The notes under the pieces are model-generated. The model ran no database searches. It was not told where the DNA came from and saw only the letters and a list, made by a program, of their open reading frames with translations. The translations under genes and the position numbers were made by a program. A stretch of DNA of 64,000 nucleotides, from NCBI RefSeq assembly GCF_016735585.2, contig NZ_JAERSE020000001.1, forward strand, positions 1,116,001 to 1,180,000. The letters run 5' to 3'. Below are positions 1 through 64,000 of this stretch, one piece after another (the first letter of the stretch is position 1; each line of letters opens with the position of its first letter). This DNA comes from Chryseobacterium tagetis. Its GTDB lineage: Bacteria > Bacteroidota > Bacteroidia > Flavobacteriales > Weeksellaceae.

Positions 1-639
1 AATCTTGTTCCTTATTTAAAAGATTATTCTTCTTCATTAATAGGAATGACAGGCAATAAAAACAGTAAACTGGCAGAATTTTCCAATATTATTTTAAATA
101 CTCATGTTGATTTAGAAGCTTGCCCGAATAAACTGGCTCCTACAAGTTCTACTACTTTACAAATGGCCCTTGGAGATGCTCTTGCTGTTTCTTTAATGGA
201 AATGAATGATTTCAAAGCGAATGATTTTGCAAAATTCCATCCGGGAGGAAGTTTAGGTAAAAACCTGATTTCAAAGGTGAATGATTTTCTTTCATCGCAA
301 AAACCACAGGTTACGGAAAATGACACAGTGAAAGATGTAATTATTTCAATCAGCAGCTCAAGACACGGAATCACCGTTGTCACTAAAGAAGATGAAATTA
401 TTGGAGTAATTACCGACGGAGATTTAAGAAGAATGCTCATGAAAGGGGATGATATTTCTAAAGTCCTGGCAAAAGATATTATGTCTGCTCATCCCAAAAC
501 GATCGAGAAAAATGCTCTGGCAAAAGATGCCATGAAAATTTTAAAAGAAAATAATATTGGGCAGCTTATAGTAACAGAAAATGGAAAGTATTTCGGAATT
601 ATTGATCTGCATAAATTGCTGGATGAAGGGATAAATTAG
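1..639 (+). CDS. kdsD: KpsF/GutQ-family arabinose-5-phosphate isomerase, C-terminal part
   Basis: The reading frame is open from base 1, so the 5' end lies outside the window. The product interconverts ribulose-5-phosphate and arabinose-5-phosphate, the first step toward Kdo for LPS, in the cytosol. The visible part starts in the sugar-isomerase (SIS) domain, with the family stretches LAPTSSTT and ALGDALAV followed by FHPGGSLG. Two CBS domains follow, containing HGITVV, GVITDGDLRRML and, in the second, NIGQLIV with GIIDLHKLLDEG. This SIS-CBS-CBS order is typical of KdsD. tatC follows 82 bases downstream on the same strand. The family is clear; the gene symbol rests on domain architecture, and a GutQ-like paralogue would look the same. 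Confidence 0.9.
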   Translation, partial: NLVPYLKDYSSSLIGMTGNKNSKLAEFSNIILNTHVDLEACPNKLAPTSSTTLQMALGDALAVSLMEMNDFKANDFAKFHPGGSLGKNLISKVNDFLSSQKPQVTENDTVKDVIISISSSRHGITVVTKEDEIIGVITDGDLRRMLMKGDDISKVLAKDIMSAHPKTIEKNALAKDAMKILKENNIGQLIVTENGKYFGIIDLHKLLDEGIN

Positions 640-721
640 AAGTCGGCAATCTACTTCTGATTTCTACCCCAAACTTCTTTAAATATTTCATAAATTTGAA
701 GCCTTAAAAAAATAATATTCT

Positions 722-1549
722 GTGAGTGATGCTAAAGACATGTCCTTCCTTGGGCATATTGGAGAATTAAGAGGTCATCTTATCCGCTCGATTATTGCTA
801 TTATCATCGCAGCTTTTGCTGTCGGCTTTAACATCAACTGGATTATGGATCATATTTTTTTTGGTCCTACCAGAAATGATTTTCTGACGTTTAAAGTTGT
901 TAATCATTTTTCTCAAATGATTTTAGGTGAAAACAGTATTCATCTTCCAAAGGATTTTCCTGTTCGTGCCAGTAAACTTTATCAGCAGTTTAATGTGATG
1001 ATGGCGGTTTCTATTTTTGGAGGGATGGTTGCGGCATTTCCTTATATTGTTTGGGAACTTTGGAGATTCATTGGTCCTGCTTTACATCCTAAAGAAAGAA
1101 AAAACTCTATTCTCATCATCAATTCTGTCTGGATTCTGTTTATGACAGGGGTTTTATGCGGATATTTTTTAATCCTTCCTTTTGCTGTCAATTTTGGAGT
1201 TATTTTCAAGATTTCAGATATTATTGTTCCTTTGTATGACCTGAGTGATTATACTACCTTATTCTTACAGGTTGTTTTGGGAATGGGAGTGATTTTTTTA
1301 TTTCCAATCCTTATTTATTTCCTTACATCCATTGGAATTCTAACTCCTCAGTTTATGAAAACCTATCGTCGTCATGCCATTGTTTTAATTATGGTGGTAG
1401 CGGCAATTATTACTCCTGCTGATGTTTTAAGTATGATAATGGCGGCATTACCTTTGTTGTTATTATATGAGTTTAGTATTATCATGTGTTCTTATACCTA
1501 TAAAAAAGCTCAGAAACGTGCAGGAAATCTTCCGGCAGTTCAGAAATAG
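722..1549 (+). CDS. tatC: Sec-independent translocase subunit TatC
   Basis: TatC is the inner-membrane receptor of the twin-arginine translocase, which exports folded proteins with RR signal peptides. The 275-residue product begins with the hallmark segment MSFLGHIGELRGHL, has about six hydrophobic membrane spans, and carries the family stretch FPYIVWELWRFIGPALHPKER at the first cytoplasmic loop. The start is GTG at 722, which keeps the usual short N-terminus; no ATG fits better upstream. A loop of about 50 residues between the first two spans (around residues 45-90) is longer than in E. coli TatC, as I recall for Bacteroidota proteins. No tatA/tatB lies next to it, so the partner is presumably encoded elsewhere. 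A hairpin terminator follows. Confidence 0.95.
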   Translation: MSDAKDMSFLGHIGELRGHLIRSIIAIIIAAFAVGFNINWIMDHIFFGPTRNDFLTFKVVNHFSQMILGENSIHLPKDFPVRASKLYQQFNVMMAVSIFGGMVAAFPYIVWELWRFIGPALHPKERKNSILIINSVWILFMTGVLCGYFLILPFAVNFGVIFKISDIIVPLYDLSDYTTLFLQVVLGMGVIFLFPILIYFLTSIGILTPQFMKTYRRHAIVLIMVVAAIITPADVLSMIMAALPLLLLYEFSIIMCSYTYKKAQKRAGNLPAVQK

Positions 1550-1574
1550 TTTGGTACATCATTTAAAATATATT

Positions 1575-1602
1575 CCCGCAGATTGTTCTGCGGGATTTTT
1601 TT
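1575..1602 (+). terminator. Rho-independent terminator after tatC
   Basis: A perfect 8-bp stem (CCCGCAGA/TCTGCGGG) with a short TTGT loop is followed directly by ATTTTTTT. It lies 26 bases past the tatC stop. Confidence 0.85.
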
Positions 1603-1614
1603 ATGATTAAATCG

Positions 1615-1807
1615 GTTTAAACTGATCTTACAATTAACCACAAAAGATACAAAAGCGATTATCAGATAATAAAAGCAACTCAAAAGAATAAAAATTAAAG
1701 ATTTTCAAAGACTTGTGCGTTCTTGTTTTCATTTTAATGATAAACTTTAATATAGTATATAAATCTTTTGTGGCTTTTGTGGTTAAATAAAAAGTTGAAA
1801 CAGGTTT
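1615..1807 (-). repeat. Dispersed palindromic element, copy 1
   Basis: An intergenic element of about 190 bp. It begins with GTTTAAAC, has inverted ends built from the word AACCACAAAAG (AACCACAAAAGATACAAAAG near the left, CTTTTGTGGCTTTTGTGGTT near the right), and ends close to AAACAGGTTT. Its reverse complement aligns along its whole length with 41631-41818, including the interior words AAGAACGC and TTTTTATTCTTTTGAG. No ORF is visible. It resembles a MITE or large REP-type element. Confidence 0.75.
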
Positions 1808-1911
1808 ATTATCAGTATTAATAATTAAGAAGTAACAAAATTTTATTTCTAACGTCTAATCAAAACAATGTAATAATTCATACTTTCTGAATTTAGAAAC
1901 AATTAATTATT

Positions 1912-1919
1912 TATTTTTG
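1912..1919 (+). promoter_or_regulatory. -7 box of the M1 peptidase gene
   Basis: TATTTTTG matches the Bacteroidota TAnnTTTG element and ends 20 bases before the ATG at 1940, predicting a leader of about 14 bases. Confidence 0.55.
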
Positions 1920-1939
1920 ACCGATTAATTTAATTTCAA

Positions 1940-3568
1940 ATGAAAAAACTGACATACACCCTTTTATTTGCTTCAGGACTTGCTTTTGGACAATTTTTTG
2001 AGAAAGATAAAACTTTCACGAAGCAGGATACTTTAAAAGGTTCAAATACGATATTCCGAAACTTTTGGGATGTAAAGAAATATGACCTGTCTGTAGAGCC
2101 TGATTTTGTGCAAAAAAGCATTAAGGGAAACAATACCATCAGTTTTGAAATTATTAAAGATGTCACCAACCCTACCTTTCAGATTGATTTACAACAACCG
2201 ATGAAAGCTGATAAAATAACCGCAAGTTTTCCGATCTCAGAAAACAAGCAGGATGGTGATTTCATCTGGGTCAAAGCAAAAAAAAGCTTCAAAAAGGGAG
2301 AAAAATATACGATTGATGTAGCCTATTCAGGAAATCCCACGATTGCCAAACATGCTCCTTGGGACGGAGGATGGGTTTTCACAAATGACCAGAACGGAAA
2401 CCCATGGATGAGCGTGGCCGATGAAGGAATCGGAGCTTCAATCTGGCTACCTACAAAAGATATCTGGAGCGATGAACCTGATAATGGAGTTGTGATGAAA
2501 ATTATCACTCCGAAAGATTTAGTGGGTGTCGGAAACGGAAGATTAATCAATACAAAAACGACCGGAGATAAAACCACTTACACCTGGGAAGTAAAAAATC
2601 CGATCAATGCCTACTCTATTATTCCGAATATTGGAAAGTATGTGAATTTTAAAGATACTTTCAACGGAGAGAAAGGGAAGCTTGATCTTGATTACTGGGT
2701 TTTGGATTACAATTTAGAGAAAGCAAAAAAACAGTTTCAACAGGTAAAACCGATGCTTTCTGCCTTTGAATATTGGTTTGGAGCGTATCCTTTTTATGAG
2801 GATTCTTATAAGCTGGTAGATTCTCCTTATCTGGGAATGGAGCATCAAAGCAGCGTCGCCTATGGAAATCAATATCTGAACGGATATTTAGGAAATGATC
2901 TTTCGGGAACGGGAGTCGGACTAAACTGGGATTATATCATTATTCATGAAAGCGGTCACGAATGGTTTGCCAATAATATTACTGCAAAAGATCAAGCAGA
3001 CATGTGGGTTCATGAAGGTTTCACGATGTATTCCGAAGTTCTTTTTACCGAAAAATACATGGATAAGAAGTCGGCCGACCTGTATGCTGTAGGAATCAGA
3101 AGCAGCATAGAAAATGATATTCCGATCATCGGGAAATACGGGGTAAGAAATGAAGGAAGCGGAGATATGTATTATAAGGGAGCGAGTATGATCCATACCA
3201 TTCGCCAGGTGATTGATAATGATGACAAATTCAGACAGATCTTAAGAGGCTTAAATAAAGACTTTTACCATAAAACAGTTACGACTGAAGAAATTGAAAA
3301 TTACATTTCAAAAAAAGCCGGAATCGACTTTTCAAGTGTGTTTAACCAGTATTTAAGAACAACAAAAATCCCAACACTGGAATATTCCCAAACCGGAAAT
3401 GTTTTGAAATTCCGTTATACGAATGTTGTTAAAAACTTCAAACTTCCTGTAAAAATTGACGGGGAGCAAGTGATTAATCCGACAGAAGAATGGCAGACTG
3501 TAAAACTGAAAAAAGAAACTCCTGTGGAGTTCAATAACGCTTATTACATTAATTATGTAAAATCTTAA
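1940..3568 (+). CDS. Secreted M1-family (gluzincin) metallopeptidase
   Basis: A 542-residue putative zinc aminopeptidase, exported by an N-terminal signal peptide (hydrophobic residues 4-16, then FGQ). The zinc site HESGH is at residues 336-340 and the third ligand, Glu359 in WVHEGFTMYSE, follows after 18 residues, giving the HEXXH-X18-E signature. GMEHQS around residue 300 stands where M1 enzymes have the G-x-M-E-N exopeptidase motif. The beta-sandwich N-terminal domain precedes the catalytic domain, while the large helical C-terminal domain of aminopeptidase N is absent, so this is the short bacterial M1 form. It probably works in the periplasm or at the surface on peptides. It has its own promoter and terminator, and a second peptidase gene follows on the same strand. 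The exact substrate is not predictable. Confidence 0.88.
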   Translation: MKKLTYTLLFASGLAFGQFFEKDKTFTKQDTLKGSNTIFRNFWDVKKYDLSVEPDFVQKSIKGNNTISFEIIKDVTNPTFQIDLQQPMKADKITASFPISENKQDGDFIWVKAKKSFKKGEKYTIDVAYSGNPTIAKHAPWDGGWVFTNDQNGNPWMSVADEGIGASIWLPTKDIWSDEPDNGVVMKIITPKDLVGVGNGRLINTKTTGDKTTYTWEVKNPINAYSIIPNIGKYVNFKDTFNGEKGKLDLDYWVLDYNLEKAKKQFQQVKPMLSAFEYWFGAYPFYEDSYKLVDSPYLGMEHQSSVAYGNQYLNGYLGNDLSGTGVGLNWDYIIIHESGHEWFANNITAKDQADMWVHEGFTMYSEVLFTEKYMDKKSADLYAVGIRSSIENDIPIIGKYGVRNEGSGDMYYKGASMIHTIRQVIDNDDKFRQILRGLNKDFYHKTVTTEEIENYISKKAGIDFSSVFNQYLRTTKIPTLEYSQTGNVLKFRYTNVVKNFKLPVKIDGEQVINPTEEWQTVKLKKETPVEFNNAYYINYVKS

Positions 3569-3586
3569 TTAATAATGGAATAAAAG

Positions 3587-3618
3587 AGAGCAAAACTGAA
3601 CATTTGCTCTTCTTTTTT
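3587..3618 (+). terminator. Terminator after the M1 peptidase gene
   Basis: An 8-bp stem AGAGCAAA/TTTGCTCT is followed by TCTTTTTT, 19 bases after the stop codon. Confidence 0.75.
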
Positions 3619-3716
3619 ATCGTTTAGACCACATTTTTAGTTTTAAGAAAACTTTAATACACAGATCCGTAACAAATTCATTAAAAAAACAACTATTTAA
3701 CTATAATTTAAACTCA

Positions 3717-5561
3717 ATGAAAAAAATCGCACTTAGTTTAGGGATTTTAGCTACTTTTTGGGTTAACGCTCAATCTATTAAGACGACCATTGATCTCGTC
3801 AATGTAAAAAATGATAAGGTTGCCGTAACCATGGAGTTCCCGAAAATGAAATCGGGAGATGTGAAATTCCATTTTCCGAAAACGGTTCCCGGAACGTATT
3901 CTTTAGATGATTACGGAAGATTTGTAGAGGGCATCAAGTTTTTTGATAATAAAGGAAAAGAAATAGCTTTTACGAAAGTTAATGATAATACCTACTCTCT
4001 TAAAAATGCTCAGAATCTAAGTAAAATCACTTATCTGGTGAATGATAGTTTTGATGACGAAATGAATACAGCAAAGCATAAAGCCGTATTTTCTCCTTCA
4101 GGAACTGATATTGAAGCAGGAAAAGTATATCTGATCAATACGCACGGTTTTGTCGGATATATCGATAATATGCAGGATGTGCCTTATCAGCTGATCATTC
4201 AGAAGCCTACAGATTTTTACGGAACCACTGCTTTGGTAGATCAGGATAATTCTGAATCTACAGATACCTTTACATTGGCAAATTATGCTAAAGTAACTGA
4301 TTCACCATTAATGTACACAAAACCGGATTATGTAACTTTCAATGCAGGAGGAATGGATCTTGTATTAGGAGTGTATTCCCCAACAGGAAAATACAAAGCG
4401 GCAGATTTTAAAGATAATTTAGAAAAGATGGTTGTTGCTCAGAAGAAATTTTTGGGTGATATGAATACCAATAAAAAATATGCGATTATGCTTTACCTTT
4501 CTGGTGGAGACGGGCCGCAAATTAAAGGTTTCGGAGCATTGGAGCATCATGAGTCAACCAGCGTTGTGTTACCTGAAATGATGCCTAAAGAAGCGATCGA
4601 CAAAACGATTACTGATGTGGTTTCTCACGAGTTTTTCCATACGGTAAACCCGTTAAAAACACATTCTGAAGAAATTCATTACTTTGATTATGCAGATCCG
4701 AAAATGTCTCAGCATTTATGGATGTATGAAGGAGGAACGGAGTATTTTGCCAACTTATTTCAGATTCAGGAAGGATTGATCACCAAAGATGAATTCCTTC
4801 AAAGAATGAATGAAAAAATTACCAATTCTAAGAACTATAATGATACTATGCCTTTTACGGTAATGAGTAAAAATGTTCTTCTGGATGAATATAAAGACCA
4901 ATACAGAAATGTATATGAAAAAGGAGCTCTCCTTGCCATGTGTCTTGATATTGAGCTGAGAAAATTATCTAACGGCGAAATGGGTTACCGTGATATGATC
5001 AGAAAACTTTCTCAAAGATTCGGAGAAAACAAACCATTTAAAGATGATCAGCTTATTGACGAATTGGTAACCGTTACTGGTTATCCTCAGGTAAAAGATT
5101 TCTATAATAAATATATTGCAGGAAGCGAACCTACTCCGTATGAACAATATCTGAAAATGGTCGGTGTAGAAATCAGAAAAAAAGAAACACCACCTATTTT
5201 CTGGTTCATCAAAGATCCTAACCAAACGGGGTATAATGATAAAAACAATACTTTTGTATTTGATGAAAGCTCGGCATTGTCACCATTTTCAAAAAGCATT
5301 GGTTTCAAAGCTACGGATGAAATTGTTGCATTAGATGGCAAAACGATCAACATCCAGAATGTACAGGCATTTATAGATTATTCTAAAACGATTAAAGAAG
5401 GCCAAGACGTTACGGTTACCATTTTAAGAAACAATAACAAAATGGAGCTGAAAGGAAAAGCAATTCTTGATAAAATGACAATGGAAAGTCTACAATTCAA
5501 AGCCAATCCGACCGCAGAAGAACAAAAACTTCAAACCCAATGGTTAACGGGTAAAAAATAA
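3717..5561 (+). CDS. Secreted M61-family glycyl aminopeptidase with PDZ domain
   Basis: A 614-residue predicted zinc peptidase with a signal peptide (residues 1-18, ending VNAQ). The N-terminal beta-rich domain is followed by a catalytic domain with FGALEHHES, the zinc motif HEFFH at residues 304-308, and a downstream ligand in MYEGGTEYF (Glu338). The C-terminal third (about residues 500-590) resembles a PDZ domain, with GFKATDEIVALDG. This N-domain/M61/PDZ order matches the Sphingomonas glycyl-aminopeptidase family, which releases N-terminal Gly or Ala residues; Bacteroidota carry several. Transcription appears to be single-gene, with a strong terminator four bases after the stop. The family call is secure; specificity is inferred. 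Confidence 0.88.
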   Translation: MKKIALSLGILATFWVNAQSIKTTIDLVNVKNDKVAVTMEFPKMKSGDVKFHFPKTVPGTYSLDDYGRFVEGIKFFDNKGKEIAFTKVNDNTYSLKNAQNLSKITYLVNDSFDDEMNTAKHKAVFSPSGTDIEAGKVYLINTHGFVGYIDNMQDVPYQLIIQKPTDFYGTTALVDQDNSESTDTFTLANYAKVTDSPLMYTKPDYVTFNAGGMDLVLGVYSPTGKYKAADFKDNLEKMVVAQKKFLGDMNTNKKYAIMLYLSGGDGPQIKGFGALEHHESTSVVLPEMMPKEAIDKTITDVVSHEFFHTVNPLKTHSEEIHYFDYADPKMSQHLWMYEGGTEYFANLFQIQEGLITKDEFLQRMNEKITNSKNYNDTMPFTVMSKNVLLDEYKDQYRNVYEKGALLAMCLDIELRKLSNGEMGYRDMIRKLSQRFGENKPFKDDQLIDELVTVTGYPQVKDFYNKYIAGSEPTPYEQYLKMVGVEIRKKETPPIFWFIKDPNQTGYNDKNNTFVFDESSALSPFSKSIGFKATDEIVALDGKTINIQNVQAFIDYSKTIKEGQDVTVTILRNNNKMELKGKAILDKMTMESLQFKANPTAEEQKLQTQWLTGKK

Positions 5562-5564
5562 ACG

Positions 5565-5592
5565 AAAAGCGAGGATATTTCCTCGCTTTTTT
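5565..5592 (+). terminator. Terminator after the M61 peptidase gene
   Basis: AAAAGCGAGGA and TCCTCGCTTTT form a nearly perfect stem with a T tract immediately after the M61 stop codon. Confidence 0.85.
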
Positions 5593-5656
5593 ATTTATAA
5601 ATGTTTTCTGTTGAGAACCTTTAAAACTAAGGATTAAATATATTTTTGTGAATAGC

Positions 5657-5780
5657 TTAACCATTAAGATGCTTTAAGGTTTTTAGAATATTAAGTTGAG
5701 CTTCACTTTCATTAAGTCATTAACTGTGCTTATAAAAATCTTTGATTTTCCTTAAATTAACTTAATACCTTAATGGTTTA
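5657..5780. repeat. Palindromic intergenic element (AACCATTAAG family)
   Basis: About 124 bp with inverted ends TTAACCATTAAG and CTTAATGGTTTA (11 of 12 match). The interior words AAAATCTTTGATTTT and CTTAAATTAACTT resemble the interior of the dispersed elements at 1615 and 41631, and both families repeat a short A-rich word next to the terminal AACCA. It lies between two convergent genes; no ORF is seen. Confidence 0.5.
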
Positions 5781-5796
5781 AATAAATTCAAAAATT

Positions 5797-6969
5797 TTAA
5801 GCTTTCTCTTCTTCAGTTTTCTTAATTGTAATTCTGAAAGTAGTTCCCTTCCCTACTTCTGTCTGAACAATTTTGATATCCCCGTTATGATATTCCTGAA
5901 CTACTCTTTTAGCTAATGACAAACCCAATCCCCAACCGCGTTTTTTGGTAGAATATCCCGGTTTGAAAGCACTCCTTGCCTGTTGTTTGGTCATTCCACT
6001 TCCGTCGTCTTTTACTTCAACGATAATATTTTTATTTCTTTCAAAAACGGTCATGAGTAAGTTTCCCTGTCCTTTCATCGCATCTACCGCATTCTTCACC
6101 AGATTCTCGATCACCCAGCTCATCAGTATTTTATTATGCGGAACAAAAATAGTATAGGTAGGCTGATGTAACGTAAAATTAATTTTTCTGGAAATTCTTG
6201 TTTTCAGATAATCATAATTTTCCTGAATGGTTTCATTAAAGTTTTTATCATTAAGCTCCGGAACAGAACCTATTTTAGAAAATCTTTCAGAGATGGTTCG
6301 TAAACGTTCAATATCTTTTTCAATTTCATGTACGCCTTCAGATTCAGGATTATCAAGCTTCATAATCTCCATCCATCCGATCATCGAAGAAAGAGGAGTT
6401 CCGATCTGATGCGCCGTTTCTTTCGCTAACCCTGCCCAAAGATAGCCTTCGTCTGTTTTCTTAACTGTTCTCAAAAACCAAAAAGAAAACAGGAAATAAG
6501 ACAGTACAAAAATCCCTAGTAAAAAAGGAAAATACTGAAGATTATTAAGGATTCCTGAATTGTCATAATATACAAATTGATTATTTCCATCAGGAACTTT
6601 AATCTCAATAGAAGGATAACTTTTAGCCATTTTCTTTGCTAAAACCACAATTTGTTCCGGGTCATTTTCAATATCCTGAGGAATATTTTTATGCACCATA
6701 ATCTGATCATTCTTATCTAAAATAATTAGAGGAATTGTTGTATTAGAACTGTAGATTTGAAGAAGTAAGGCCTGAATCTCTAAACTTGGAGTCTTTACTT
6801 CCTGTTGAAATTTCAGGGCACTCACCAAAATATCAACCCTTTTTACTTCTTCTTTCTTCAAATAATTAACGACGAGCGTTGAAGCTATCACGATAGATAC
6901 AACGACCAGCGTCATGAGAGAAAAAATAAACCAGTTGTTGAATCTGGAAAATATAGATTTCTTTTTCAA
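5797..6969 (-). CDS. Two-TM sensor histidine kinase
   Basis: A 390-residue membrane sensor kinase. The first membrane span is at about residues 14-37, a periplasmic sensor region runs to about residue 143, and the second span is at about 145-166. The H-box has the phospho-acceptor His187 in KETAHQIGTPLSS, a variant common in Bacteroidota kinases. The catalytic domain has an N-box (ENLVKNAVDAMKG, Asn293), a G1 box (DDGSG, 321-325) and a G2 box (GWGLGL, 345-350). No response regulator is adjacent. It starts 6 bases after dacB stops, in a pepE-dacB-kinase run, so a link to envelope turnover is possible but unproven. The signal it senses is unknown. Confidence 0.88.
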   Translation of the reverse strand: MKKKSIFSRFNNWFIFSLMTLVVVSIVIASTLVVNYLKKEEVKRVDILVSALKFQQEVKTPSLEIQALLLQIYSSNTTIPLIILDKNDQIMVHKNIPQDIENDPEQIVVLAKKMAKSYPSIEIKVPDGNNQFVYYDNSGILNNLQYFPFLLGIFVLSYFLFSFWFLRTVKKTDEGYLWAGLAKETAHQIGTPLSSMIGWMEIMKLDNPESEGVHEIEKDIERLRTISERFSKIGSVPELNDKNFNETIQENYDYLKTRISRKINFTLHQPTYTIFVPHNKILMSWVIENLVKNAVDAMKGQGNLLMTVFERNKNIIVEVKDDGSGMTKQQARSAFKPGYSTKKRGWGLGLSLAKRVVQEYHNGDIKIVQTEVGKGTTFRITIKKTEEEKA

Positions 6970-6975
6970 AGTAAA

Positions 6976-8349
6976 CTATTTTAAAACATTCAGGATTTTC
7001 TGAAGTTCTGTACTTCCGCTTCCCTGGTAATTGTTGATAATAATCGAAAATACATATTTTTTCCCATCTTTTGCTGTGTAAAAACCTGCAAATGATTTGG
7101 TATCTTTCATCGTACCACTTTTCATTTTAAGACCGTTATCCTGAACCGGAAAACCATCGTAATACGCATCAAACCAAGATTGCTTTTTGGTATACAGTAA
7201 AGCCTGAACTTCCGCTTTTGCAGAAACATAATTTTGAGGAGAAAGTCCACTTCCGTCCGCAAAATTGATCATATTTCCATTAATTCCTTTTGACTTCCAG
7301 AATTCTTTAAGATAAGCTACTCCGCTTTTAAAGCTGGAATCTCCTTTTTTCTCTTTTCCTAATGTTTTAACCAGTGTTTCCCCATACATATTCACACTTT
7401 TTCTCAAAAACCAAAAGACAATTTTATCCAATGTAGGCGATTGATAGGTAAGAATAATGTTATTTTTAGGAGAAGGCATTATTACTTTTCCTTCGATTTC
7501 AAGCTGAGAATTAGTGATTACTTTTCCTGAAAAACCTATTCCCGATTCTTTCAGCCATTGTTTTACTTCTACGCCTAGCTGTAAAGGAGGATTCGGTACG
7601 GAACCTGAAACAGTGATTGTTTTTCCTGCAGGTAAAGTTCCGTTAATTAAAGCAACATCAGAATAGGGAGCGGTAAAAACCAGACTCTGATCAGAATTCC
7701 CTCCTGTTTTCAGATCATTCAGCCATTTTATACCGGCTAAAGGATAGGAAAAATTCTTAAAATCGGTTCCATTCATATTCATGTCGAATTGATTTTCCCT
7801 CCAGTTCACACTCCAAACTCCTGCTCCGTAATAGTTCCCTAAATCGTCCCAAGGCCAGCCTCCGGGAATCGTCTGATGATCAAAATAGGAATCATCAATA
7901 ATTAAATCTCCTGAAATTTTTGTAATTCCGGCGTTTTTTATGGCTTCAAGAAGCTTCTTTTTAAAATTTTCAGGTTTATAAGACTCATATCTCCAGCTTC
8001 CCAACGTAGGATCTCCGTTTGAGCTGATAAAAAGATTTCCGTTCAGATTTCCTCCTGAAATGCTTCCTGAATAACTTGATATTGTTTTATAAGTATATTC
8101 CTTTCCTAAAGTTTCCAAAGCTGCTGCTGCCGTAAAGATCTTCTGGGTAGAAGCCGTAGAAAACCCTTTATTCCCTTGATATTCATAAATAAGCCTGCCA
8201 TCTTCATCGGATACATAAAATGATAAATTAGAAGCAATCGCTCCCGAAGAATTCATCAGGTCTTTTGTAGCTGCATCCAGTTTTTGGGCAACATCCTGAG
8301 CAAAAACAACCTGTGTTGAAAGTATAAGAACCGCGAATGTTTTCTTCAT
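6976..8349 (-). CDS. dacB: D-Ala-D-Ala carboxypeptidase/endopeptidase (PBP4, S13)
   Basis: A 457-residue periplasmic penicillin-binding protein that trims peptidoglycan peptides (DD-carboxypeptidase/endopeptidase). It has a signal peptide (residues 1-17, ending VFAQ). The active-site tetrad S-x-x-K is STQK at residues 67-70. The second motif sits in DGSGLSPQN (S-x-N type), and the third is KSG in LKMKSGTMKDTKSFAG, replacing KTG. The long insert between the first two motifs is typical of class C PBPs such as PBP4. It lies 32 bases after pepE and 6 bases before a histidine kinase gene, all on the minus strand and probably co-transcribed. Confidence 0.92.
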   Translation of the reverse strand: MKKTFAVLILSTQVVFAQDVAQKLDAATKDLMNSSGAIASNLSFYVSDEDGRLIYEYQGNKGFSTASTQKIFTAAAALETLGKEYTYKTISSYSGSISGGNLNGNLFISSNGDPTLGSWRYESYKPENFKKKLLEAIKNAGITKISGDLIIDDSYFDHQTIPGGWPWDDLGNYYGAGVWSVNWRENQFDMNMNGTDFKNFSYPLAGIKWLNDLKTGGNSDQSLVFTAPYSDVALINGTLPAGKTITVSGSVPNPPLQLGVEVKQWLKESGIGFSGKVITNSQLEIEGKVIMPSPKNNIILTYQSPTLDKIVFWFLRKSVNMYGETLVKTLGKEKKGDSSFKSGVAYLKEFWKSKGINGNMINFADGSGLSPQNYVSAKAEVQALLYTKKQSWFDAYYDGFPVQDNGLKMKSGTMKDTKSFAGFYTAKDGKKYVFSIIINNYQGSGSTELQKILNVLK

Positions 8350-8381
8350 TGCATCAATGTTTATTCAAATATAATTAAAAA

Positions 8382-9074
8382 CTACAATTCGCTTCCTGTT
8401 TCTATCTCGTAAGGTTCTTTGTCTTTCTCAAAAATTCTTGTTAATTCATTCCCTTCAACCGTAATTTTATCCCCTATTCTTCTGATCCAGTTTCCTTCAC
8501 GCAATCCGACAACTTTTACATCATTCTGCGTTAAAAATTCTTTGATTCTGGTTTCTCTAGTTTCTCCATTATGCTTCAAGTCCGGATTTGGATCTAAATA
8601 GTGCGGATTTAAATTAAAAGGAACCAATCCCATACAGTCAAAACTCGGCGGATAGACAATCGGCATATCATTCGTTGTTTTCATGTTCAGTCCTCCGATG
8701 TTACTTCCGGCGCTGCATCCCAAATAAGGTTTATCACTTTCAACATTTTGTTTTAAAACAGACATTAGACCTTCCTCATGCAGTGTTTTTACCAACAAAA
8801 AAGTATTTCCACCTCCTGTAAAGTATCCTTTCGCATTATTTAATGCTTCAATTTTGTCTTCAAACCCGTGAAGACCTTTTACTTTTATATTGATTGTTTC
8901 AAAGAAAGAACGCGCTTTTGCTGTGTACTCATCATGAGAAATTCCGCTTGGTCTTGCAAAAGGAACAAATACGATCTCATCTATTCCATTATATAATTGA
9001 ATTAATTCTTCTCTTAGATATTCCAGATATTCTCCTCCAAAAAGCGTGGAAGTTGAAGCCAATATGATGTTCAT
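8382..9074 (-). CDS. pepE: Dipeptidase E (peptidase S51)
   Basis: A cytosolic serine dipeptidase that cleaves Asp-X dipeptides; 230 residues, the normal length. The nucleophile elbow is GCSAGSN with Ser121; Asp136 and His158 (in LNPHYLDP) align with Asp135 and His157 of the characterised bacterial enzyme, and GYFTGGGNTF is a further family stretch. No signal peptide is present. It is the first gene of the pepE-dacB-kinase run and has a clear -7 box about 32 bases upstream of the ATG. Confidence 0.93.
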   Translation of the reverse strand: MNIILASTSTLFGGEYLEYLREELIQLYNGIDEIVFVPFARPSGISHDEYTAKARSFFETINIKVKGLHGFEDKIEALNNAKGYFTGGGNTFLLVKTLHEEGLMSVLKQNVESDKPYLGCSAGSNIGGLNMKTTNDMPIVYPPSFDCMGLVPFNLNPHYLDPNPDLKHNGETRETRIKEFLTQNDVKVVGLREGNWIRRIGDKITVEGNELTRIFEKDKEPYEIETGSEL

Positions 9075-9105
9075 ATAAAATATATTGATTAAAAAAGTTC
9101 AAATA

Positions 9106-9113
9106 CAAAGATA
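9106..9113 (-). promoter_or_regulatory. -7 box of pepE
   Basis: On the minus strand the sequence reads TATCTTTG, an exact TAnnTTTG match, predicting a leader of about 25 bases. Confidence 0.65.
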
Positions 9114-9258
9114 GCTGAAACCGTACCGAATCAAAAATTTCGATAAAAAAACATTTGATCTTCTTAAATTTTTCTAAAAAAACTTAAGGGTTCTAAAATT
9201 TACACTTTTATGGAATTATTATTGAACTTTACCCAGCACAACTCGAAAATATAAGATT

Positions 9259-9810
9259 ATGAAAATGATTAAAATGAACACAAAAAGCTTATTCTTAGGT
9301 TTATTATTCGCAGGAGGTTTAGGTTTTGTAAACGCTCAGACAACGCAAACCGACACAAACGCTACGGCAAAAACATCTCAAACAGGTAGCAATGCTACCA
9401 TTGAGGGGCTTAAAAAACAAATTGAGGCCAATCCGAAAGATACCAATGCATTAGCACAATTAGCAACAGCTTACCAGGAAGCCTCAGACTGGACGAATGC
9501 AGTGGATACATGGAAAAAAATATCGGTTTTGCTACCGGATTGGGCACCGTCATATTATAGCCAGGCCTATGCTTATCAGTCTGCAAAAGATGATGTAAAT
9601 GCAAAAATTGCTTATGAAAAGTATATTGCCACCGTAAAACCTGAAGAGGTGGAGCAAAATAAGAAAAATCTGGCCTATGCTTATTTTTATCTTGCTTTTT
9701 CCGAGCAGAAAAATGATCCGAACAAGGCCAAAGAGCACATTGCTAAATCTATACAGTATGATCCCAGCAATCAGGATGCTGTAAAGCTTAGCAAAGTTTT
9801 AAATTCATAG
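9259..9810 (+). CDS. Secreted tetratricopeptide-repeat protein
   Basis: A 183-residue exported protein with a signal peptide (hydrophobic core LFLGLLFAGGLGFV, cleavage after VNAQ) and a Thr/Gln-rich linker. At least three TPR-like helical hairpins follow; visible units include ANPKDTNALAQLATAYQEAS, PSYYSQAYAYQSAKDDVNAK and the C-terminal KAKEHIAKSIQYDPSNQDA. TPRs mediate protein-protein contacts; the partner is unknown. Three in-frame ATGs (9259, 9265, 9274) fit; the first is used. It is a single-gene unit with a strong terminator shared with the convergent gene. Confidence 0.75.
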   Translation: MKMIKMNTKSLFLGLLFAGGLGFVNAQTTQTDTNATAKTSQTGSNATIEGLKKQIEANPKDTNALAQLATAYQEASDWTNAVDTWKKISVLLPDWAPSYYSQAYAYQSAKDDVNAKIAYEKYIATVKPEEVEQNKKNLAYAYFYLAFSEQKNDPNKAKEHIAKSIQYDPSNQDAVKLSKVLNS

Positions 9811-9815
9811 TTGCA

Positions 9816-9845
9816 AAGGTTCAGAAAATTTCTGAACCTTTTTTA
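9816..9845. terminator. Bidirectional terminator between TPR and YdeI-like genes
   Basis: AAGGTTCAGAAA/TTTCTGAACCTT is a perfect 12-bp stem followed by a T tract on the plus strand. It ends at the stop codon of the convergent minus-strand gene. Confidence 0.85.
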
Positions 9846-10328
9846 TTTTAGTTTCTTCCCGAAAAACTCAGTTTCACCATGCAGATGACGGATAATTTTT
9901 TCAACATTCCGTTGAATGCTTTCTTCTGTCTTGAGATTATTAATATATTTAATAAGTTCTGATTTTCTTGAAGGAATCAGTTCTTCAAAATTTTTCTGGG
10001 CTACAGGATTTTCTTTGATTGCCTGATCTAATTGGGGATGAATGGAAATCGTTCTGTCTGAAGCATCATATTCAATACAGATTTCTATGTTTTCACCAAT
10101 CCGTTTCGGTGAATCTTTCAGCATGATCATATTGATATACAATCGCCACTCTCCCAGATATTTCATGAGGTTTTGGGTATATTCTTTTCCATTTACAGTG
10201 CCTTTTACAGGGATAGGACTTTTATTTCTGTCCGAAGTTTCAAAAATTTCTTTTAAAATTTCTTCAGGAATATATACAAAAGGATTGATTCCGATGATTT
10301 CCAGTTTTGCTGTGAATAGGTTTTTCAT
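9843..10328 (-). CDS. DUF1905/YdeI-OmpD-associated family protein
   Basis: A 161-residue soluble protein. The N-terminal half (TAKLEIIGINPFVYIP to IGENIEICIEYD, with PIPVKGTVNGKEY) matches the beta-barrel-like DUF1905 domain. The C-terminal half (DQAIKENPVAQKNFEELIPSR followed by LKTEESIQRNVEKIIRHL) matches the helical YdeI/OmpD-associated domain. The fused arrangement is common in Bacteroidota; the biochemical role is unknown. The stop codon lies within the shared terminator. It faces the TPR gene tail to tail. Confidence 0.75.
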   Translation of the reverse strand: MKNLFTAKLEIIGINPFVYIPEEILKEIFETSDRNKSPIPVKGTVNGKEYTQNLMKYLGEWRLYINMIMLKDSPKRIGENIEICIEYDASDRTISIHPQLDQAIKENPVAQKNFEELIPSRKSELIKYINNLKTEESIQRNVEKIIRHLHGETEFFGKKLK

Positions 10329-10383
10329 TGAAATGAATTTAATGATTTTTTCTGTATTTCATGTAGGCAATCTAAACCACCCG

Positions 10384-10406
10384 TCAAAAATTCAATGAAT
10401 TTTTGA
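10384..10406. repeat. Palindrome in the gap before the aldolase gene
   Basis: TCAAAAATTC and GAATTTTTGA form perfect 10-bp arms around AAT, followed by a G/C-rich CCCCTCC...AAGGGG block. From memory, such composites recur between genes in flavobacteria, so it is probably a dispersed repeat; no second copy was found in this window. Confidence 0.4.
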
Positions 10407-10540
10407 TACCCCTCCAGAGAAGGGGAATTGTTTCTTACACCGATTAGCTTTGTTTTGATTGTAGCAATTTTAAACTAAACCCCGGAAACACGAATCCCGA
10501 ATCTCGCTTTAAATTAATTTTCCACTCACAAAGGAATCGT

Positions 10541-10548
10541 TATCTTTG
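10541..10548 (+). promoter_or_regulatory. -7 box of the aldolase gene
   Basis: TATCTTTG, an exact TAnnTTTG match, ends 22 bases before the ATG at 10571. Confidence 0.7.
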
Positions 10549-10570
10549 CACAAATAAATCTATACAACAA

Positions 10571-11224
10571 ATGAAATTTTTTATTGACACAGCCAATTTA
10601 GAGCAAATTAAAGAAGCGAAAGATCTTGGAATTTTAGATGGTGTTACTACCAATCCTTCATTAATGGCAAAAGAAGGAATCCAGGGAGCTGAAGCGATCA
10701 GAAATCACTACAAAGCAATCTGCGAAATCGTAGACGGAGATATTTCTGCGGAAGTTCTTTCTACAACTTACGAAGAAATGATTAAAGAAGGTGACGAATT
10801 GGCGGCAATCCACCCGAATATCGTTGTTAAGATTCCTATGATTAAAGATGGGATCAAAGCGTTAAAATATTTTTCTGATAAAGGGATCAGAACGAACTGT
10901 ACATTAATTTTCTCTCCGGGACAAGCTCTTTTAGCAGCTAAAGCAGGTGCTACTTATGTTTCTCCTTTCTTGGGAAGATTAGATGATATTAGTACTGACG
11001 GATTAAACTTAATTCAGGAGATCAGATTAATTTTTGATAATTATATGTATGAAACTGAAATCTTAGCAGCTTCTATCCGTCACTCAATGCATATCATTGA
11101 TTGTGCTAAAATTGGTGCAGATGTTATCACTTCTCCACTTCCTCCGATCTTGAGCTTATTGAAGCACCCATTAACAGACAGCGGATTGGCTCAATTTATT
11201 GCAGATTCTCAGAAATTAGCTTAA
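10571..11224 (+). CDS. fsa: Fructose-6-phosphate aldolase / transaldolase-like protein
   Basis: A 217-residue cytosolic TIM-barrel class I aldolase of the small transaldolase family. The N-terminus [11 protein letters not shown] and [15 protein letters not shown] are signatures of the family. The Schiff-base lysine is Lys87 in NIVVKIPM, matching Lys85 of E. coli [12 protein letters not shown] and [12 protein letters not shown] near the C-terminus are also conserved. Members either split fructose-6-phosphate or act as true transaldolases in the pentose phosphate pathway; residue checks would be needed to choose. Single-gene unit with a strong promoter and a strong terminator. Confidence 0.9.
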
Positions 11225-11254
11225 TAGAATTTTTCTTTTAAGTTTAAATAAACA

Positions 11255-11285
11255 AAAAGCGCGAAACTTTCAGTTTCGCGCTTTT
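11255..11285. terminator. Bidirectional terminator after the aldolase gene
   Basis: AAAAGCGCGAAACT/AGTTTCGCGCTTTT is a 14-bp stem with a TTC loop. It also serves the convergent GLPGLI gene that stops at 11287. Confidence 0.9.
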
Positions 11286-11286
11286 A

Positions 11287-12132
11287 TTATTTGAGTAAAT
11301 ACAGCTCAAGAACATTATTGTTTTTTGCATTTTCTTCCTTTGCATTCTTTTCTCGATCCCTGAGAATTTTCTCCATATCCAACGGTTTCCCGCTTTCATC
11401 GATCATTGTTATTTTCGTATTTCCAGACATCATCTGGCGCATGCCTTTGGTAGGATTATTTCTATAATCCATAAACTGTTTTTTATATTTATCCTGGTCG
11501 ATTTCAAAAAGACTTCCGAAAATTTTCTTTTCTCCATCACTTTTCCATTCCTGATCATTAGGAATTTTCTTAATTCCCTTTAAGACAAAAGAATGGGATT
11601 GTGTATTATCTTCTACTTTAATAATCATTCCAGGTAATCCATAAAATTTATAGGGACCATCCTGAATAGGAAGATCCGGCACAAACCAGGCTGTCCATTT
11701 TCTCCCTGCAAAATTTACACTTGCTTTCTGAGCATTGAATTCACCGATTTTTTCTTTTTCAGGAAGTATTTTCCAGTCCAGTTTTCTTTGATCCTTAACT
11801 TTATAATAATCTACATCTAATTGATTGAAAAATAAAACTTTATAATCCGGATAAGATTTCTCTACAGAAAAAGATATTTTCCCATAATCTATCCCGGTAA
11901 AATCCCGCATTTTTTTTGCTATCCTGTCTTCCCTTATTGAATCTGCTGCAAAACGTTTCTGGCTATAAAATTTTGATCCTTTTTTAGCGATATCTAAATA
12001 CATGATTTCCTGATCTGTAGTATTTCTATCTGTAGAATCTGTCACAAACTTATATTCATAAATAAACCGTTGATTCTGAGCGACCATAAAAACACTGAAA
12101 AATGAAAAAATTCCAAAAATAATTCTCTTCAT
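11287..12132 (-). CDS. GLPGLI family protein (copy 1)
   Basis: A secreted protein of 281 residues from the ATG at 12132. A longer frame opens with TTG at 12147, but that codon lies inside a perfect -7 box (12145-12152), so the ATG is preferred. A signal peptide (RIIFGIFSFFSVFMVAQ) is followed by a beta-rich domain with the name-giving motif GPYKFYGLPGMI about two thirds in. FNAQKASVNFAGRKWTAWFVPDLP just before it is also typical of the family. GLPGLI proteins are Bacteroidota-specific; their function is not known to me. It is the last gene behind blaI, two blaR1-like genes and another GLPGLI gene, with its own promoter as well. Confidence 0.85.
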   Translation of the reverse strand: MKRIIFGIFSFFSVFMVAQNQRFIYEYKFVTDSTDRNTTDQEIMYLDIAKKGSKFYSQKRFAADSIREDRIAKKMRDFTGIDYGKISFSVEKSYPDYKVLFFNQLDVDYYKVKDQRKLDWKILPEKEKIGEFNAQKASVNFAGRKWTAWFVPDLPIQDGPYKFYGLPGMIIKVEDNTQSHSFVLKGIKKIPNDQEWKSDGEKKIFGSLFEIDQDKYKKQFMDYRNNPTKGMRQMMSGNTKITMIDESGKPLDMEKILRDREKNAKEENAKNNNVLELYLLK

Positions 12133-12144
12133 ATTGATTTTTTT

Positions 12145-12152
12145 CAAAGATA
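12145..12152 (-). promoter_or_regulatory. -7 box of GLPGLI gene 1, sets its start codon
   Basis: TATCTTTG on the minus strand ends 12 bases before the ATG at 12132. It predicts a very short leader and argues against the TTG start at 12147. Confidence 0.6.
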
Positions 12153-12240
12153 ATTTTTTAAAATAAAAGTTGAACTTATTTATAATAAAAAAGCAGAATA
12201 AACTTACTATTTATCCTGCTTCAATATAAAATATATGTAA

Positions 12241-13146
12241 TTAATTTACTAAATCCGGTTCAATGGGGTTATTGTTTTTAGCAAGAGATTCTTTGGTTCT
12301 TTTTTCCATTTCCCTGAACACCTGATTAGGATCTGAAATCTCTTTTCCGTCAGCTGTTTTCGTTTTAAAAACCATTTTGGTATTGGCGTCATTCTTCATC
12401 ATCATTTCTCTCATATTTTTCGTAGGATCATTCACGTAGGCTTTCCAGGCTTTTTTAAACTGATCTTTTGTCACTTCAATTTCTTTACCTCCCATTCCGA
12501 ATAATTTAATGTTTTCAGGTAAGGTAAGCTCTTTTTCCTCACTGTTATTACGTTGCAGAACTTTGTTCCCTATCAAAGTCATGACATGAGAACCTGTTGT
12601 ATCTTCTATTTTCACGATCAGACCAGGCAATCCATAAAAAGTGTATGGCCCATCCTGAAAAGGAAGATCACTGGCAAACCAGGCAATCCACTCTCTTCCG
12701 CCAAAGCTTGTAGTGGCTTTCTGAGTCATGTATTCCCCTATTTTTTGCTTATCAGACTGTATTTTCCATTCAGGCTTTTTATCTTCCTTTATCTTGTAAG
12801 AATCACTTGAAATGTTTCTGAAAAGATAAGTTTTAAAATCAGGATAAGATTTAGTTACCCGATAAGAAACCTGCCCCGGTTTTTCTCTTTTGTTGATACT
12901 TATATTTCCCGAAAACGCTTTAATCTGCTTCTCCAGATCCGCTCTTTGAGTGGAATCCGCAACAAATTTATCACGGCTGTAATAGGAAGATCCGGTTTTA
13001 TCGATATCCAGATACATCATCTCCGTTTTTATATCCGTTTTCTCATTAGAGTCAGGAATAAACTTATATTCATAAAAGAATCTGTTAATCTGGGCATTGG
13101 CAATAAGTGCAGCCAAAATAAAACTAAGGGCTAAAAGTTTTTTCAT
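12241..13146 (-). CDS. GLPGLI family protein (copy 2)
   Basis: A 301-residue secreted protein with a signal peptide (LLALSFILAALIANAQ) and the motif GPYTFYGLPGLIVKIED. It is clearly paralogous to the downstream GLPGLI gene: both share RFxYEYKF at the mature N-terminus, EMMYLDI/EIMYLDI, the W-K-I block before the motif, DPTKNMREMM/NPTKGMRQMM and a KNNN tail, which points to tandem duplication. It begins 10 bases after the upstream M56 gene stops, so co-transcription with the BlaR1-like peptidases is likely. The function is unknown; a link to M56-controlled envelope signalling is inferred from context only. Confidence 0.85.
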   Translation of the reverse strand: MKKLLALSFILAALIANAQINRFFYEYKFIPDSNEKTDIKTEMMYLDIDKTGSSYYSRDKFVADSTQRADLEKQIKAFSGNISINKREKPGQVSYRVTKSYPDFKTYLFRNISSDSYKIKEDKKPEWKIQSDKQKIGEYMTQKATTSFGGREWIAWFASDLPFQDGPYTFYGLPGLIVKIEDTTGSHVMTLIGNKVLQRNNSEEKELTLPENIKLFGMGGKEIEVTKDQFKKAWKAYVNDPTKNMREMMMKNDANTKMVFKTKTADGKEISDPNQVFREMEKRTKESLAKNNNPIEPDLVN

Positions 13147-13156
13147 TTTTTACGAA

Positions 13157-15157
13157 TTAATACGTGATAATTTCCATTCTTTTGGCATAAGATCTATTGT
13201 TTTCACCTGCTACACGGCTTACTTTAAAGACTTTGATATTAGTAGGTGAATTGAAGTCTTTCGGATCGCTCTGATAAGCCATAAATTCTTCTTTACTTAC
13301 TTTTTTTCCATTAACATACAGTTCAGGAACATCTACATTGATGGCAAGTAAAGCCGTTTTTCCTACAGGAGATTTTTTATTATTATCGTCTTCAATGTTG
13401 ACACCATATAAATTGACTACCTTATTTAAACTGTTATCTACTTTAAAGATCGCAAAATTGTTTTTGTTAGGTCTATTTTGTTGCAACTCCTGAATTTTTT
13501 TAGCATCTTTTTTCAGGAGCTCTTTTTCAGTTTCAGATAGCGGTTTTTTATCATAGTCTCTGTTTTTAGAAAACTTTTCATCAAAGGCATATCCTTTTCT
13601 GTCCGCTTCTATAGTCTGGGTTATTTTTTGTTTATCCTCAGCAGCTCTTTTTATGGCATCCTGTCTTTTCTTTTCAGCTCCGTTATAGAAGGTTTCAAGA
13701 TCTTTTTGTGCTGCTTCTCCAATTTTCTCAGCTTCTTTTTCGGCTTTTCTTGCTGCCTTTTCAGCCTGTTTTATTTTTCTTTTAAATGCAGGAGAATTCA
13801 CCATTGCTTCTGCTTTTTTCGCTGCTTTTTCGGCTTCTGCTATTTTTCTCTTAAACTCTGGAGAATTAACCATCGCTTCTGCTTCTTTAGCTTTCTTTTC
13901 TGCTTCAGCAATTTTCATTTTAAATTCCGGTGAATCATAGTATTTTTCAACACTGCTGTAGTGATCTTCAAGAGCTTTCAGATTATTTTTATACTTATCT
14001 GAATTTACAATTTCATCAATCTGATCAGATAAAGCTTCTATTTCATTTTGCTTGGCTTCAAATTCTGGGGTCTCAGTTTTTTTAGATTTTATCAGCTTTT
14101 GAATTTCTGCACTCTTTTGACTGATTTTTTCACTGATTTTGTTAATTCTCTCGTGATCTTCTCTCAACGCTTCATTATAAAGATCCCCTTTTTTCAGCTG
14201 TTCCTGAAAAAAATCTTCACCCGCATTTGGTCGTATGGTATCTTTTTTAATTTGAGAAACCGCTTTCTCTATTTCAAGATTGGTCTTGGCTATTTCTTTG
14301 TTCTTCGCATTCACCATATAGGCAAAAGCTACTGTGAACACTACTGGTAAGGCTAAAATTCTTCGCGCATACCCGAATTTCGTCTGTGATTTCTGTAACA
14401 TTGTTAATCGCTTTTTTAGATTGGAACTTAGAAACGGACTCGTCGCTGGTAACTCTACTCCGGAAAAGTGACTAGCTAAAAGCATCTGCGCAAATGCTTT
14501 CGTGTCCGATTGTTTTACGGCTTTTTTATCAGCCAGATATTCATGTATTAAATTAATTTCTTTTTTAATAAGATGGTAAAATGGATTGAACCAGAATACC
14601 GAGGTGATAATTTCTAAAATGATCTTATCAAACGTATGTTTCTGTTCGATATGTACCATTTCATGCTTTAAGATCTGTTTTCCTATTTCTGAATTCAATG
14701 TGATAGAATTCTTCCAGAACAGGTTTTTAAAATAGGAAAAAGGAGCATCTGTAAGATCTGTTCGATAAAAGTTTATCCCTCCGATGTTTTCTCTTTCAAA
14801 TTGGTTTTTTAGTTCATGTATTTTGAAGGTTCCGTAAATGAATTTTCCTAAAAAATACAGGGAAACGATTCCTAAAACTGAAAAGCTAAGTGTATAATAT
14901 AAGTTTTCATGGGTATTTGTATTTTGTGATGGGCTAAAGTTCTGCACTTTATCGATCAGCATATAGATATTCTGATTGACCTCAATGGTAAAGTCTTCTA
15001 GCTTTATCAAGGGAAGCAATAACGAAATCAGTATCGAAAACAACAGATAAAACCTATTGTAATGGTGAAAAGTCTTGTCCTTGAGCGAGAGATAATAATA
15101 TCCCAGCAAAACGCCTGAACAAATAACCACTTTTAAGATATAGAATAATGCTTCCAT
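13157..15157 (-). CDS. M56/BlaR1-like membrane metallopeptidase (copy 1, coiled-coil tail)
   Basis: A 666-residue membrane protein. The first 310 residues form an M56 domain: TM helices at about 5-20, 34-50 and 90-110, the zinc motif HEMVH (in LKHEMVHIEQKHTFDKI), ENLIHEYLADKKAV-type third-ligand region, and a last TM at about 268-284. BlaR1/MecR1 sense beta-lactams through a C-terminal penicillin-binding domain, but this protein lacks one. Instead it has a highly charged coiled coil with three copies of a unit around A-E-A-M-V-N-S-P-x-F-K-R-K-I, then a small domain with LYVNGKKVSKEEF. Its N-terminal 310 residues are almost identical to those of the upstream paralogue while the tails differ. 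It likely cleaves a cytoplasmic repressor such as the nearby BlaI in response to an unknown signal. Confidence 0.85.
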   Translation of the reverse strand: MEALFYILKVVICSGVLLGYYYLSLKDKTFHHYNRFYLLFSILISLLLPLIKLEDFTIEVNQNIYMLIDKVQNFSPSQNTNTHENLYYTLSFSVLGIVSLYFLGKFIYGTFKIHELKNQFERENIGGINFYRTDLTDAPFSYFKNLFWKNSITLNSEIGKQILKHEMVHIEQKHTFDKIILEIITSVFWFNPFYHLIKKEINLIHEYLADKKAVKQSDTKAFAQMLLASHFSGVELPATSPFLSSNLKKRLTMLQKSQTKFGYARRILALPVVFTVAFAYMVNAKNKEIAKTNLEIEKAVSQIKKDTIRPNAGEDFFQEQLKKGDLYNEALREDHERINKISEKISQKSAEIQKLIKSKKTETPEFEAKQNEIEALSDQIDEIVNSDKYKNNLKALEDHYSSVEKYYDSPEFKMKIAEAEKKAKEAEAMVNSPEFKRKIAEAEKAAKKAEAMVNSPAFKRKIKQAEKAARKAEKEAEKIGEAAQKDLETFYNGAEKKRQDAIKRAAEDKQKITQTIEADRKGYAFDEKFSKNRDYDKKPLSETEKELLKKDAKKIQELQQNRPNKNNFAIFKVDNSLNKVVNLYGVNIEDDNNKKSPVGKTALLAINVDVPELYVNGKKVSKEEFMAYQSDPKDFNSPTNIKVFKVSRVAGENNRSYAKRMEIITY
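14229..15157 (-). repeat. 929-bp direct repeat, copy A (M56 domain)
   Basis: The coding part for the first ~310 residues of this M56 gene. It is nearly identical at DNA level to 16084-17012 with the same length, differing by scattered single bases. Identity ends sharply where the two C-terminal tails begin, the pattern of recent duplication or gene conversion. Confidence 0.85.
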
Positions 15158-15167
15158 GATTGAGATA

Positions 15168-17012
15168 TTATAAATCGTCTTTTCTAGTTTTTGTATTGAT
15201 AGAAATTTCGCCTGTCATTTTTCCGTTTTCCGTATTCTTTTTCACATTGATAGATTCTATTTGATCTCCTTTCAAGAGTTTCAGGTCTTCTCTTGAGACT
15301 TCTTTTCCATCAATAATAACTTTCATATTTTCATTCCAAGCATCTTTTCCATTAATATAAATTCTAGAAACATCTCCATCAATTTTAGAAACTCCTGAAG
15401 CTGAAAATTTATCTCCATCTAGGTTATATCTTATTGTGTTTGCCGTAATTTTCACTGCACTAGGCGGGGTGTAGTTGAAATTATATGAAAAAGATTTTCC
15501 ATTTTCTGCCTCTAATTTCGCCTTACCTGCTTCCCATCTCGCTTTTTCACTCTGAATTCTTGCTTTTTCTCCGGCTTCTCTAGCTTTTTCAGCTAATTTT
15601 TTGGCTTTTTTCATTTCTCTTTCAGCCTTTTTGCTGTAAGCCGAATATTTCAGATCATTGATCTTAAATACTTTAATTTGAGGAGCACGTGGTGCATTTG
15701 GCGGACTCGGAGGCGTTGGAGGAACTACGAACACTGCTCCCTTTTCAAGTTCAGGGAAATCAGGCATCTCAAACTTCAGATCTTTTACATCCTTCATTCG
15801 GTTTTTCCATTGGTCTGAATTGAAGAATTCCTCAACATTCATTTCTTTACCATTCACCTTTATTCTGGTCAATGATTTTTGAAAATCTCCCGAATTCGTA
15901 ATTTTTGCTATCTCCCCCGAAAGCTGTGCTATTTCATCTACATTTTTATCGAATTCTTTAGTTTCAGGCTTTAATTGTTTCAGCTCTTTACTTTTCTCTT
16001 CGATTTTTTTACCCAGTTCCGCTATTTTTTTCTCATCATTTGTCTTTTTATAAATCTTTATGGATTCATTTTTAGTATGATCAGGTCGTATTGTGTCTTT
16101 TTTGATTTGAGAAACTGCTTTCTCTATTTCAAGATTGGTCTTGGCTATTTCTTTGTTCTTCGCATTCACCATATAGGCAAAAGCTACTGTGAACACTACC
16201 GGTAAGGCTAAAATTCTTCGCGCATACCCGAATTTTGTCTGTGATTTCTGTAACATTGTTAATCGCTTTTTTAGATTGGAACTCAAAAACGGACTCGTCG
16301 CCGGTAACTCTACTCCGGAAAAGTGACTGGCTAAAAGCATCTGCGCAAATGCTTTCGTGTCCGATTGTTTTACGGCTTTTTTATCAGCCAGATATTCATG
16401 TATTAAATTAATTTCTTTTTTAATAAGATGGTAAAATGGATTGAACCAGAATACCGAGGTGATAATTTCTAAAATGATCTTATCAAACGTATGTTTCTGT
16501 TCGATATGCACCATTTCATGCTTTAAGATCTGCTTTCCTATTTCTGAATTCAATGTGATGGAATTCTTCCAGAACAGGTTTTTAAAATAGGAAAAAGGGG
16601 CATCGGTAAGATCTGTTCGGTAAAAGTTGATCCCTTCGATGTTTTCTCTTTCAAATTTGTTTTTCAGTTCATGTATTTTGAAGGTTCCGTAGATGAATTT
16701 TCCTAAAAAATATAAGGAAACGATTCCTAAAACTGAGAAAGTAAATGTATAATATAAGTTTTCATGGGTATTTGTATTTTCTGATGGGCTAAAATTCTGC
16801 ACTTTATCGATCAGCATATAGATATTCTGATTGACCTCAATGGTAAAGTCTTCTAGCTTTATCAAGGGAAGCAGTAACGAAATCAATATCGAAAACAACA
16901 GATAAAACCTATTGTAATGGTGAAAAGTCTTGTCCTTGAGCGAGAGATAATAATATCCCAGCAAAACGCCTGAACAAATAATCACTTTTAAAATGTAGAA
17001 TAACACTTCCAT
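15168..17012 (-). CDS. M56/BlaR1-like membrane metallopeptidase (copy 2)
   Basis: A 614-residue paralogue of the next gene downstream, 10 bases away. The N-terminal M56 domain has the zinc motif HEMVH and four membrane helices and is almost identical to the other copy. The tail differs: a charged stretch, a Pro-rich linker (VVPPTPPSPPNAPRAPQ), a coiled coil rich in EKAREAGEKA-like units, then a C-terminal domain with IYINGKDAWNEN and VIIDGKEVSREDL, which resembles short TonB-plug-like segments seen at the end of many Bacteroidota M56 proteins. There is no penicillin-binding domain. It lies downstream of blaI with a 235-base gap containing a small palindrome. A role as a signal-transducing protease of BlaI is inferred. 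Confidence 0.85.
   Translation of the reverse strand: MEVLFYILKVIICSGVLLGYYYLSLKDKTFHHYNRFYLLFSILISLLLPLIKLEDFTIEVNQNIYMLIDKVQNFSPSENTNTHENLYYTFTFSVLGIVSLYFLGKFIYGTFKIHELKNKFERENIEGINFYRTDLTDAPFSYFKNLFWKNSITLNSEIGKQILKHEMVHIEQKHTFDKIILEIITSVFWFNPFYHLIKKEINLIHEYLADKKAVKQSDTKAFAQMLLASHFSGVELPATSPFLSSNLKKRLTMLQKSQTKFGYARRILALPVVFTVAFAYMVNAKNKEIAKTNLEIEKAVSQIKKDTIRPDHTKNESIKIYKKTNDEKKIAELGKKIEEKSKELKQLKPETKEFDKNVDEIAQLSGEIAKITNSGDFQKSLTRIKVNGKEMNVEEFFNSDQWKNRMKDVKDLKFEMPDFPELEKGAVFVVPPTPPSPPNAPRAPQIKVFKINDLKYSAYSKKAEREMKKAKKLAEKAREAGEKARIQSEKARWEAGKAKLEAENGKSFSYNFNYTPPSAVKITANTIRYNLDGDKFSASGVSKIDGDVSRIYINGKDAWNENMKVIIDGKEVSREDLKLLKGDQIESINVKKNTENGKMTGEISINTKTRKDDL
16084..17012 (-). repeat. 929-bp direct repeat, copy B (M56 domain)
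   Basis: Partner of 14229-15157. Same orientation, equal length, and only scattered mismatches by eye. The two copies start 1855 bases apart, so homologous recombination could delete or fuse the two genes. Confidence 0.85.
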
Positions 17013-17189
17013 GATTGGGTAATTGCTTTAATCAAATGATAATATTGCCTGCCATATTCTTTTCACGGACTGATTTCTCTAAAATATAGAAATCAACCAA
17101 TCCCACAGCTGAAAAAATATTTCTATAATAAATGCTGTCATTGCTTATGTTTTTATTGAGGTTAATATTCTGTACCTTTTACTAACGTC

Positions 17190-17206
17190 TTGTCTTGTAA
17201 AGACAA
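17190..17206. promoter_or_regulatory. Palindrome upstream of the M56 genes, candidate BlaI site
   Basis: TTGTCTT and AAGACAA form perfect 7-bp arms around GTA in the 235-base gap between blaI and the first M56 gene. Its size suits a dimeric winged-helix repressor, but it differs from the palindrome before blaI, so this is tentative. Nothing else is evident in the gap. Confidence 0.35.
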
Positions 17207-17247
17207 CTGAACCTATGAAAATGTTACAGAGCCACCTCTTTTAAATA

Positions 17248-17613
17248 TTAGCTTTTCTTTTTAAGCTCATTTAATAACATTTCCAAATCTTCTACACTCA
17301 TTTCATTTTTTTCTACCAGAAAAGAAACCGCACTTTTATAAGAGCCTTTAAAATAATTTTTCACAAGGCTTTTCATCGTCTTCCCGGAATATTGTTCCTG
17401 AGTAACCAAAGGAAAATATTCATGCTGTCTTCCGATCACATTATAATCAACAAATTCTTTATCCTTCAATACTTTTAGTATTGTAGAAACTGTATTGGTA
17501 TGAGGTTTCGGTTCCGGAAACAGATCAAGAATATCTTTTAAAAATCCTTTTTCTATTTTCCATACATATTGCATTACCTGTTCTTCCGCTTTCGTAAGAG
17601 TTTGAATTTTCAT
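17248..17613 (-). CDS. blaI: BlaI/MecI/CopY-family repressor
   Basis: A 121-residue winged-helix repressor that binds operator palindromes as a dimer and is normally inactivated by cleavage by a BlaR1/MecR1 protease. The sequence runs LTKAEEQVMQYVWKIEKGFLKDILDLF, then the recognition region PHTNTVSTILKVLKDKEFVDYN (contains the typical T-V-S-T-x-L-K-x-L) and a C-terminal dimerisation helix. An upstream in-frame ATG at 17649 adds 12 residues, but the ATG at 17613 gives the usual MKIQxLTKAEE start. It heads the cluster blaI - M56 - M56 - GLPGLI - GLPGLI. No beta-lactamase gene is adjacent, so the regulon may be something other than beta-lactam resistance. Confidence 0.88.
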   Translation of the reverse strand: MKIQTLTKAEEQVMQYVWKIEKGFLKDILDLFPEPKPHTNTVSTILKVLKDKEFVDYNVIGRQHEYFPLVTQEQYSGKTMKSLVKNYFKGSYKSAVSFLVEKNEMSVEDLEMLLNELKKKS

Positions 17614-17650
17614 ATTCCAATGTTTAATACTATTATAATATAGAGTCAAT

Positions 17651-17686
17651 TCTATATCACTAACAAATTAGTTATACAAATATAGA
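17651..17686 (-). promoter_or_regulatory. blaI promoter with nested operator palindrome
   Basis: The core ACTAACAAATTAGT (17659-17672) has perfect 5-bp arms, and outer arms TCTATAT (17651-17657) and ATATAGA (17680-17686) extend the dyad. A minus-strand -7 box TATATTTG lies at 17677-17684, within the outer arm, so a bound dimer would cover the promoter and start site. This fits BlaI autorepression; binding is inferred. Confidence 0.5.
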
Positions 17687-17943
17687 ATTAAATTCTTTTT
17701 CAACAACTATTTTTTTAGTGATAAAAGAAAATTAAATTATATCAAACTGAAAATCAATTAAATAAATTTAAATACAACTCAATATTTTTATTAAAAACAA
17801 ATATCCTGATATATTTAATCTTCACAAAAAATGCTTTATTACACTAAAAATTCTTAAAACATGTTAAATTTTATTAAATAAAATTAAAATGAAGTTGTAT
17901 AAAGTGAGAAAATATATTTATTTTAGTGCCTTAAAAATTTCTC
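17687..17943. other. A/T-rich divergent gap
   Basis: A gap of about 257 bases between the blaI promoter and the next plus-strand gene. It is extremely A/T-rich and must hold the plus-strand promoter, but I see no convincing -7 box, palindrome or ORF in it. Confidence 0.4.
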
Positions 17944-18522
17944 ATGAAAAGATATAATTTATTGATTGTACTATTACTACTTGCTTTTAATTTAGCGACT
18001 GCACAAAAAAATTCTCCTGCAGCAGACTTCAGCGCGATAGGAGAAGCTAAAACAAAAATAGAAAACACGGTTCCTTTGGTTCTTGAGCACCTTAAGGTGA
18101 TTGCAGATAAAGAAGGAGACAACAGCATTTACACCAACGGAAAAACTGCATTAGGAAAAGAGTATGCAATTTTACAATCTGAATTCTGGTTATATAATGG
18201 GAATATGTCTAACTGTATTCTAAACAATTCTTCTAAAAAAGCGAAGAAATGTATGCAGTACCACACACAGTATTTAAGAAATACATTCATCAACTATAAC
18301 AACTACATCAGCTATATCACAAAGAAAAACGGATATATCGGAGTAGACAGTGATATTAAAAAGGATTTCACTCCTTCAGAAATCACTAAAAAGCTGGGTG
18401 ATGCTTATTATGTAGCAAGCGAAGCTTCACAAAGAATGAAAGGAACTCAGAGAAAAGAATTCCTTGAGCAACCAAAATCTGATGACTATAAGCTTAAACC
18501 TTATGCTGAAGTAGCACAATAA
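17944..18522 (+). CDS. Secreted protein of unknown function
   Basis: A 192-residue protein with a clear signal peptide (LLIVLLLLAFNLATAQ). I do not recognise a domain. The mature part is mostly helical and lysine-rich, with two cysteines about ten residues apart in SNCILNNSSKKAKKCMQY and a Tyr/Asn-rich patch (FINYNNYISYITKKNGY). It could be periplasmic or surface-exposed. It is a single-gene unit opposite blaI, closed by a strong terminator. Confidence 0.65.
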   Translation: MKRYNLLIVLLLLAFNLATAQKNSPAADFSAIGEAKTKIENTVPLVLEHLKVIADKEGDNSIYTNGKTALGKEYAILQSEFWLYNGNMSNCILNNSSKKAKKCMQYHTQYLRNTFINYNNYISYITKKNGYIGVDSDIKKDFTPSEITKKLGDAYYVASEASQRMKGTQRKEFLEQPKSDDYKLKPYAEVAQ

Positions 18523-18526
18523 TATA

Positions 18527-18558
18527 AAATCCCACTTTAAACGGTGGGATTTTTTTTA
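18527..18558 (+). terminator. Terminator after the unknown secreted protein gene
   Basis: AAAATCCCAC and GTGGGATTTT pair around a TTTAAACG loop, followed by further T residues. Confidence 0.85.
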
Positions 18559-18854
18559 TGTCTAACAGTTTTAAATTTCGCCCAAAAAAAGAGAACAACA
18601 ATTTTATAAACTTACACCCAAAATATTCCCCAAATACCAAACCAAGATAAAATTCTTATAAAAATTACGACTTTGTCTTTTCCTTGAAAAAAGATACAGT
18701 CTTTAAAAAATCTTTCATGTTGTTATATTTACAATCAAACTACCATTAATAAAAAATATATTAATTAAGGTTTTCCGTAACAATGAATAAAAATTAATTC
18801 TTATCCTTGTAGAAGATTGCAATCACACAAATAACTTAAAAAAATTAAAGTTTT
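18559..18854. other. A/T-rich gap without recognised content
   Basis: Nearly 300 bases between a terminator and the small secreted-peptide gene. No ORF, repeat or clear hairpin is seen. TATCCTTG near 18801 differs from the -7 consensus at one position and is a weak promoter candidate for the next gene. Confidence 0.4.
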
Positions 18855-19128
18855 ATGAAAAAAATTATTTTGTTAGCAGCTTTCGGAGTTGCTGGTTTAG
18901 TAAGTGCTAAAGACAACGAAAAAGTTGATAAGAAAACAGAAGTACCTAAAAAAAACTGAACAAAAAGCCGTAGTTAGAGAATGCGGAGTTGTTGTGACTT
19001 ACTGGGTAGGTGGTCAGGTTGTTGGAACTCAGCTTATCACCTCTGATCAGCCGGATTTAGAAAGTTGTCAGAACTTTCAAACAGGAGTTAAAGTAGCTTT
19101 GTGGGCTGCTGGTTACTGGTTAACTTAA
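18855..19128 (+). pseudogene. Small secreted protein gene split by a one-base shift
   Basis: The ATG at 18855 opens a signal peptide (KKIILLAAFGVAGLVSA) and a Lys-rich stretch, then hits TGA just after a run of eight A residues (18948-18955). The +1 frame continues without interruption to 19128, encoding VRECGVVVTYWVGG, SDQPDLESCQNFQTG and ending WAAGYWLT. With seven A residues the two halves join as a ~90-residue exported protein with two cysteines, most likely the ancestral form. The alternative start GTG 18904 gives no signal peptide. The cause may be a sequencing error in the homopolymer, a real mutation, or a phase-variable tract. The function is unknown. Confidence 0.7.
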
Positions 19129-19142
19129 TTCAATTAATAAAT

Positions 19143-19178
19143 AACCACTCTCAGCACACTCAGTTGAGAGTGGTTTTA
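19143..19178 (+). terminator. Terminator after the small secreted protein gene
   Basis: ACCACTCTCA and TGAGAGTGGT form a 10-bp stem followed by TTT. Confidence 0.8.
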
Positions 19179-19193
19179 CTATAAAAATATTTT

Positions 19194-19952
19194 ATGAAAA
19201 AGATAATTTTTTTTGCTTTACTTCTTATTTCAAGCTTTCTTTTCTCACAACAAATCCATATAAAATATCTTAGGGTTTTATCTTCTTTTGCTACTTCTCA
19301 CGAAGATCTCTATATTAGAAACAATCAAATACTATCCATTCAGGACTCGATTATTACACAAAATAAATTAACTGATTCATGGACTATGTCAGTTAATTTG
19401 GATAACGGACGAAAACCAATTAAACAATATTTCGTATCAGATATAAATAACGAATCAGAAAGAAATATCTTTTTCACTTCTAGTGTAGAAAGTAAGGAGT
19501 TCTTTATTTATGACAAAGTCCCAAAACCTGATTGGAAAATTGATGAAAAAGAAACAAAAAAAATTCTCGGTTACAATTGTATTAAAGCAACTGGCATATT
19601 CCGCGGATCAAAAGTTACGGCATACTTTACCAAAGAATTACCTTATTCAGCGGGACCATTTAAATTTTTTGGCCTACCTGGCTTAATTTTAGATATTAGA
19701 ACAGACAATAAAGATCACGACATTTGGAAGGCAGAATCGGTGGATATCAATGATAAAAGCGCGGTTGTTTTTAAACCGCAATTCCTAAATAAAGAAAAAT
19801 TAAGTTTAAAAGAATATGTCGAAGCTAAAGAAGCTCACATGAATAAAATATTTGCAAAGGTTACAGACAATTTGCCTAAAACTGACAGCAAAGTACAAGT
19901 AACCAATAATCAAAGGTTTACAGTTGAACAAAAATATGAATGGGAAAATTAA
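19194..19952 (+). CDS. GLPGLI family protein (copy 3)
   Basis: A 252-residue secreted protein: signal peptide with core IIFFALLLISSFLFSQ, then a beta-rich domain with the family motif GPFKFFGLPGLILDIR preceded by ATGIFRGSKVTAYFTKELP. It is shorter and more divergent than the pair at 11-13 kb and lies on the opposite strand about 6 kb away. Only 16 bases separate it from the preceding terminator, so its promoter is unclear; read-through from the small secreted-protein gene is possible. Function unknown. Confidence 0.82.
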   Translation: MKKIIFFALLLISSFLFSQQIHIKYLRVLSSFATSHEDLYIRNNQILSIQDSIITQNKLTDSWTMSVNLDNGRKPIKQYFVSDINNESERNIFFTSSVESKEFFIYDKVPKPDWKIDEKETKKILGYNCIKATGIFRGSKVTAYFTKELPYSAGPFKFFGLPGLILDIRTDNKDHDIWKAESVDINDKSAVVFKPQFLNKEKLSLKEYVEAKEAHMNKIFAKVTDNLPKTDSKVQVTNNQRFTVEQKYEWEN

Positions 19953-20024
19953 ATCCTTAAGCTCTCAAAACTTATATCTTTCAAAACAGACAATGGTACT
20001 TTGGAAATTTCAAAGTAAGATAAC

Positions 20025-20058
20025 AAAAAACGGTGTAACTTGTGTTACACCGTTTTTT
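20025..20058. terminator. Bidirectional terminator between GLPGLI 3 and tRNA-Met
   Basis: AAAAAACGGTGTAAC/GTTACACCGTTTTTT is a long perfect stem around TTGT. It has A and T tracts on its two sides and so serves both strands. Confidence 0.9.
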
Positions 20059-20065
20059 AATTTAG

Positions 20066-20138
<73 letters not shown>

Positions 20139-20227
20139 TTATTGTGTTGCAAATATACAACAATATTTTTAAATTCCTAATTTTTCTTTTAAATAAAGGA
20201 TTTTTATCAAAACTATTTTATTATTTG

Positions 20228-20235
20228 TATCTTTG
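20228..20235 (+). promoter_or_regulatory. -7 box 4 bases before the sua5 start codon
   Basis: TATCTTTG is an exact TAnnTTTG match and ends at 20235, only four bases before the ATG at 20240. The predicted transcript start falls at or within a few bases of the start codon, implying a leaderless or nearly leaderless mRNA. Confidence 0.6.
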
Positions 20236-20239
20236 TTAT

Positions 20240-20851
20240 ATGGCAAAAATACTAAGAATTTATCCGGAAAACCCACAGGAAAACCTTATTAATGAGGTGA
20301 TTAAAACCCTGAATAATGGCGGACTTATTATATATCCTTCCGATACAATTTATGCATTGGGCTGTAATATTTTTGACATCAAAGCCATGGAAAAACTGGC
20401 CCAACTGAAAAAAATCAAATTAGAAAAGGCCCAGTTCTCTATAATTTGTAATAATCTTAGCCATCTTTCAGACTTTACAAGACCTATTGATACTTCGGTA
20501 TTCAGGTTTTTAAAAAGCCACCTTCCCGGTCCGTTCACATTTATCCTGGAAGCGAATAAAAGTTTGCCTTTAGCTTATAAAGGACATAAAACAATCGGGA
20601 TTCGTGTTCCCGACCACTCTATTCCGCAGCTTATTGTTGAAAAACTAGGCCATCCTATTGCTTCAACTTCCATTAGAGATGATGATGAAATTATCGAATA
20701 TTCTACCGATCCCGAGCTTATTGCGGAAAAGTATGATCATTTGGTAGATATCGTCATCGATTCCGGATATGGGGATAATGTAGCTTCTACGATTGTGGAT
20801 CTTACTTCCGGGGAACCTGAACTTATTCGTCAAGGAAAAGGAATATTATAA
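20240..20851 (+). CDS. L-threonylcarbamoyladenylate synthase (Sua5/YciO/YrdC)
   Basis: A 203-residue cytosolic enzyme that makes threonylcarbamoyl-AMP from Thr, bicarbonate and ATP for the t6A37 modification of ANN-decoding tRNAs. The YrdC-type domain is complete: NGGLIIYPSDTIYALGCN at the N-terminus, KAQFSIICNNLSHL, HLPGPFTFILEA, GIRVPDH, and ASTIVDLTSGEPELIRQGKG at the end. An ORF extends 96 bases further upstream, but that part is low-complexity and crosses the -7 box, so the ATG at 20240 is taken. The Sua5 C-terminal domain is absent, making it the short type. Confidence 0.9.
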   Translation: MAKILRIYPENPQENLINEVIKTLNNGGLIIYPSDTIYALGCNIFDIKAMEKLAQLKKIKLEKAQFSIICNNLSHLSDFTRPIDTSVFRFLKSHLPGPFTFILEANKSLPLAYKGHKTIGIRVPDHSIPQLIVEKLGHPIASTSIRDDDEIIEYSTDPELIAEKYDHLVDIVIDSGYGDNVASTIVDLTSGEPELIRQGKGIL

Positions 20852-20884
20852 ATTCCGGACTTATATTAAACTTCTATTTTTTTT

Positions 20885-21643
20885 ATGAAAATAATAACAT
20901 CTCCTGCAAAACTAATGAACGTGGAGAACTCAACCGATCTGTTGAGAAGCACTACTCCAAAATTCATTGAGGAAGCAGCATTTATACACTCTTATTTAAA
21001 ACAAAAATCTCCAAAATATCTTTCTGAACTGATGGAGATTTCTCCTAAACTGGCAGATGAAAACTGGGAAAGAAACCAAAAATGGAAAGCAAAACCGGCT
21101 GCCAAAGAATCTGCTCCTGCAATGTATGCTTTTACAGGTGAAGTGTACAGAGGATTAGACGCAAAAACGCTAGACAAAGATGCTGTAGACTATTTACAGA
21201 AAAACTACAGAATACTTTCCGGTTTATATGGACTTCTAAAGCCTTCTGATAAAGTAATGCTTTACAGGCTTGAAATGGGTCGTCCTTTTGAGTTCGATCA
21301 ATATAAAAACCTGTATGAGTTCTGGAAAGAAAAAGTGACAGAGCTGCTGAATACGGAAATGAAAAAGAATGAAGTTCTCCTTCACTTATGCAGCAACGAA
21401 TACGGAAAAGTAATTGACCGAAAGAAGTTGAACCATAAAGTCATCGATTTTGATTTCTACGAATTAAAAGATGGAAAACTTAAAACTATTGTTGTTTATA
21501 CAAAACACGCAAGAGGTTTGGTGGTAAGATTCTGTGCTGAAACCAATGCTAAAACATTAGATGATGTAAAAGCATTCAACTATGAGGGCTACAGAATTGA
21601 TGAAGAAAAATCGACGGATACCAACCTTGTTTTCACAAGATAG
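20885..21643 (+). CDS. yaaA: YaaA family protein (UPF0246)
   Basis: A 252-residue cytosolic protein of the YaaA/DUF328 family. The N-terminus MKIITSPAKLM is diagnostic; PAMYAFTGEVYRGLDAKTL and YRILSGLYGLLKPSDKVMLYRLEMG follow at the usual places, and the C-terminal part has YTKHARGLVVRFCAE. In E. coli YaaA limits free iron during peroxide stress and the fold binds DNA; the reaction, if any, is unclear. It follows the sua5-like gene by 33 bases, and its stop codon abuts the prmC start, so the three are probably co-transcribed. Confidence 0.9.
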   Translation: MKIITSPAKLMNVENSTDLLRSTTPKFIEEAAFIHSYLKQKSPKYLSELMEISPKLADENWERNQKWKAKPAAKESAPAMYAFTGEVYRGLDAKTLDKDAVDYLQKNYRILSGLYGLLKPSDKVMLYRLEMGRPFEFDQYKNLYEFWKEKVTELLNTEMKKNEVLLHLCSNEYGKVIDRKKLNHKVIDFDFYELKDGKLKTIVVYTKHARGLVVRFCAETNAKTLDDVKAFNYEGYRIDEEKSTDTNLVFTR

Positions 21644-22552
21644 ATGACAATTTTAGAATTTAAAAGACATTTTAAAAGAGAGCTTTCTGAACTTTATACG
21701 GAATCTGAAAGCGCTTTTTTATCTGCTGTTTTTGTTCAGAAGATCGTAGGTTTTGACAGCTTTCATCAAAGAAGATTTTCTGATCAGGAATTACTGATTC
21801 AGGATGAAGAAAATCTTTTGCAGATTATTTCAGAATTAAAAACCAGCAGACCTTATCAACAGATTTTAGGAGAAACAGAATTCTATGGGATGAAGTTTTT
21901 CGTGAACGAACATGTTCTGATTCCAAGGCCTGAAACGGAAGAATTACTGGAATTTGCCATTCATAAAATACATGAAGCCATTGTTATTCTGAATGCAGCG
22001 GAGCAAAATGAAGAATCTCGAGATTCCTCGTTCCTCGGAATGACAAAAAGAACGCTAAAGATTCTGGATATCGGAACTGGAAGCGGAATCATTCCTTTGG
22101 TCTTAAAAAAGCATTTTCCGGAAACAGAAGTTACTTCTATTGATTTTTCTGAAAAAGCTTTGGAAACGGCTAAAAAGAATGCAGACTTTCATCAACTTGC
22201 CATTACCTTTATTCATGCAGATTATCTGAATTTTGAATTGGAACAGAATTTTGATGTGATCATTTCAAATCCACCTTATATCGGAATTGAGGAAGAGCAT
22301 GAAATCGCTGATTCTGTTAAAGAATTTGAACCTAAAATGGCTCTTTTCTCCCCTACTTCCGACGCTTTGATCTTTTACCGGAAAATTGCAGAGGATGCAG
22401 AGAAATACCTTAATAACAATGGATTATTGTTTTTAGAAATTAATCAGAAACTAGGTCCTGAAACGTTAGAACTTTATGCTACAGATTTTTCAGAAGCTTT
22501 ATTAATAAAGGATTTATCTGAGAATGACCGTTTTATTTTTGGGAAAAAGTAA
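21644..22552 (+). CDS. prmC: Peptide chain release factor N5-glutamine methyltransferase
   Basis: A 302-residue SAM-dependent enzyme that methylates the Gln of the GGQ motif in release factors RF1 and RF2. The N-terminal helical domain is followed by YGMKFFVNEHVLIPRPETEELLE, the SAM-binding loop LDIGTGSGIIPL and the catalytic NPPY (in ISNPPYIGIEEE). It is about 25 residues longer than E. coli PrmC. The extra length lies between RPETEE and LDIGTGSG, where residues about 120-134 are encoded by an in-frame palindromic repeat remnant. The ATG immediately follows the yaaA stop codon. Confidence 0.92.
   Translation: MTILEFKRHFKRELSELYTESESAFLSAVFVQKIVGFDSFHQRRFSDQELLIQDEENLLQIISELKTSRPYQQILGETEFYGMKFFVNEHVLIPRPETEELLEFAIHKIHEAIVILNAAEQNEESRDSSFLGMTKRTLKILDIGTGSGIIPLVLKKHFPETEVTSIDFSEKALETAKKNADFHQLAITFIHADYLNFELEQNFDVIISNPPYIGIEEEHEIADSVKEFEPKMALFSPTSDALIFYRKIAEDAEKYLNNNGLLFLEINQKLGPETLELYATDFSEALLIKDLSENDRFIFGKK
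22013..22046. repeat. Palindromic repeat remnant in frame within prmC
   Basis: The perfect palindrome GAATCTCGAGATTC (22013-22026) is followed by CTCGTTCCTCGGAATGAC. The stretch from AGATTC to GAATGAC matches 20 of 24 bases of the reverse complement of the arm GTCATTCTGA...GAAGAATCT in the tandem array at 45241-45699. It encodes E-S-R-D-S-S-F-L-G-M-T within PrmC without breaking the frame. Confidence 0.6.
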
Positions 22553-22673
22553 TTTCCTTTTAAAAACCCCACATAATTTTATAAAGAATATCACTCACAT
22601 TTATATATCATAAGCTTATATTATAGATTAACTTAAAAACTATAAATTAATAACTTTTTAAACCAGAAACACA

Positions 22674-24140
22674 ATGAGAAAATCTATTGTTCTTTTATCT
22701 TTTCTTGCTTTTTCAGGCAAAATGTATTCTCAGAATATTTTTCCTGTCAAATTAGACAATTGCAAAACTGAAAAATTCTGTCTGGACTGTGGAGACATAA
22801 AGGCCGGGTACAATGAAGAAGAATTTCAAAAGATTAATGATAAACTTAATAAAACATTAAATCTAAAAGGTTTATCTGGTGCCATAAAATTTCAAGTATT
22901 AGTTGATTCTAAAGGTAAGGCATGTGTATTGAGCCATACTGATCAATCTAATAATTTAATCACTCAAAAAATAATAGAGGAGCTAAATAAGTTTAAGAAT
23001 TGGACACCTGCAATTACTGAAAACAAGAAGGAAGAGAAGAGTTCTATCAATATTATATTTATTGTTAAAGACAATGCAATAAAAGGGAATATTGAAAGAG
23101 TCGACATGAATGCTTTTAAAAAATCATTTGACAATCCAACAAAACCAGAAATCTTCAATAAAAATTATACGTATAAAAATGAGCATCTAAACGATTATAA
23201 AATTACTGTATGGAATTCTAAAAATTCTGATCTTCCTAATAATATGACCGATAACATTGCCATTGATAATGATGGAGTAATTTGGTTAACGGTTGATGAG
23301 GGATTAGTAAAGTTTGATGGTTTTAAATTTATAAATGCGGAACAAAACATTACAGACAAAGGAAAATTCTTCGGTTATTATGCAATAGCTTCAGATAATA
23401 GCAACAATAAGTGGGTATATGGTGGTAAGAATATTTACAGCTACAATGGGCAAAACTGGACTAAATATGATAAACAAACTATAGGAATTGACGGAGCTTA
23501 TGAGATTATAAATAACAAAAAAACCGATGAGGTATATTTTTGTTCGGATGAAGGCTTAACTATTTTCAAAAATGGGAAATGGACAAATCTTAACAAAGAT
23601 AAAATAAAAGAACTTCCAACAAACAGAGTTGCATTTGCAGCAAAAGACTCTAAAAACAGGTTATGGATTGGTACGTTTCAAGGGACTATTATGATCGACG
23701 AAAATGGAAAGGCTACCAGTTTTGAAAATTCAGACACTTTGCTGAATGGAAAATGTATAACTTCCATGGATGAGGATGAAAATGGCAACCTATATTTTAC
23801 ATTATATGAATTGAAAAGAGCTGATAAAGAAAAAGTAAATAATAATGAAGGAATTGCTATAAGATCAAATGATGGAACTTTTAAACAATTCACTACAGAT
23901 AATTCAGGAATGCCTTTTAATCATGCAAACTGTGTTGTATATGATAAAAAGGATAAAGTTATTTGGATTTCTACCGACAGAGCAGGTTTAGTTCGTTATG
24001 ATTTAAAGGGAAATTGGGAAAATTATCATAATGAAAATTCAGAAATTCCCACCTCTTATATCTCAACGATGAAAATGGATAATGATGGGAATTTATATTT
24101 AGCAACAAGACAAGGTTTGGTTAAAATTGAAAAAAAATAA
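22674..24140 (+). CDS. Secreted propeller protein with TonB-C-like N-terminal domain
   Basis: A 488-residue exported protein. A signal peptide (residues about 1-19, ending MYSQ) is followed by a domain (about 50-140) resembling the TonB C-terminal fold, with IKFQVLVDSKGKACVL and LNKFKNWTPAI. From about residue 180 come at least five blades of the two-component-regulator propeller type, such as DGVIWLTVDEGLVKFDG, NRLWIGTFQGTIMID, KVIWISTDRAGLVRYD and GNLYLATRQGLVKI. There is no kinase domain or second membrane helix, so it may be a periplasmic or surface binding protein. Its ligand is unknown. The same blade type forms the sensor of the kinase encoded at 34.4-37.3 kb. Confidence 0.72.
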   Translation: MRKSIVLLSFLAFSGKMYSQNIFPVKLDNCKTEKFCLDCGDIKAGYNEEEFQKINDKLNKTLNLKGLSGAIKFQVLVDSKGKACVLSHTDQSNNLITQKIIEELNKFKNWTPAITENKKEEKSSINIIFIVKDNAIKGNIERVDMNAFKKSFDNPTKPEIFNKNYTYKNEHLNDYKITVWNSKNSDLPNNMTDNIAIDNDGVIWLTVDEGLVKFDGFKFINAEQNITDKGKFFGYYAIASDNSNNKWVYGGKNIYSYNGQNWTKYDKQTIGIDGAYEIINNKKTDEVYFCSDEGLTIFKNGKWTNLNKDKIKELPTNRVAFAAKDSKNRLWIGTFQGTIMIDENGKATSFENSDTLLNGKCITSMDEDENGNLYFTLYELKRADKEKVNNNEGIAIRSNDGTFKQFTTDNSGMPFNHANCVVYDKKDKVIWISTDRAGLVRYDLKGNWENYHNENSEIPTSYISTMKMDNDGNLYLATRQGLVKIEKK

Positions 24141-24306
24141 CGGAAATAATTTCTGAACAAGTAACTATCAATGGATACAGGATATATTAGATATTTTAGC
24201 TAATATTTCTTTGTAAAAAATAGAGAAGAAGCTTGAAATTAAATAAAAAGAGCAATTTTTTTGCTGCTGTTCACATGCATAAATTTTATTTTTCAGTACA
24301 CAAATA

Positions 24307-24334
24307 TGCAATTCAAAAATGAATTGCATTTTTT
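24307..24334 (+). terminator. Hairpin with T tract downstream of the propeller gene
   Basis: TGCAATTCA/TGAATTGCA is a perfect 9-bp stem around AAAA followed by TTTTTT. It is about 165 bases past the propeller gene, so it may instead end a small untranslated transcript. Confidence 0.55.
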
Positions 24335-24362
24335 CTGCCTGCAAGTGATTTTCATTTTTTTG

Positions 24363-24402
24363 AATCCTGTTTTGTGAACATAATTTTTCAAAAAACAGGA
24401 TT
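24363..24402. other. Long hairpin in the gap before the pectate lyase gene
   Basis: AATCCTGTTTT and AAAACAGGATT form perfect 11-bp arms, and the inner GTGAA/TTTTTCA can partly extend the stem. No T tract follows on the plus strand. Function unknown; it lies 110 bases before the pectate lyase promoter. Confidence 0.5.
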
Positions 24403-24513
24403 CTACGATTAAAAAATTCACAACATAGTTATTAAAAACATCCATAAACAGACACATTATTAACAATTTTATAAGAATTTTCACAACAAAATGATTTATA
24501 TTTATAATTTATA

Positions 24514-24521
24514 TATATTTG
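24514..24521 (+). promoter_or_regulatory. -7 box of the pectate lyase gene
   Basis: TATATTTG is an exact TAnnTTTG match, 58 bases before the ATG at 24580 and 2 bases before an operator-like palindrome. Confidence 0.6.
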
Positions 24522-24523
24522 TA

Positions 24524-24537
24524 TGTAATCGATTACA
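24524..24537 (+). promoter_or_regulatory. LacI/GalR-type operator palindrome at the pectate lyase promoter
   Basis: TGTAATCGATTACA is a perfect 14-bp palindrome with the central CG step typical of LacI-family operators. It overlaps the expected transcription start of the pectate lyase gene, so a bound repressor would block it; sugar-released repression is the natural guess. No LacI-family gene lies nearby. Confidence 0.55.
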
Positions 24538-24579
24538 TTTTATCAATTAAAAATTAAAACCGAACAATAACTATCAATC

Positions 24580-27081
24580 ATGAAAAAAATATTGATTTGC
24601 TTTGCATTTGTTCTTAGTACAGCATTTGTAAAGTCACAGATAACGATTACACAAACAGTAGGCTGGTTAGAGTCTGCTTATATAAAATGGAATCCTGTAA
24701 GTAGTGCAGAAAGTTATAGGGTCTATTATTCCGGAAACGGAATTACCAATAAACTGATCGACACCCAACTTATAAGAAGCTACGGTTCTTATTTCAGAGC
24801 CGATATTCCGGGATTGAGTGCAGGAAATTATACTTTTAAAGTGGTTCCTGTAACCAACAATACGGAAGGAACAGGCACTACCACTTCTTCTGTAACTGTA
24901 CTAGCACAAGACCGTACCGGTTTTGCCCATAGTGACGGCAGAGTTCCCGGGGCTTACAATTTAGATGGTACTTTAAAGGCTAATGCGGTCGTTTTATATA
25001 TAACACCGGATACGAAAAATACAGTTTCTTTAAACGTTACCGGAGCCAATTCCAATCCTTGTGTTGGGCTTCAAACGATCTTAGATGGTTTCAAGAAGGG
25101 AAATGACACTCGTCCTCTTGCCGTAAGATTTATTGGCAATATTACCGATCCAAGTTATTTACTGAATGGCGATGCGGTAGTTGAAAACAACAAAAACGCT
25201 TCGAGTTCGATCACTTTAGAAGGAATCGGATCTGATGCTTTGATTAACGGATGGGGAATCAGAATTAAAAATGCAACTAATATTGAAGTCCGAAATCTCG
25301 GATTTATGCTTACAGATGCCAGTGAAGGTGATAATCTGAGTTTACAACAGGATAATACTTATATTTGGGCACACAATAATGATCTTTTCTACGGAAAACC
25401 CGGTGGTGATGCAGATCAGGCGAAAGGTGACGGTGCATTGGATGCTAAGAAATCAACCTACATTACATTTTCCTACAATCACTTTTGGGATAATGGAAAA
25501 AGCTGTCTTCTGGGCTTAAGTGAAGATACGACTTCCGGTCTTTACATCACTTATCATCATAACTGGTTTGATCATTCAGATTCCAGACATCCGCGTATTC
25601 GATTTTATTCTGCTCATGTGTACAATAATTATTATGACGGTAATTCAAAATATGGGGTCGGTTCTACCATGGGATCTTCCGTTTTTGTGGAAGGAAATTA
25701 CTTTAGAAACTGTAAATACCCTGTTCTTACTTCTAAACAAGGGACAGATATCGCCAACGGATCTGTAGGAACTTTTTCAAGCGAAAACGGAGGTGTTGTA
25801 AAGGCCTATAATAATTTTATGACAGGTCAGAATGCTTTTATTCCTTATAATGCATCTACTGCAGCGAGTCAGTTTGACGCGTATGTAGCATCAACCAGAA
25901 ATGAAGTTTTAAGTACTCAGATTAAGGCTTTCCAGGGAGCGGGAACTTATAATAATTTTGATACTAATTCTTCTCTTTACATCAACTCTATGACTCCGGA
26001 TTCTCCTACAGTAGCAAGAGATAAAACGATACAATATTCCGGTAGAATTTCTGGAGGAGATATCAGCTGGACATTCAATAATGCTACAGATGATACTTCT
26101 GATGCCGTGAATACCGGATTAATGTCTCTGCTTCAAAATTATACTTCTTCAATGGTTTTTGTACAGGGAGATTCAGGCTCTTCAACTTCAGGGCAAACGT
26201 TGCTTATTGCTTCAAATAATAGTCAAACCGTTGCTTCCGGAACAGCCATAAGCCCAATGATCTTTACCTGGGGAGGAACTGCAACGGATGCGAGTGTGTC
26301 TGGTCTGCCAAGTTCAGGGATAAGCTTCGTAAAAAACACAACAAACAAAACGGTAACTGTTTCCGGAACTCCTACTGCAAATATTAGCTTTACCATTACC
26401 ACAACCGGTACTTCGGGAACTTCAGTTTCAGGAACGGGAAGCATTACAGTAACTACAACCGGAACCAATCCTCAAGGAAATGAAGTTCATAATTTTACTA
26501 CATCAGCATTAAGCAGTTCATTCTATACATTCACATCAGCAAATATGAATTCTACGGATGGATCTGCAAGTTATGACGGTCTTAGTTTAACGAAAAGACT
26601 GAAAATAGAATCATCAACTACTATTTCCTATTCAACGAGCGCTGCTTCATCTTTAACTTTAGTTTTTGATCCGACATTCTCAGGAACAATAAAAGTGGAT
26701 GGAACGTCTTATACGGCAAGCTCCGGTATTGTAAGCATTCCGAGTATTGCGGCAGGTTCTCACTCTATCACAAAAGGAAGTGTTGCGAATCTTTATTATA
26801 TCAAAACTCAATACCAGTCTGCCCTTACTTCAAGACTGTCACAGGAAGAAGTTTCCGAGCCAAAAGCAGTTATCTATCCTAATCCTGTACAGAATGTATT
26901 CAGCTTATCAACAGATTCGGAGATTGAATCGATTACCATTACCAACAGCACAGGAAGAGTAATGAAAGAAATCAGAGGAAATGTTCAGAAAGTGGATATC
27001 AGCAATTTTGAAAGCGGGGTTTATTTAGTATTAATTAAAACCAACAAAGGATTACTTCAGCAGAAAGTAATAAAGAAATAA
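24580..27081 (+). CDS. Type IX-secreted pectate lyase (PL1 family)
   Basis: An 833-residue secreted enzyme predicted to cleave polygalacturonate by beta-elimination. The order is: signal peptide (1-19); a fibronectin III-like domain (about 20-105); a right-handed beta-helix of PL1 type (about 150-440) with WAHNNDLFYGK, KGDGALDAKKSTYITFSYN, a YHHNWFDHSDSRHPRIR region where PL1 enzymes place the catalytic arginine, and AHVYNNYYDG; Ser/Thr-rich beta-sandwich repeats (about 530-640); a further module; and a C-terminal type IX sorting domain beginning about residue 758 (VIYPNPVQNVFSLS, ending GVYLVLIKTNKGLLQQKVIKK-like tail). It would be carried to the cell surface by the type IX machinery. The promoter overlaps a LacI-type operator, fitting substrate induction. 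Confidence 0.88.
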   Translation: MKKILICFAFVLSTAFVKSQITITQTVGWLESAYIKWNPVSSAESYRVYYSGNGITNKLIDTQLIRSYGSYFRADIPGLSAGNYTFKVVPVTNNTEGTGTTTSSVTVLAQDRTGFAHSDGRVPGAYNLDGTLKANAVVLYITPDTKNTVSLNVTGANSNPCVGLQTILDGFKKGNDTRPLAVRFIGNITDPSYLLNGDAVVENNKNASSSITLEGIGSDALINGWGIRIKNATNIEVRNLGFMLTDASEGDNLSLQQDNTYIWAHNNDLFYGKPGGDADQAKGDGALDAKKSTYITFSYNHFWDNGKSCLLGLSEDTTSGLYITYHHNWFDHSDSRHPRIRFYSAHVYNNYYDGNSKYGVGSTMGSSVFVEGNYFRNCKYPVLTSKQGTDIANGSVGTFSSENGGVVKAYNNFMTGQNAFIPYNASTAASQFDAYVASTRNEVLSTQIKAFQGAGTYNNFDTNSSLYINSMTPDSPTVARDKTIQYSGRISGGDISWTFNNATDDTSDAVNTGLMSLLQNYTSSMVFVQGDSGSSTSGQTLLIASNNSQTVASGTAISPMIFTWGGTATDASVSGLPSSGISFVKNTTNKTVTVSGTPTANISFTITTTGTSGTSVSGTGSITVTTTGTNPQGNEVHNFTTSALSSSFYTFTSANMNSTDGSASYDGLSLTKRLKIESSTTISYSTSAASSLTLVFDPTFSGTIKVDGTSYTASSGIVSIPSIAAGSHSITKGSVANLYYIKTQYQSALTSRLSQEEVSEPKAVIYPNPVQNVFSLSTDSEIESITITNSTGRVMKEIRGNVQKVDISNFESGVYLVLIKTNKGLLQQKVIKK

Positions 27082-27108
27082 AAAAATAGTCTTAATAAAT
27101 ATTTGTTA

Positions 27109-27142
27109 GCCGTCTTTATCATCATGATAAGGGCGGTTTTTT
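27109..27142 (+). terminator. Terminator after the pectate lyase gene
   Basis: GCCGTCTTTATCA/TGATAAGGGCGG pair imperfectly around a short loop and are followed by TTTTTT. Confidence 0.7.
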
Positions 27143-27147
27143 ATATC

Positions 27148-27178
27148 AAAAAAATAACCAGTGACTGCTCACTGGTTA
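27148..27178 (-). terminator. Minus-strand terminator with no gene feeding it
   Basis: TAACCAGTGA/TCACTGGTTA is a perfect 10-bp stem around CTGC. Seven A residues flank its left side, so the T tract is on the minus strand. The next gene to the right is on the plus strand, so this terminator has no obvious client. Confidence 0.65.
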
Positions 27179-27234
27179 CATCTTATCTTATATTATCTTA
27201 ATATATTTACTATTCAAATAAGAAACTAATACTT

Positions 27235-28530
27235 ATGAACCGTATAATATTAATTGGGAATGGTTTTGATTTAGCCCATGGCATGAAAACTAGTTATGTA
27301 AATTTTATAGATGATTATTGGAAAACAAAAAGAAAAGAAATATTTGATGATTATATTGGTCAACACTATAAAGATGATTGTATTTCTATAGATAGGGTGC
27401 CTAACATATCATTTTCAGAACCTGAAAATGATTATCAAAATATTTTAAGAAGCTTAAGCAACATAGGTAGTAAATTAACTTATACGAATTATTTTTTTGA
27501 AATTCTCAATAGAAATAAATCTTCAAAAAATTGGGTAGATATAGAAAATGATTATTATTTTTCATTAAAAAACTGTTATAAAAAGTCTTCTAATTATAGA
27601 ATAACAAATATATATACAATAACAAAACTAAATAAAGAATTTGCTGTTATAGAATCTCTATTAGAAGCGTATCTCACGAAGGTTCAAAAAGAATTTTCTA
27701 CAAGATTCCCTAGTACTTCTGAGGAAACGAATTTTAAAAGATCAATTTACAATATAATATATTCCGATTTTAATCTTAGAGATTTTTCCGAATCATCTAT
27801 TAATCATCTAACGGAAGAAATTTTTCAAAAAATCTATTCTAATATTAAAGACTTAGAAGAAGGTAATCTTCACATTCAAGAACTTGATTTATCAGATAGA
27901 GAAACTAGATTGTATCAGTCATTAGCTGGATTAAAAGATAAAAAAAGAAAAATAAAAGAATTGTTGTCATCTGAGGTATCACCTAATTATTTTCGATATA
28001 GACCAAAAGAAATATTATTTGTAAACTTCAATTATACATCAACTGAGAGGCACTACAATGATGCTCCAACTGATAATGAATTTGATGAAAGGATTTCTAC
28101 AGATATAGTTCATATTCATGGAGTATTAAATAACAAAACAGACAATAAAGTAATTTTTGGTTTTGGAGATGAAATTGATAAAGATTATTTGGAAATTGAA
28201 AATCTTAATGATAATGAATATTTACAAAATATTAAATCAATGAAATATCTTGAAAGTGATTCTTATAAAAGATTACTTGAATTTATAAACTCAAATAATT
28301 ATCAAGTATTTATTTTTGGTCATTCTTGTGGTATTTCAGATAGAACTTTATTAAATACTTTATTTGAACATAAAAATTGTAGTTCTATAAAGCCATATTA
28401 TCGTCAAAAAGATGATGGAACAGATAATTATAGTGAAATGATTAAAAATATTTCTAGAAACTTTACTGATAAAGCCTCAATGCGAGACAAAGTAGTTAAT
28501 AAGAAATATACAAATCCACTATTTAGATAA
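27235..28530 (+). CDS. abiH: AbiH-family abortive infection protein
   Basis: A 431-residue protein of the AbiH family, linked in Lactococcus to phage-induced abortive infection. The N-terminus has IILIGNGFDLAHGMKTSY (GNGFD at residues 8-12). Later motifs are FVNFNYTSTERHY (264-273), HIHGVLN (293-299) and FIFGHSCGISDRTLL (361-371). This order of glycine loop, N-Y, HG and G-x-S-x-x-x-x-D resembles SIR2-like NAD-binding enzymes, suggesting an NAD-linked effector, which is inference. The gene is markedly more A/T-rich than its neighbours and lies between a stranded minus-strand terminator and its own terminator, suggesting acquisition. No partner gene adjoins it. Confidence 0.85.
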   Translation: MNRIILIGNGFDLAHGMKTSYVNFIDDYWKTKRKEIFDDYIGQHYKDDCISIDRVPNISFSEPENDYQNILRSLSNIGSKLTYTNYFFEILNRNKSSKNWVDIENDYYFSLKNCYKKSSNYRITNIYTITKLNKEFAVIESLLEAYLTKVQKEFSTRFPSTSEETNFKRSIYNIIYSDFNLRDFSESSINHLTEEIFQKIYSNIKDLEEGNLHIQELDLSDRETRLYQSLAGLKDKKRKIKELLSSEVSPNYFRYRPKEILFVNFNYTSTERHYNDAPTDNEFDERISTDIVHIHGVLNNKTDNKVIFGFGDEIDKDYLEIENLNDNEYLQNIKSMKYLESDSYKRLLEFINSNNYQVFIFGHSCGISDRTLLNTLFEHKNCSSIKPYYRQKDDGTDNYSEMIKNISRNFTDKASMRDKVVNKKYTNPLFR

Positions 28531-28531
28531 C

Positions 28532-28563
28532 AAAATGGAGAACTCTGTGTTCTCCATTTTTTA
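28532..28563 (+). terminator. Terminator after abiH
   Basis: AAAATGGAGAAC/GTTCTCCATTTT is a 12-bp stem around TCTGT with a T tract, directly after the stop codon. Confidence 0.9.
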
Positions 28564-28624
28564 TGATTGTAATGTTGTTTAATTATTTTTTTGGTATAGA
28601 TTACTATTATTATCTTAATAATTT

Positions 28625-29269
28625 CTATCTGATCTTCTTATTCACAAAGATCTGATAGGCTAAATAGATCAAAGGAAGTGACATAATTCCCAGGAACAAC
28701 ATATTACTCATTGCCAACTGAGGATGCATAACAACAGAATATACCAATCCGAAAAATGCTCCTCCTAAATGGGCAGAATGTCCCAGATTATCCCATTGTT
28801 TAGGATTCAGCATCATATAGACTGAATACCCAAAATACAGTGTTCCGAAAAGCCATCCCGGCAAAAAGTTGACACTGATCTCATTCGGAGCCATGGCAAT
28901 AGAGGCAAAGATAATTCCGGAAACTGCCCCCGAAGCTCCAATTGCAGAATACCACGGTTGGTTCTGATAAATCAATAAGCTAAAAAGGTTTCCAAGCAGC
29001 AAAGATCCAAAATAGATAATTAAAAAACCTATATCTCCAAAAAACAGAGTAACTGCCTCCTGAAATAAATATAAGGAAAGCATATTGAAAAACAGATGCA
29101 TAAAGTCCGCATGAAGAAAACCTGAAGTTACAAGCCTCATGTACTCTTTTCTGTTTTTAATTGCACCTACATTGAATTTGTATTTTTCAAAATACTGCGC
29201 ATTATTTAATCCAATATAGCTATATATACAGGTTGCTGCAATGGTAACTAAAACAATAGGACTCATCAT
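28625..29269 (-). CDS. Rhomboid family intramembrane serine protease
   Basis: A 214-residue membrane protein with about six helices. The catalytic serine lies in AIGASGAVSGIIF and the histidine in LGHSAHLGGAFFG, the GxSG...H dyad of rhomboids. HADFMHLFFNMLSLYLF carries the conserved H-x-x-x-N region. It cleaves transmembrane substrates within the bilayer; the target here is unknown. It starts 12 bases after parC stops, at the end of a parE-membrane protein-parC-rhomboid run. Confidence 0.9.
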   Translation of the reverse strand: MMSPIVLVTIAATCIYSYIGLNNAQYFEKYKFNVGAIKNRKEYMRLVTSGFLHADFMHLFFNMLSLYLFQEAVTLFFGDIGFLIIYFGSLLLGNLFSLLIYQNQPWYSAIGASGAVSGIIFASIAMAPNEISVNFLPGWLFGTLYFGYSVYMMLNPKQWDNLGHSAHLGGAFFGLVYSVVMHPQLAMSNMLFLGIMSLPLIYLAYQIFVNKKIR

Positions 29270-29281
29270 ATTTCCAACATT

Positions 29282-31867
29282 TTAATTTTCTGTGTTCTCA
29301 TCACTCTGGAACAGATCTCCAATAGTACCACCATCATCATCTCCTTCAAAACGTTCCGGCTCTTCATACACTTCAGGTTCCTCTTCTTCAGGCTCAGGAA
29401 TTGTGATATTGATCGACTTTACTTTAAATTTAGTGAACTGATTTCCGATGGCTTTTATTCCTTTTACGGCAATAAATTCATCAATGTTTATCGTTTCGGG
29501 GTCGCGTTCTTTCCCTTTGTCTTTTGCAAAAATAATTTCAGCAGAAGCGTTATCTGCCACAATAATACTTTCGATAAAAGACTTTGGATGTTCTGAAGGC
29601 ATGAAAGTCTGAGGATTCGTATTATTTTCAAGCAAGAATCTTTTAATGAAATAAATTTCTTTTTCCCCGTCATAATAAATGCACGTCACGGGTTGCTGCG
29701 GTCTCCATTTCTCAAGAACCAAATACTCATCATCGAAACGGTTTCCGAGATCAAAGCTTACCAGTTTTGCTTCTCCGTTTGTATTGATCGTTAAGATCTT
29801 ATCATCCCCTTTAAAGCTTCCCAATAAAGTTCCTCTTACATCTGCATTTAATCTTCTTACGGTTTCATCAAACCAGATTTTTCTTGGTGCCAAAGTAGAA
29901 ACTCCTTCTTCCTTCATGTCTACTTTCTTCACCGAATATTTGGTTACCAGATTTCCTTTGGAATCTCTTCCTTTAATGGCTAATTCAGAGAAATCGATAT
30001 CCATTTTATTCTTTCTGATTCTAGGGTTGGGCTTTAAAAGCACACTTACTGTTTCTGCTTCTCCATTTGGATTGGCAGAGAAATAAAGCGTTTCTGATCC
30101 TTTTTTATCTGAAGCTAAAGGATAATCCGTATTTCGCGTTACTCCTGTTACGGAAAAACGTTTCATATAATACGGTCCTTCTCTTCCTTCACGATAGATC
30201 ATGTTGTAAACCGTTCTTTTATCGTTCTTCTTCCAAATGGCTACGTGAAGAATATCTTTTCCGATGAATGTTTTTGCTTCTACTTTTACGACTTTCATAC
30301 TTCCGTCTTTTCTGAACGTAATAATGTCGTCAATATCTGAACAGTCGAATAAATACTGGTCTTTTTTCAGGGAAGTTCCTATGAAACCTTCTTCAAAATT
30401 GGCATAGAATTTTTCGTTCGCTACGGCAACTTTTGTCGCATCGATGGTATCAAAAATTCTTAATTCTGTTTTTCTTTGTCTGTCTTTTCCGTATTTTTTC
30501 TGAATATTCAGGAAATAATCAATAGCATATGTAATAAGATGCTCCAGATGATGTTTTACCTGCTCTATTTTCCCTTCAAGAGCAGCAATATTTTCTTTAA
30601 ATTTATCTAAATCAAATCTTGAGATTCTTTTGATTCTGATTTCCGTAAGTCTTAAAATATCTTCTTCTGTAACAGCTCTTAAAAGATGCTTCGTATGAGG
30701 TTTTAAGCCTTCATCGATTGTCTTTAAAACTTCTTCCCAGCTTTTAACTTCTTCTATATCGTGATAGATCCTGTTTTCAATAAAGATTCTTTCCAATGAA
30801 GAGAAATGCCAGCTCTCTTGCAACTCATGAAGTTCTATCTCAAGCTCGCTTTTAAGTAATGAAACTGTATGATCTGCGTTTCTTCTTAAAATCTCAGAAA
30901 CATTCAGGAACATAGGTTTATCTCCAACAATAACGCAGGCATTCGGAGAAATAGTAACCTGACAATCGGTAAACGCGTATAATGCATCAATTGTTTTATC
31001 AGGTGACGAATCATTAGGAAGATGAATCAGAATTTCTACTTTATCTGAGGTATTGTCTTCAATTTTTTTGATTTTAATCTTTCCTTTTTCGTTGGCTTTT
31101 AAGATAGAATCAATAAGATCTCCCGTATTTTTAGAAAAAGGAAGCTCAGTAATCATCAAAGTATGCTTATCTACCTGATTGATTCTTGCTCTGGCTCTTA
31201 CTTTCCCGCCTCTGTGACCATCGTTATATTCGGAAACATCTAAAAAACCTGCGGTAAGAAAATCCGGAAATAATTCAAACTTTTTGCCTTTTAAATAGGC
31301 AACGGAAGCATTAATTAGTTCATTAAAGTTATGAGGAAGAATTTTTGTAGAAAGCCCTACTCCAATCCCTTCAACTCCCTGTGCCAAAAGCAGCGGGAAT
31401 TTTACAGGTAAATCTACCGGTTCGTTGTTTCTTCCGTCATACGATTTCGTCCATTCCGTCGTTTTAGGATTAAAAACTACTTCCAGCGCAAAAGGAGTCA
31501 GTCTTGCTTCAATATATCTCGCAGCGGCAGCAGAATCTCCCGTATAGATATTCCCCCAGTTTCCCTGAGTGTCTATCAGCAGTTCTTTTTGCCCGATTCC
31601 CACCATTGCATCGGTAATAGAAGCATCCCCATGCGGGTGATATTTCATCGTATTCCCTACAATGTTGGCAACTTTGTTGTAGCGCCCGTCTTCCAGCTCT
31701 CTCATGGAATGCATTATCCTTCTCTGAACGGGTTTAAAACCATCAAATACTGACGGAATTGCCCTGTCTAAAATCACATAAGAAGCATAATCCAGAAACC
31801 AATCTTTATAAAGCCCGGAAACTTTTTTCAGGCTCTCACCTTCATGCGAGTTCTCTTCTATCATCAT
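29282..31867 (-). CDS. parC: DNA topoisomerase IV subunit A
   Basis: An 861-residue DNA-breakage subunit of topoisomerase IV, which decatenates daughter chromosomes. The active-site tyrosine is Tyr118 in AAAARYIEARL. The quinolone-determining region is intact (PHGDASITDAMVG), and PVQRRIMHSM precedes it. The coiled-coil tower follows, and the C-terminal domain lacks the canonical gyrase box, supporting ParC over GyrA; the pairing with parE in the same run also supports this. The C-terminus is acidic (PEPEEEEPEVYEEPERFEG). Its ATG overlaps the stop of the upstream membrane-protein gene by four bases. Confidence 0.92.
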   Translation of the reverse strand: MMIEENSHEGESLKKVSGLYKDWFLDYASYVILDRAIPSVFDGFKPVQRRIMHSMRELEDGRYNKVANIVGNTMKYHPHGDASITDAMVGIGQKELLIDTQGNWGNIYTGDSAAAARYIEARLTPFALEVVFNPKTTEWTKSYDGRNNEPVDLPVKFPLLLAQGVEGIGVGLSTKILPHNFNELINASVAYLKGKKFELFPDFLTAGFLDVSEYNDGHRGGKVRARARINQVDKHTLMITELPFSKNTGDLIDSILKANEKGKIKIKKIEDNTSDKVEILIHLPNDSSPDKTIDALYAFTDCQVTISPNACVIVGDKPMFLNVSEILRRNADHTVSLLKSELEIELHELQESWHFSSLERIFIENRIYHDIEEVKSWEEVLKTIDEGLKPHTKHLLRAVTEEDILRLTEIRIKRISRFDLDKFKENIAALEGKIEQVKHHLEHLITYAIDYFLNIQKKYGKDRQRKTELRIFDTIDATKVAVANEKFYANFEEGFIGTSLKKDQYLFDCSDIDDIITFRKDGSMKVVKVEAKTFIGKDILHVAIWKKNDKRTVYNMIYREGREGPYYMKRFSVTGVTRNTDYPLASDKKGSETLYFSANPNGEAETVSVLLKPNPRIRKNKMDIDFSELAIKGRDSKGNLVTKYSVKKVDMKEEGVSTLAPRKIWFDETVRRLNADVRGTLLGSFKGDDKILTINTNGEAKLVSFDLGNRFDDEYLVLEKWRPQQPVTCIYYDGEKEIYFIKRFLLENNTNPQTFMPSEHPKSFIESIIVADNASAEIIFAKDKGKERDPETINIDEFIAVKGIKAIGNQFTKFKVKSINITIPEPEEEEPEVYEEPERFEGDDDGGTIGDLFQSDENTEN

Positions 31868-32346
31868 TTAATTAACTCTTTTTTCTCGTTATTAGTTTTT
31901 ACTACTTTATTTAGAGAGAATTTTAAATCTTTTATTTCTTTTTTAGACAGGTATGATATTTCGTATTTCAACATGGTAGAACCTGTATTTTTACTGGATA
32001 CCTTTACATAGAGTCTCTTGATCAGAAACATATCTACAATTTCGTAGCTGATAAGTTTGTATTTTGGAAACTCATCACTTAATGGTTTGTTGATAAAAGG
32101 AACAATATTCCTGTTCCTGAAATTCAAAGCTTCACCATCGCTGTCGTACTCAAAAATCTGCCTTCCAATAACATAGAAAGTACACAACATTGCAGCAGGT
32201 ATAGCTATAAAAAGATAGCTAAGGTCTCCTAAAATATTGAGTCTGTCTTCTAAAAAGAAAGCAATTATACCACCCACCAAAATCAACAACAGCATCATAT
32301 TAATGAAGTTATATATTGCAATTTTACTGCGGTTACTTATTCTCAT
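31864..32346 (-). CDS. Small membrane protein between parE and parC
   Basis: A 160-residue protein with two hydrophobic segments (about residues 13-32 and 42-61) and a soluble C-terminal part containing ALNFRNRNIVPF and SDEFPKYKLISYEIVDMFLIKRL. The tail looks like a PH-like or membrane-associated beta domain, but I do not recognise a named family with confidence. The gene overlaps parC by four bases (ATGA) and follows parE by 33 bases, so it is co-transcribed with the topoisomerase IV genes. A function in topoisomerase activity is not implied. Confidence 0.65.
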   Translation of the reverse strand: MRISNRSKIAIYNFINMMLLLILVGGIIAFFLEDRLNILGDLSYLFIAIPAAMLCTFYVIGRQIFEYDSDGEALNFRNRNIVPFINKPLSDEFPKYKLISYEIVDMFLIKRLYVKVSSKNTGSTMLKYEISYLSKKEIKDLKFSLNKVVKTNNEKKELIK

Positions 32347-32379
32347 ATAGCCGTTCTATTTTTTCTAATAATCTATTTT

Positions 32380-34251
32380 CTAATCTACAATTTCTTTATT
32401 TTGAATGTCCTGATCTTCTACTACCAGATTTTCTAAAATGAAAGTCTGTCTGTCAGGAGTATTTTTACCCATATAGAATTCCAAAAGCTGCTCTATTGTT
32501 TGGTCTTTTCCTAATACAACAGGTTCCAGTCTTATATCTTTTCCTATGAAGTGTTTAAACTCATCCGGAGATATTTCTCCCAATCCCTTAAATCGGGTAA
32601 TTTCAGGATTTTTCCCCAGTTCATTCAGAGCTTTTACCCTTTCCAGTTCGCTGTAGCAATATCTGGTCTCTTTCTTATTCCTTACCCTGAACAAAGGGGT
32701 CTGCAGAATATAAAGGTGCCCGTTTTTAATAATATCCGGGAAAAACTGTAAGAAGAAAGTAATCATCAGTAATCGGATGTGCATTCCGTCTACATCCGCA
32801 TCGGTTGCAATGATTACCTGATTGTATCTTAAATCTTCCAGACTTTCTTCAATATTTAAAGCGGCCTGAAGCAAATTGAACTCTTCATTTTCATATACTA
32901 CCTTTTTCGTAAGACCATAACAGTTTAATGGTTTACCTTTTAATGAAAATACAGCTTGGGTCTCTACATCTCTGGATTTTGTGATTGATCCGGATGCAGA
33001 GTCTCCCTCGGTAATGAATATCTGCGTTTCTGCCTTTCTTTCTGCTTTCTGATCGTTGTAATGCTGTCTGCAGTCACGAAGCTTTTTATTGTGAAGAGAT
33101 ACTTTTTTTGCTCTTTCCCTTGCCAGTTTCTGGATTCCCGAAAGTTCCTTTCTTTCTCTTTCGGAAATTAAGATTTTTCTTTGAATTGCATCAGCAACTT
33201 CCGGATTTTTATGCAAAAAATTATCTAACTTACTCTTTAAGAAGTCAATAATGAAAGTTCTTACCGTTGGTCCATTAGGTCCAATGTCATTTGATCCCAG
33301 TTTTGTTTTGGTCTGAGATTCAAAAACAGGCTCTTCTACATTGATGGAAACCGCTGCAACAATTGATTTTCTGACATCTGACGCATCAAAGTTTTTATTG
33401 AAAAACTCACGGATTGTTTTTACATATGCTTCACGGAAGGCATTCAAATGTGTTCCTCCCTGTGTGGTATTCTGCCCGTTGACGAAAGAGAAATAGGTTT
33501 CGGTCTGCGATTTATCCGTATGCGTAATCGCTACTTCTATGTCATTGTCTTTTAAATGAACAATAGGATACAATGTTTCATTCTCCAGTTCTTCATCCAA
33601 TAGATCCTTAAGACCATTTTCAGAATAAAATTTTTCTCCGTTGAAAAGAATCGTAAGTCCCGGATTCAGGTACGCATAATTACGGAGCATTCTTTCGATA
33701 TACTCTTTTCTGAATTTAAAATGAAGGAAAATCTCACCATCAGGAATGAAAGAAATCTCAGTACCGTTTCGATCCGAAGTATCTTTTTCATCAAAATCTT
33801 CTGTAATTAATCCTCTCGAAAATTCGGCAACCTTCATTTTCCCGTCCCGGAAAGATCTTACACGGAAATATTCTGACAAGGCATTTACCGCTTTGGTTCC
33901 TACCCCGTTCAGACCTACCGATTTTTTGAAGGCTTTGCTGTCATACTTACCTCCTGTGTTCATTTTAGAAACAGCATCCACCACTTTACCCAGCGGAATA
34001 CCACGACCAAAGTCACGAATGGTAACTTTACCATCGTCCAATTTTATTTCAATTCTTTTACCAGATTTCATTCTGAACTCATCAATAGAGTTATCCAGAA
34101 TTTCTTTTAGTAAAATATAAATACCGTCATCAGCAGAAGATCCGTCTCCCAACTTCCCGATGTACATTCCGGGACGTAAACGTATGTGTTCCTGCCAATC
34201 AAGGGTTCTGATATTATCTTCGGAATAGATTGGGTTTATTTCTTGTGACAT
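32380..34251 (-). CDS. parE: DNA topoisomerase IV subunit B
   Basis: A 623-residue ATPase subunit of topoisomerase IV. The GHKL ATPase shows [17 protein letters not shown] with the catalytic-site Asn/Glu region, [11 protein letters not shown] and [15 protein letters not shown]. The TOPRIM part has [11 protein letters not shown] and [15 protein letters not shown], and the C-terminus has [13 protein letters not shown]. An upstream in-frame ATG at 34266 adds five residues but overlaps a -7 box (34264-34271), so the ATG at 34251 is preferred. It is first in the parE-membrane protein-parC-rhomboid run. Confidence 0.93.
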
Positions 34252-34263
34252 ATGTAATTTCAG

Positions 34264-34271
34264 CAAACATA
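34264..34271 (-). promoter_or_regulatory. -7 box of parE
   Basis: The minus strand reads TATGTTTG, a TAnnTTTG match, with a second candidate TATTTTTG at 34272-34279. The start site would fall just upstream of the ATG at 34251. Confidence 0.5.
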
Positions 34272-34380
34272 CAAAAATACAAAATTGGATAAAATTACAC
34301 CGATAGAAATTATTTATTTTTTCTTAATTTGAAGCACCAAAAAATAAATTATCAGCACCAAACTCACCTTCTTATTAATT

Positions 34381-37309
34381 ATGATATCAAAGAAAGAGAA
34401 GTTTTTGAATAAAATAATCATTCTATTTTTTATTCTGATCTTTTCTCCATTTTTTTGTCAGATCCCGGTTTGATCAACTACAACGAAAGTGACGGCCTGA
34501 ACAGTTCTTATACTTACCGTATGAAGCAGGATGCTCATGGTTTTATGTGGATAGGTACAGACAATGGTCTTTTTCGTTTTGACGGTAAAGAATTTAAGCA
34601 ATATGGCAGAAAAGAAGGCCTGAAGAATATTGAGGTCATCAGCTGTGAACCTTTACCTAACGGTGAAATTTTCATCGTTCCTTTTCTGAATGATTTCTCT
34701 TATCTGAAAAATGGCAAAATCATCAGTTCCCGTTATAATAAATATCTGTCTGATCAATTTTCCAATTATGTTCCCATTATCACAAGAAACAACAATACAC
34801 TTTATTTACATACGATCAATAATCCTAAAGATATATTCGTTTACGAAAATGAGCATTTAAAAAAATATCATGTATCTATTGATTACAAAAACATATCATT
34901 ACATGCTTTCAAATTTGATTATCATACAAATACTTTATACTTAAAAGAAGCTTTTGGTGACTCTATCATTATCTACAACATTATTACTAAAAAACAGGAA
35001 TCTCTGTTTATTGGCAAAAGCTATTTTGTTTGTAACAAGGATAATCTCTTCGTCTTCTATGATGAAAAAACACTTGATGTTTACAAATTACAAGGGACTT
35101 CCCGTTTTAAAAAAATTCATTCTTATCCATTAAAAGGTAAAGTTTTCCATTCTATTATTGATAAGAATAATAAATTGTGGCTCAACATGGTGAATGGTGG
35201 TGTCTTATTCTTTAATCAATCATTACTTGATGAAAGCAAACCATTAAAACCACCTGTAACCTTACTGAAAGATCATGTCATACAGTATGTTTTTGTAGAC
35301 AGAGACGATAATATCTGGTTCGGCCTGAGAGATAATGGTATTTTTTTCATCAGTAAAGTTTTTTTTGCGAATTATATCAACCAACCTTTAAAAAATAATT
35401 CTGAATATATCAAAACAATCAGCACAAACGGTAACAATATTATTATAGGATATGACAAGGCTGCAGGCGCTATCTACCAAAACGGAAGATTAAGGAAAAT
35501 TGTTTTTGATTCATCTGATAAAACGGAGAATAAAACGTTATACACTCACAAGAATATCATATTCTTTGGACTTACGTCTAAGGTCATCATTTATGATACT
35601 TCTAGCCATCAAAGTATCACCTTACGGCAAAATCCTAAATATATTGTTCCTTACGCGGCTAGCTCAGTGCTTTTATGTGCCGCTTCAGGACTCTATCTGT
35701 ACGATATAAAAAGTAAAAAAAACGGATACAATTTCTACAGACAGAACATATACCCGCTCTTCCTTATACTCAAGACAGTATTTTAGTCGGTGACTTCAGC
35801 AATTTGTATAAGCTCAATATAAAAACAAAAAGAAAAGTCCTGTTTTTGAAGGAATATTATTTTACCGATATTAAAAAAATAAATAAAAATCTCTTTATAG
35901 GAGCAACCAACACGTATGGAGTTGTTCTTTTCAACAGAAAAGGCATTGTACAGAAAATTACTGAAAACAATGGCCTAATCAGCAATCAAGTAAAGAGAAT
36001 AGACATTGAATCCCCTACGGTTTTTTGGGCAAGCACCAATTACGGAATATCTAGGATCGAACTAAAAGGAAATAAGATACAAACCAATAATTTCACCCAA
36101 ACAGACGGGCTTCCTTCTAATGTTGTTGCAGGATCTGTGATCAGAAACGATTCTATTTTTATAGGCACCTCAAGAGGATTAGCTATTTTTTCAATTGAAA
36201 GTTTGCTCACACAAAAAAAGTTCATCAACAAGAAGGTAATCATTAATTCTGTAAAAATCGGAGATAAAGAATACTTTGATCTGACTCAAAAGCTGGAAGG
36301 TTTTACTCCTGATGATGTGGTTTTCAACCTCAGTTTTCTAGATTACGCTTCGCAAGGAAAAATCAGCTACAAGTATCAAGTGACAGGACTGAGTAATGAA
36401 TGGCAGGTAAGCAACTCATCAAAAATTATTCTGAATTCTCTCCCTCCAGGCAAGTATATACTTAAGGTTTTTGGATTAAGTTATAATGAAAGACGATCTT
36501 ATACTTCTACCGATCTTGCTTTTGAAATCAAACCTCATCTCTGGCAAACATGGTGGTTTAAATTGATCATAGTGCTTCTTTTAGTGATGATCATGATTAC
36601 AGCCAGTGAGCTGTATTCTCATAGAAAACGTAATAAGAAACTTGAAACGCTTAATTATGAGAAAAAGATTGCAGAATTGGAATTACAGGCCATTAAAGCA
36701 CAGATCAATCCTCATTTTATTTACAATTGCCTCAATTCCATTCAGTTTTTACTGTATAAAAAGGATTATGGGGAAGTAGAAAATTATCTGAATTCTTTCT
36801 CACAAATGATCCGGAAAACGCTTCATTATTCAGAGAAAACCTTCATGCCTATACACGAGGAAATGGAGTATCTTTCTTTGTATTTAAATATGGAAAAACT
36901 CCGTTCAAAAGATCTATTCGATTATGAGATTTCCTCCTCTGAAACCGTAAATAAAAACTGGAATATTCCCTCTTTACTGATACAGCCTTTTGTAGAAAAT
37001 GCTATTAAACACGGGATTTCTGGTCTTAAAGACAGAAAAGGCCATATTGGAATTTATTTTGATCATACTGGTTCAACATTAAAGACAACCATTGAAGATA
37101 ATGGCAAAGGAATTGAAAATCTTTCTGAATCTTTTGCGAAAAAGCATTCCTTTGGGGTAAAGCTGTCTCAAAAAAGGATTGAAACCTTCAAACAGCTTTT
37201 TGATACCGAAATTACTTTAGAGGTTATAGATCTTTCAGAACACAACAAACAGGGAACACAAATTAACCTATATATAATAACAAATGAAAACACAAGTGTG
37301 CATCATTGA
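34381..37309 (+). pseudogene. Propeller/LytS-type sensor kinase gene split by two frameshifts
   Basis: Together the pieces encode a ~970-residue hybrid sensor: signal peptide (from ATG 34381, with LFFILIFSPFF), a two-component-regulator beta-propeller (for example GFMWIGTDNGLFRFDG and NIWFGLRDNGIFFI), a Y_Y_Y domain, one membrane helix (IIVLLLVMIMITASELY), a LytS-type His_kinase domain (INPHFIYNCLNSIQ) and a HATPase (VENAIKHGISG, EDNGKGI). The frame breaks twice: near 34450-34466 (T7 or CCC run), and at an 8-A run, 35715-35722. Each break is healed by adding one base; the second gives a continuous propeller ending in QDSILVGDFSNLYKL. Read literally, it yields a 443-residue and a 501-residue product. 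The response regulator overlaps the 3' end. Confidence 0.75.
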
Positions 37310-38003
37310 TGATGAAAAAGACGGCAGAGAGTATATCGCTTTGCTATTACAAAATGAATTTCCCGAGATCCAAATCGATTTTCAGGCTTCAGGTATTGAA
37401 GAAGCATTCATTTATCTTACTAAAAACTCACCGGATATTTTATTCTTAGATATCCAGCTGAATGACGGCACGGCTTTCGACCTGCTGTCAAAATTTAAAG
37501 AACTTTCTTCACAGATTATTTTTATCACAGCTTATGAAAATTTTGCCATCCAGGCCATTAAGAACGGCGCTACTGATTATCTTTTGAAGCCTATTAAAAA
37601 AATAGATTTCATTATTGCCGTCAACAAAGCTTTGGACAATATGAAAAGAAATAAAACATTTTCATTCAGCACTGCCCAGGATAATAAAATAAGTTTACCT
37701 ACTCTTCAGGGTTTTAAAATGATTAATATTCCTGATATTGTTCATTGTGAAGCAGATTCCAGCTATACGACCTTTTATCTTGCTGATAAATCGAAAATAA
37801 TGGTTTCTAAGACACTGCATGAGTTTGAAGAAGTGTTGGCAGACCACAATTTCTTCAGAATACACCACAAGCATCTTATCAATCTTTCTCATTTACAGGA
37901 ATATATTAAGGGAAAAGGAGGACAGGTTGTAATGAGCGACAACTCTACCCTGAATGTATCTACCCGTAAAAAGAATGATTTTTTAGAAAAACTGAAACTA
38001 TAA
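37284..38003 (+). CDS. LytTR-family response regulator
   Basis: A 239-residue cytosolic regulator with an N-terminal receiver domain (phospho-acceptor Asp56 in ILFLDIQLND, acidic pair CIIDDEKDG, Lys in YLLKPIKK) and a C-terminal LytTR DNA-binding domain (IVHCEADSSYTTFYL, FFRIHHKHLINLSHL). It overlaps the 3' end of the LytS-type kinase gene by 26 bases, so the two form a translationally coupled two-component system, presumably fed by the kinase's periplasmic propeller. Target genes are unknown; the type IX cargo gene downstream is a candidate by position only. Confidence 0.92.
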   Translation: MKTQVCIIDDEKDGREYIALLLQNEFPEIQIDFQASGIEEAFIYLTKNSPDILFLDIQLNDGTAFDLLSKFKELSSQIIFITAYENFAIQAIKNGATDYLLKPIKKIDFIIAVNKALDNMKRNKTFSFSTAQDNKISLPTLQGFKMINIPDIVHCEADSSYTTFYLADKSKIMVSKTLHEFEEVLADHNFFRIHHKHLINLSHLQEYIKGKGGQVVMSDNSTLNVSTRKKNDFLEKLKL

Positions 38004-38034
38004 GGTAAATATTTATTTTTTCGATATCCATTTT

Positions 38035-38066
38035 AAGAAGCTTTCTTACCGGAAGCTTCTTATCTT
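38035..38066 (+). terminator. Hairpin after the LytTR regulator gene
   Basis: AAGAAGCTTTC/GGAAGCTTCTT pairs at 10 of 11 positions around a short loop. The following T-rich stretch is interrupted (ATCTTTTT), so it is a moderate terminator. Confidence 0.6.
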
Positions 38067-38286
38067 TTTATACGGTTATGGAAGGATCTTAAGCGGTTAC
38101 TTTTTTAGAATACGCACTTATTAGATAAAGCAATGTTTCTGTAACGATCTTTTTTACTTTGGTCTCACATTCACATTAAATAATATGATTATGAGAAAAA
38201 CTTTACCTGAAATTTCAACAAAAGAATATTTCAAACTACTAACCTTAAAGTTTTTATTGGTTTTTGATGCACAAAACCAATCTTTT

Positions 38287-39525
38287 ATGATGAAAAAATA
38301 TTTCTTAGCATTTTACATGATATTAGGAAGTTTCCTTCTTCATGCACAGGCACCTTGCAGTGACTTCAACTCTACTACCAATCCTGCAGGAAATTGGGTG
38401 GCAGCACCTTATCCGGATGGCAATGTATATACCTCTTTTTCTTCGTCTACTCCTGCAGATGGTTCCCAATATTTAGTCCTTGGTGATGGTTCAGGTTCTT
38501 CCTGGTATCTCAATACTACCGACTTTAAATATATTGGAGAAATATACCAAGGGCAATGCCTTTCTTTTGATTTTTATCTAAAAGATGACGGTGGATACGG
38601 AAGTCCTATTTATCCTACTATAAACCTTTCTGACGGTATCAGTACCATTACATTTGTTTCCAGTACAGCTGTAACGCCCGGAAGCGGATGGATCACTGTA
38701 AAAGCACCTATTCAATTTGCTAACGGATCACTTACACCACCGAGTAACGCCTACGGTAGCTGGCAAATGAATGGCTATACACCTGCAGCATTTGACAATG
38801 TACTGATGACTGGTACTATATTAGGACTTTGTCCTGACTATTACCCTAGCCCAAGTGAAATTGTGTATTATGACAATATCTGTATCACTGATTGTGGTGG
38901 CTGTAGCGCAGATTTTAAACTTACGACTTCTTTTAATACTACGAATCATTCTGCTATTGCTGATCTTTCTATTATCAACCCGTCAATATCTTCCACTCCT
39001 GGCAATCCGGGAAGCAGCTATATAGTATCATGGGGAGACGGAGCGATTACAAGCCCTTATATTTTGCCTTCCGTATCTCATACCTACAGCGATCCGGGCA
39101 GCTACACGATCTGCGTTACGGAAGTGAAAGAAAAAGAAATCGTCTGTAAAAAATGTATTACTTTCTGTTACAGTGAAAGCGAAGGAAAAACGATAGTTCA
39201 AAAATCCAGCACTACCCTTCCTGATTGGAAAAACATTGCAAAAGCAGAACTTGAGAATACAAATGAACTCGCCAGAGAATATGCTCTCATTCCTAATCCT
39301 GCAAAAAATTATGTTGATCTGCAAACCAACCTTTCCGCAAAAAGCACAGTGTCTGTGAAGATCATAAGTCTTGTAGGAGAAACTGTTCTGGAAAAGTCTG
39401 AAAAGGTAAACAACGGCCGTCAAGCCATCAGGCTTAATACCGAAAAGCTGATTCAAGGGACCTACATTGTAGAAATTCAATCAAACGGAAAAGTAAGTTC
39501 ACAAAAACTTATCATCTCTAAATAA
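38287..39525 (+). CDS. Secreted PKD-like protein with type IX sorting domain
   Basis: A 412-residue surface or secreted protein. The frame is open from 38185, but the ATG pair at 38287/38290 opens a clean signal peptide (KKYFLAFYMILGSFLLHAQ), so that start is chosen. The N-terminal 190 residues form a beta-rich, lectin- or laminin-G-like jelly roll with five cysteines. A PKD-like domain follows (YIVSWGDGAITSPYILPSVSHTYSDPGSYTICV). The end is a type IX sorting domain (ALIPNPAKNYVDLQ to GTYIVEIQSNGKVSSQKLIISK). No catalytic motif is visible; adhesion or binding is likely. It follows the LytS/LytTR pair. Confidence 0.8.
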   Translation: MMKKYFLAFYMILGSFLLHAQAPCSDFNSTTNPAGNWVAAPYPDGNVYTSFSSSTPADGSQYLVLGDGSGSSWYLNTTDFKYIGEIYQGQCLSFDFYLKDDGGYGSPIYPTINLSDGISTITFVSSTAVTPGSGWITVKAPIQFANGSLTPPSNAYGSWQMNGYTPAAFDNVLMTGTILGLCPDYYPSPSEIVYYDNICITDCGGCSADFKLTTSFNTTNHSAIADLSIINPSISSTPGNPGSSYIVSWGDGAITSPYILPSVSHTYSDPGSYTICVTEVKEKEIVCKKCITFCYSESEGKTIVQKSSTTLPDWKNIAKAELENTNELAREYALIPNPAKNYVDLQTNLSAKSTVSVKIISLVGETVLEKSEKVNNGRQAIRLNTEKLIQGTYIVEIQSNGKVSSQKLIISK

Positions 39526-39544
39526 TATTAAATAATGCAAAACA

Positions 39545-39573
39545 AAAGGCTGTCTTTCGACAGCCTTTCTTTA
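39545..39573. terminator. Bidirectional terminator after the type IX cargo gene
   Basis: AAAGGCTGTC/GACAGCCTTT is a 10-bp stem around TTTC. It sits between convergent genes with A- and T-rich flanks. Confidence 0.8.
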
Positions 39574-39591
39574 TATCTTAATTTTGAATCA

Positions 39592-40374
39592 TTAATATCC
39601 GTCACCATCCAAAAGATTACCCAAACCGCCTAAGATACTTCCCTGTTCTTTATTCTTAGTCGTTCCGTACTGTAAAATTCTGCTGGCCAATCTTGAAATA
39701 GGCAAAGTCTGAATCCAAACTTTTCCGGGACCTCTTAGCTGGGCAAAGAATAATCCTTCCCCTCCGAAAATCGTATTTTTGATCCCTCCTACAAACTGAA
39801 TATCATAATCTACGGTATGGGTAAAAGCAACAATACATCCTGTATCTATTTTCAGGATCTCTCCCGGCTGAAGCTCTTTTTCAATTACGTGTCCTCCACT
39901 ATGTACAAAGGTCATCCCGTCACCTTCCAGTTTCTGCATGATAAATCCTTCCCCTCCGAAAAGTCCTGTTCCCAGCTTCTTCTGGAATTCAATCCCTACC
40001 GTTACCCCTTTCGCAGCACAAAGGAAACTGTCTTTCTGACAGATTACTTTACCTCCAAGTTCGCTCAGATCAAAAGGAATGATTTTCCCGGTATAAGGAG
40101 CGGCAAAAGTGACGTGTCTTTTATCTGAAGAAGTATTCGTAAATACGGTCATAAAAAGATTCTCTCCGGTAAGCATTCTCTTTCCCGCAGAAAACAGCTT
40201 CCCCATCAGTCCCTTTTCTGTTCCGTCTCCAAATAAGGTTTCCATTTGTATCCCGTCTTTCATCATCATAAAACTTCCCGGCTCTGCAATCACGCTTTCT
40301 CTTGGATCCAGCTCAATTTCCACACATTGCATTTCTTCCCCGTAAATTTTATAATCTATTTCATGATTAATCAT
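39592..40374 (-). CDS. AIM24/TIGR00266-family protein
   Basis: A 260-residue cytosolic beta-rich protein. Family signs are the glycine-rich GLMGKLFSAGKRMLTGENLFMTVF, ESVIAEPGSFMMM near the N-terminus, FVGGIKNTIFGGEGLFFAQLRGPGKVWIQTLP-type repeats and SRLASRIL near the end. The fold is related to the TRAP/AIM24 beta-rolls; the role is unknown. A TTG start at 40383 is possible, but it lies within the near-consensus -7 box TTACTTTG (40381-40388), so the ATG at 40374 is used. It is divergent from the aminotransferase gene. Confidence 0.85.
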   Translation of the reverse strand: MINHEIDYKIYGEEMQCVEIELDPRESVIAEPGSFMMMKDGIQMETLFGDGTEKGLMGKLFSAGKRMLTGENLFMTVFTNTSSDKRHVTFAAPYTGKIIPFDLSELGGKVICQKDSFLCAAKGVTVGIEFQKKLGTGLFGGEGFIMQKLEGDGMTFVHSGGHVIEKELQPGEILKIDTGCIVAFTHTVDYDIQFVGGIKNTIFGGEGLFFAQLRGPGKVWIQTLPISRLASRILQYGTTKNKEQGSILGGLGNLLDGDGY

Positions 40375-40477
40375 AGTGTTCAAAGTAATTTAAAGTTATT
40401 CGCTACAATATTAACATTTTTTACATTCCGTTTTGAAAAAATAAATTAAATTCGGTGTGATTAAAAAATTCAAGTTC

Positions 40478-41626
40478 ATGATTCAACTTCCTTTATCTAA
40501 ACTTTCCAATATCGGAACCACTATATTCAGCCAGATGACGCAGCTTGCCAATGAAAATGAAGCCATCAATCTATCACAGGGATTCCCGGATTTTATGCCC
40601 GATGCTGAGCTCCTGAATTATGTAGATCATTTTATCAAAAAAGGATTCAATCAGTATGCTCCTATGGGAGGAATGATCGGTTTAAAGGAAGAAATTGCAA
40701 GGAAAATTGAAAACGCTCATCAGGCAATATATCATCCTGATACAGAAATAACGGTTACTGCGGGCGGAACACAGGCTATTTTCACCGCTATTGCCACCTT
40801 TGTAAAAAAAGAGGATGAGGTCATTATTTTTGAACCGGCTTATGACTGCTATGAACCTACCGTTGAACTTTTCGGAGGAATTGTAAAACGTTTTGAAATG
40901 AAAGCCCCTGATTATGAGATCGACTGGAATATCGTTAAGAATCTGGTTTCAGATAAAACCAAAATGATAATCCTGAACAATCCTAACAACCCTTCAGGAA
41001 AGATCTTAAAAGAAAAAGACATTCAGGAATTAATAAACATCGTAAAGGGAACTTCAATTCTGATTCTGAGCGATGAGGTGTATGAAAATATCGTTTTCGA
41101 TGGAAAGCAGCATTTAAGTATCTGTAAATACCCTGAATTAAAAGAAAGAAGCCTTTTGGTAGCCTCGTTCGGAAAACTGTTTCACGTGACGGGCTGGAAA
41201 GTCGGTTACTGCGCAGCTCCTAAAAACCTGACCGATGAATTCAGAAAGATTCATCAGTTCAATGTTTTTTCTGTTAACACACCTATTCAACTGGCTTTAG
41301 CAGAGTATATGAAAAATGATGAGCATTATAATCAGCTGAATCAGTTTTTTCAGGAAAAGAGAGACTTTTTAAGACAGGGACTGGCAACCACCTCTTTTGA
41401 GCTTTTAGATTGCGAAGGAACATATTTCCAGGCTTTGAAGTATGATAAGATCTCTGATAAAAACGATTTCGACTTCGCCAGTGAATTAACGATCAGTCAT
41501 AAAGTGGCAAGTGTTCCGTTCTCTTCCTTCTATAAAAACAAGCTGAATGAGCACGTCATCCGTCTGTGTTTTGCCAAAAAGCAGGAAACACTGGAAAAAG
41601 CCATTGAAAACCTTGCTAAGATATAA
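40478..41626 (+). CDS. PLP-dependent class I/II aminotransferase (methionine aminotransferase-like)
   Basis: A 382-residue cytosolic aminotransferase. It has INLSQGFPDF near the N-terminus, AGGTQAIFTAIATF (phosphate-binding loop), IILNNPNNPSGK, LSDEVYENIVFDG, and the PLP lysine in VASFGKLFHVTGWKVGY. The closest experimentally known relatives are YbdL-type methionine and kynurenine aminotransferases. A GTG start at 40457 adds seven residues, but a near-consensus -7 box TAAATTCG (40447-40454) makes the ATG at 40478 more likely. Single-gene unit; a dispersed repeat follows directly. Confidence 0.88.
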   Translation: MIQLPLSKLSNIGTTIFSQMTQLANENEAINLSQGFPDFMPDAELLNYVDHFIKKGFNQYAPMGGMIGLKEEIARKIENAHQAIYHPDTEITVTAGGTQAIFTAIATFVKKEDEVIIFEPAYDCYEPTVELFGGIVKRFEMKAPDYEIDWNIVKNLVSDKTKMIILNNPNNPSGKILKEKDIQELINIVKGTSILILSDEVYENIVFDGKQHLSICKYPELKERSLLVASFGKLFHVTGWKVGYCAAPKNLTDEFRKIHQFNVFSVNTPIQLALAEYMKNDEHYNQLNQFFQEKRDFLRQGLATTSFELLDCEGTYFQALKYDKISDKNDFDFASELTISHKVASVPFSSFYKNKLNEHVIRLCFAKKQETLEKAIENLAKI

Positions 41627-41630
41627 TACT

Positions 41631-41818
41631 GTTTAAACTTTTTATTTAACCACAAAAGGCACAAAAGATGTATATAATCCATTTAATGGTAATCATTAGG
41701 CTGAAAAAGAACGCCTAAATCTTTAAAAATATTTGATTTTTATCCTTTTGAGTACTTTCAGTATCTCATAGCATCTGTATCAATAGCTTTTGTGGTTAAT
41801 TTTAATAGTAGTTTAAAC
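41631..41818 (+). repeat. Dispersed palindromic element, copy 2
   Basis: About 188 bp bounded by GTTTAAAC at both ends. AACCACAAAAGGCACAAAAG lies near the left end and CTTTTGTGGTT near the right. It matches the reverse complement of 1615-1807 along its length. It fills the gap between two convergent genes and shows no ORF. Confidence 0.75.
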
Positions 41819-41833
41819 ATACTTATAATCAAA

Positions 41834-43300
41834 CTACATCAATGGAGAAAAAAGCCTTGCCAAATGCTCAAAAAAGACTTTAGCCTTTGGTCTTTTTCTC
41901 CATTCACTTAATGACAGCTCTGTACAGTCTTTCATATCTTCAAGGAATACAGCTTCCAATTTTTGATTCGTTTCCTGATCAAAGATTAGGGTGTTCACTT
42001 CAAAGTTCAGCTCCTGGCTCCGCACATCCATATTTGCAGTTCCAACGCTTGAAAAATCATTGTCCACGATCATTGTTTTCGCATGAATAAATCCTTTTTT
42101 ATAAAAAAATATACGGACTTTATTTTCCATAAGCTCTTCGTAATAAGAATACGCAGCTGAATTTACCATGATAGAATCTCCTTTTTCGGGAACCATCAGT
42201 CTTACATCCAGCCCGGCCTGTGCAACCTGTTTTATGGCATTTAAAATCGTTTCTACAGGAATGAAATAAGGAGTTACAATATAAACCCTTTTCTTTGCCG
42301 CTAAAATAGCCGAGCTCGTACTCATCATGATAACCGGAGTCGTATCCGGACCACTTGCAGCGACCTGCACCAGCTTATTTCCCTCGTACTCTTCATGATA
42401 ATCGAAATAGTCTTTAGACAATTGAGGTATTTTTTCCGTAGCAAACACCCAGTTGGTAAGAAAAAGGAACTGAAAATAAAATGCAGAATTCCCTTTGAGA
42501 TAAAGATGAATATCCCTCCAGTACTGCTTCGAATTGGGATTGATATATTTATCCGAAACATTGATCCCGCCAGTGAACACTTCCTTACCGTCTATAATGA
42601 TGATCTTTCGGTGATCCCTGTAATTCACTCTGTTTGCTAAAAGCCTGAATGTAATTGTATTCACTGGAGAAACCTTAATTCCCGCATCTCTAAGTTTCCT
42701 GATCATCTTCTTTCCGATCTTTCCGCTTCCCATTGCATCATATAAAAAACGGATGATAAGTCCTTCTTTAGCTTTCAGGATAAGCAGGTCGGCTAACTGA
42801 TTACCAACCGTATCATTCTCATAAATATAATACTCCAGGTGGATATGATGCTTAGCCTTGCGGATACAGTCAAACACCTTGGCAAACTTTTCTTCTCCGT
42901 TCACCAGGATTTGCACTTCGTTTTTTGAGGACAGAGGAGAATAGGCAGCATTATAAAGGAAATTGATGGTGGTGATATACTCTTTCAGCCGATCTTCGTT
43001 TGCCTGTACCGAGTCCTGATGGGTCGTTTCGATATAATTATGAATATCCTTGTAGATCTCTTCATTGATCTCAAACTTAAAATTGTAGAATTTGTTCTTC
43101 CTGTAGTTCACCCCGAAAACAAAATAGATCACGATTCCTGCCACGGGAATAAAAATAATCAGCAGAAGATACGCCAGAGTCTTGCTCGTAGTTTTCGTAT
43201 CCATAATGATCTTGGCTGCAAGAAGAATAACAGCAGCAAAATAGATGACTTCTGCAATGAGCAGCACATACGGGAACTGATCTAAAAACTCTTTCATCAT
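41834..43300 (-). CDS. cls: Cardiolipin synthase
   Basis: A 488-residue inner-membrane phospholipase-D family enzyme that makes cardiolipin from phosphatidylglycerol. Two N-terminal membrane helices (about residues 10-32 and 40-62) form the PLDc_N region. The first HKD motif is in NYRDHRKIIIIDGKEVFTGG and the second in FIHAKTMIVDNDFSSVGTANMD. LEYYIYENDTVGN and GSGKIG are further family stretches. The ATG at 43300 or the next codon, ATG 43297, could be used. Confidence 0.92.
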   Translation of the reverse strand: MMKEFLDQFPYVLLIAEVIYFAAVILLAAKIIMDTKTTSKTLAYLLLIIFIPVAGIVIYFVFGVNYRKNKFYNFKFEINEEIYKDIHNYIETTHQDSVQANEDRLKEYITTINFLYNAAYSPLSSKNEVQILVNGEEKFAKVFDCIRKAKHHIHLEYYIYENDTVGNQLADLLILKAKEGLIIRFLYDAMGSGKIGKKMIRKLRDAGIKVSPVNTITFRLLANRVNYRDHRKIIIIDGKEVFTGGINVSDKYINPNSKQYWRDIHLYLKGNSAFYFQFLFLTNWVFATEKIPQLSKDYFDYHEEYEGNKLVQVAASGPDTTPVIMMSTSSAILAAKKRVYIVTPYFIPVETILNAIKQVAQAGLDVRLMVPEKGDSIMVNSAAYSYYEELMENKVRIFFYKKGFIHAKTMIVDNDFSSVGTANMDVRSQELNFEVNTLIFDQETNQKLEAVFLEDMKDCTELSLSEWRKRPKAKVFFEHLARLFSPLM

Positions 43301-43344
43301 AAGGATATGACAACCCTGTTTTTACATTGACCTAATAAAGATAT

Positions 43345-43369
43345 AAAAAAAGCGGTAGAAAACTACCGC
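43345..43369 (-). terminator. Terminator after the SDR gene
   Basis: Minus strand: GCGGTAG/CTACCGC stem around TTTT, followed by seven T residues. Confidence 0.85.
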
Positions 43370-43376
43370 CTGTTTT

Positions 43377-44141
43377 TTAAAAGAACATTCCTCCCGAAAC
43401 TTCTATCCTTTGAGCATTGATCCAGCCTGCTTCCTCCGTACACAGAAAAGCAACTACCCCTCCGATGTCATCCGGCAAACCTGCTCTTCCTAAAGCCGTA
43501 TTTCCTGCTACAATGGCATTCACATGCTCATCATCCCTTGTTCTTCCGCCTCCGAAATCAGTTTCGATAGCTCCCGGAGCAACAGCATTAGCCTTAATCT
43601 TTCTTGCTCCCAATTCCTTCGCCATATATTTCGTCAGCATTTCAACTCCGGCTTTCATTGATCCGTAAACCGAAGACCCCGGTAAAGCAAACCTTGCCAG
43701 TCCTGAAGAAACATTTATAATTCCACCTCCGTTATTAATGAAAGGTAAAAACTTCTGAGTCAGGAAAAATACCCCTTTGAAGTGAATATCTACCATATCG
43801 TCCAGCTGTTCTTCAGTAACTTCAGTGATCGGTGAATACAGAGCAGTTCCCGCATTATTGACTAAGTAATCAATGTTACGGCTTCCTGTATTTTCTTCCA
43901 GATGATCTCCTACCTGCTTTATAAAAGCATCAAAACTTTTGATATCTTTGGTATCGAGCTGATAAGCGATTGCTTTTCTTCCCAACGCCTGAATTTCTTC
44001 TACAACATGATCAGCTTCTTCCTTACTGCTTTTATACGTAATGATGACGTCTAGTCCTTTTTGCGCGATTTTCAGTGCTGAGTTTTTTCCTAGTCCGCGG
44101 CTCCCTCCGGTTACCAATGCGATTTTTGTTCTTGTTTCCAT
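43377..44141 (-). CDS. SDR-family oxidoreductase
   Basis: A 254-residue short-chain dehydrogenase/reductase. The NAD(P) loop TGGSRGLGK is at residues 11-19, NNAG in YLVNNAGTAL, the serine in INVSSGLARF and the YxxxK pair in YGSMKAGVEML; the C-terminal region has VNAVAPGAIETDFGGG. Arg14 and the Ser before it suggest NADP(H) preference. The substrate is unknown. It lies 87 bases downstream of an AraC-family gene on the same strand, a common regulator-target arrangement. Confidence 0.88.
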   Translation of the reverse strand: METRTKIALVTGGSRGLGKNSALKIAQKGLDVIITYKSSKEEADHVVEEIQALGRKAIAYQLDTKDIKSFDAFIKQVGDHLEENTGSRNIDYLVNNAGTALYSPITEVTEEQLDDMVDIHFKGVFFLTQKFLPFINNGGGIINVSSGLARFALPGSSVYGSMKAGVEMLTKYMAKELGARKIKANAVAPGAIETDFGGGRTRDDEHVNAIVAGNTALGRAGLPDDIGGVVAFLCTEEAGWINAQRIEVSGGMFF

Positions 44142-44228
44142 TTATTGTTTGTTTTTGATGGTACAAAGTTCTGACAATTCAGGGATGATGTGTTTGCTCG
44201 AATCAAACTGAAATTTGCAAAATTCAAA

Positions 44229-45176
44229 TCATGAACGAAATTCCAGCGGAGCCAGTGACGTTTTCTTTTTAAAGAAATTCGAAAAATGGGCTATTTGTTC
44301 AAAACCTAAAGAGTAAGCAATTTCTGAAACATTCCATTTCGTCTGCTTCAAAAGTATTTTGGCTTCCTGCACAATTCTTTCAGCAATGATTTCAGTTGTC
44401 GTTTTCCCGGTGCTTTCCTTTAATTTTTTATTCAGATAATTAACGTGCACAGACAGCCTGTCTGCATAGTCCTTTGCGCTTTTCAACTGCAGTCTCTGAT
44501 CTGAATTCTCAATTGGAAACTGCCTCTCCAGCAGCTCTATAAACAATGAAACCACCCGCAGTGAAGCGTCATTCGAGGTTGATAATTTAGAGGCCGGCTG
44601 TAGTTTCTGACCGTAGTGAATCAGCTCCAGCACATAGTTCCTGATCAGGTCATATTTAAAGATATAATCCGAATCGATCTCTTTTTTGATCCTGCCATAC
44701 AGATGCTCTATCTCATCGGCAAGCTCATCATCAATTTCAAACAAAGGAATATTCCCCGGCTGAAAAATCGGTAGGTCTTCAAGCGTACTGTGAGACTTGT
44801 CCTTTATAAAGAAATCTTCCGTAAATACACAAAAACTCCCCGACTGATGCGGATCTTCCGGCACCCAGTGATAAGGAACTTTAGGTGTAGCAAACAGTAA
44901 AGCATTCTTTTCGATCTGGATGATCTTATCGGCATATTCCGCACGGTTACGTCCTCGGATGAGGCTTATCTTATAATATTTCCTTCTGTTATAAGGCATT
45001 TCAGCCGTCGTCTTTACCCTTTCAATGGTCTGTGCTATATCAAATACATTAAAATGACCAATGTCTTTATGCAGCCCTTTCGGAAAGATCGTTTCTATAT
45101 CCGTTCCCAGTTTTGCTGTCATTTCCTTGTAGAAATCATCCAGCGAAGTATATGAAGTATGGGCGGTTGTTTCCAT
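44229..45176 (-). CDS. AraC-family transcriptional regulator
   Basis: A 315-residue regulator with an N-terminal cupin-like effector domain and a C-terminal AraC HTH pair: helices in HVNYLNKKLKESTGKTTTEII and the second helix-turn-helix in KWNVSEIAYSLGFEQIAHFSNFFKK, ending SLAPLEFRS. It probably controls the SDR gene immediately downstream, as is common for this arrangement in Bacteroidota. The start ATG at 45176 follows a -7 box at 45196-45203. Confidence 0.88.
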   Translation of the reverse strand: METTAHTSYTSLDDFYKEMTAKLGTDIETIFPKGLHKDIGHFNVFDIAQTIERVKTTAEMPYNRRKYYKISLIRGRNRAEYADKIIQIEKNALLFATPKVPYHWVPEDPHQSGSFCVFTEDFFIKDKSHSTLEDLPIFQPGNIPLFEIDDELADEIEHLYGRIKKEIDSDYIFKYDLIRNYVLELIHYGQKLQPASKLSTSNDASLRVVSLFIELLERQFPIENSDQRLQLKSAKDYADRLSVHVNYLNKKLKESTGKTTTEIIAERIVQEAKILLKQTKWNVSEIAYSLGFEQIAHFSNFFKKKTSLAPLEFRS

Positions 45177-45195
45177 AATGTCGATTTGTAAAAAT

Positions 45196-45203
45196 CAAAT
45201 GTA
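45196..45203 (-). promoter_or_regulatory. -7 box of the AraC-family gene
   Basis: The minus strand reads TACATTTG, an exact TAnnTTTG match, 20 bases upstream of the ATG. Confidence 0.6.
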
Positions 45204-45240
45204 CAAAATAAATACAATTAACATCTCAGGTTATTTTTTA

Positions 45241-45699
45241 GGCGGCTATATACCATTTTACACCATTGTCATTCTGACGAAGGAAGAATCTCATAATAGC
45301 TTAGATTCTTCATTTCACTGCGTTACATTCAGAATGACAGAATCATCATAATAAAGACAGCAGAATGAATGTAAAATTGTATATAATTATCTTTGGCGAC
45401 TATACAATTTTACACCATTGTCATTCTGACGAAGGAAGAATCTCATGATAGCTTAGATTCTTCATTTCACTGCGTTGCATTCAGAATGACAGAGTCGGTA
45501 GAATGAAGACAGCGGAATGAATGTAAAATTATATCTAATTATCTTTGGCGGCTATATACCATTTTACACCATTGTCATTCTGACGAAGGAAGAATCTCAT
45601 GATAGCTTAGATTCTTCATTTCACTGTGTTGCATTCAGAATGACAGAGTCAGCAGAATGAAGACAGCAGAATGAATGTAAAATTGTATATAATTATCTT
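45241..45699. repeat. Three-unit tandem array of ~152-bp palindromic repeats
   Basis: Units start at about 45241, 45395 and 45547 (about 154, 152 and 153 bp), nearly identical to one another. Each is a nested dyad: outer arms related to TATACAATTTTACA and TGTAAAATTGTATA, middle arms GTCATTCTGA and TCAGAATGAC, inner arms AGAATCT and AGATTCT. Hairpin cores lie at 45268-45338, 45420-45490 and 45574-45644. No ORF is supported. It fills the 531-base gap between the AraC gene and a lipoprotein gene. Confidence 0.85.
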
Positions 45700-45707
45700 T
45701 TTTAATT

Positions 45708-46775
45708 CTAAATCACAATTCCTCCTATCATTTCCAGCACCCACTTCCCCTCTTTATATTCAGCTGCATAATCATTCTGATAACTGCTTCCCGACTTTGA
45801 AATATAAAATCTATTGGCATTATTCGGGTCTCTTTTCATGTTGGAGACGCCGTTTCTCGTCACATCCGTTATTCTCGTATAATAGGTTCTTTTCTTATCA
45901 TCTTTAGAGATAAAAAGAACTCTCATTTCAGGGCTGATCTGATGAAAATAGTCACAGTCACTCTTAAATACTTCAAAAGTATAATGACTTTTTTTAAAAT
46001 CTATATCTTCGGCATAAGAAGGCAGCAGCAAAGTATAAAGCTCTGAAAACTTATTCTTTTCAGATTTAAATAGCGGATTCATATCCTCAAAATCATTGAT
46101 TCCATCACCGTCAGTGTCTTTGTTATCAGGATTTAAAGCAAAAGCCTCTTCAAAAATATCATTATAACCGTCCTGATCAGAATCTTTCATCAAATCATCC
46201 AGTTTTATTTTGAATAACTTTCCGTCTTCAATAGCCGAATAATCATCGTATCCCGGCAGACCGGGAACCTTAATGATTTTCACCAAACTTCCTTCAAACT
46301 GCAGATACCCATCTTTAATGATAGGCTTTTCCTGAATGTCATTGATATAATAATGACTGAAACTTAATCCTAAAAAATAAGCAGAAGGCTTATCATTTTC
46401 GATTTTCAGCAGCCAAAATCCTAGTTCGCTACTTCCTAATGCGTACAAAATGGTTCCATCCCGATAGTACCCTGAATATGAAAAATAGTCCGGAAACTTT
46501 TCATTAAAGAGTTTATATTTTTCTTTGTTGGCCTTTACTTTTTCTTCAGAAAATCCATCCCTAAATTCCAGACTGTCTTTTTTAAAGCTTCTGTATTCTT
46601 TAAGATCTATAATCTGAAGATATTCCGGTTTTTTCTCAAGAATTTCCTTCACCGTGTAAGGCTTTTTCTCAACATATACAGGCTTTTCTTCTTTGGTAAT
46701 AAAACAATGCTCTTCAATATTATTTTTCGAACATGAAACGACTAAAGCAAAAGCAATAAAATATAAAATCCTCAT
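45708..46775 (-). CDS. Lipoprotein with calcium-binding thrombospondin-3-like repeats
   Basis: A 355-residue lipoprotein: the N-terminus ILYFIAFALVVSCSKN has a lipobox with Cys at residue 15. A central segment has two Asp-rich loops (DSDQDGYNDIFEEA and DKDTDGDGINDFEDMNP) of the thrombospondin type 3 kind, which bind calcium. The rest is not assigned to a family. It probably sits in the outer membrane. The repeat array lies just past its stop codon, so its terminator may be the array itself. Confidence 0.72.
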   Translation of the reverse strand: MRILYFIAFALVVSCSKNNIEEHCFITKEEKPVYVEKKPYTVKEILEKKPEYLQIIDLKEYRSFKKDSLEFRDGFSEEKVKANKEKYKLFNEKFPDYFSYSGYYRDGTILYALGSSELGFWLLKIENDKPSAYFLGLSFSHYYINDIQEKPIIKDGYLQFEGSLVKIIKVPGLPGYDDYSAIEDGKLFKIKLDDLMKDSDQDGYNDIFEEAFALNPDNKDTDGDGINDFEDMNPLFKSEKNKFSELYTLLLPSYAEDIDFKKSHYTFEVFKSDCDYFHQISPEMRVLFISKDDKKRTYYTRITDVTRNGVSNMKRDPNNANRFYISKSGSSYQNDYAAEYKEGKWVLEMIGGIVI

Positions 46776-46802
46776 CTATTAAAAGTTTCACAGAGGAATG
46801 CA

Positions 46803-46838
46803 AAAAGCGCTCCCAAAATACATCGGAAGCGCTTTTCA
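46803..46838. terminator. Hairpin between lipoprotein and ychF genes
   Basis: AAAAGCGCT and AGCGCTTTT form a stem with a C/G extension around a longer loop. It lies between ychF's stop and the lipoprotein gene's start and so most likely ends ychF (minus strand). Confidence 0.7.
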
Positions 46839-46862
46839 TTTATAACTAACTTTAATATTTTC

Positions 46863-47954
46863 TTATACGTTGAATCTAAAGTGCATGATGTCTCCATCTT
46901 TCACGATATATTCTTTACCTTCTACAGAAAGTTTTCCGGCTTCTTTTACTTTCGCTTCAGATCCGTACTGCATATAATCATCATACTTGATCACTTCTGC
47001 ACGGATGAACCCTTTTTCAAAGTCTGTGTGAATCACACCAGCCGCTTGAGGAGCCGTCCAGCCCTGTCCGATCGTCCACGCTCTTACTTCTTTAACTCCT
47101 GCCGTAAAATACGTCTGAAGTTTTAATAGGTCGTACGCTTTTCTGATCAGACGGTTTACTCCCGGTTCTGTAAGACCTAATTCTTCAAGGAAGATCTCTC
47201 TTTCCTCAAAAGTCTCCAGTTCATTGATATCTGCTTCGATCTGAGCGGCCAATACTACGGTTTCAGCACCTTCTCCTTTCGCCATTTCTTCAATTTTACC
47301 AATCCACTCGTTTCCGTTCTTAATAGAATTTTCATCTACATTACAAACGTAAAGAACCGGCTTATTGGTCAGCAACTGTACTTCACCGATCACTGATGCT
47401 GTAAAATCATCTGTTGCAAATTCTCTGGCATTTCTACCATCCTCAAGATGTTTCTGAAGATTCTGAAGTGTTTCATACGTCAGAATATCCTCTTTCTTTC
47501 CGGATTTGATGAATTTTTTAGCTTTCTCCACTGCTTTCCCTACTGTTTCAAGGTCTTTCAGCTGAAGTTCAATATCAATAATTTCTTTATCTCTTAACGG
47601 ATCTACCGAACCTTCTACGTGAATGATATTACCGTTGTCAAAGCATCTTAGAACGTGGATGATCGCTTCACACTCACGAATGTTCGCCAAGAACTGGTTT
47701 CCTAACCCCTCTCCTTTACTTGCTCCTTTTACAAGACCTGCAATATCAACAATCTCAACAACAGCTGGTAAAACTCTCTCGGGTTTTACGATTTTTTCCA
47801 GTTCAAACAATCTCTGATCCGGTACAGAAACCGTTCCTAAGTTCGGTTCAATGGTACAGAAAGGATAGTTTGCAGACTGTGCTTTTGCGTTGCTCAGACA
47901 GTTAAAAAGAGTTGATTTACCTACATTCGGTAAGCCTACGATTCCACATTTCAT
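46863..47954 (-). CDS. ychF: Redox-regulated ATPase YchF (Obg family)
   Basis: A 363-residue P-loop protein that binds ATP rather than GTP and associates with ribosomes. The P-loop GLPNVGKST is at residues 7-15, the switch region VEIVDIAGLVKGASKGEGLGNQFL follows, and the nucleotide-specificity motif NVDE (in YVCNVDENSI) replaces the NKxD of GTPases, as in all YchF proteins. The C-terminal TGS-like domain ends FRFNV. It is a single-gene unit with a strong -7 box and a 70-base leader that can fold in two ways. Confidence 0.95.
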   Translation of the reverse strand: MKCGIVGLPNVGKSTLFNCLSNAKAQSANYPFCTIEPNLGTVSVPDQRLFELEKIVKPERVLPAVVEIVDIAGLVKGASKGEGLGNQFLANIRECEAIIHVLRCFDNGNIIHVEGSVDPLRDKEIIDIELQLKDLETVGKAVEKAKKFIKSGKKEDILTYETLQNLQKHLEDGRNAREFATDDFTASVIGEVQLLTNKPVLYVCNVDENSIKNGNEWIGKIEEMAKGEGAETVVLAAQIEADINELETFEEREIFLEELGLTEPGVNRLIRKAYDLLKLQTYFTAGVKEVRAWTIGQGWTAPQAAGVIHTDFEKGFIRAEVIKYDDYMQYGSEAKVKEAGKLSVEGKEYIVKDGDIMHFRFNV

Positions 47955-47976
47955 ATTGTAAAATTCTAAGTTTAAG

Positions 47977-48014
47977 GTTTAAAGTTCAATGCAAAAAAAC
48001 TTTAAACATTGAAC
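47977..48014 (-). other. Interleaved inverted repeats in the ychF leader
   Basis: On the minus strand the order is GTTCAATG, GTTTAAAG, seven T residues and G, CATTGAAC, CTTTAAAC. The first pairs with the third and the second with the fourth, so the RNA could form an H-type pseudoknot or two exclusive hairpins. It sits between promoter and start codon. It may be only a low-complexity repeat. Confidence 0.45.
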
Positions 48015-48031
48015 ATTGAATTTTAAGTGTG

Positions 48032-48039
48032 CAAAGATA
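48032..48039 (-). promoter_or_regulatory. -7 box of ychF
   Basis: The minus strand reads TATCTTTG, an exact TAnnTTTG match, about 78 bases upstream of the ATG at 47954. Confidence 0.6.
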
Positions 48040-48126
48040 GTGAAATTATAGGGAGTTTCATAATAAAAAATCCACCGGTCTTCCGGCAGATTTTTTAAAG
48101 AATGGTAAAAAGTTGTTTTTTTATGG

Positions 48127-48678
48127 TTACGGATTATTACCCGTTGCATTCTGAGCCAGCGGAACATCATTCGGGGCTTCCTGCAATGCTTTATCCAAAG
48201 TAAACAGAGATTCATCGGTCGCACGGTCGCCTCCGGCAATTTTCAGTTTATCAATCAGGTTCTGAGCCAATGTTTCCTCTTCAATCTGCTCCTGAACGAA
48301 CCACTGCATAAAATTCCAGGTAGCCCAGTCTTTTTCTTCCAATGACAGGTCCACGATCTTATAGATGGCTGTTGTATTGTCTACCTCATGTTTGAATACC
48401 CCGTCAAAACATGCGGATAATGATTTAGGATCGCTTGGAGGAGCCGGAATAGCCTCTACTTTCGGTTTTCCCCCTCTGTTCAGGATGTATTCCATGAATT
48501 TTATAGAATGGTTTCTTTCTTCCTGGGCGTGGCGGTACAGGAAATTGGCAATTCCCTGATAGCCTTTGTCGTCTGCCCATATTCCGTATGATAAGAAAAC
48601 GTGAGAGGCATGAATTTCTTTATTCATCTGCGCACTTAATGCTTTTTCCACCGTAGGCGAAAGTCTGTTGGTATTCAT
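48127..48678 (-). CDS. ftnA: Ferritin
   Basis: A 183-residue cytosolic ferritin that forms a 24-subunit iron-storage shell. Ferroxidase-centre ligands are visible: Glu in MNKEIHAS, Glu and His in AQEERNHSIKFMEY, and Glu in WFVQEQIEEETLAQ. The C-terminus is extended and hydrophilic. Single-gene unit. No BFR-type heme Met is evident, so ferritin is favoured over bacterioferritin. Confidence 0.92.
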   Translation of the reverse strand: MNTNRLSPTVEKALSAQMNKEIHASHVFLSYGIWADDKGYQGIANFLYRHAQEERNHSIKFMEYILNRGGKPKVEAIPAPPSDPKSLSACFDGVFKHEVDNTTAIYKIVDLSLEEKDWATWNFMQWFVQEQIEEETLAQNLIDKLKIAGGDRATDESLFTLDKALQEAPNDVPLAQNATGNNP

Positions 48679-48822
48679 AAGTCATATTTTTTGTGATTAG
48701 TAGAGATGATGCAAAAATGATTCCGATACCGTATTTCATTTTACATAATGTAAAAACAATACACAAACAAACTACTGAATAACAACAATTTAACATTGTA
48801 ATTTATAGTTATTCTAAAATAT

Positions 48823-48851
48823 AAAAGCAGCCCCGTTATGAGCTGCTTTTT
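48823..48851 (-). terminator. Terminator after the GHL10 lipoprotein gene
   Basis: AAAAGCAGC/GCTGCTTTT is a 9-bp stem around a 10-base loop, 30 bases past the stop of the gene at 48880-50478. Confidence 0.75.
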
Positions 48852-48879
48852 ATTTCATTTGATATCGTAACTGTTGATC

Positions 48880-50478
48880 TTATTTCATCTTTCTGGCCGT
48901 ATAATCACTTTCATTTCCCAATCTGTCAATCGCTTTTATAGCAATGGCAGTCAGCTTCTTCCCTTCCTTAAACTTCGGAAGCTCTTTTGAAAGCTGATCC
49001 AGCGTTAGAATCTCCGTTTCCCACACGCCGTCGTACTGGCTGAAAAGTACCCACTGAAAAACTTCCCCGATATTTTTCGTACTCCAGTTCACCTGTATGA
49101 TGCTTCCGCTTTCGGTACTGAACAAGGTAGGCTTCTGCAAAGGCACAGATACAATCCAAGGAGTTTTGGGCACCAAAGCTTTTTCTTTATATGGACCGTT
49201 CTTCAGTGCCGGGAGCATATTTGCATTTTTTGTCAGCCCGGCAATGCTCCAGTGGATTTCTCCTGCATCATTTTTTAAGATCTGCCTGGAGATCTCAATC
49301 TGATTCCTGATTTCTGTAGGACGGTCCGGAGAGCGTACTTCAACGGTATTCAGTCCCGGCCACAGGTGGCGTTTCATTGTATTTTCAGACTGCCACCAGT
49401 TCAATAAAGCTTCAAATCCCTGCCCTTTGGAATCGATGGTCCAGTACAGCTGGGGAGAGAAATAATCTACCCATCCTTTATTCAGCCAGAGCTTGGCATC
49501 GGCATACAGCTCATCGTATTGGGAAGACCCTGTAATCCCTTCAGGATAACCCGGTTTCCAGATCCCGAACGGACTGATCCCGAATCTTACGTAGCTTTTC
49601 TCTGCGTGAATTTCTTTACATATTCTTTCAACAAATTTATTCACGTTGTCTCTTCTCCAGTCGGCTCTTGTTAAGGTTCCGCCGCTGCTTACATAAGCAT
49701 TCCAGGTTTTGCTGTCCGGAAAATCCGCTCCCCTGTTGTAGGTGGCATACGGATAGAAATAATCATCAAAATGCACCGCATCAATATCATACCGCTTTAC
49801 AATATCCTTTACCACATTAGAAACATGACCCTGAGTTTTAGGATCTGCAGGATCCAGCCAGTACATCCCGTTTTTTAATTTGATCACAATATCCGAAAGC
49901 TTATTCACCATAGAAAGGCTGTTCGGTGTGCCTCCATTGGCATGATGGGCACGGTAAGGATTCAGCCAGACATGAAGCTCCAATCCCCTTTTATGCGCTT
50001 CTTCAATCCAGAACTGTAAAGGATCATAATTCGGATAAGGGGCTTTTCCCGTTTCCCCCGTCAGAAAGTATGACCACGGTTCTATATTGCTTGTATATAA
50101 AGCATCAGCGGAAGGTCTCACCTGGAAGATTACGGCATTGAAATTATTCTCTTTCAGCATATCCAGCATACTGATTGCTTCTGCTTTCTGTTGATCCACT
50201 GTCAGACTGTTTTTGGAAGGCCAGTTGATATTCGCTACACTGGCAATCCATACGCCTCTGAACTCCCTTCTGATCTCGGGAAGATTGGTTCTGAAATCTT
50301 CTTCAGCAGGTATCGCTGTCTTTGTAACCGCCTTTAAAGAGTCTTTTTTGGCTGCAGACACAGGTTGTGGTATATTTTTATGCTGTATGGGTTTTACAGG
50401 GTCTGCCAGCGTCTTGGAGCTGCTGCATGAAGCGAAAACACCCAGTAAGAATAGTAATTTTAATTGATTCCCTTTCAT
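48880..50478 (-). CDS. Glycosyl hydrolase-like lipoprotein (GHL10/DUF187, YngK-like)
   Basis: A 532-residue predicted lipoprotein: N-terminus with a lipobox LGVFASCSSS (Cys at about 18). The GHL10-type TIM barrel starts at EFRGVWIASVANINWPS, has NAVIFQVRPSADALY, LELHVWLNPYRAHHA, DAVHFDDYFYPYAT and VDYFSPQLYWTID, the conserved order in this family. The acidic residues in HFDDYF and the barrel make hydrolase activity plausible; substrates are unknown though peptidoglycan- or glycan-linked roles have been suggested. A fibronectin-like C-terminal domain follows from about residue 430. Confidence 0.85.
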   Translation of the reverse strand: MKGNQLKLLFLLGVFASCSSSKTLADPVKPIQHKNIPQPVSAAKKDSLKAVTKTAIPAEEDFRTNLPEIRREFRGVWIASVANINWPSKNSLTVDQQKAEAISMLDMLKENNFNAVIFQVRPSADALYTSNIEPWSYFLTGETGKAPYPNYDPLQFWIEEAHKRGLELHVWLNPYRAHHANGGTPNSLSMVNKLSDIVIKLKNGMYWLDPADPKTQGHVSNVVKDIVKRYDIDAVHFDDYFYPYATYNRGADFPDSKTWNAYVSSGGTLTRADWRRDNVNKFVERICKEIHAEKSYVRFGISPFGIWKPGYPEGITGSSQYDELYADAKLWLNKGWVDYFSPQLYWTIDSKGQGFEALLNWWQSENTMKRHLWPGLNTVEVRSPDRPTEIRNQIEISRQILKNDAGEIHWSIAGLTKNANMLPALKNGPYKEKALVPKTPWIVSVPLQKPTLFSTESGSIIQVNWSTKNIGEVFQWVLFSQYDGVWETEILTLDQLSKELPKFKEGKKLTAIAIKAIDRLGNESDYTARKMK

Positions 50479-50553
50479 CGTTTGAAAAACTGCCTTAAAT
50501 TATATTTCGTTTAATTAAAAATGAAAAATAAACATTTTCTTTTATTCTAAACT

Positions 50554-50582
50554 AAAAAAGCCCCGAAAAAATCGAGGCTTTA
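50554..50582 (-). terminator. Terminator after typA
   Basis: On the minus strand AAAGCCTCGA and TCGGGGCTTT pair with one mismatch around TTTTT, followed by TTTA. Confidence 0.7.
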
Positions 50583-50603
50583 GATATAGTTAAGAATTTC
50601 AGA

Positions 50604-52412
50604 TTATGCTTTTGCTCCTCTTTCCACTCTTTTTCTTTCTTCTTCAGAAAGGATTTTCTTTCTCATACGGATGAAGTTTGGAGTTACCTCGATCGCTTCA
50701 TCGCCCTGGATATATTCCATACATTCTTCAAGAGAGAATAAGATTTTTGGTGCTACACCGGTATCTTTATCTTTACCCGAAGCTCTCATGTTGTTCAGCT
50801 GTTTTGCTTCTACGATGTTTACAACAAGGTCACCCGGCTTATTCTGCTCCCCGATGATCATCCCTGCATAGATCTCCTCACCCGGATCTACGAAGAACTT
50901 CCCTCTGTCCTGTAGTTTAGCAATAGAATATTCAGTTGCAGGCCCCTGTGTTTTGCTGATCAATACTCCATTGTTTCTTCCCGGAATAGCGCCTTTGAAA
51001 GGCTTGTATTCTGTGAAACGGTGTGCCATAATAGCTTCCCCTGCAGTAGCGGTCAACATCTGAGAACGCAATCCGATCAATCCTCTTGAAGGAATTTCGA
51101 ATTCCATGTGCTGCATCTCCCCTTTAGTTTCCATAATGTGAAGATCTCCTTTTCTCTGCGTTGCCAAATCGATCACTCTTGAAGCAAATTCTTCAGGAAC
51201 GTCAACAACTAAAGATTCATACGGCTCTAATTTTTGTCCATTTTCATCTTCTCTCAAAATAACCTGTGGCTGACCAATGGTCATTTCATACCCTTCTCTT
51301 CTCATCGTTTCGATCAAAACTGACAAGTGAAGAATCCCTCTACCGAATACTAAGAAAGTGTTCGCATCATCAGTCTGCTGAACTCTTAATGCCAGGTTCT
51401 TCTCTAATTCTTTCGTTAATCTTTCTTTCAGGTGATTAGAAGTTACATACTTACCATCTTTACCGAAGAAAGGTGAATTGTTGATAGAGAACGTCATGTT
51501 CAGGGTAGGCTCATCAATTGCCGTTCTTTCCAATGGCTCAGGATTTTCAAGATCTACAAACGAATCTCCGATCTGGAAAGCATCAAAACCTACTACCGCA
51601 CAGATATCTCCTGCTTTTACTTCAGTTACTTTTTTCTTTCCTAATCCTTCGAAAACGTATAGTTCTTTTACTTTTCCTTTTACCACTTTTCCGTCTGCCT
51701 GTGCAAGACCGATCCATTGAGATTCCTTAAGCTCCCCTCTTGTTACTTTTCCGATCGCAATTCTTCCCAAGAAAGAAGAGAAATCAAGAGAAGTGATCTG
51801 CATCTGAAGGTTACCTTCAGTTACTTTAGGTTCCGGAACATATTGTAAAATACCATCCAATAACGGTAAAATATCTTCTGTCTGTTCTAATGAAGTGTTG
51901 AACCATCCTTGCTTAGAAGAACCGTAGAACGTTGGGAAATCCAATTGCTCCTCAGTAGCCTCAAGGTTGAAGAACAGATCAAATACCTGATCGTGAACCT
52001 CATCCGGACGGCAGTTTGGCTTATCAACTTTGTTGATCACTACCAATGGTCTTAGTCCTAGTTCCAATGCTTTCTGAAGTACGAATCTTGTCTGTGGCAT
52101 TGGTCCTTCGAACGCATCCACCAACAAAATAACCCCGTCAGCCATTTTCAATACTCTTTCTACTTCCCCACCAAAATCGGCGTGACCAGGAGTATCGATT
52201 ACGTTAATTTTCGTGTCTTTATAAGTAACAGAAATATTCTTGGATAAGATCGTGATCCCTCTTTCTCTTTCAAGATCATTGTTATCCATAATTAATTCTC
52301 CACTCTCCTGGTTTTCTCTGAAAATATTGGTAGCGTGGATGATTTTGTCAACCAAGGTAGTCTTACCGTGGTCAACGTGTGCGATAATCGCAATATTTCT
52401 AATGTTTTGCAT
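50604..52412 (-). CDS. typA: Ribosome-associated GTPase TypA/BipA
   Basis: A 602-residue translational GTPase that aids ribosome assembly and stress adaptation. The P-loop is in IIAHVDHGKTTLVDK, G2 in RERGITI, G3 DTPGHADFGGE, G4 NKVDKPNCRP, then domains II-III and the TypA C-terminal domain with PSRGLIGLRSQMLTAT and the basic end RMRKKILSEEERKRVERGAKA. EF-G-type domains IV and a distinct C-terminus separate it from LepA. It has a -7 box 19 bases upstream of the ATG and its own terminator. Confidence 0.95.
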   Translation of the reverse strand: MQNIRNIAIIAHVDHGKTTLVDKIIHATNIFRENQESGELIMDNNDLERERGITILSKNISVTYKDTKINVIDTPGHADFGGEVERVLKMADGVILLVDAFEGPMPQTRFVLQKALELGLRPLVVINKVDKPNCRPDEVHDQVFDLFFNLEATEEQLDFPTFYGSSKQGWFNTSLEQTEDILPLLDGILQYVPEPKVTEGNLQMQITSLDFSSFLGRIAIGKVTRGELKESQWIGLAQADGKVVKGKVKELYVFEGLGKKKVTEVKAGDICAVVGFDAFQIGDSFVDLENPEPLERTAIDEPTLNMTFSINNSPFFGKDGKYVTSNHLKERLTKELEKNLALRVQQTDDANTFLVFGRGILHLSVLIETMRREGYEMTIGQPQVILREDENGQKLEPYESLVVDVPEEFASRVIDLATQRKGDLHIMETKGEMQHMEFEIPSRGLIGLRSQMLTATAGEAIMAHRFTEYKPFKGAIPGRNNGVLISKTQGPATEYSIAKLQDRGKFFVDPGEEIYAGMIIGEQNKPGDLVVNIVEAKQLNNMRASGKDKDTGVAPKILFSLEECMEYIQGDEAIEVTPNFIRMRKKILSEEERKRVERGAKA

Positions 52413-52430
52413 AAAAGATTTTTACGGGTG

Positions 52431-52438
52431 CAAAAATA
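52431..52438 (-). promoter_or_regulatory. -7 box of typA
   Basis: The minus strand reads TATTTTTG, a TAnnTTTG match, 18 bases before the ATG at 52412. Confidence 0.6.
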
Positions 52439-52599
52439 GTGATTTTTAATGAAAAACTCACTAATAAGTTTTGATAATTAACAAATTCATAATGAGAAGG
52501 TTAAAACAAAAGCCTTTCTTAAGCCCCTACCATTGAGCTTATTATCATCATATTACAACTAAAAACTGTAAATCCCAGATTAAGTTTTTATGACCAATC

Positions 52600-52857
52600 T
52601 CAATATTTTTTTTCAAAAAAGTAAATCAAAGCGGCCTGAATTAAAACAATGAATCCGAATTTCAGTAAAAACGAAGTCTTGGAAATCTTGTGCCGGAAGA
52701 TCAGCATCGCCACAGCAGATCCGATGCTTCCGCCCAGAAAAGAGACTCCCAATAAAGTACGTTCGGGTATTCTCCGGTGGTGCAGGACTGCCTTCCTTTT
52801 GTCCAGCCCGAAAAGAATACCACTGAAAATATTGATGAAAAGAAATACATAAATCAT
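52600..52857 (-). CDS. DUF1294 membrane protein
   Basis: An 85-residue membrane protein with two or three hydrophobic helices. The conserved stretch RRIPERTLLGVSFLGGSIGSAVAML and DKRKA before it match DUF1294. The open frame extends to an ATG at 52911, but the added 18 codons coincide with a perfect terminator hairpin (52881-52899) that closes the upstream peptide gene, so the ATG at 52857 is chosen. That gives the usual family length. The function is unknown. Confidence 0.75.
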   Translation of the reverse strand: MIYVFLFINIFSGILFGLDKRKAVLHHRRIPERTLLGVSFLGGSIGSAVAMLIFRHKISKTSFLLKFGFIVLIQAALIYFFEKKY

Positions 52858-52873
52858 TGCCGCAAAGCTAAAT

Positions 52874-52908
52874 AAAAAAAGAGTGTTACAACAACACTCT
52901 TCTTTTTT
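52874..52908 (-). terminator. Terminator of the double-glycine peptide gene
   Basis: GAGTGTT and AACACTC form a perfect stem around ACAAC, with T-rich sequence on its minus-strand 3' side. It starts just after the stop codon of the peptide gene at 52912-53118 and overlaps the longest possible ORF of the DUF1294 gene. Confidence 0.85.
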
Positions 52909-52911
52909 CAT

Positions 52912-53118
52912 TTATACGCATAGCATTATTTCGCACGGATCCTGTGGTGGAGCTTCTCCGCAAACAATGTCAAACGAACCGCAGCTGCTTGAGTCACCTG
53001 TTCCCCATCCCCACTGAAGCACACACGTCTGTGGATTTTTACATCTTACCATTCCTTTAGCAATTCCCCCCTGAATTGATCTCATTTCACTGCGTGAAAC
53101 TTTTTTTAATTTTTTCAT
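52912..53118 (-). CDS. Double-glycine leader, cysteine-rich peptide (bacteriocin-like)
   Basis: A 68-residue peptide. The leader KKLKKVSRSEMRSIQGG ends in Gly-Gly at residues 17-18, the site cut by peptidase-containing ABC transporters (C39 type) in bacteriocin-like precursors. Bacteroidota carry many short proteins with leaders like K-K-L-x-R-x-E-x-K-x-I-x-G-G. The mature 50-residue core has six cysteines with spacing C-x5-C-x13-C-x6-C-x8-C-x4-C and a Gly/Trp segment WGWGTG. No transporter, maturase or immunity gene is next to it, so it is an orphan precursor whose activity is unknown. A terminator follows at once. Confidence 0.7.
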   Translation of the reverse strand: MKKLKKVSRSEMRSIQGGIAKGMVRCKNPQTCVLQWGWGTGDSSSCGSFDIVCGEAPPQDPCEIMLCV

Positions 53119-53295
53119 GATTTATTTTTGATTAGTTTGAGTGATAAATGTATAAAAATATTTTCAGGAAAAAAGGGTTTTAGTGAAAATATTTCATTTT
53201 TTGATGAATTATTTTCATCAAAACCTTTATACTTACTTTGCCTTCAATTTTTTTTGTTTATTTCTTAAGATTTCTAGTAAACAAACTTAAAAAAT

Positions 53296-53327
53296 AAAGC
53301 CTGAGAAAAACTCAGGCTTTATTTTTT
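53296..53327. terminator. Terminator after hsdR
   Basis: AAAGCCTGAG/CTCAGGCTTT is a perfect 10-bp stem with A/T tracts on both sides, ending the restriction operon on the minus strand. Confidence 0.85.
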
Positions 53328-53344
53328 ATCATAAAATCATTTTT

Positions 53345-56300
53345 CTATATGCTAATAACTTGTTTTATCGTATTAAAAAATGCCTGATAAAAAGAAGAAT
53401 CCTGAGCATAGAGTTTATACAGTTCGAGTTCTTGCTTTCTCTGTTGCGCCATCACATCATCAAGAATTTTCTTTAAAGCCAATTCTCTGTTTTGGTCATC
53501 AACATTTTGTGCAACTTTCATTTCAAAATCAGGGTGCGCCTGTACAGATTTGCTTAAAGACAAGAATTTTACCCTTTGATCTTCTGGTGTCGCTTCCCAA
53601 CCCTGAAACCATCTCTCATTAAAACCATTAATAATTGCGTCTAGCTCATCTTTTTCTTCTTCTCCGTGAGCACCTCTAGCATTAGGATTTTGAGGTCTTA
53701 GTTCTGTTTCTTCATCATCCAGATTAATAGAAACATTAAGCTTGGTACGTTCTAATCCATAAGTTGAGAGATCAACAGACTCAAGCAATTCATCCAGCAA
53801 ATCTGATTGCGTATCTTTTACCGCCATTTTAGGAATCAGGAATTTCAGAAACCAGAATAATGATTCCCAGCCTGTATATTTAAAATCTACTGATAACAGA
53901 GAAGCCACTTGTCCATAAATCTTTACAAACTGCTTCGCTTTAATTTTATAATCTGCTTTTTGTTTATCATCCAAGTCTAGTTCATCCGCAAATCTTTTAG
54001 CAGAAACATCAATAATGGGACTTAAAAGTTGTGCATCTGCACCTTTAAAATATTTCTCATTAAAATCATCTACTTCCGATTGTTCATAGATTCCGGAATC
54101 GTCCAAACTATCTTTCAGTTCGTGCAGTACATTAATATCTGTAGCACCGCTCAGGCTGGTTGCCGTGTAAAATGGATCAAATGATTTCTGAATATCTTCA
54201 ATAGAGTTAAAGAAATCCAAAACAAATAAATCCTCTGTCTTTTTATTGAGTTTATTGGCAGAACGGTTTAATCGTGATAAAGTCTGTACTGCCAATACAC
54301 CTTGTAGTTTTTTATCTACATACATTACCGAAAGTTTCGGCTGGTCAAATCCTGTCAGATATTTATTCGCAACTACAAGCATTCGGTATTCATCGGTATC
54401 AAACTGGTCTTTGGTTTCACTCTCAGAAAAACCATTCATTTGAGCTTCTGTATATTTAATACCATCAACTTCTTTTTCTCCCGAAAAGGCAATCACAATT
54501 TTAAATGGATTTCCTCTTTTAGCCAACAGCTGGTTCAAAGCCTGATAGTATCGGATGGCTGATTCGATGCTTTGCGTTACTACCATTGCTTTGGCTTTAC
54601 CGCTTAGCTTTTTCTGATTGACCACAGCACTGGTAAAATGATCCAGCATAATCTCGGCTTTCGTGCCAATAGTCTGTTTATGTTTTTCTACATATGCTTT
54701 CAATTTTTTCTGCGCTTTGGAAGTATCAAACAATGGATTATCTTCTATAGACTTTTCCAGCTCATAATAGCTTTTATAAGTCGTATAATTAGCCAAAACA
54801 TCTAAGATAAACCCTTCTTCAATCGCCTGTTTCATAGAATACAGATGAAATGGTTTAAATGAACCATCCTCCTGCTTCACTCCAAACTTCTCCAAAGTCG
54901 AATTTTTAGGAGTAGCTGTAAAAGCAAAATAAGAAGCATTTTTGGTCATCTTTCTCGCGTGCATTGCTTGCAGCATCATATCCTGATAGTCTTCAGCATC
55001 TACATCTTCACCTTTGTTGCCAATGGCTTCATTCAGTTTATCTGCTGAACTTCCTGATTGCGAACTATGCGCTTCATCAATAATCACTGCAAATTGCTTT
55101 CCTGTCATATCTGCAATTCCATCGATGATAAAAGGAAACTTTTGAATCGTTGTAATAATAATCCTTTTCCCATTTTCCAAAGCCGATTTTAAATCAGCAG
55201 CTTTATAGGCCGGCGCCACAATATTTTTTACTTCTGAAAACTCCTTGATATTATCTCTCAACTGTTTGTCTAGTAATCTTCGGTCAGTTACTACAATCAC
55301 CGAATCAAAGAGTGGTTGATTCACCGATTTATTTCCAGCTACGGCTTCATTTTTCGGATAAGCTTCTATGAGTTGATATGCCAACCAGGTAATCGAATTG
55401 GATTTTCCCGAACCCGCACTGTGCTGAATGAGATAAGTTTTTCCAGCACCGTTTTGTGAAGTATCTTTTAACAGCCCTCGAACCACATCTAGCTGGTGGT
55501 AACGTGGAAAGTATAACGTTTTCTTGCTCAAAGCATCATTTTCACCTCCATCAAAACGCACAAAATGCTGAATAATATTGGCAACACTTTCCCTCTTCAA
55601 AATATCCTGCCAGAAATAGGTCGTCTTATGACCAAATGGATTGGGTGGATTGCCCTTACCATAATTATCTCCCAGATTGAAAGGCAGAAAGAAAGTCTTG
55701 GCACCATCCAGCTTGGTGGTCATATAGATTTCGTCTGTATCTACTGCAAAATGTACGATACATCTACCAAAGTTCAATAGAGGCTGTGTAGTATCTCTTT
55801 TATTTTTATATTGATTGACACCGTGAACTTTTGCATTCTGACCCGTCCAGCGGTTCTTCAATTCTATGGTGGAAATGGGAATACCATTGATAAAAATTAC
55901 CATATCGATTTCCTCCAGAGGATTGGAAACCGAATACCGCAATTGCCTTGTCACACTGAACTGGTTCTTTTCAAAATTATCTTTGATACTCTGACTGCTA
56001 TTTTGCAAAGGCGCCACATAAAACAACGTAAAATGCGCATCATCTACCGCTAAACCTTTTCTCAACAACCTGAGAATGCCATACTTCTTTACAAGCTTAT
56101 CGAAACGGTCAAGAATTTTTATTTTCCAGTCGCTTTGGCGTTTGAGTTTTTCCAGCTCTTCTGATTGTGTCTGCTCCAGAAAATCCCAAAAGCGCACCTC
56201 ATCCAAACCATATCTTGGGTTGTAATCTGATGGGTTGCCGATGCGATAACCATTACCTGCATATGTAGCGGTAGGCTCAGCAACAGTTCCGTTTTTTATA

Positions 56301-56374
56301 TCTTCGGTCGAAATACCACAGAGCGCTTTTTCTATGGCAGTTTCAAGTGCGAGTTCGTTAGTTTTACTGGTCAT
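53345..56374 (-). CDS. hsdR: Type I restriction endonuclease subunit R
   Basis: A 1009-residue motor-nuclease of a type I restriction system, which cuts unmodified DNA after ATP-driven translocation. The N-terminal nuclease domain has the PD-(D/E)xK core with Asp157 (EEIDMVIF) and E171-x-K173 (ISTIELKN). The helicase part has the Walker A loop HSAGSGKSNS at about 318-327, DEAH in VIIDEAHSSQSG, and FTATPKNS, followed by RecA domain 2 (QTLSRLNR) and the HsdR C-terminal helical region. It overlaps the DUF262 gene upstream by 11 bases and is the last gene of the operon. Confidence 0.93.
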   Translation of the reverse strand: MTSKTNELALETAIEKALCGISTEDIKNGTVAEPTATYAGNGYRIGNPSDYNPRYGLDEVRFWDFLEQTQSEELEKLKRQSDWKIKILDRFDKLVKKYGILRLLRKGLAVDDAHFTLFYVAPLQNSSQSIKDNFEKNQFSVTRQLRYSVSNPLEEIDMVIFINGIPISTIELKNRWTGQNAKVHGVNQYKNKRDTTQPLLNFGRCIVHFAVDTDEIYMTTKLDGAKTFFLPFNLGDNYGKGNPPNPFGHKTTYFWQDILKRESVANIIQHFVRFDGGENDALSKKTLYFPRYHQLDVVRGLLKDTSQNGAGKTYLIQHSAGSGKSNSITWLAYQLIEAYPKNEAVAGNKSVNQPLFDSVIVVTDRRLLDKQLRDNIKEFSEVKNIVAPAYKAADLKSALENGKRIIITTIQKFPFIIDGIADMTGKQFAVIIDEAHSSQSGSSADKLNEAIGNKGEDVDAEDYQDMMLQAMHARKMTKNASYFAFTATPKNSTLEKFGVKQEDGSFKPFHLYSMKQAIEEGFILDVLANYTTYKSYYELEKSIEDNPLFDTSKAQKKLKAYVEKHKQTIGTKAEIMLDHFTSAVVNQKKLSGKAKAMVVTQSIESAIRYYQALNQLLAKRGNPFKIVIAFSGEKEVDGIKYTEAQMNGFSESETKDQFDTDEYRMLVVANKYLTGFDQPKLSVMYVDKKLQGVLAVQTLSRLNRSANKLNKKTEDLFVLDFFNSIEDIQKSFDPFYTATSLSGATDINVLHELKDSLDDSGIYEQSEVDDFNEKYFKGADAQLLSPIIDVSAKRFADELDLDDKQKADYKIKAKQFVKIYGQVASLLSVDFKYTGWESLFWFLKFLIPKMAVKDTQSDLLDELLESVDLSTYGLERTKLNVSINLDDEETELRPQNPNARGAHGEEEKDELDAIINGFNERWFQGWEATPEDQRVKFLSLSKSVQAHPDFEMKVAQNVDDQNRELALKKILDDVMAQQRKQELELYKLYAQDSSFYQAFFNTIKQVISI

Positions 56375-58184
56375 TAAGATTTATAGGCTTATTATTAAAC
56401 TTCCACGTTTCAAAAACTAAATTTAGTAATTTCTCCTGTCTTTGATTAATAGATTCTTTATCCCATTTTTTAAATTCAAAACCGTAATCACTTTTAAATC
56501 TATTCACAGCAGTGTTTGCACCTATCTGAAATTCATCGTCAAGAAGTTGAGTAGAAATAATTCCAGAATTTTTATACTCATTTTGTTTCTTTTCAAACCA
56601 ATCGTTACTCAAATCATTGAAATTATTGACTGCTTGATTTATTGTTGACTCAATCAAAGTAACGTTTCCTAAACGATATACGTAATTAGAATAATCGTGT
56701 TTACTTTCAAATTCCTCAGTTAAAACATCATTCTTTGGAGTTTGAGGTAATATATGTTCAATTTGTAAATTATACAGATAATCTTTTCCTTTTATCGGAA
56801 AATTAGATTTTGATAATATTGTATTCTCAATCATTCCCAATACATATCTTTCTCTGTAAAGTGGACTATAATGATAGTGAGTTAAAGTTGGGAATTTAAC
56901 TAAAAATTCACCTAACCTTTCTTTGATATAAGGTACCATATTTTGTTCGATAACTTCTGCGACCTCATCAATAGTATTTTTATTTCTGAGTTTTATTGCC
57001 CATCTGGTAAATTGATTTTCATTATTTTTCGCTTGAATTCCTAAACTCACACTATAAAAAAAGAAACTTTCTATTTGCTTGCCTAAATACTCAATAACAT
57101 CTGTAGTTGCTCTTTCATTAAGTGCCATCAATAGGATGAGATGTTGTCTCGATTTATATTTATTAATAAATCCTATGTTGGTAATATTAGGATATTCTCC
57201 ACCGTCTTTTACTAATTCTGTTGCAATAACTAAATCCGAATACCTTTTAGACATTTTTTTTAACTCCTTAGCAAAAATAAGTGGTTGAGTTTCATACTTA
57301 GTATCATTTCTACCTCTTTCAGATAAAAACCATTTATAAATATCATCTTCTCTTAGAATTCCATCATAGTATCTGGACATTAAAAAATATCTAAGAAATC
57401 GTAAAGGCGTGTTGTCTTCTTTACATTTTTGAAGATTATGAACTATATCTTTCCATATATCCTTTATGTGATTAAAATCCGCAGGTTTAGCTTTACTAAA
57501 CAAAAGATTTTTCACCAAATCCATTGCATTGAGCCCAGCTCCCCTTTGATTAATTGTTTCGAAAATCTTTAATGCACTACTTAAATTTTCTGATTCAATT
57601 AGAACTAATTCTATTTTAGTGAGAAAATATTTTGCATAGTTCGTTATTGCCTCAACGCTATCATTTAAATAAGTCTCTAAATGATTCTTGATTTTATAGT
57701 AGGCTTGCTCCATCTTAATAATCGAAGGAGACTTCAAATCAGTGAAATCCGTTTTAGAAATTAATGATTCCAAATAACCTTTACTTTCTTCATACTGCAA
57801 TTCTAACCGCATTTGAGTTTCATCACTATCCATATCAAAATCAGATAGAAGTTCCTCAATATTTTTAAGATATTGCTCTTGCTTTCTGTCTAAATCAACT
57901 TCTTGTAATAAATCACGAAAGGCACATAAAGTGAGAATTATTGTAGTAAGTCTCTGTTGTCCATCTATAACATCAAACTTTTCTTTATTAGCTACAATAA
58001 TTATTGACCCAATGAAGTAACCTTTTTGTTTTGTTACGTCTTCATCGTATTCATTATCTATATCTATCAGAAACTGTTCTACCTGATCTTCTGGTTTCCA
58101 AACATATTCTCTTTGATAATCCGGGACTATAAAGAAATAATCTTTTAATTTTGATATACTTTTAACTTGTGCGTCTATTTCCAT
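56364..58184 (-). CDS. DUF262/DUF1524 protein (GmrSD-like) inside the type I RM operon
   Basis: A 606-residue soluble protein with the two halves of the GmrS-GmrD family: DUF262 at the N-terminus, with YQREYVWK (23-30) and DGQQRLTT (74-81), which bind a nucleotide, and DUF1524 (HNH-like) with IEHILPQ at about residues 475-481 and YRLGNVTLIESTINQAVNN further on. GmrSD enzymes cut DNA bearing modified bases, and single-chain relatives such as BrxU and SspE occur in defence islands. Here it is nested between hsdS-side genes and hsdR, starts within the previous stop codon (TAATG), and overlaps hsdR by 11 bases. Whether it acts on modified phage DNA is inference. Confidence 0.82.
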   Translation of the reverse strand: MEIDAQVKSISKLKDYFFIVPDYQREYVWKPEDQVEQFLIDIDNEYDEDVTKQKGYFIGSIIIVANKEKFDVIDGQQRLTTIILTLCAFRDLLQEVDLDRKQEQYLKNIEELLSDFDMDSDETQMRLELQYEESKGYLESLISKTDFTDLKSPSIIKMEQAYYKIKNHLETYLNDSVEAITNYAKYFLTKIELVLIESENLSSALKIFETINQRGAGLNAMDLVKNLLFSKAKPADFNHIKDIWKDIVHNLQKCKEDNTPLRFLRYFLMSRYYDGILREDDIYKWFLSERGRNDTKYETQPLIFAKELKKMSKRYSDLVIATELVKDGGEYPNITNIGFINKYKSRQHLILLMALNERATTDVIEYLGKQIESFFFYSVSLGIQAKNNENQFTRWAIKLRNKNTIDEVAEVIEQNMVPYIKERLGEFLVKFPTLTHYHYSPLYRERYVLGMIENTILSKSNFPIKGKDYLYNLQIEHILPQTPKNDVLTEEFESKHDYSNYVYRLGNVTLIESTINQAVNNFNDLSNDWFEKKQNEYKNSGIISTQLLDDEFQIGANTAVNRFKSDYGFEFKKWDKESINQRQEKLLNLVFETWKFNNKPINLNDQ

Positions 58185-58963
58185 TATCTATAAGTTCTTT
58201 TTACAACAATTCTATAATCTGGTTTCCAATCTGTATTTTCACACGCGGTGATTATTCTATTATCATTATAATGTTCACTATCTGCTTTTCTGTCTTGTTG
58301 TACTTTTTCCAATTTAAGATAAACATTTGAGTCTTCTATTTCTTTTAATGAAAACTTCGTTTGTGAATGGTTATGACAACATACTAATACTCGCCAGGGC
58401 TGAGAATGTATAGTATGAAAATCTACAAATTCAGGAAGTCTTTTATTTTCATATATATTTTTAACAATCAATGGTCTCACAATTGAACAACCAAGTTGTT
58501 GTTCATTATATTCTCTAGAGCATTTATCTCTTCCACGATGTAAAAAATTGTCAACACCATTATAAAAAAGATAATAAGGAATTGCTCCAAAATTTTCAAG
58601 TTCAGATAATAATTCCCATTGTTGTTTTTCTTTTTGAGCATAGAAAAGAGAATGATATCTTCTATCTTTTTTCAAAAGTTTTGCCTGTAAAGGATACCAA
58701 ATATATTGATCAATTTCAGTTTCGACAAACAGATCTATATCACTGCCTGTAATAGATTCTTTGTAACCTGATCTTGCATAAACATCAAAATTATTTAGAT
58801 AATTATTCTGATGATACTCCACAATATCGGCTATAATATCATTCGTGATTCCTTCTTCTTTATCGTTTAAACCTAGAGAATGTTTTCGACAGATTCTTTT
58901 CCAAACCTTATCTGCTATTTCTTCAAAAAGTTGACAGCGAAGAGACATTGCTAGAAAACTCAT
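58184..58963 (-). CDS. DUF6615-like putative PD-(D/E)xK nuclease
   Basis: A 259-residue soluble protein. The region ITGSDIDLF (Asp75, Asp77) followed about 16 residues later by YPLQAKLL (Gln93-x-Lys95) resembles a PD-(D/E)xK nuclease core in which QxK replaces ExK. IPYYLFYNG at about residue 128 and the N-terminal KEEGITND match what I recall of DUF6615 proteins (E-E-x-I-T-D, Q-A-K, L-Y-I-F-Y); this assignment is from memory. It begins 24 bases after the DUF4917 stop and ends on the DUF262 start. If active it would add a second nuclease to the restriction locus. Confidence 0.55.
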   Translation of the reverse strand: MSFLAMSLRCQLFEEIADKVWKRICRKHSLGLNDKEEGITNDIIADIVEYHQNNYLNNFDVYARSGYKESITGSDIDLFVETEIDQYIWYPLQAKLLKKDRRYHSLFYAQKEKQQWELLSELENFGAIPYYLFYNGVDNFLHRGRDKCSREYNEQQLGCSIVRPLIVKNIYENKRLPEFVDFHTIHSQPWRVLVCCHNHSQTKFSLKEIEDSNVYLKLEKVQQDRKADSEHYNDNRIITACENTDWKPDYRIVVKRTYR

Positions 58964-58987
58964 AACTATTTATAATTCGTTTAAAAA

Positions 58988-60061
58988 TCACCTCCAAATA
59001 TTTGCTGTCTGTGCATTATACACATTCACTTTACAATCAAATTTATATTGAATATTTTTGATATGTTCTAAATCTGCTTCAGAATAAACTCCAATATAAA
59101 TACTAAATAGTTTTTCTCCAGACTGTGCACCACGCAATGAAGCTTTATTTACAGCGTCAATAATATGTTCATCATATTCACCAAAATTGAAACCGAAAGA
59201 AACCAAAGAACCTGTAATTTTAGACAAGCTCTCGTAACAGAATGTCAAATATCTATTATGGTAAATATGATTAAGCTTCTCAGTTCCGTTTCCTGCTGTG
59301 ACAAATATTGGATATTCTTTATTATCCATTCGTTCTTTAATGTTGTCTAGTAGATATTTACTATCTCTGTAAACTTCTTTCTCTATTTCTGTTCCTGTGT
59401 CAAAAATCGGGAGAGTTCCGTGTAAATAGTAAACAGTTTGCTCTTCTTTATACTTACCCCATAATAGTTCTCCAAATTCGGCATCTTCTCCTCTTCGGGT
59501 TTCTACCGGATTTAAATGTTCTCTCCCAAAACCATCTATTGAACTATGCGGATTATTTCTCATTAAAATCCAATACAAAAGCAAATCATAATTAGTAGAA
59601 AACACTTTTCCACCATTAGATAAATATTCCTGTAGGAAATTGTAACAAGATTGGCTTTCAGCATCAGGTACAGCAAAGACGTGTTCGGGATGTAAGGAAC
59701 TGACTGCTTCAATTAAACTTTCTTGTAGTCGTTGATTGGCGTCCTGCAATGCTTTTACCATTACTCCGGTATCATCAAATGTTTTGGCTATTTCGATAAA
59801 ATTATCAAGTTGTCTCATTACCAATTCGAAATTCTTGGTGTTGATAACTTCAAACAACTTTGATAAAGTAGCATCTTCTAATTTTTCAATAAAATCATAA
59901 AGCGCATTATAGGAAAATATTTTATGGTCGTACGCCATACTAAAACCATTTCCCATTATTAAATGTTTGGGATAAGATCTTTTATTTAGTTTTTTAATAA
60001 CTGATTGATAATCTTGAAGATCATCAAATTTAAAATCTTTAGGAATGTTGTCTTTTGCCAT
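58988..60061 (-). CDS. DUF4917 protein with SIR2-like motif set
   Basis: A 357-residue protein of the DUF4917 type. Motifs in order are IMGNGFSMAYD (GNGFS at 37-41), STNYDLLLYW (TNYD at 156-159), YYLHGTLP (LHG at 213-215) and SFGFNFGEYDEHI (289-299). The same order in SIR2 domains builds the NAD pocket (GAGxS, TTNYD, HG, GxSxxD), so a SIR2-like NAD-binding or NADase role is suggested but not shown. A Lys-rich N-terminus precedes the domain. It lies 30 bases after the gene at 60092-60544 and 24 bases before the DUF6615-like gene, in the middle of the restriction operon. Confidence 0.72.
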   Translation of the reverse strand: MAKDNIPKDFKFDDLQDYQSVIKKLNKRSYPKHLIMGNGFSMAYDHKIFSYNALYDFIEKLEDATLSKLFEVINTKNFELVMRQLDNFIEIAKTFDDTGVMVKALQDANQRLQESLIEAVSSLHPEHVFAVPDAESQSCYNFLQEYLSNGGKVFSTNYDLLLYWILMRNNPHSSIDGFGREHLNPVETRRGEDAEFGELLWGKYKEEQTVYYLHGTLPIFDTGTEIEKEVYRDSKYLLDNIKERMDNKEYPIFVTAGNGTEKLNHIYHNRYLTFCYESLSKITGSLVSFGFNFGEYDEHIIDAVNKASLRGAQSGEKLFSIYIGVYSEADLEHIKNIQYKFDCKVNVYNAQTANIWR

Positions 60062-60091
60062 AAGTTAATTTTCGTTTCTTGGTTATCATTT

Positions 60092-60544
60092 TTAGTTTAT
60101 ATACTTTTTCAATTTCTCTCTAATAATCTTCTCATCTTCATCTTTATTCCTCAACAACCGTTTCCCATTCGTATGAGCAAATTCCGAATAATCAAACTCA
60201 ATTAATTCCAATTCATTTCTGGGTATTTCAAGCGGTTCAGCTTTGGTTTGCAACCGCTTCTTCTCGGCTTTGGGCTGTATCTGTGTTCTTTTTTCTCTTC
60301 CAAAAAACCAATTTGTGTTTTTTGTTTTTCTTTCAGCAATTAGATGGGGTAAAAGATGTAGCTCGTTTCGCTCATCCAACTGTCGTAAAACTTTCCTGAT
60401 GGGCAAACCGTTTTTCTCATCCTTAGAAAAGATATTTGCCTCAATGAAGTAGGGCATCAAATCTTTCGCAGGAATTATGGATACTGATGGATTATTGTAA
60501 AAATAATCTTTAACCACTTTTTGAATTGCTCTCACCTTTTCCAT
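60092..60544 (-). CDS. Small basic protein following hsdS
   Basis: A 150-residue, highly charged protein. The N-terminal half (KVRAIQKVVKDYFYNNPSVSI to IRKVLRQLDERNELHLLPHL) is helical with the outline of a winged helix, as if it binds DNA; a basic Lys/Arg-rich linker (QPKAEKKRLQTKAEPLE) and an acidic-basic tail follow. I do not recognise a named family. Similar small genes occur next to hsdS in other Bacteroidota restriction loci as I recall, so it may be a regulator or accessory factor. It begins 7 bases after hsdS stops. Confidence 0.6.
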   Translation of the reverse strand: MEKVRAIQKVVKDYFYNNPSVSIIPAKDLMPYFIEANIFSKDEKNGLPIRKVLRQLDERNELHLLPHLIAERKTKNTNWFFGREKRTQIQPKAEKKRLQTKAEPLEIPRNELELIEFDYSEFAHTNGKRLLRNKDEDEKIIREKLKKYIN

Positions 60545-60551
60545 TGTTCCT

Positions 60552-61826
60552 TTAATTAATTTTCACCTTCCCCGTCACCACCTGATCAATCAGCACCGTT
60601 TTATACTCCTTCAGCTTTTCTATTTCCTGCTCTTTTAACGTTATGGCTTTAGCGATTTTTGCTTCTATGTCTTCTAGGTAGATTACTATTTGTGTTTGTT
60701 CTGCTAATGGAGAAATTGGAAAATAAAAGTTTTTTAAATTTTGGAAATTTAATCCTTCTCGTCCTCCTCCTTGTTGCTGGAAGAATACTTGGAACTGACC
60801 TAAAGAAGAACTTAGTAATAAATTTAAGTAGTTCGGGTAGATATTTTTAGGCCTTACTATACATACGTGCTGATTCACATTAGCTTCAAAATCATATTTA
60901 AAAATATTACAACGTCCAATTGAGCCCCCTGTTATATTTAAAAGAATATCATTCTTTTGAACCTTACTATTTGACATTTCTCTATGTGTTTTTTCAGCAA
61001 TGTAAGCAACATTCCCAAATTCAAAACGGTCAAAGTAGACGTTTTGACTTCTTAGTAATGGAATACCTTCATCTAAATAAGTAGTTGCTCCTCCCGACGG
61101 TGTAATTCCACTTCCTATTTTGCTTGCGTGATACTTCAACTTCCTCACCTCCCAATGTTCCGGAATTTCCCCAATCCAATCCACACCGCTATCTTTCATC
61201 GCTACGGTAGCATCCAAACCTTTGGTTACGGCTTCCTGTATCAGGATTTGTCGGCGTTCTTTGAGCAGCTCTATTTCTTTTTGGCGGATGCCAATGGTCT
61301 GGTCTATCTTGGCAGTTTTATTATCAAGAAATTCGGCAATGGCTTGTTGTTCATCAAATGATGGTACAACCAGATGAGAGTCTGCCAAATCACTATAATT
61401 AATTGTCTGTCTTACTCCAGCACCTAACGTTTTCATAAAAACAATATCATACATTCTAAGAAGCCATCTGTAATAATTTTTGTTTAATCCTTTTTTACTT
61501 TGTAGAATAATATAACCCGAACTCACGACAACATTAATTGTTGATAGCCCAATTCGTAAGCTTTTTAAGTCATAATTCATATTAAGTGGATTCAACAGAA
61601 ATTCTCCTTCGTTTAAAACTTGGTAAGATAATTTTGTTGCTTCTGTAATCTTTTCATCATCTTTATAAACAACTTCTCCAAAACTTATAGAACCAGAATT
61701 TAAAGAAGCATCCGTAATTTTTCTTTTCTCTTTAAAGAGTCTTTTAAATCTTACAACTTCCCATCCCTCAGGAATTTCCCTAATCCAATCTGCACCGCTG
61801 TCTTTATAGGCTTCGTATCTTTTCAT
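60552..61826 (-). CDS. hsdS: Type I restriction specificity subunit S
   Basis: A 424-residue specificity subunit that chooses the DNA target of the type I methyltransferase/endonuclease. It has the usual pseudo-symmetric layout: first target-recognition domain after KDSGADWIREIPEGWEV, a central conserved helix pair (EQQAIAEFLDNKTAKIDQTIG, KEIELLKERRQILIQEAVTKGLD), a second domain after KDSGVDWIGEIPEHWEV, and a final conserved helix (LEDIEAKIAKAITLKEQEIEKLKEYKTVLIDQVVTGKVKI). The two half-repeats at DNA level could allow domain exchange. It begins 3 bases after hsdM. Confidence 0.92.
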   Translation of the reverse strand: MKRYEAYKDSGADWIREIPEGWEVVRFKRLFKEKRKITDASLNSGSISFGEVVYKDDEKITEATKLSYQVLNEGEFLLNPLNMNYDLKSLRIGLSTINVVVSSGYIILQSKKGLNKNYYRWLLRMYDIVFMKTLGAGVRQTINYSDLADSHLVVPSFDEQQAIAEFLDNKTAKIDQTIGIRQKEIELLKERRQILIQEAVTKGLDATVAMKDSGVDWIGEIPEHWEVRKLKYHASKIGSGITPSGGATTYLDEGIPLLRSQNVYFDRFEFGNVAYIAEKTHREMSNSKVQKNDILLNITGGSIGRCNIFKYDFEANVNQHVCIVRPKNIYPNYLNLLLSSSLGQFQVFFQQQGGGREGLNFQNLKNFYFPISPLAEQTQIVIYLEDIEAKIAKAITLKEQEIEKLKEYKTVLIDQVVTGKVKIN

Positions 61827-61829
61827 CTG

Positions 61830-64000
61830 CTAAAAATTTAAGATTTCTGCCAACAATCCATCACCTTCTTTTTCCAGTGCCAAAATATCCTCGGTTACTT
61901 CTTCCAAAGAACGCAAAGGGGCAGGCTGGTAAAAATATTTATTAAAGCTCAGCTCATAGCCAATTTTTACGCTGTCCAGCGCCATCCAGCTTTCTTCGGC
62001 ATAAGGTTGCACTTCCCGCAGATAATAATCCTGTATATTTTCTTTCAGCGGGATGCTTTCGCTGTCACGCAGGTCGCTTTCGGTTTCATAAATGATATAT
62101 TCGCCTTTCGCTTTGTTTGCAAAATACCCGTAATAAGACAGGTCTTTTTCTGTACAGCCCAAAAATTCCAACAGAGCATCCAGCTTTTGTCCGTTCAGCT
62201 TTTCGGTTTTTTTGATGACTTTCTCTGCCGTTTCATCATACCAGCTCACGGCATCTAAAATTTGTTTCTTTTCAGAGGCAGACAGTTTGGTTTTATCCTG
62301 TTTCAGCACTTCATCTACTTTCGCAGTGAAAATATTGAAGTTGGTAAATTCGGCTGTTCCCAAAACTTCCATCAGTCGCACCGCATTCTGGTACAGTTCT
62401 TCCTGCTTTTGCCAAGCTTCCTTTTTCAGAAAGGCAGTCAGTTGTTTGGCATTGATGTTTAGTTCGTGCTTGTCGATATAGTCGGCAATGGCTTTTTTGT
62501 GAGCTTCCAATCCGCTGTAAACTTCCATTCCGTACTGCTCAAAAAGATACTGTGAAAACTCAGGCTGTGACTTGTCCCATTTTAGTACTTCAATTTTTTC
62601 TTTAGTAAACTGGGCTTTCAATCGCTTCGGTCTTTCGATATTGATTTTATAATACCCAAAATCACGGTTGTCAAATACCTTGCTCGCCAGTTTTTGTTCG
62701 CCCTTTTTTTCCTTTTCACTCAGCTCTAGATAGCAGTTTACAATATCACTGATATGCGTTTTGCTGAGTTCACAGTTTTTATTCCCAAGATTCTTGCGCA
62801 GTTTCTGATACATTTCGCTGGCATCAATCAGCTGTACTTTTCCTTTTCGTTGCGCAGGTTTGTTATTGGTCAATATCCAGATATAGGTGGTAATTCCCGT
62901 ATTGTAAAAGATATTGTTCGGCAACTGAATAATCACATCCAGCAAATCATTTTCAATAATATAGCGTCTGATATTGCTCTCGCCACCGCCGGCATCACCT
63001 GTAAACAGGCTCGAACCGTTATGTACCGAAGCAATACGGCTTCCGATTTTGTTTTTATCGGTCAGGGCTTTCATCTTGTCCACCATTTCCATCAGAAACA
63101 GCAACTGCCCGTCACTCGAACGAGGTACGGCATCCACATCTTCTTCCTCGCCCCAGTAATTTTTCAGTTTAATCTTAAAACGGTTGTCAATAACGTATTT
63201 TCCGTCTTTGATGTATTTCTGTTCACTCGCCCAGCTTTTTCCGTATGGCGGATTAGAAAGCATAAAGTCGAACTTCGTTCCTGCAAATTCATCGGTAGAA
63301 AGCGTAGAACCCACCTTGATATGCCCCGGGTCTTTGCCCTTGATCATCATATCCGATTTACAGATGGCGTAGGTTTCATCATTCACTTCCTTCCCAAACA
63401 TATACACAGAAGTATTAGTCGCTTTGATTTCCCCCTCGGAATCGGTAATGAAATTTTCAGACTCCGTCAGCATTCCACCCGTTCCGCAAGCAGGATCATA
63501 AATCGTAATCACAGAAGGAATTTGATTTTTAATCGGTTCAAAAACCATATGGGTCATCAGATCAATTACTTCTCTCGGCGTATAGTGTTCTCCTGCTTCC
63601 TCATTGTTTTCCTCATTGAATTTGCGGATCAGCTCTTCAAAAACATAACCCATTCCAAGATTGGTCAACGCAGGCAGTTTTCTACCACCGGAATCCAGCT
63701 TTTCAAAAGGTGTCAGATTAATATCTGGCGATGTAAATTTCTCCAGTACATCCAGCAAAACATCTTTGTCTGCCATATGTTTGATTTGTGCACGCAGATT
63801 AAATTTGCTGATGATTTCCTGTACGTTGGCACTGAAACCATTCAGATAATCTTCAAAATTCCCCAATAAAATTTGTTGACTGTTGGTCGCATTACCGTGT
63901 AGGCTCTGCAAAGTCCATTCGCTGGTGTTGTAGAAAACATAGCCTGAAGCGGCGGTCATTCCCTTATCATCCCATTCAGTAAACTTCATTGTATTTTTTT
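61830..64000 (-). CDS. hsdM: Type I restriction methyltransferase subunit M (5' end outside window)
   Basis: The adenine-N6 methyltransferase subunit of a type I system. From the first in-window ATG (63989) 719 residues follow: FYNTSEWTL near residue 19, MGYVFEELIRKF, EEAGEHYTPREV, SAM motif YDPACGTGGML (164-174) and catalytic SNPPYGKSW (245-253). A C-terminal extension of about 200 residues is longer than in most HsdM proteins. Family members of this type carry about 100 further N-terminal residues including an LLRG helix, which are missing here; the frame stays open to base 64000, so the gene is taken as 5'-partial. A run of seven A residues just upstream could also hide a frameshift. Confidence 0.88.
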   Translation of the reverse strand, partial: KNTMKFTEWDDKGMTAASGYVFYNTSEWTLQSLHGNATNSQQILLGNFEDYLNGFSANVQEIISKFNLRAQIKHMADKDVLLDVLEKFTSPDINLTPFEKLDSGGRKLPALTNLGMGYVFEELIRKFNEENNEEAGEHYTPREVIDLMTHMVFEPIKNQIPSVITIYDPACGTGGMLTESENFITDSEGEIKATNTSVYMFGKEVNDETYAICKSDMMIKGKDPGHIKVGSTLSTDEFAGTKFDFMLSNPPYGKSWASEQKYIKDGKYVIDNRFKIKLKNYWGEEEDVDAVPRSSDGQLLFLMEMVDKMKALTDKNKIGSRIASVHNGSSLFTGDAGGGESNIRRYIIENDLLDVIIQLPNNIFYNTGITTYIWILTNNKPAQRKGKVQLIDASEMYQKLRKNLGNKNCELSKTHISDIVNCYLELSEKEKKGEQKLASKVFDNRDFGYYKINIERPKRLKAQFTKEKIEVLKWDKSQPEFSQYLFEQYGMEVYSGLEAHKKAIADYIDKHELNINAKQLTAFLKKEAWQKQEELYQNAVRLMEVLGTAEFTNFNIFTAKVDEVLKQDKTKLSASEKKQILDAVSWYDETAEKVIKKTEKLNGQKLDALLEFLGCTEKDLSYYGYFANKAKGEYIIYETESDLRDSESIPLKENIQDYYLREVQPYAEESWMALDSVKIGYELSFNKYFYQPAPLRSLEEVTEDILALEKEGDGLLAEILNF

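What the first reader, a model, noticed from the sequence alone, without database searches (positions are those of the whole stretch)
53345..64000. Compound type I restriction operon with four nested accessory genes
hsdM-hsdS are separated from hsdR by a small basic protein, a DUF4917 protein, a DUF6615-like protein and a DUF262/DUF1524 protein. Gaps are 3, 7, 30, 24, -1 and -11 bases, so the seven genes look like one transcript. Type I loci often carry one extra gene, but four in a row, three of them defence-associated families, suggests a layered system: modification-dependent and modification-sensitive restriction plus a possible NAD-linked effector. The layout is seen directly; joint function is inference.
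Basis: partly seen in the sequence, partly recalled or inferred. Interest (0 to 1): 0.78.

Follow-up and report, generated by a model that had tools for sequence, protein, structure and literature searches.

The report
Restriction operon with swappable defence cargo
A bacterial DNA-cutting defence operon carries four extra genes in its middle, and comparison with relatives suggests this spot is a slot in which whole anti-virus systems are exchanged; the principle is known, but the contents and the signs of swapping are new detail.

Summary
In detail: hsdM-hsdS-[150 aa]-DUF4917-DUF6615-DUF262/DUF1524-hsdR is one close-packed run with the stated gaps; hsdM starts just outside the window. The nested genes are best read as cargo in a slot between hsdS and hsdR, not as one fixed system. 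The full order recurs in one other genome found (Chryseobacterium Leaf394). In 19 related operons not chosen for DUF4917 the slot is occupied in 15 (never by DUF4917), all 37 cargo ORFs lie on the hsd strand, and contents differ: Menshen, Kiwa, Tiamat-like, GmrSD pairs. Four operons form a square in which backbone pairs and cargo pairs disagree, so parts were exchanged. DUF4917 (PADLOC PDC-S21) models as a SIR2 fold closest to SIR2-HerA, with NADase-type motifs kept; slot-associated copies form one clade yet scatter over HsdR and HsdM trees. The DUF262 protein keeps GmrSD motifs. The 'small basic protein' is a relative of a 242-aa putative nuclease that lacks about 92 residues in frame. Genes between hsdS and hsdR are known (RloF, TgvAB, DarTG2), so this is a new variant. 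Co-transcription, activity and joint function are untested.

The parts
61830..64000 (-). hsdM, type I methyltransferase subunit; 719 aa from the first ATG in the window, 783 aa in all (start 181 bases beyond the window end)
   Evidence: N6_Mtase 2.7e-58, PADLOC MTase_I 2.3e-233; full frame L004:9830-12181; NPPYG and DPACGTG motifs
60552..61826 (-). hsdS, specificity subunit (424 aa)
   Evidence: Methylase_S 9.4e-23, two stretches; about 41% identical to hsdS of L037, L040 and L057, whose hsdM are 87-94% identical, so a different specificity is likely (inference)
60092..60544 (-). 150-aa ORF: relative of a 242-aa putative DNA-binding plus nuclease-like protein, lacking about 92 aa of its middle in frame
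   Evidence: Aligned to L057:9242-9970; L057 residues 110-172 match PvuRts1I-like_N weakly, E 5.9e-4, under cut-off
58988..60061 (-). DUF4917 / PADLOC PDC-S21 (357 aa): SIR2 fold, putative NADase effector; GNGFS (37), TNYD (156), LHG (213) kept
   Evidence: DUF4917 9.5e-41, PDC-S21 1.1e-108; AF2 pLDDT 85.4; best VIA row 8w9l_A, SIR2 of SIR2-HerA type, Z 17.4, 289 aligned, 4.7 A; motifs
58184..58963 (-). DUF6615-like (259 aa): putative PD-(D/E)XK-type nuclease (G-x-D-x-D ... Q-x-K)
   Evidence: DUF6615 9.4e-8; G73, D75, D77, Q93 and K95 invariant in three aligned sequences; structure model failed, pLDDT 36.6
56364..58184 (-). DUF262/DUF1524 GmrSD-family protein (606 aa), HEC-06-like
   Evidence: GmrSD_N 2.7e-37, GmrSD_C 1.4e-17; HEC-06 1.4e-74; YQR, DGQQR, FETIN, EHILP motifs
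53345..56374 (-). hsdR, type I restriction/translocase subunit (1009 aa)
   Evidence: HSDR_N 3.1e-18, SWI2_SNF2 4.7e-26; GSGKS, DEAH and EEIDMV...ELK motifs
53288..53328 (-). terminator-like hairpin just after hsdR
   Evidence: 18-pair stem, L004 1328-1288; consensus match only

Best explanation
This is a type I restriction-modification operon of a Bacteroidota subfamily whose hsdS-hsdR junction works as a cargo slot. Shown: the genes, their packing, the varied contents of the slot in relatives, and the conflict between backbone and cargo grouping. Inferred: the operon is read as one transcript; HsdMSR methylates self and cuts DNA lacking its mark; the GmrSD-family protein cuts DNA with modified bases that escapes type I; DUF4917 is a SIR2-type NADase that depletes NAD+ as a last resort; the DUF6615-like protein is an accessory nuclease; the 150-aa ORF is a decayed, probably catalytically dead remnant of another nuclease. 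Cargo is gained, lost and exchanged by recombination between operons, with hsdM and constant parts of hsdS on one side and hsdR (often with DUF262) on the other as shared flanks. The cargo is assumed to act largely independently of HsdMSR.
For: Slot: 15 of 19 operons with HsdR 63-90% identical, not chosen for DUF4917, have an ORF of 120 aa or more between hsdS and hsdR; 37 of 37 ORFs of 80 aa or more there are on the hsd strand; 3 of the 4 others have bare junctions of 93-150 nt. In 12 of the 15 some cargo protein matches a defence-associated family: Menshen NsnA+B+C in L039, Kiwa KwaA+B in L044, TmtA in L037, L040, L101 and L106, DUF262 proteins in several. Exchange: HsdR and HsdM trees pair L004 with L037 and L040 with L057, but cargo pairs L004 with L057 and L037 with L040. 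Fourfold-site identity L004 vs L037: DUF262 134/155 against hsdR 134/295, Fisher p 2e-18. DUF4917: 8 slot-associated copies form one clade, support 100/99, while the label needs at least 4 (HsdR) or 3 (HsdM) changes on starred branches. SIR2 fold. DNA similarity in the three operon pairs compared stops near the operon ends. Precedent: TgvAB, whose protection did not need HsdR cutting (PMC11411939, passages).
Against: Transcription, restriction and NADase activity were not tested. The exact Bacteroidota promoter pattern gave 1 hit in 18 kb, inside the operon, with 1.56 expected, and none upstream of hsdM. Two terminator-like sites lie inside the operon on its strand. ORF calls in the survey are mechanical. 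None of the 19 unselected operons carries DUF4917, so this cargo is rare. Between L004 and L057 DUF4917 is as diverged at fourfold sites (52/97) as hsdM (120/222), and GHKL between L037 and L040 (107/186) is near hsdM (112/222), so the square does not need recent cargo transfer; exchange of backbone genes would explain it as well. DUF262 follows the backbone pairing but is less diverged than hsdR in all six pairs; codon constraint is an alternative to exchange. The L040-L057 pairing has SH-aLRT 94 and 92, unstarred. In PMC11411939 tgvAB alone protected less than the whole cluster. The nuclease readings of DUF6615 and the 242-aa protein rest on motifs and weak hits.
Confidence: 0.7

Rival explanations
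1. Guardian model: slot-borne DUF4917 senses inhibition or loss of the type I enzyme (as PrrC does for EcoPrrI) and then destroys NAD+, so that phages that block restriction trigger abortive infection.
For: All 8 slot-associated DUF4917 copies are one clade across Weeksellaceae, Flavobacteriaceae, Saprospiraceae and Bacteroidaceae. DUF4917 is the first ORF after hsdS in L058-L060, L062, L063 and the second in L004 and L057. The nearest folds are SIR2 subunits that partner an ATPase, HerA. PrrC precedent (PMC12707154, passages).
Against: On HsdR and HsdM trees the DUF4917 label is scattered, so it is not tied to one enzyme lineage. In Bacteroides ihuae (L061) an intact frame persists beside a 98-aa hsdR relic with no hsdM or hsdS recognised on the stretch. 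33 of the 44 loci show no hsdR-like ORF by BLAST with the window HsdR (several are short contigs).
Confidence: 0.2
2. The four nested genes are one dedicated multi-gene defence system that happens to sit in a type I operon.
For: Same order in L057 with overlapping or close-packed frames.
Against: Only one recurrence found. DUF262 and DUF4917 each occur in the slot without the others. A DUF6615 relative sits on a Hymenobacter plasmid near a HipA module, with no listed RM gene within 7 kb (PLSDB tables are incomplete). The 150-aa member lacks its middle here, and DUF262 is frameshifted in L057.
Confidence: 0.12
3. Passive hitch-hiking: the cargo is mostly decaying and of no use, kept only because the operon is expressed.
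For: The 150-aa ORF lacks the middle of its relative, DUF262 is broken in L057, hsdR is a relic in L061 and fragmented in L129.
Against: Expected motifs are intact in DUF4917 and DUF262; DUF4917 is 94% identical in protein between L004 and L057 while only 52 of 97 fourfold sites match, which points to purifying selection.
Confidence: 0.08

Closest known systems
TgvAB embedded in the VPI-2 type I system of Vibrio cholerae (PMC11411939; passages read)
   Same: DUF262-family type IV system inside a type I operon; complementary sensing of modified and unmodified DNA proposed
   Different: Two DUF262 proteins and no SIR2 or DUF6615 genes; here one GmrSD-type protein plus three other genes
DarTG2 between hsdS and hsdR in EPEC, RptR island (PMC12255303; passages and one section read)
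   Same: Complete second module between hsdS and hsdR; authors call the site a potential recombination hotspot
   Different: Toxin-antitoxin cargo and a 79-aa RptR repressor gene at the head; here no ORF of 70 aa or more lies between the upstream 213-aa gene and hsdM; other cargo, other phylum
R-linked ORFs such as RloF (DUF262) of Campylobacter jejuni (as told in PMC4619093 and PMC11411939, passages; the 2005 source not read)
   Same: DUF262 gene between hsdS and hsdR
   Different: As told there, a single gene; here a four-gene stack
PDC-S21 and HEC-06 of the guilt-by-embedding catalogue (PADLOC profiles; preprint not held; PDCs and HECs described in PMC12988326, passages)
   Same: DUF4917 matches PDC-S21 and DUF262 matches HEC-06 over nearly full length
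   Different: I could not see in which host systems the catalogue found them; their stacking in one hsd operon is from this work
SIR2 subunit of SIR2-HerA (Nezha)
   Same: Fold and NADase-type motifs
   Different: No HerA gene in the operon; 13-18% sequence identity
PrrC in EcoPrrI (PMC12707154, passages)
   Same: Effector gene embedded in a type I locus
   Different: tRNA nuclease, not SIR2; the guard link is described for PrrC and unknown here

Membership tests
Type I restriction-modification operon | hsdM, hsdS and hsdR with methylase, target-recognition, translocase and nuclease motifs | tested here: met
   Pfam/PADLOC; NPPYG, DPACGTG, GSGKS, DEAH, ELK
Type I restriction-modification operon | ATP-dependent restriction and adenine methylation at a specific site | not testable with these tools
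   needs methylome and restriction assays
GmrSD-family type IV restriction enzyme | DUF262 (QR, DGQQR, FxxxN) and DUF1524 (EHxxP) in one protein | tested here: met
   motif names from PMC11411939 and PMC12707154 passages
GmrSD-family type IV restriction enzyme | cleavage of modified-cytosine DNA | not testable with these tools
   biochemistry needed
SIR2-type defence NADase (DUF4917 protein) | SIR2 Rossmann fold | tested here: met
   22 PDB matches at E<=0.001, led by SIR2-HerA; Z 17.4, rmsd 4.7, 289 aligned; sequence profile alone weak, E 0.011
SIR2-type defence NADase (DUF4917 protein) | conserved N/D and H of the active site | tested here: met
   N157, D159, H214 invariant in the 25 aligned sequences, window included; their catalytic role is recalled, not tested
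SIR2-type defence NADase (DUF4917 protein) | NAD+ hydrolysis on infection | not testable with these tools
   needs assay
SIR2-HerA system | HerA ATPase encoded beside SIR2 | tested here: not met
   no HerA among the seven operon genes
DUF6615 family as PD-(D/E)XK nuclease | PD-(D/E)XK core fold | tested here: inconclusive
   motif kept in three sequences; AF2 model pLDDT 36.6; no PDB profile match
PrrC-type guardian of a type I enzyme | effector held off by, and activated on inhibition of, the Hsd complex | not testable with these tools
   needs genetics; patchy co-occurrence neither shows nor excludes it

The most novel reading that the evidence does not exclude
The slot-associated DUF4917 clade is a dedicated SIR2-type NADase partner of this type I family: it guards the Hsd complex and triggers NAD+ loss when phage inhibitors block restriction, which would make it an NADase counterpart of PrrC and would explain why this one clade stays in the hsdS-hsdR slot while other cargo is exchanged around it.
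Probability: 0.2. Interest if true: 0.8.

Novelty: new variant of a known kind. Interest (0 to 1): 0.5.

Why it matters
If the slot reading holds, type I operons of this family are natural expression cassettes that collect complete defence systems, so reading the hsdS-hsdR junction across Bacteroidota is a direct way to find new systems and to study how defence genes are exchanged. If the guardian reading holds, it links restriction to NAD+-based abortive infection.

Tried and rejected
DUF6615 in relatives: one search reported 9 of 197 genomes, but the weak rows (L009-L016, E 9e-5 to 8e-4) do not keep the motif; by sight, from recall, L009-L011 look like HD-domain proteins and L012-L016 like QueA. 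I count 2 of 197 as credible (own, and G120 = L008/L018 at 31-34% identity). A structure of the DUF6615 protein from two sequences failed. Sequence searches of solved structures gave nothing for DUF6615 (profile, E<=10) or DUF262 (E<=0.01) and only insignificant rows for the 242-aa relative (best E 0.4). Viral contigs gave no relative of DUF4917 or DUF6615 (single-sequence queries find close relatives only), phage records none of DUF4917; plasmids held 34 records with distant DUF4917 (under 60% identity) and none with the 150-aa ORF. The promoter pattern gave nothing upstream of hsdM. DUF6615 has no paper in the held library; DUF4917 has one, seen as a listing only. Searches for a SIR2 gene embedded in hsd operons (one listed paper checked by passages) and for cargo names together with hsdR (no paper) gave no matching report; two searches were seen as listings. 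The guilt-by-embedding preprint is not held, so whether it already lists DUF4917 in type I operons is unknown.

I considered the Leaf394 copy (L057) as proof of a fixed system and rejected that: with L037 and L040 it shows exchange instead.
Full report
What is there. Pfam and PADLOC name them hsdM, hsdS, an unnamed 150-aa protein, DUF4917 (PADLOC PDC-S21), DUF6615 (Pfam only), a DUF262/DUF1524 GmrSD-family protein (PADLOC HEC-06) and hsdR. hsdM starts 181 bases past the window end and has 783 aa. A terminator-like hairpin follows hsdR and another lies between the upstream gene and hsdM, but two weaker ones lie inside the operon. DNA similarity to L057 and L037 begins within 11 bases of the hsdM start and ends 13-19 bases short of the hsdR end, so the operon is the shared unit.

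The parts. Expected motifs of HsdM, HsdR, GmrSD and SIR2-type proteins are kept. The DUF4917 model (25 sequences, pLDDT 85.4) matches the SIR2 subunit of SIR2-HerA best (Foldseek E 1.6e-10; VIA Z 17.4, rmsd 4.7, 289 residues), then KomC, DSR2 and ThsA, among sirtuins. N157, D159 and H214 are invariant in the 25. The DUF6615-like protein keeps G-x-D-x-D ... Q-x-K in three sequences, which I read from recall as PD-(D/E)XK-like; its model failed. The 150-aa ORF aligns at both ends to a 242-aa protein of L057 but lacks about 92 residues between, in frame. The missing part holds most of the only weak domain hit of L057 (PvuRts1I-like_N, 5.9e-4, under cut-off) and recurs in a 225-aa protein of L055 and a 221-aa slot protein of L107 with a different N-terminal part. 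So the 'small basic protein' is probably a nuclease remnant.

The slot. Left out before counting: the window and six operons found through DUF4917 (L057-L060, L062, L063), L043 and L139 (no hsdS on the stretch), and the fragmentary hsdR loci L050 and L129. Among 19 operons with HsdR 63-90% identical, 15 have an ORF of 120 aa or more between hsdS and hsdR, 4 have one between hsdM and hsdS, and 37 of 37 ORFs of 80 aa or more between hsdS and hsdR are on the hsd strand; none of the 19 carries DUF4917. Among 35 more distant operons (under 56%) the figures are 17 of 35, 22 of 34, and 32 on the strand with 3 opposite. In 12 of the 15 at least one cargo protein matches a defence-associated family: TmtA (L037, L040, L101, L106), Menshen NsnA, NsnB, NsnC (L039), Kiwa KwaA, KwaB (L044), DUF262 proteins by BLAST or clustering (L037, L038, L040, L045, L048, L104, L105) and an M78 peptidase with weak capP/RmrA hits (L041); L042, L103 and L107 have none. 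In the distant set, L054 carries Septu PtuA and PtuB. System names beyond the PADLOC gene names are recalled.

DUF4917. It is rare: 2 of 197 family genomes and 5 of 395 phylum genomes, own included, one of the five with a stop in frame and one a weak partial match. A scan of the species-genome collection gave 44 loci. Eleven of the 44 show an hsdR-like ORF by BLAST with the window HsdR: six with DUF4917 between hsdS and hsdR, L061 with an hsdR relic, L088 with hsdR following on the same strand, and L078, L080, L087 with hsdR as convergent neighbour. In a tree of 42 rows (39 of the 44 loci plus L004, L017 and L026; frames under 300 aa and the duplicate L024 dropped), the eight slot-associated copies (window, L057-L063) are one clade, support 100/99. 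On quick trees of HsdR (27 rows) and HsdM (26 rows) the DUF4917 label needs at least 4 and 3 changes on starred branches. So one DUF4917 lineage belongs to this slot but is scattered over enzyme lineages.

The square. HsdR and HsdM trees pair the window operon (L004) with L037 (SH-aLRT 96 and 98) and L057 with L040 (94 and 92, unstarred). Yet L004 and L057 share the 150/242-aa gene, DUF4917 and DUF6615, while L037 and L040 share a GHKL protein and a TmtA protein; all four have DUF262 next to hsdR. Between L004 and L037 the DNA similarity restarts exactly at the DUF262 start codon. At least one exchange between hsdS and DUF262, or of the backbone genes, is needed. Fourfold-site identities vary along the operon: L004 vs L057 hsdM 120/222, DUF4917 52/97, DUF6615 48/62, hsdR 116/290; L037 vs L040 hsdM 112/222, GHKL 107/186, TmtA 227/261, hsdR 99/273. 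DUF6615 and TmtA are thus less diverged than the backbone, while DUF4917 and GHKL are about as diverged as hsdM. DUF262 follows the backbone pairing but is less diverged than hsdR in all six pairs, which exchange or codon constraint could both explain.

The place. In the genus, typA and yceI flank this region. In 36 of 48 genomes with both genes they are on one contig and strand; excluding our own, 27 of 35 have them under 5 kb apart and 8 have 12-90 kb; ours has 15.8 kb. I fetched six of these large intervals, four of them only in part, and ran 10 chosen proteins of four through Pfam: L141 has hsdR-, hsdS-, hsdM-type genes and a DUF262/DUF1524 gene, L142 an hsdR, L145 an hsdM and hsdR with an AAA_5 gene between them (hsdS by sight), L146 a methylase and a ResIII/endonuclease gene that I read as type III. 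L143 and L144 were not run. The site looks like a hotspot for restriction systems.

How it works. Best reading: a type I system with independently acting cargo read from one message. Type I covers unmodified DNA, the GmrSD protein modified DNA (TgvAB precedent: an HsdR nuclease mutant protected like the intact cluster, though tgvAB alone protected less; PMC11411939 passages), and DUF4917 would be a last-resort NADase. The guardian model is the most interesting alternative; the single slot clade favours it, while the scatter over enzyme lineages and the Bacteroides ihuae copy beside an hsdR relic speak against it.

What is known. Genes between hsdS and hsdR are known: RloF, TgvAB within a type I operon, and DarTG2, and the last paper already calls the site a potential recombination hotspot (PMC4619093, PMC11411939, PMC12255303; passages and one section). 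DUF4917 and DUF262 match catalogue entries of a guilt-by-embedding survey that I could not read. I found no report of this seven-gene layout, of a SIR2 assignment for DUF4917, or of the cargo square in searches of an open-access library, most of whose hits I saw only as listings. The novelty is in extent and detail, not in principle.

Noticed in passing
window 50604-64000 and L141-L146: The typA-yceI interval is a variable site in this genus: under 5 kb in 27 of 35 congeners, 12-90 kb in 8; of six large intervals fetched, three show type I genes and one type III-like genes.
   Followed up: partly
L057:11881-13706: In Chryseobacterium sp. Leaf394 the DUF262/DUF1524 gene is split by a frameshift, while the rest of the seven-gene order is there.
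   Followed up: partly
L061:9995-14627 (Bacteroides ihuae; same as L024): DUF4917 lies beside a 98-aa hsdR relic and two further genes that look, by sight, like an AAA ATPase and an RloB-type protein.
   Followed up: no
L088:3452-9462 (Calditrichaeota MAG): DUF262, a 217-aa gene, DUF4917 and an hsdR-like gene in a row on one strand, with DUF4917 outside the slot clade: a possible independent association.
   Followed up: no
window 52912-53118: 68-aa ORF with a basic start and an early GG, reminiscent by recall of a double-glycine leader peptide, just downstream of hsdR.
   Followed up: no
L129 (G228): Second copy of this hsdR in one genome, broken into several short frames.
   Followed up: no
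L029-L036: Proteins of about 101-123 aa in another genus of the family match the N-terminal part of the 150-aa ORF at 35-37% identity.
   Followed up: no
L042:9913-11709 and L062:6923-8725: Related proteins of about 600 aa, DUF262-like by sight, between hsdM and hsdS: a second insertion point in the operon.
   Followed up: no
G000:C3:700618-700815 and C1:392999-393175 (L002, L003): Two further HSDR_N matches in the window's own genome, one over the family cut-off.
   Followed up: no
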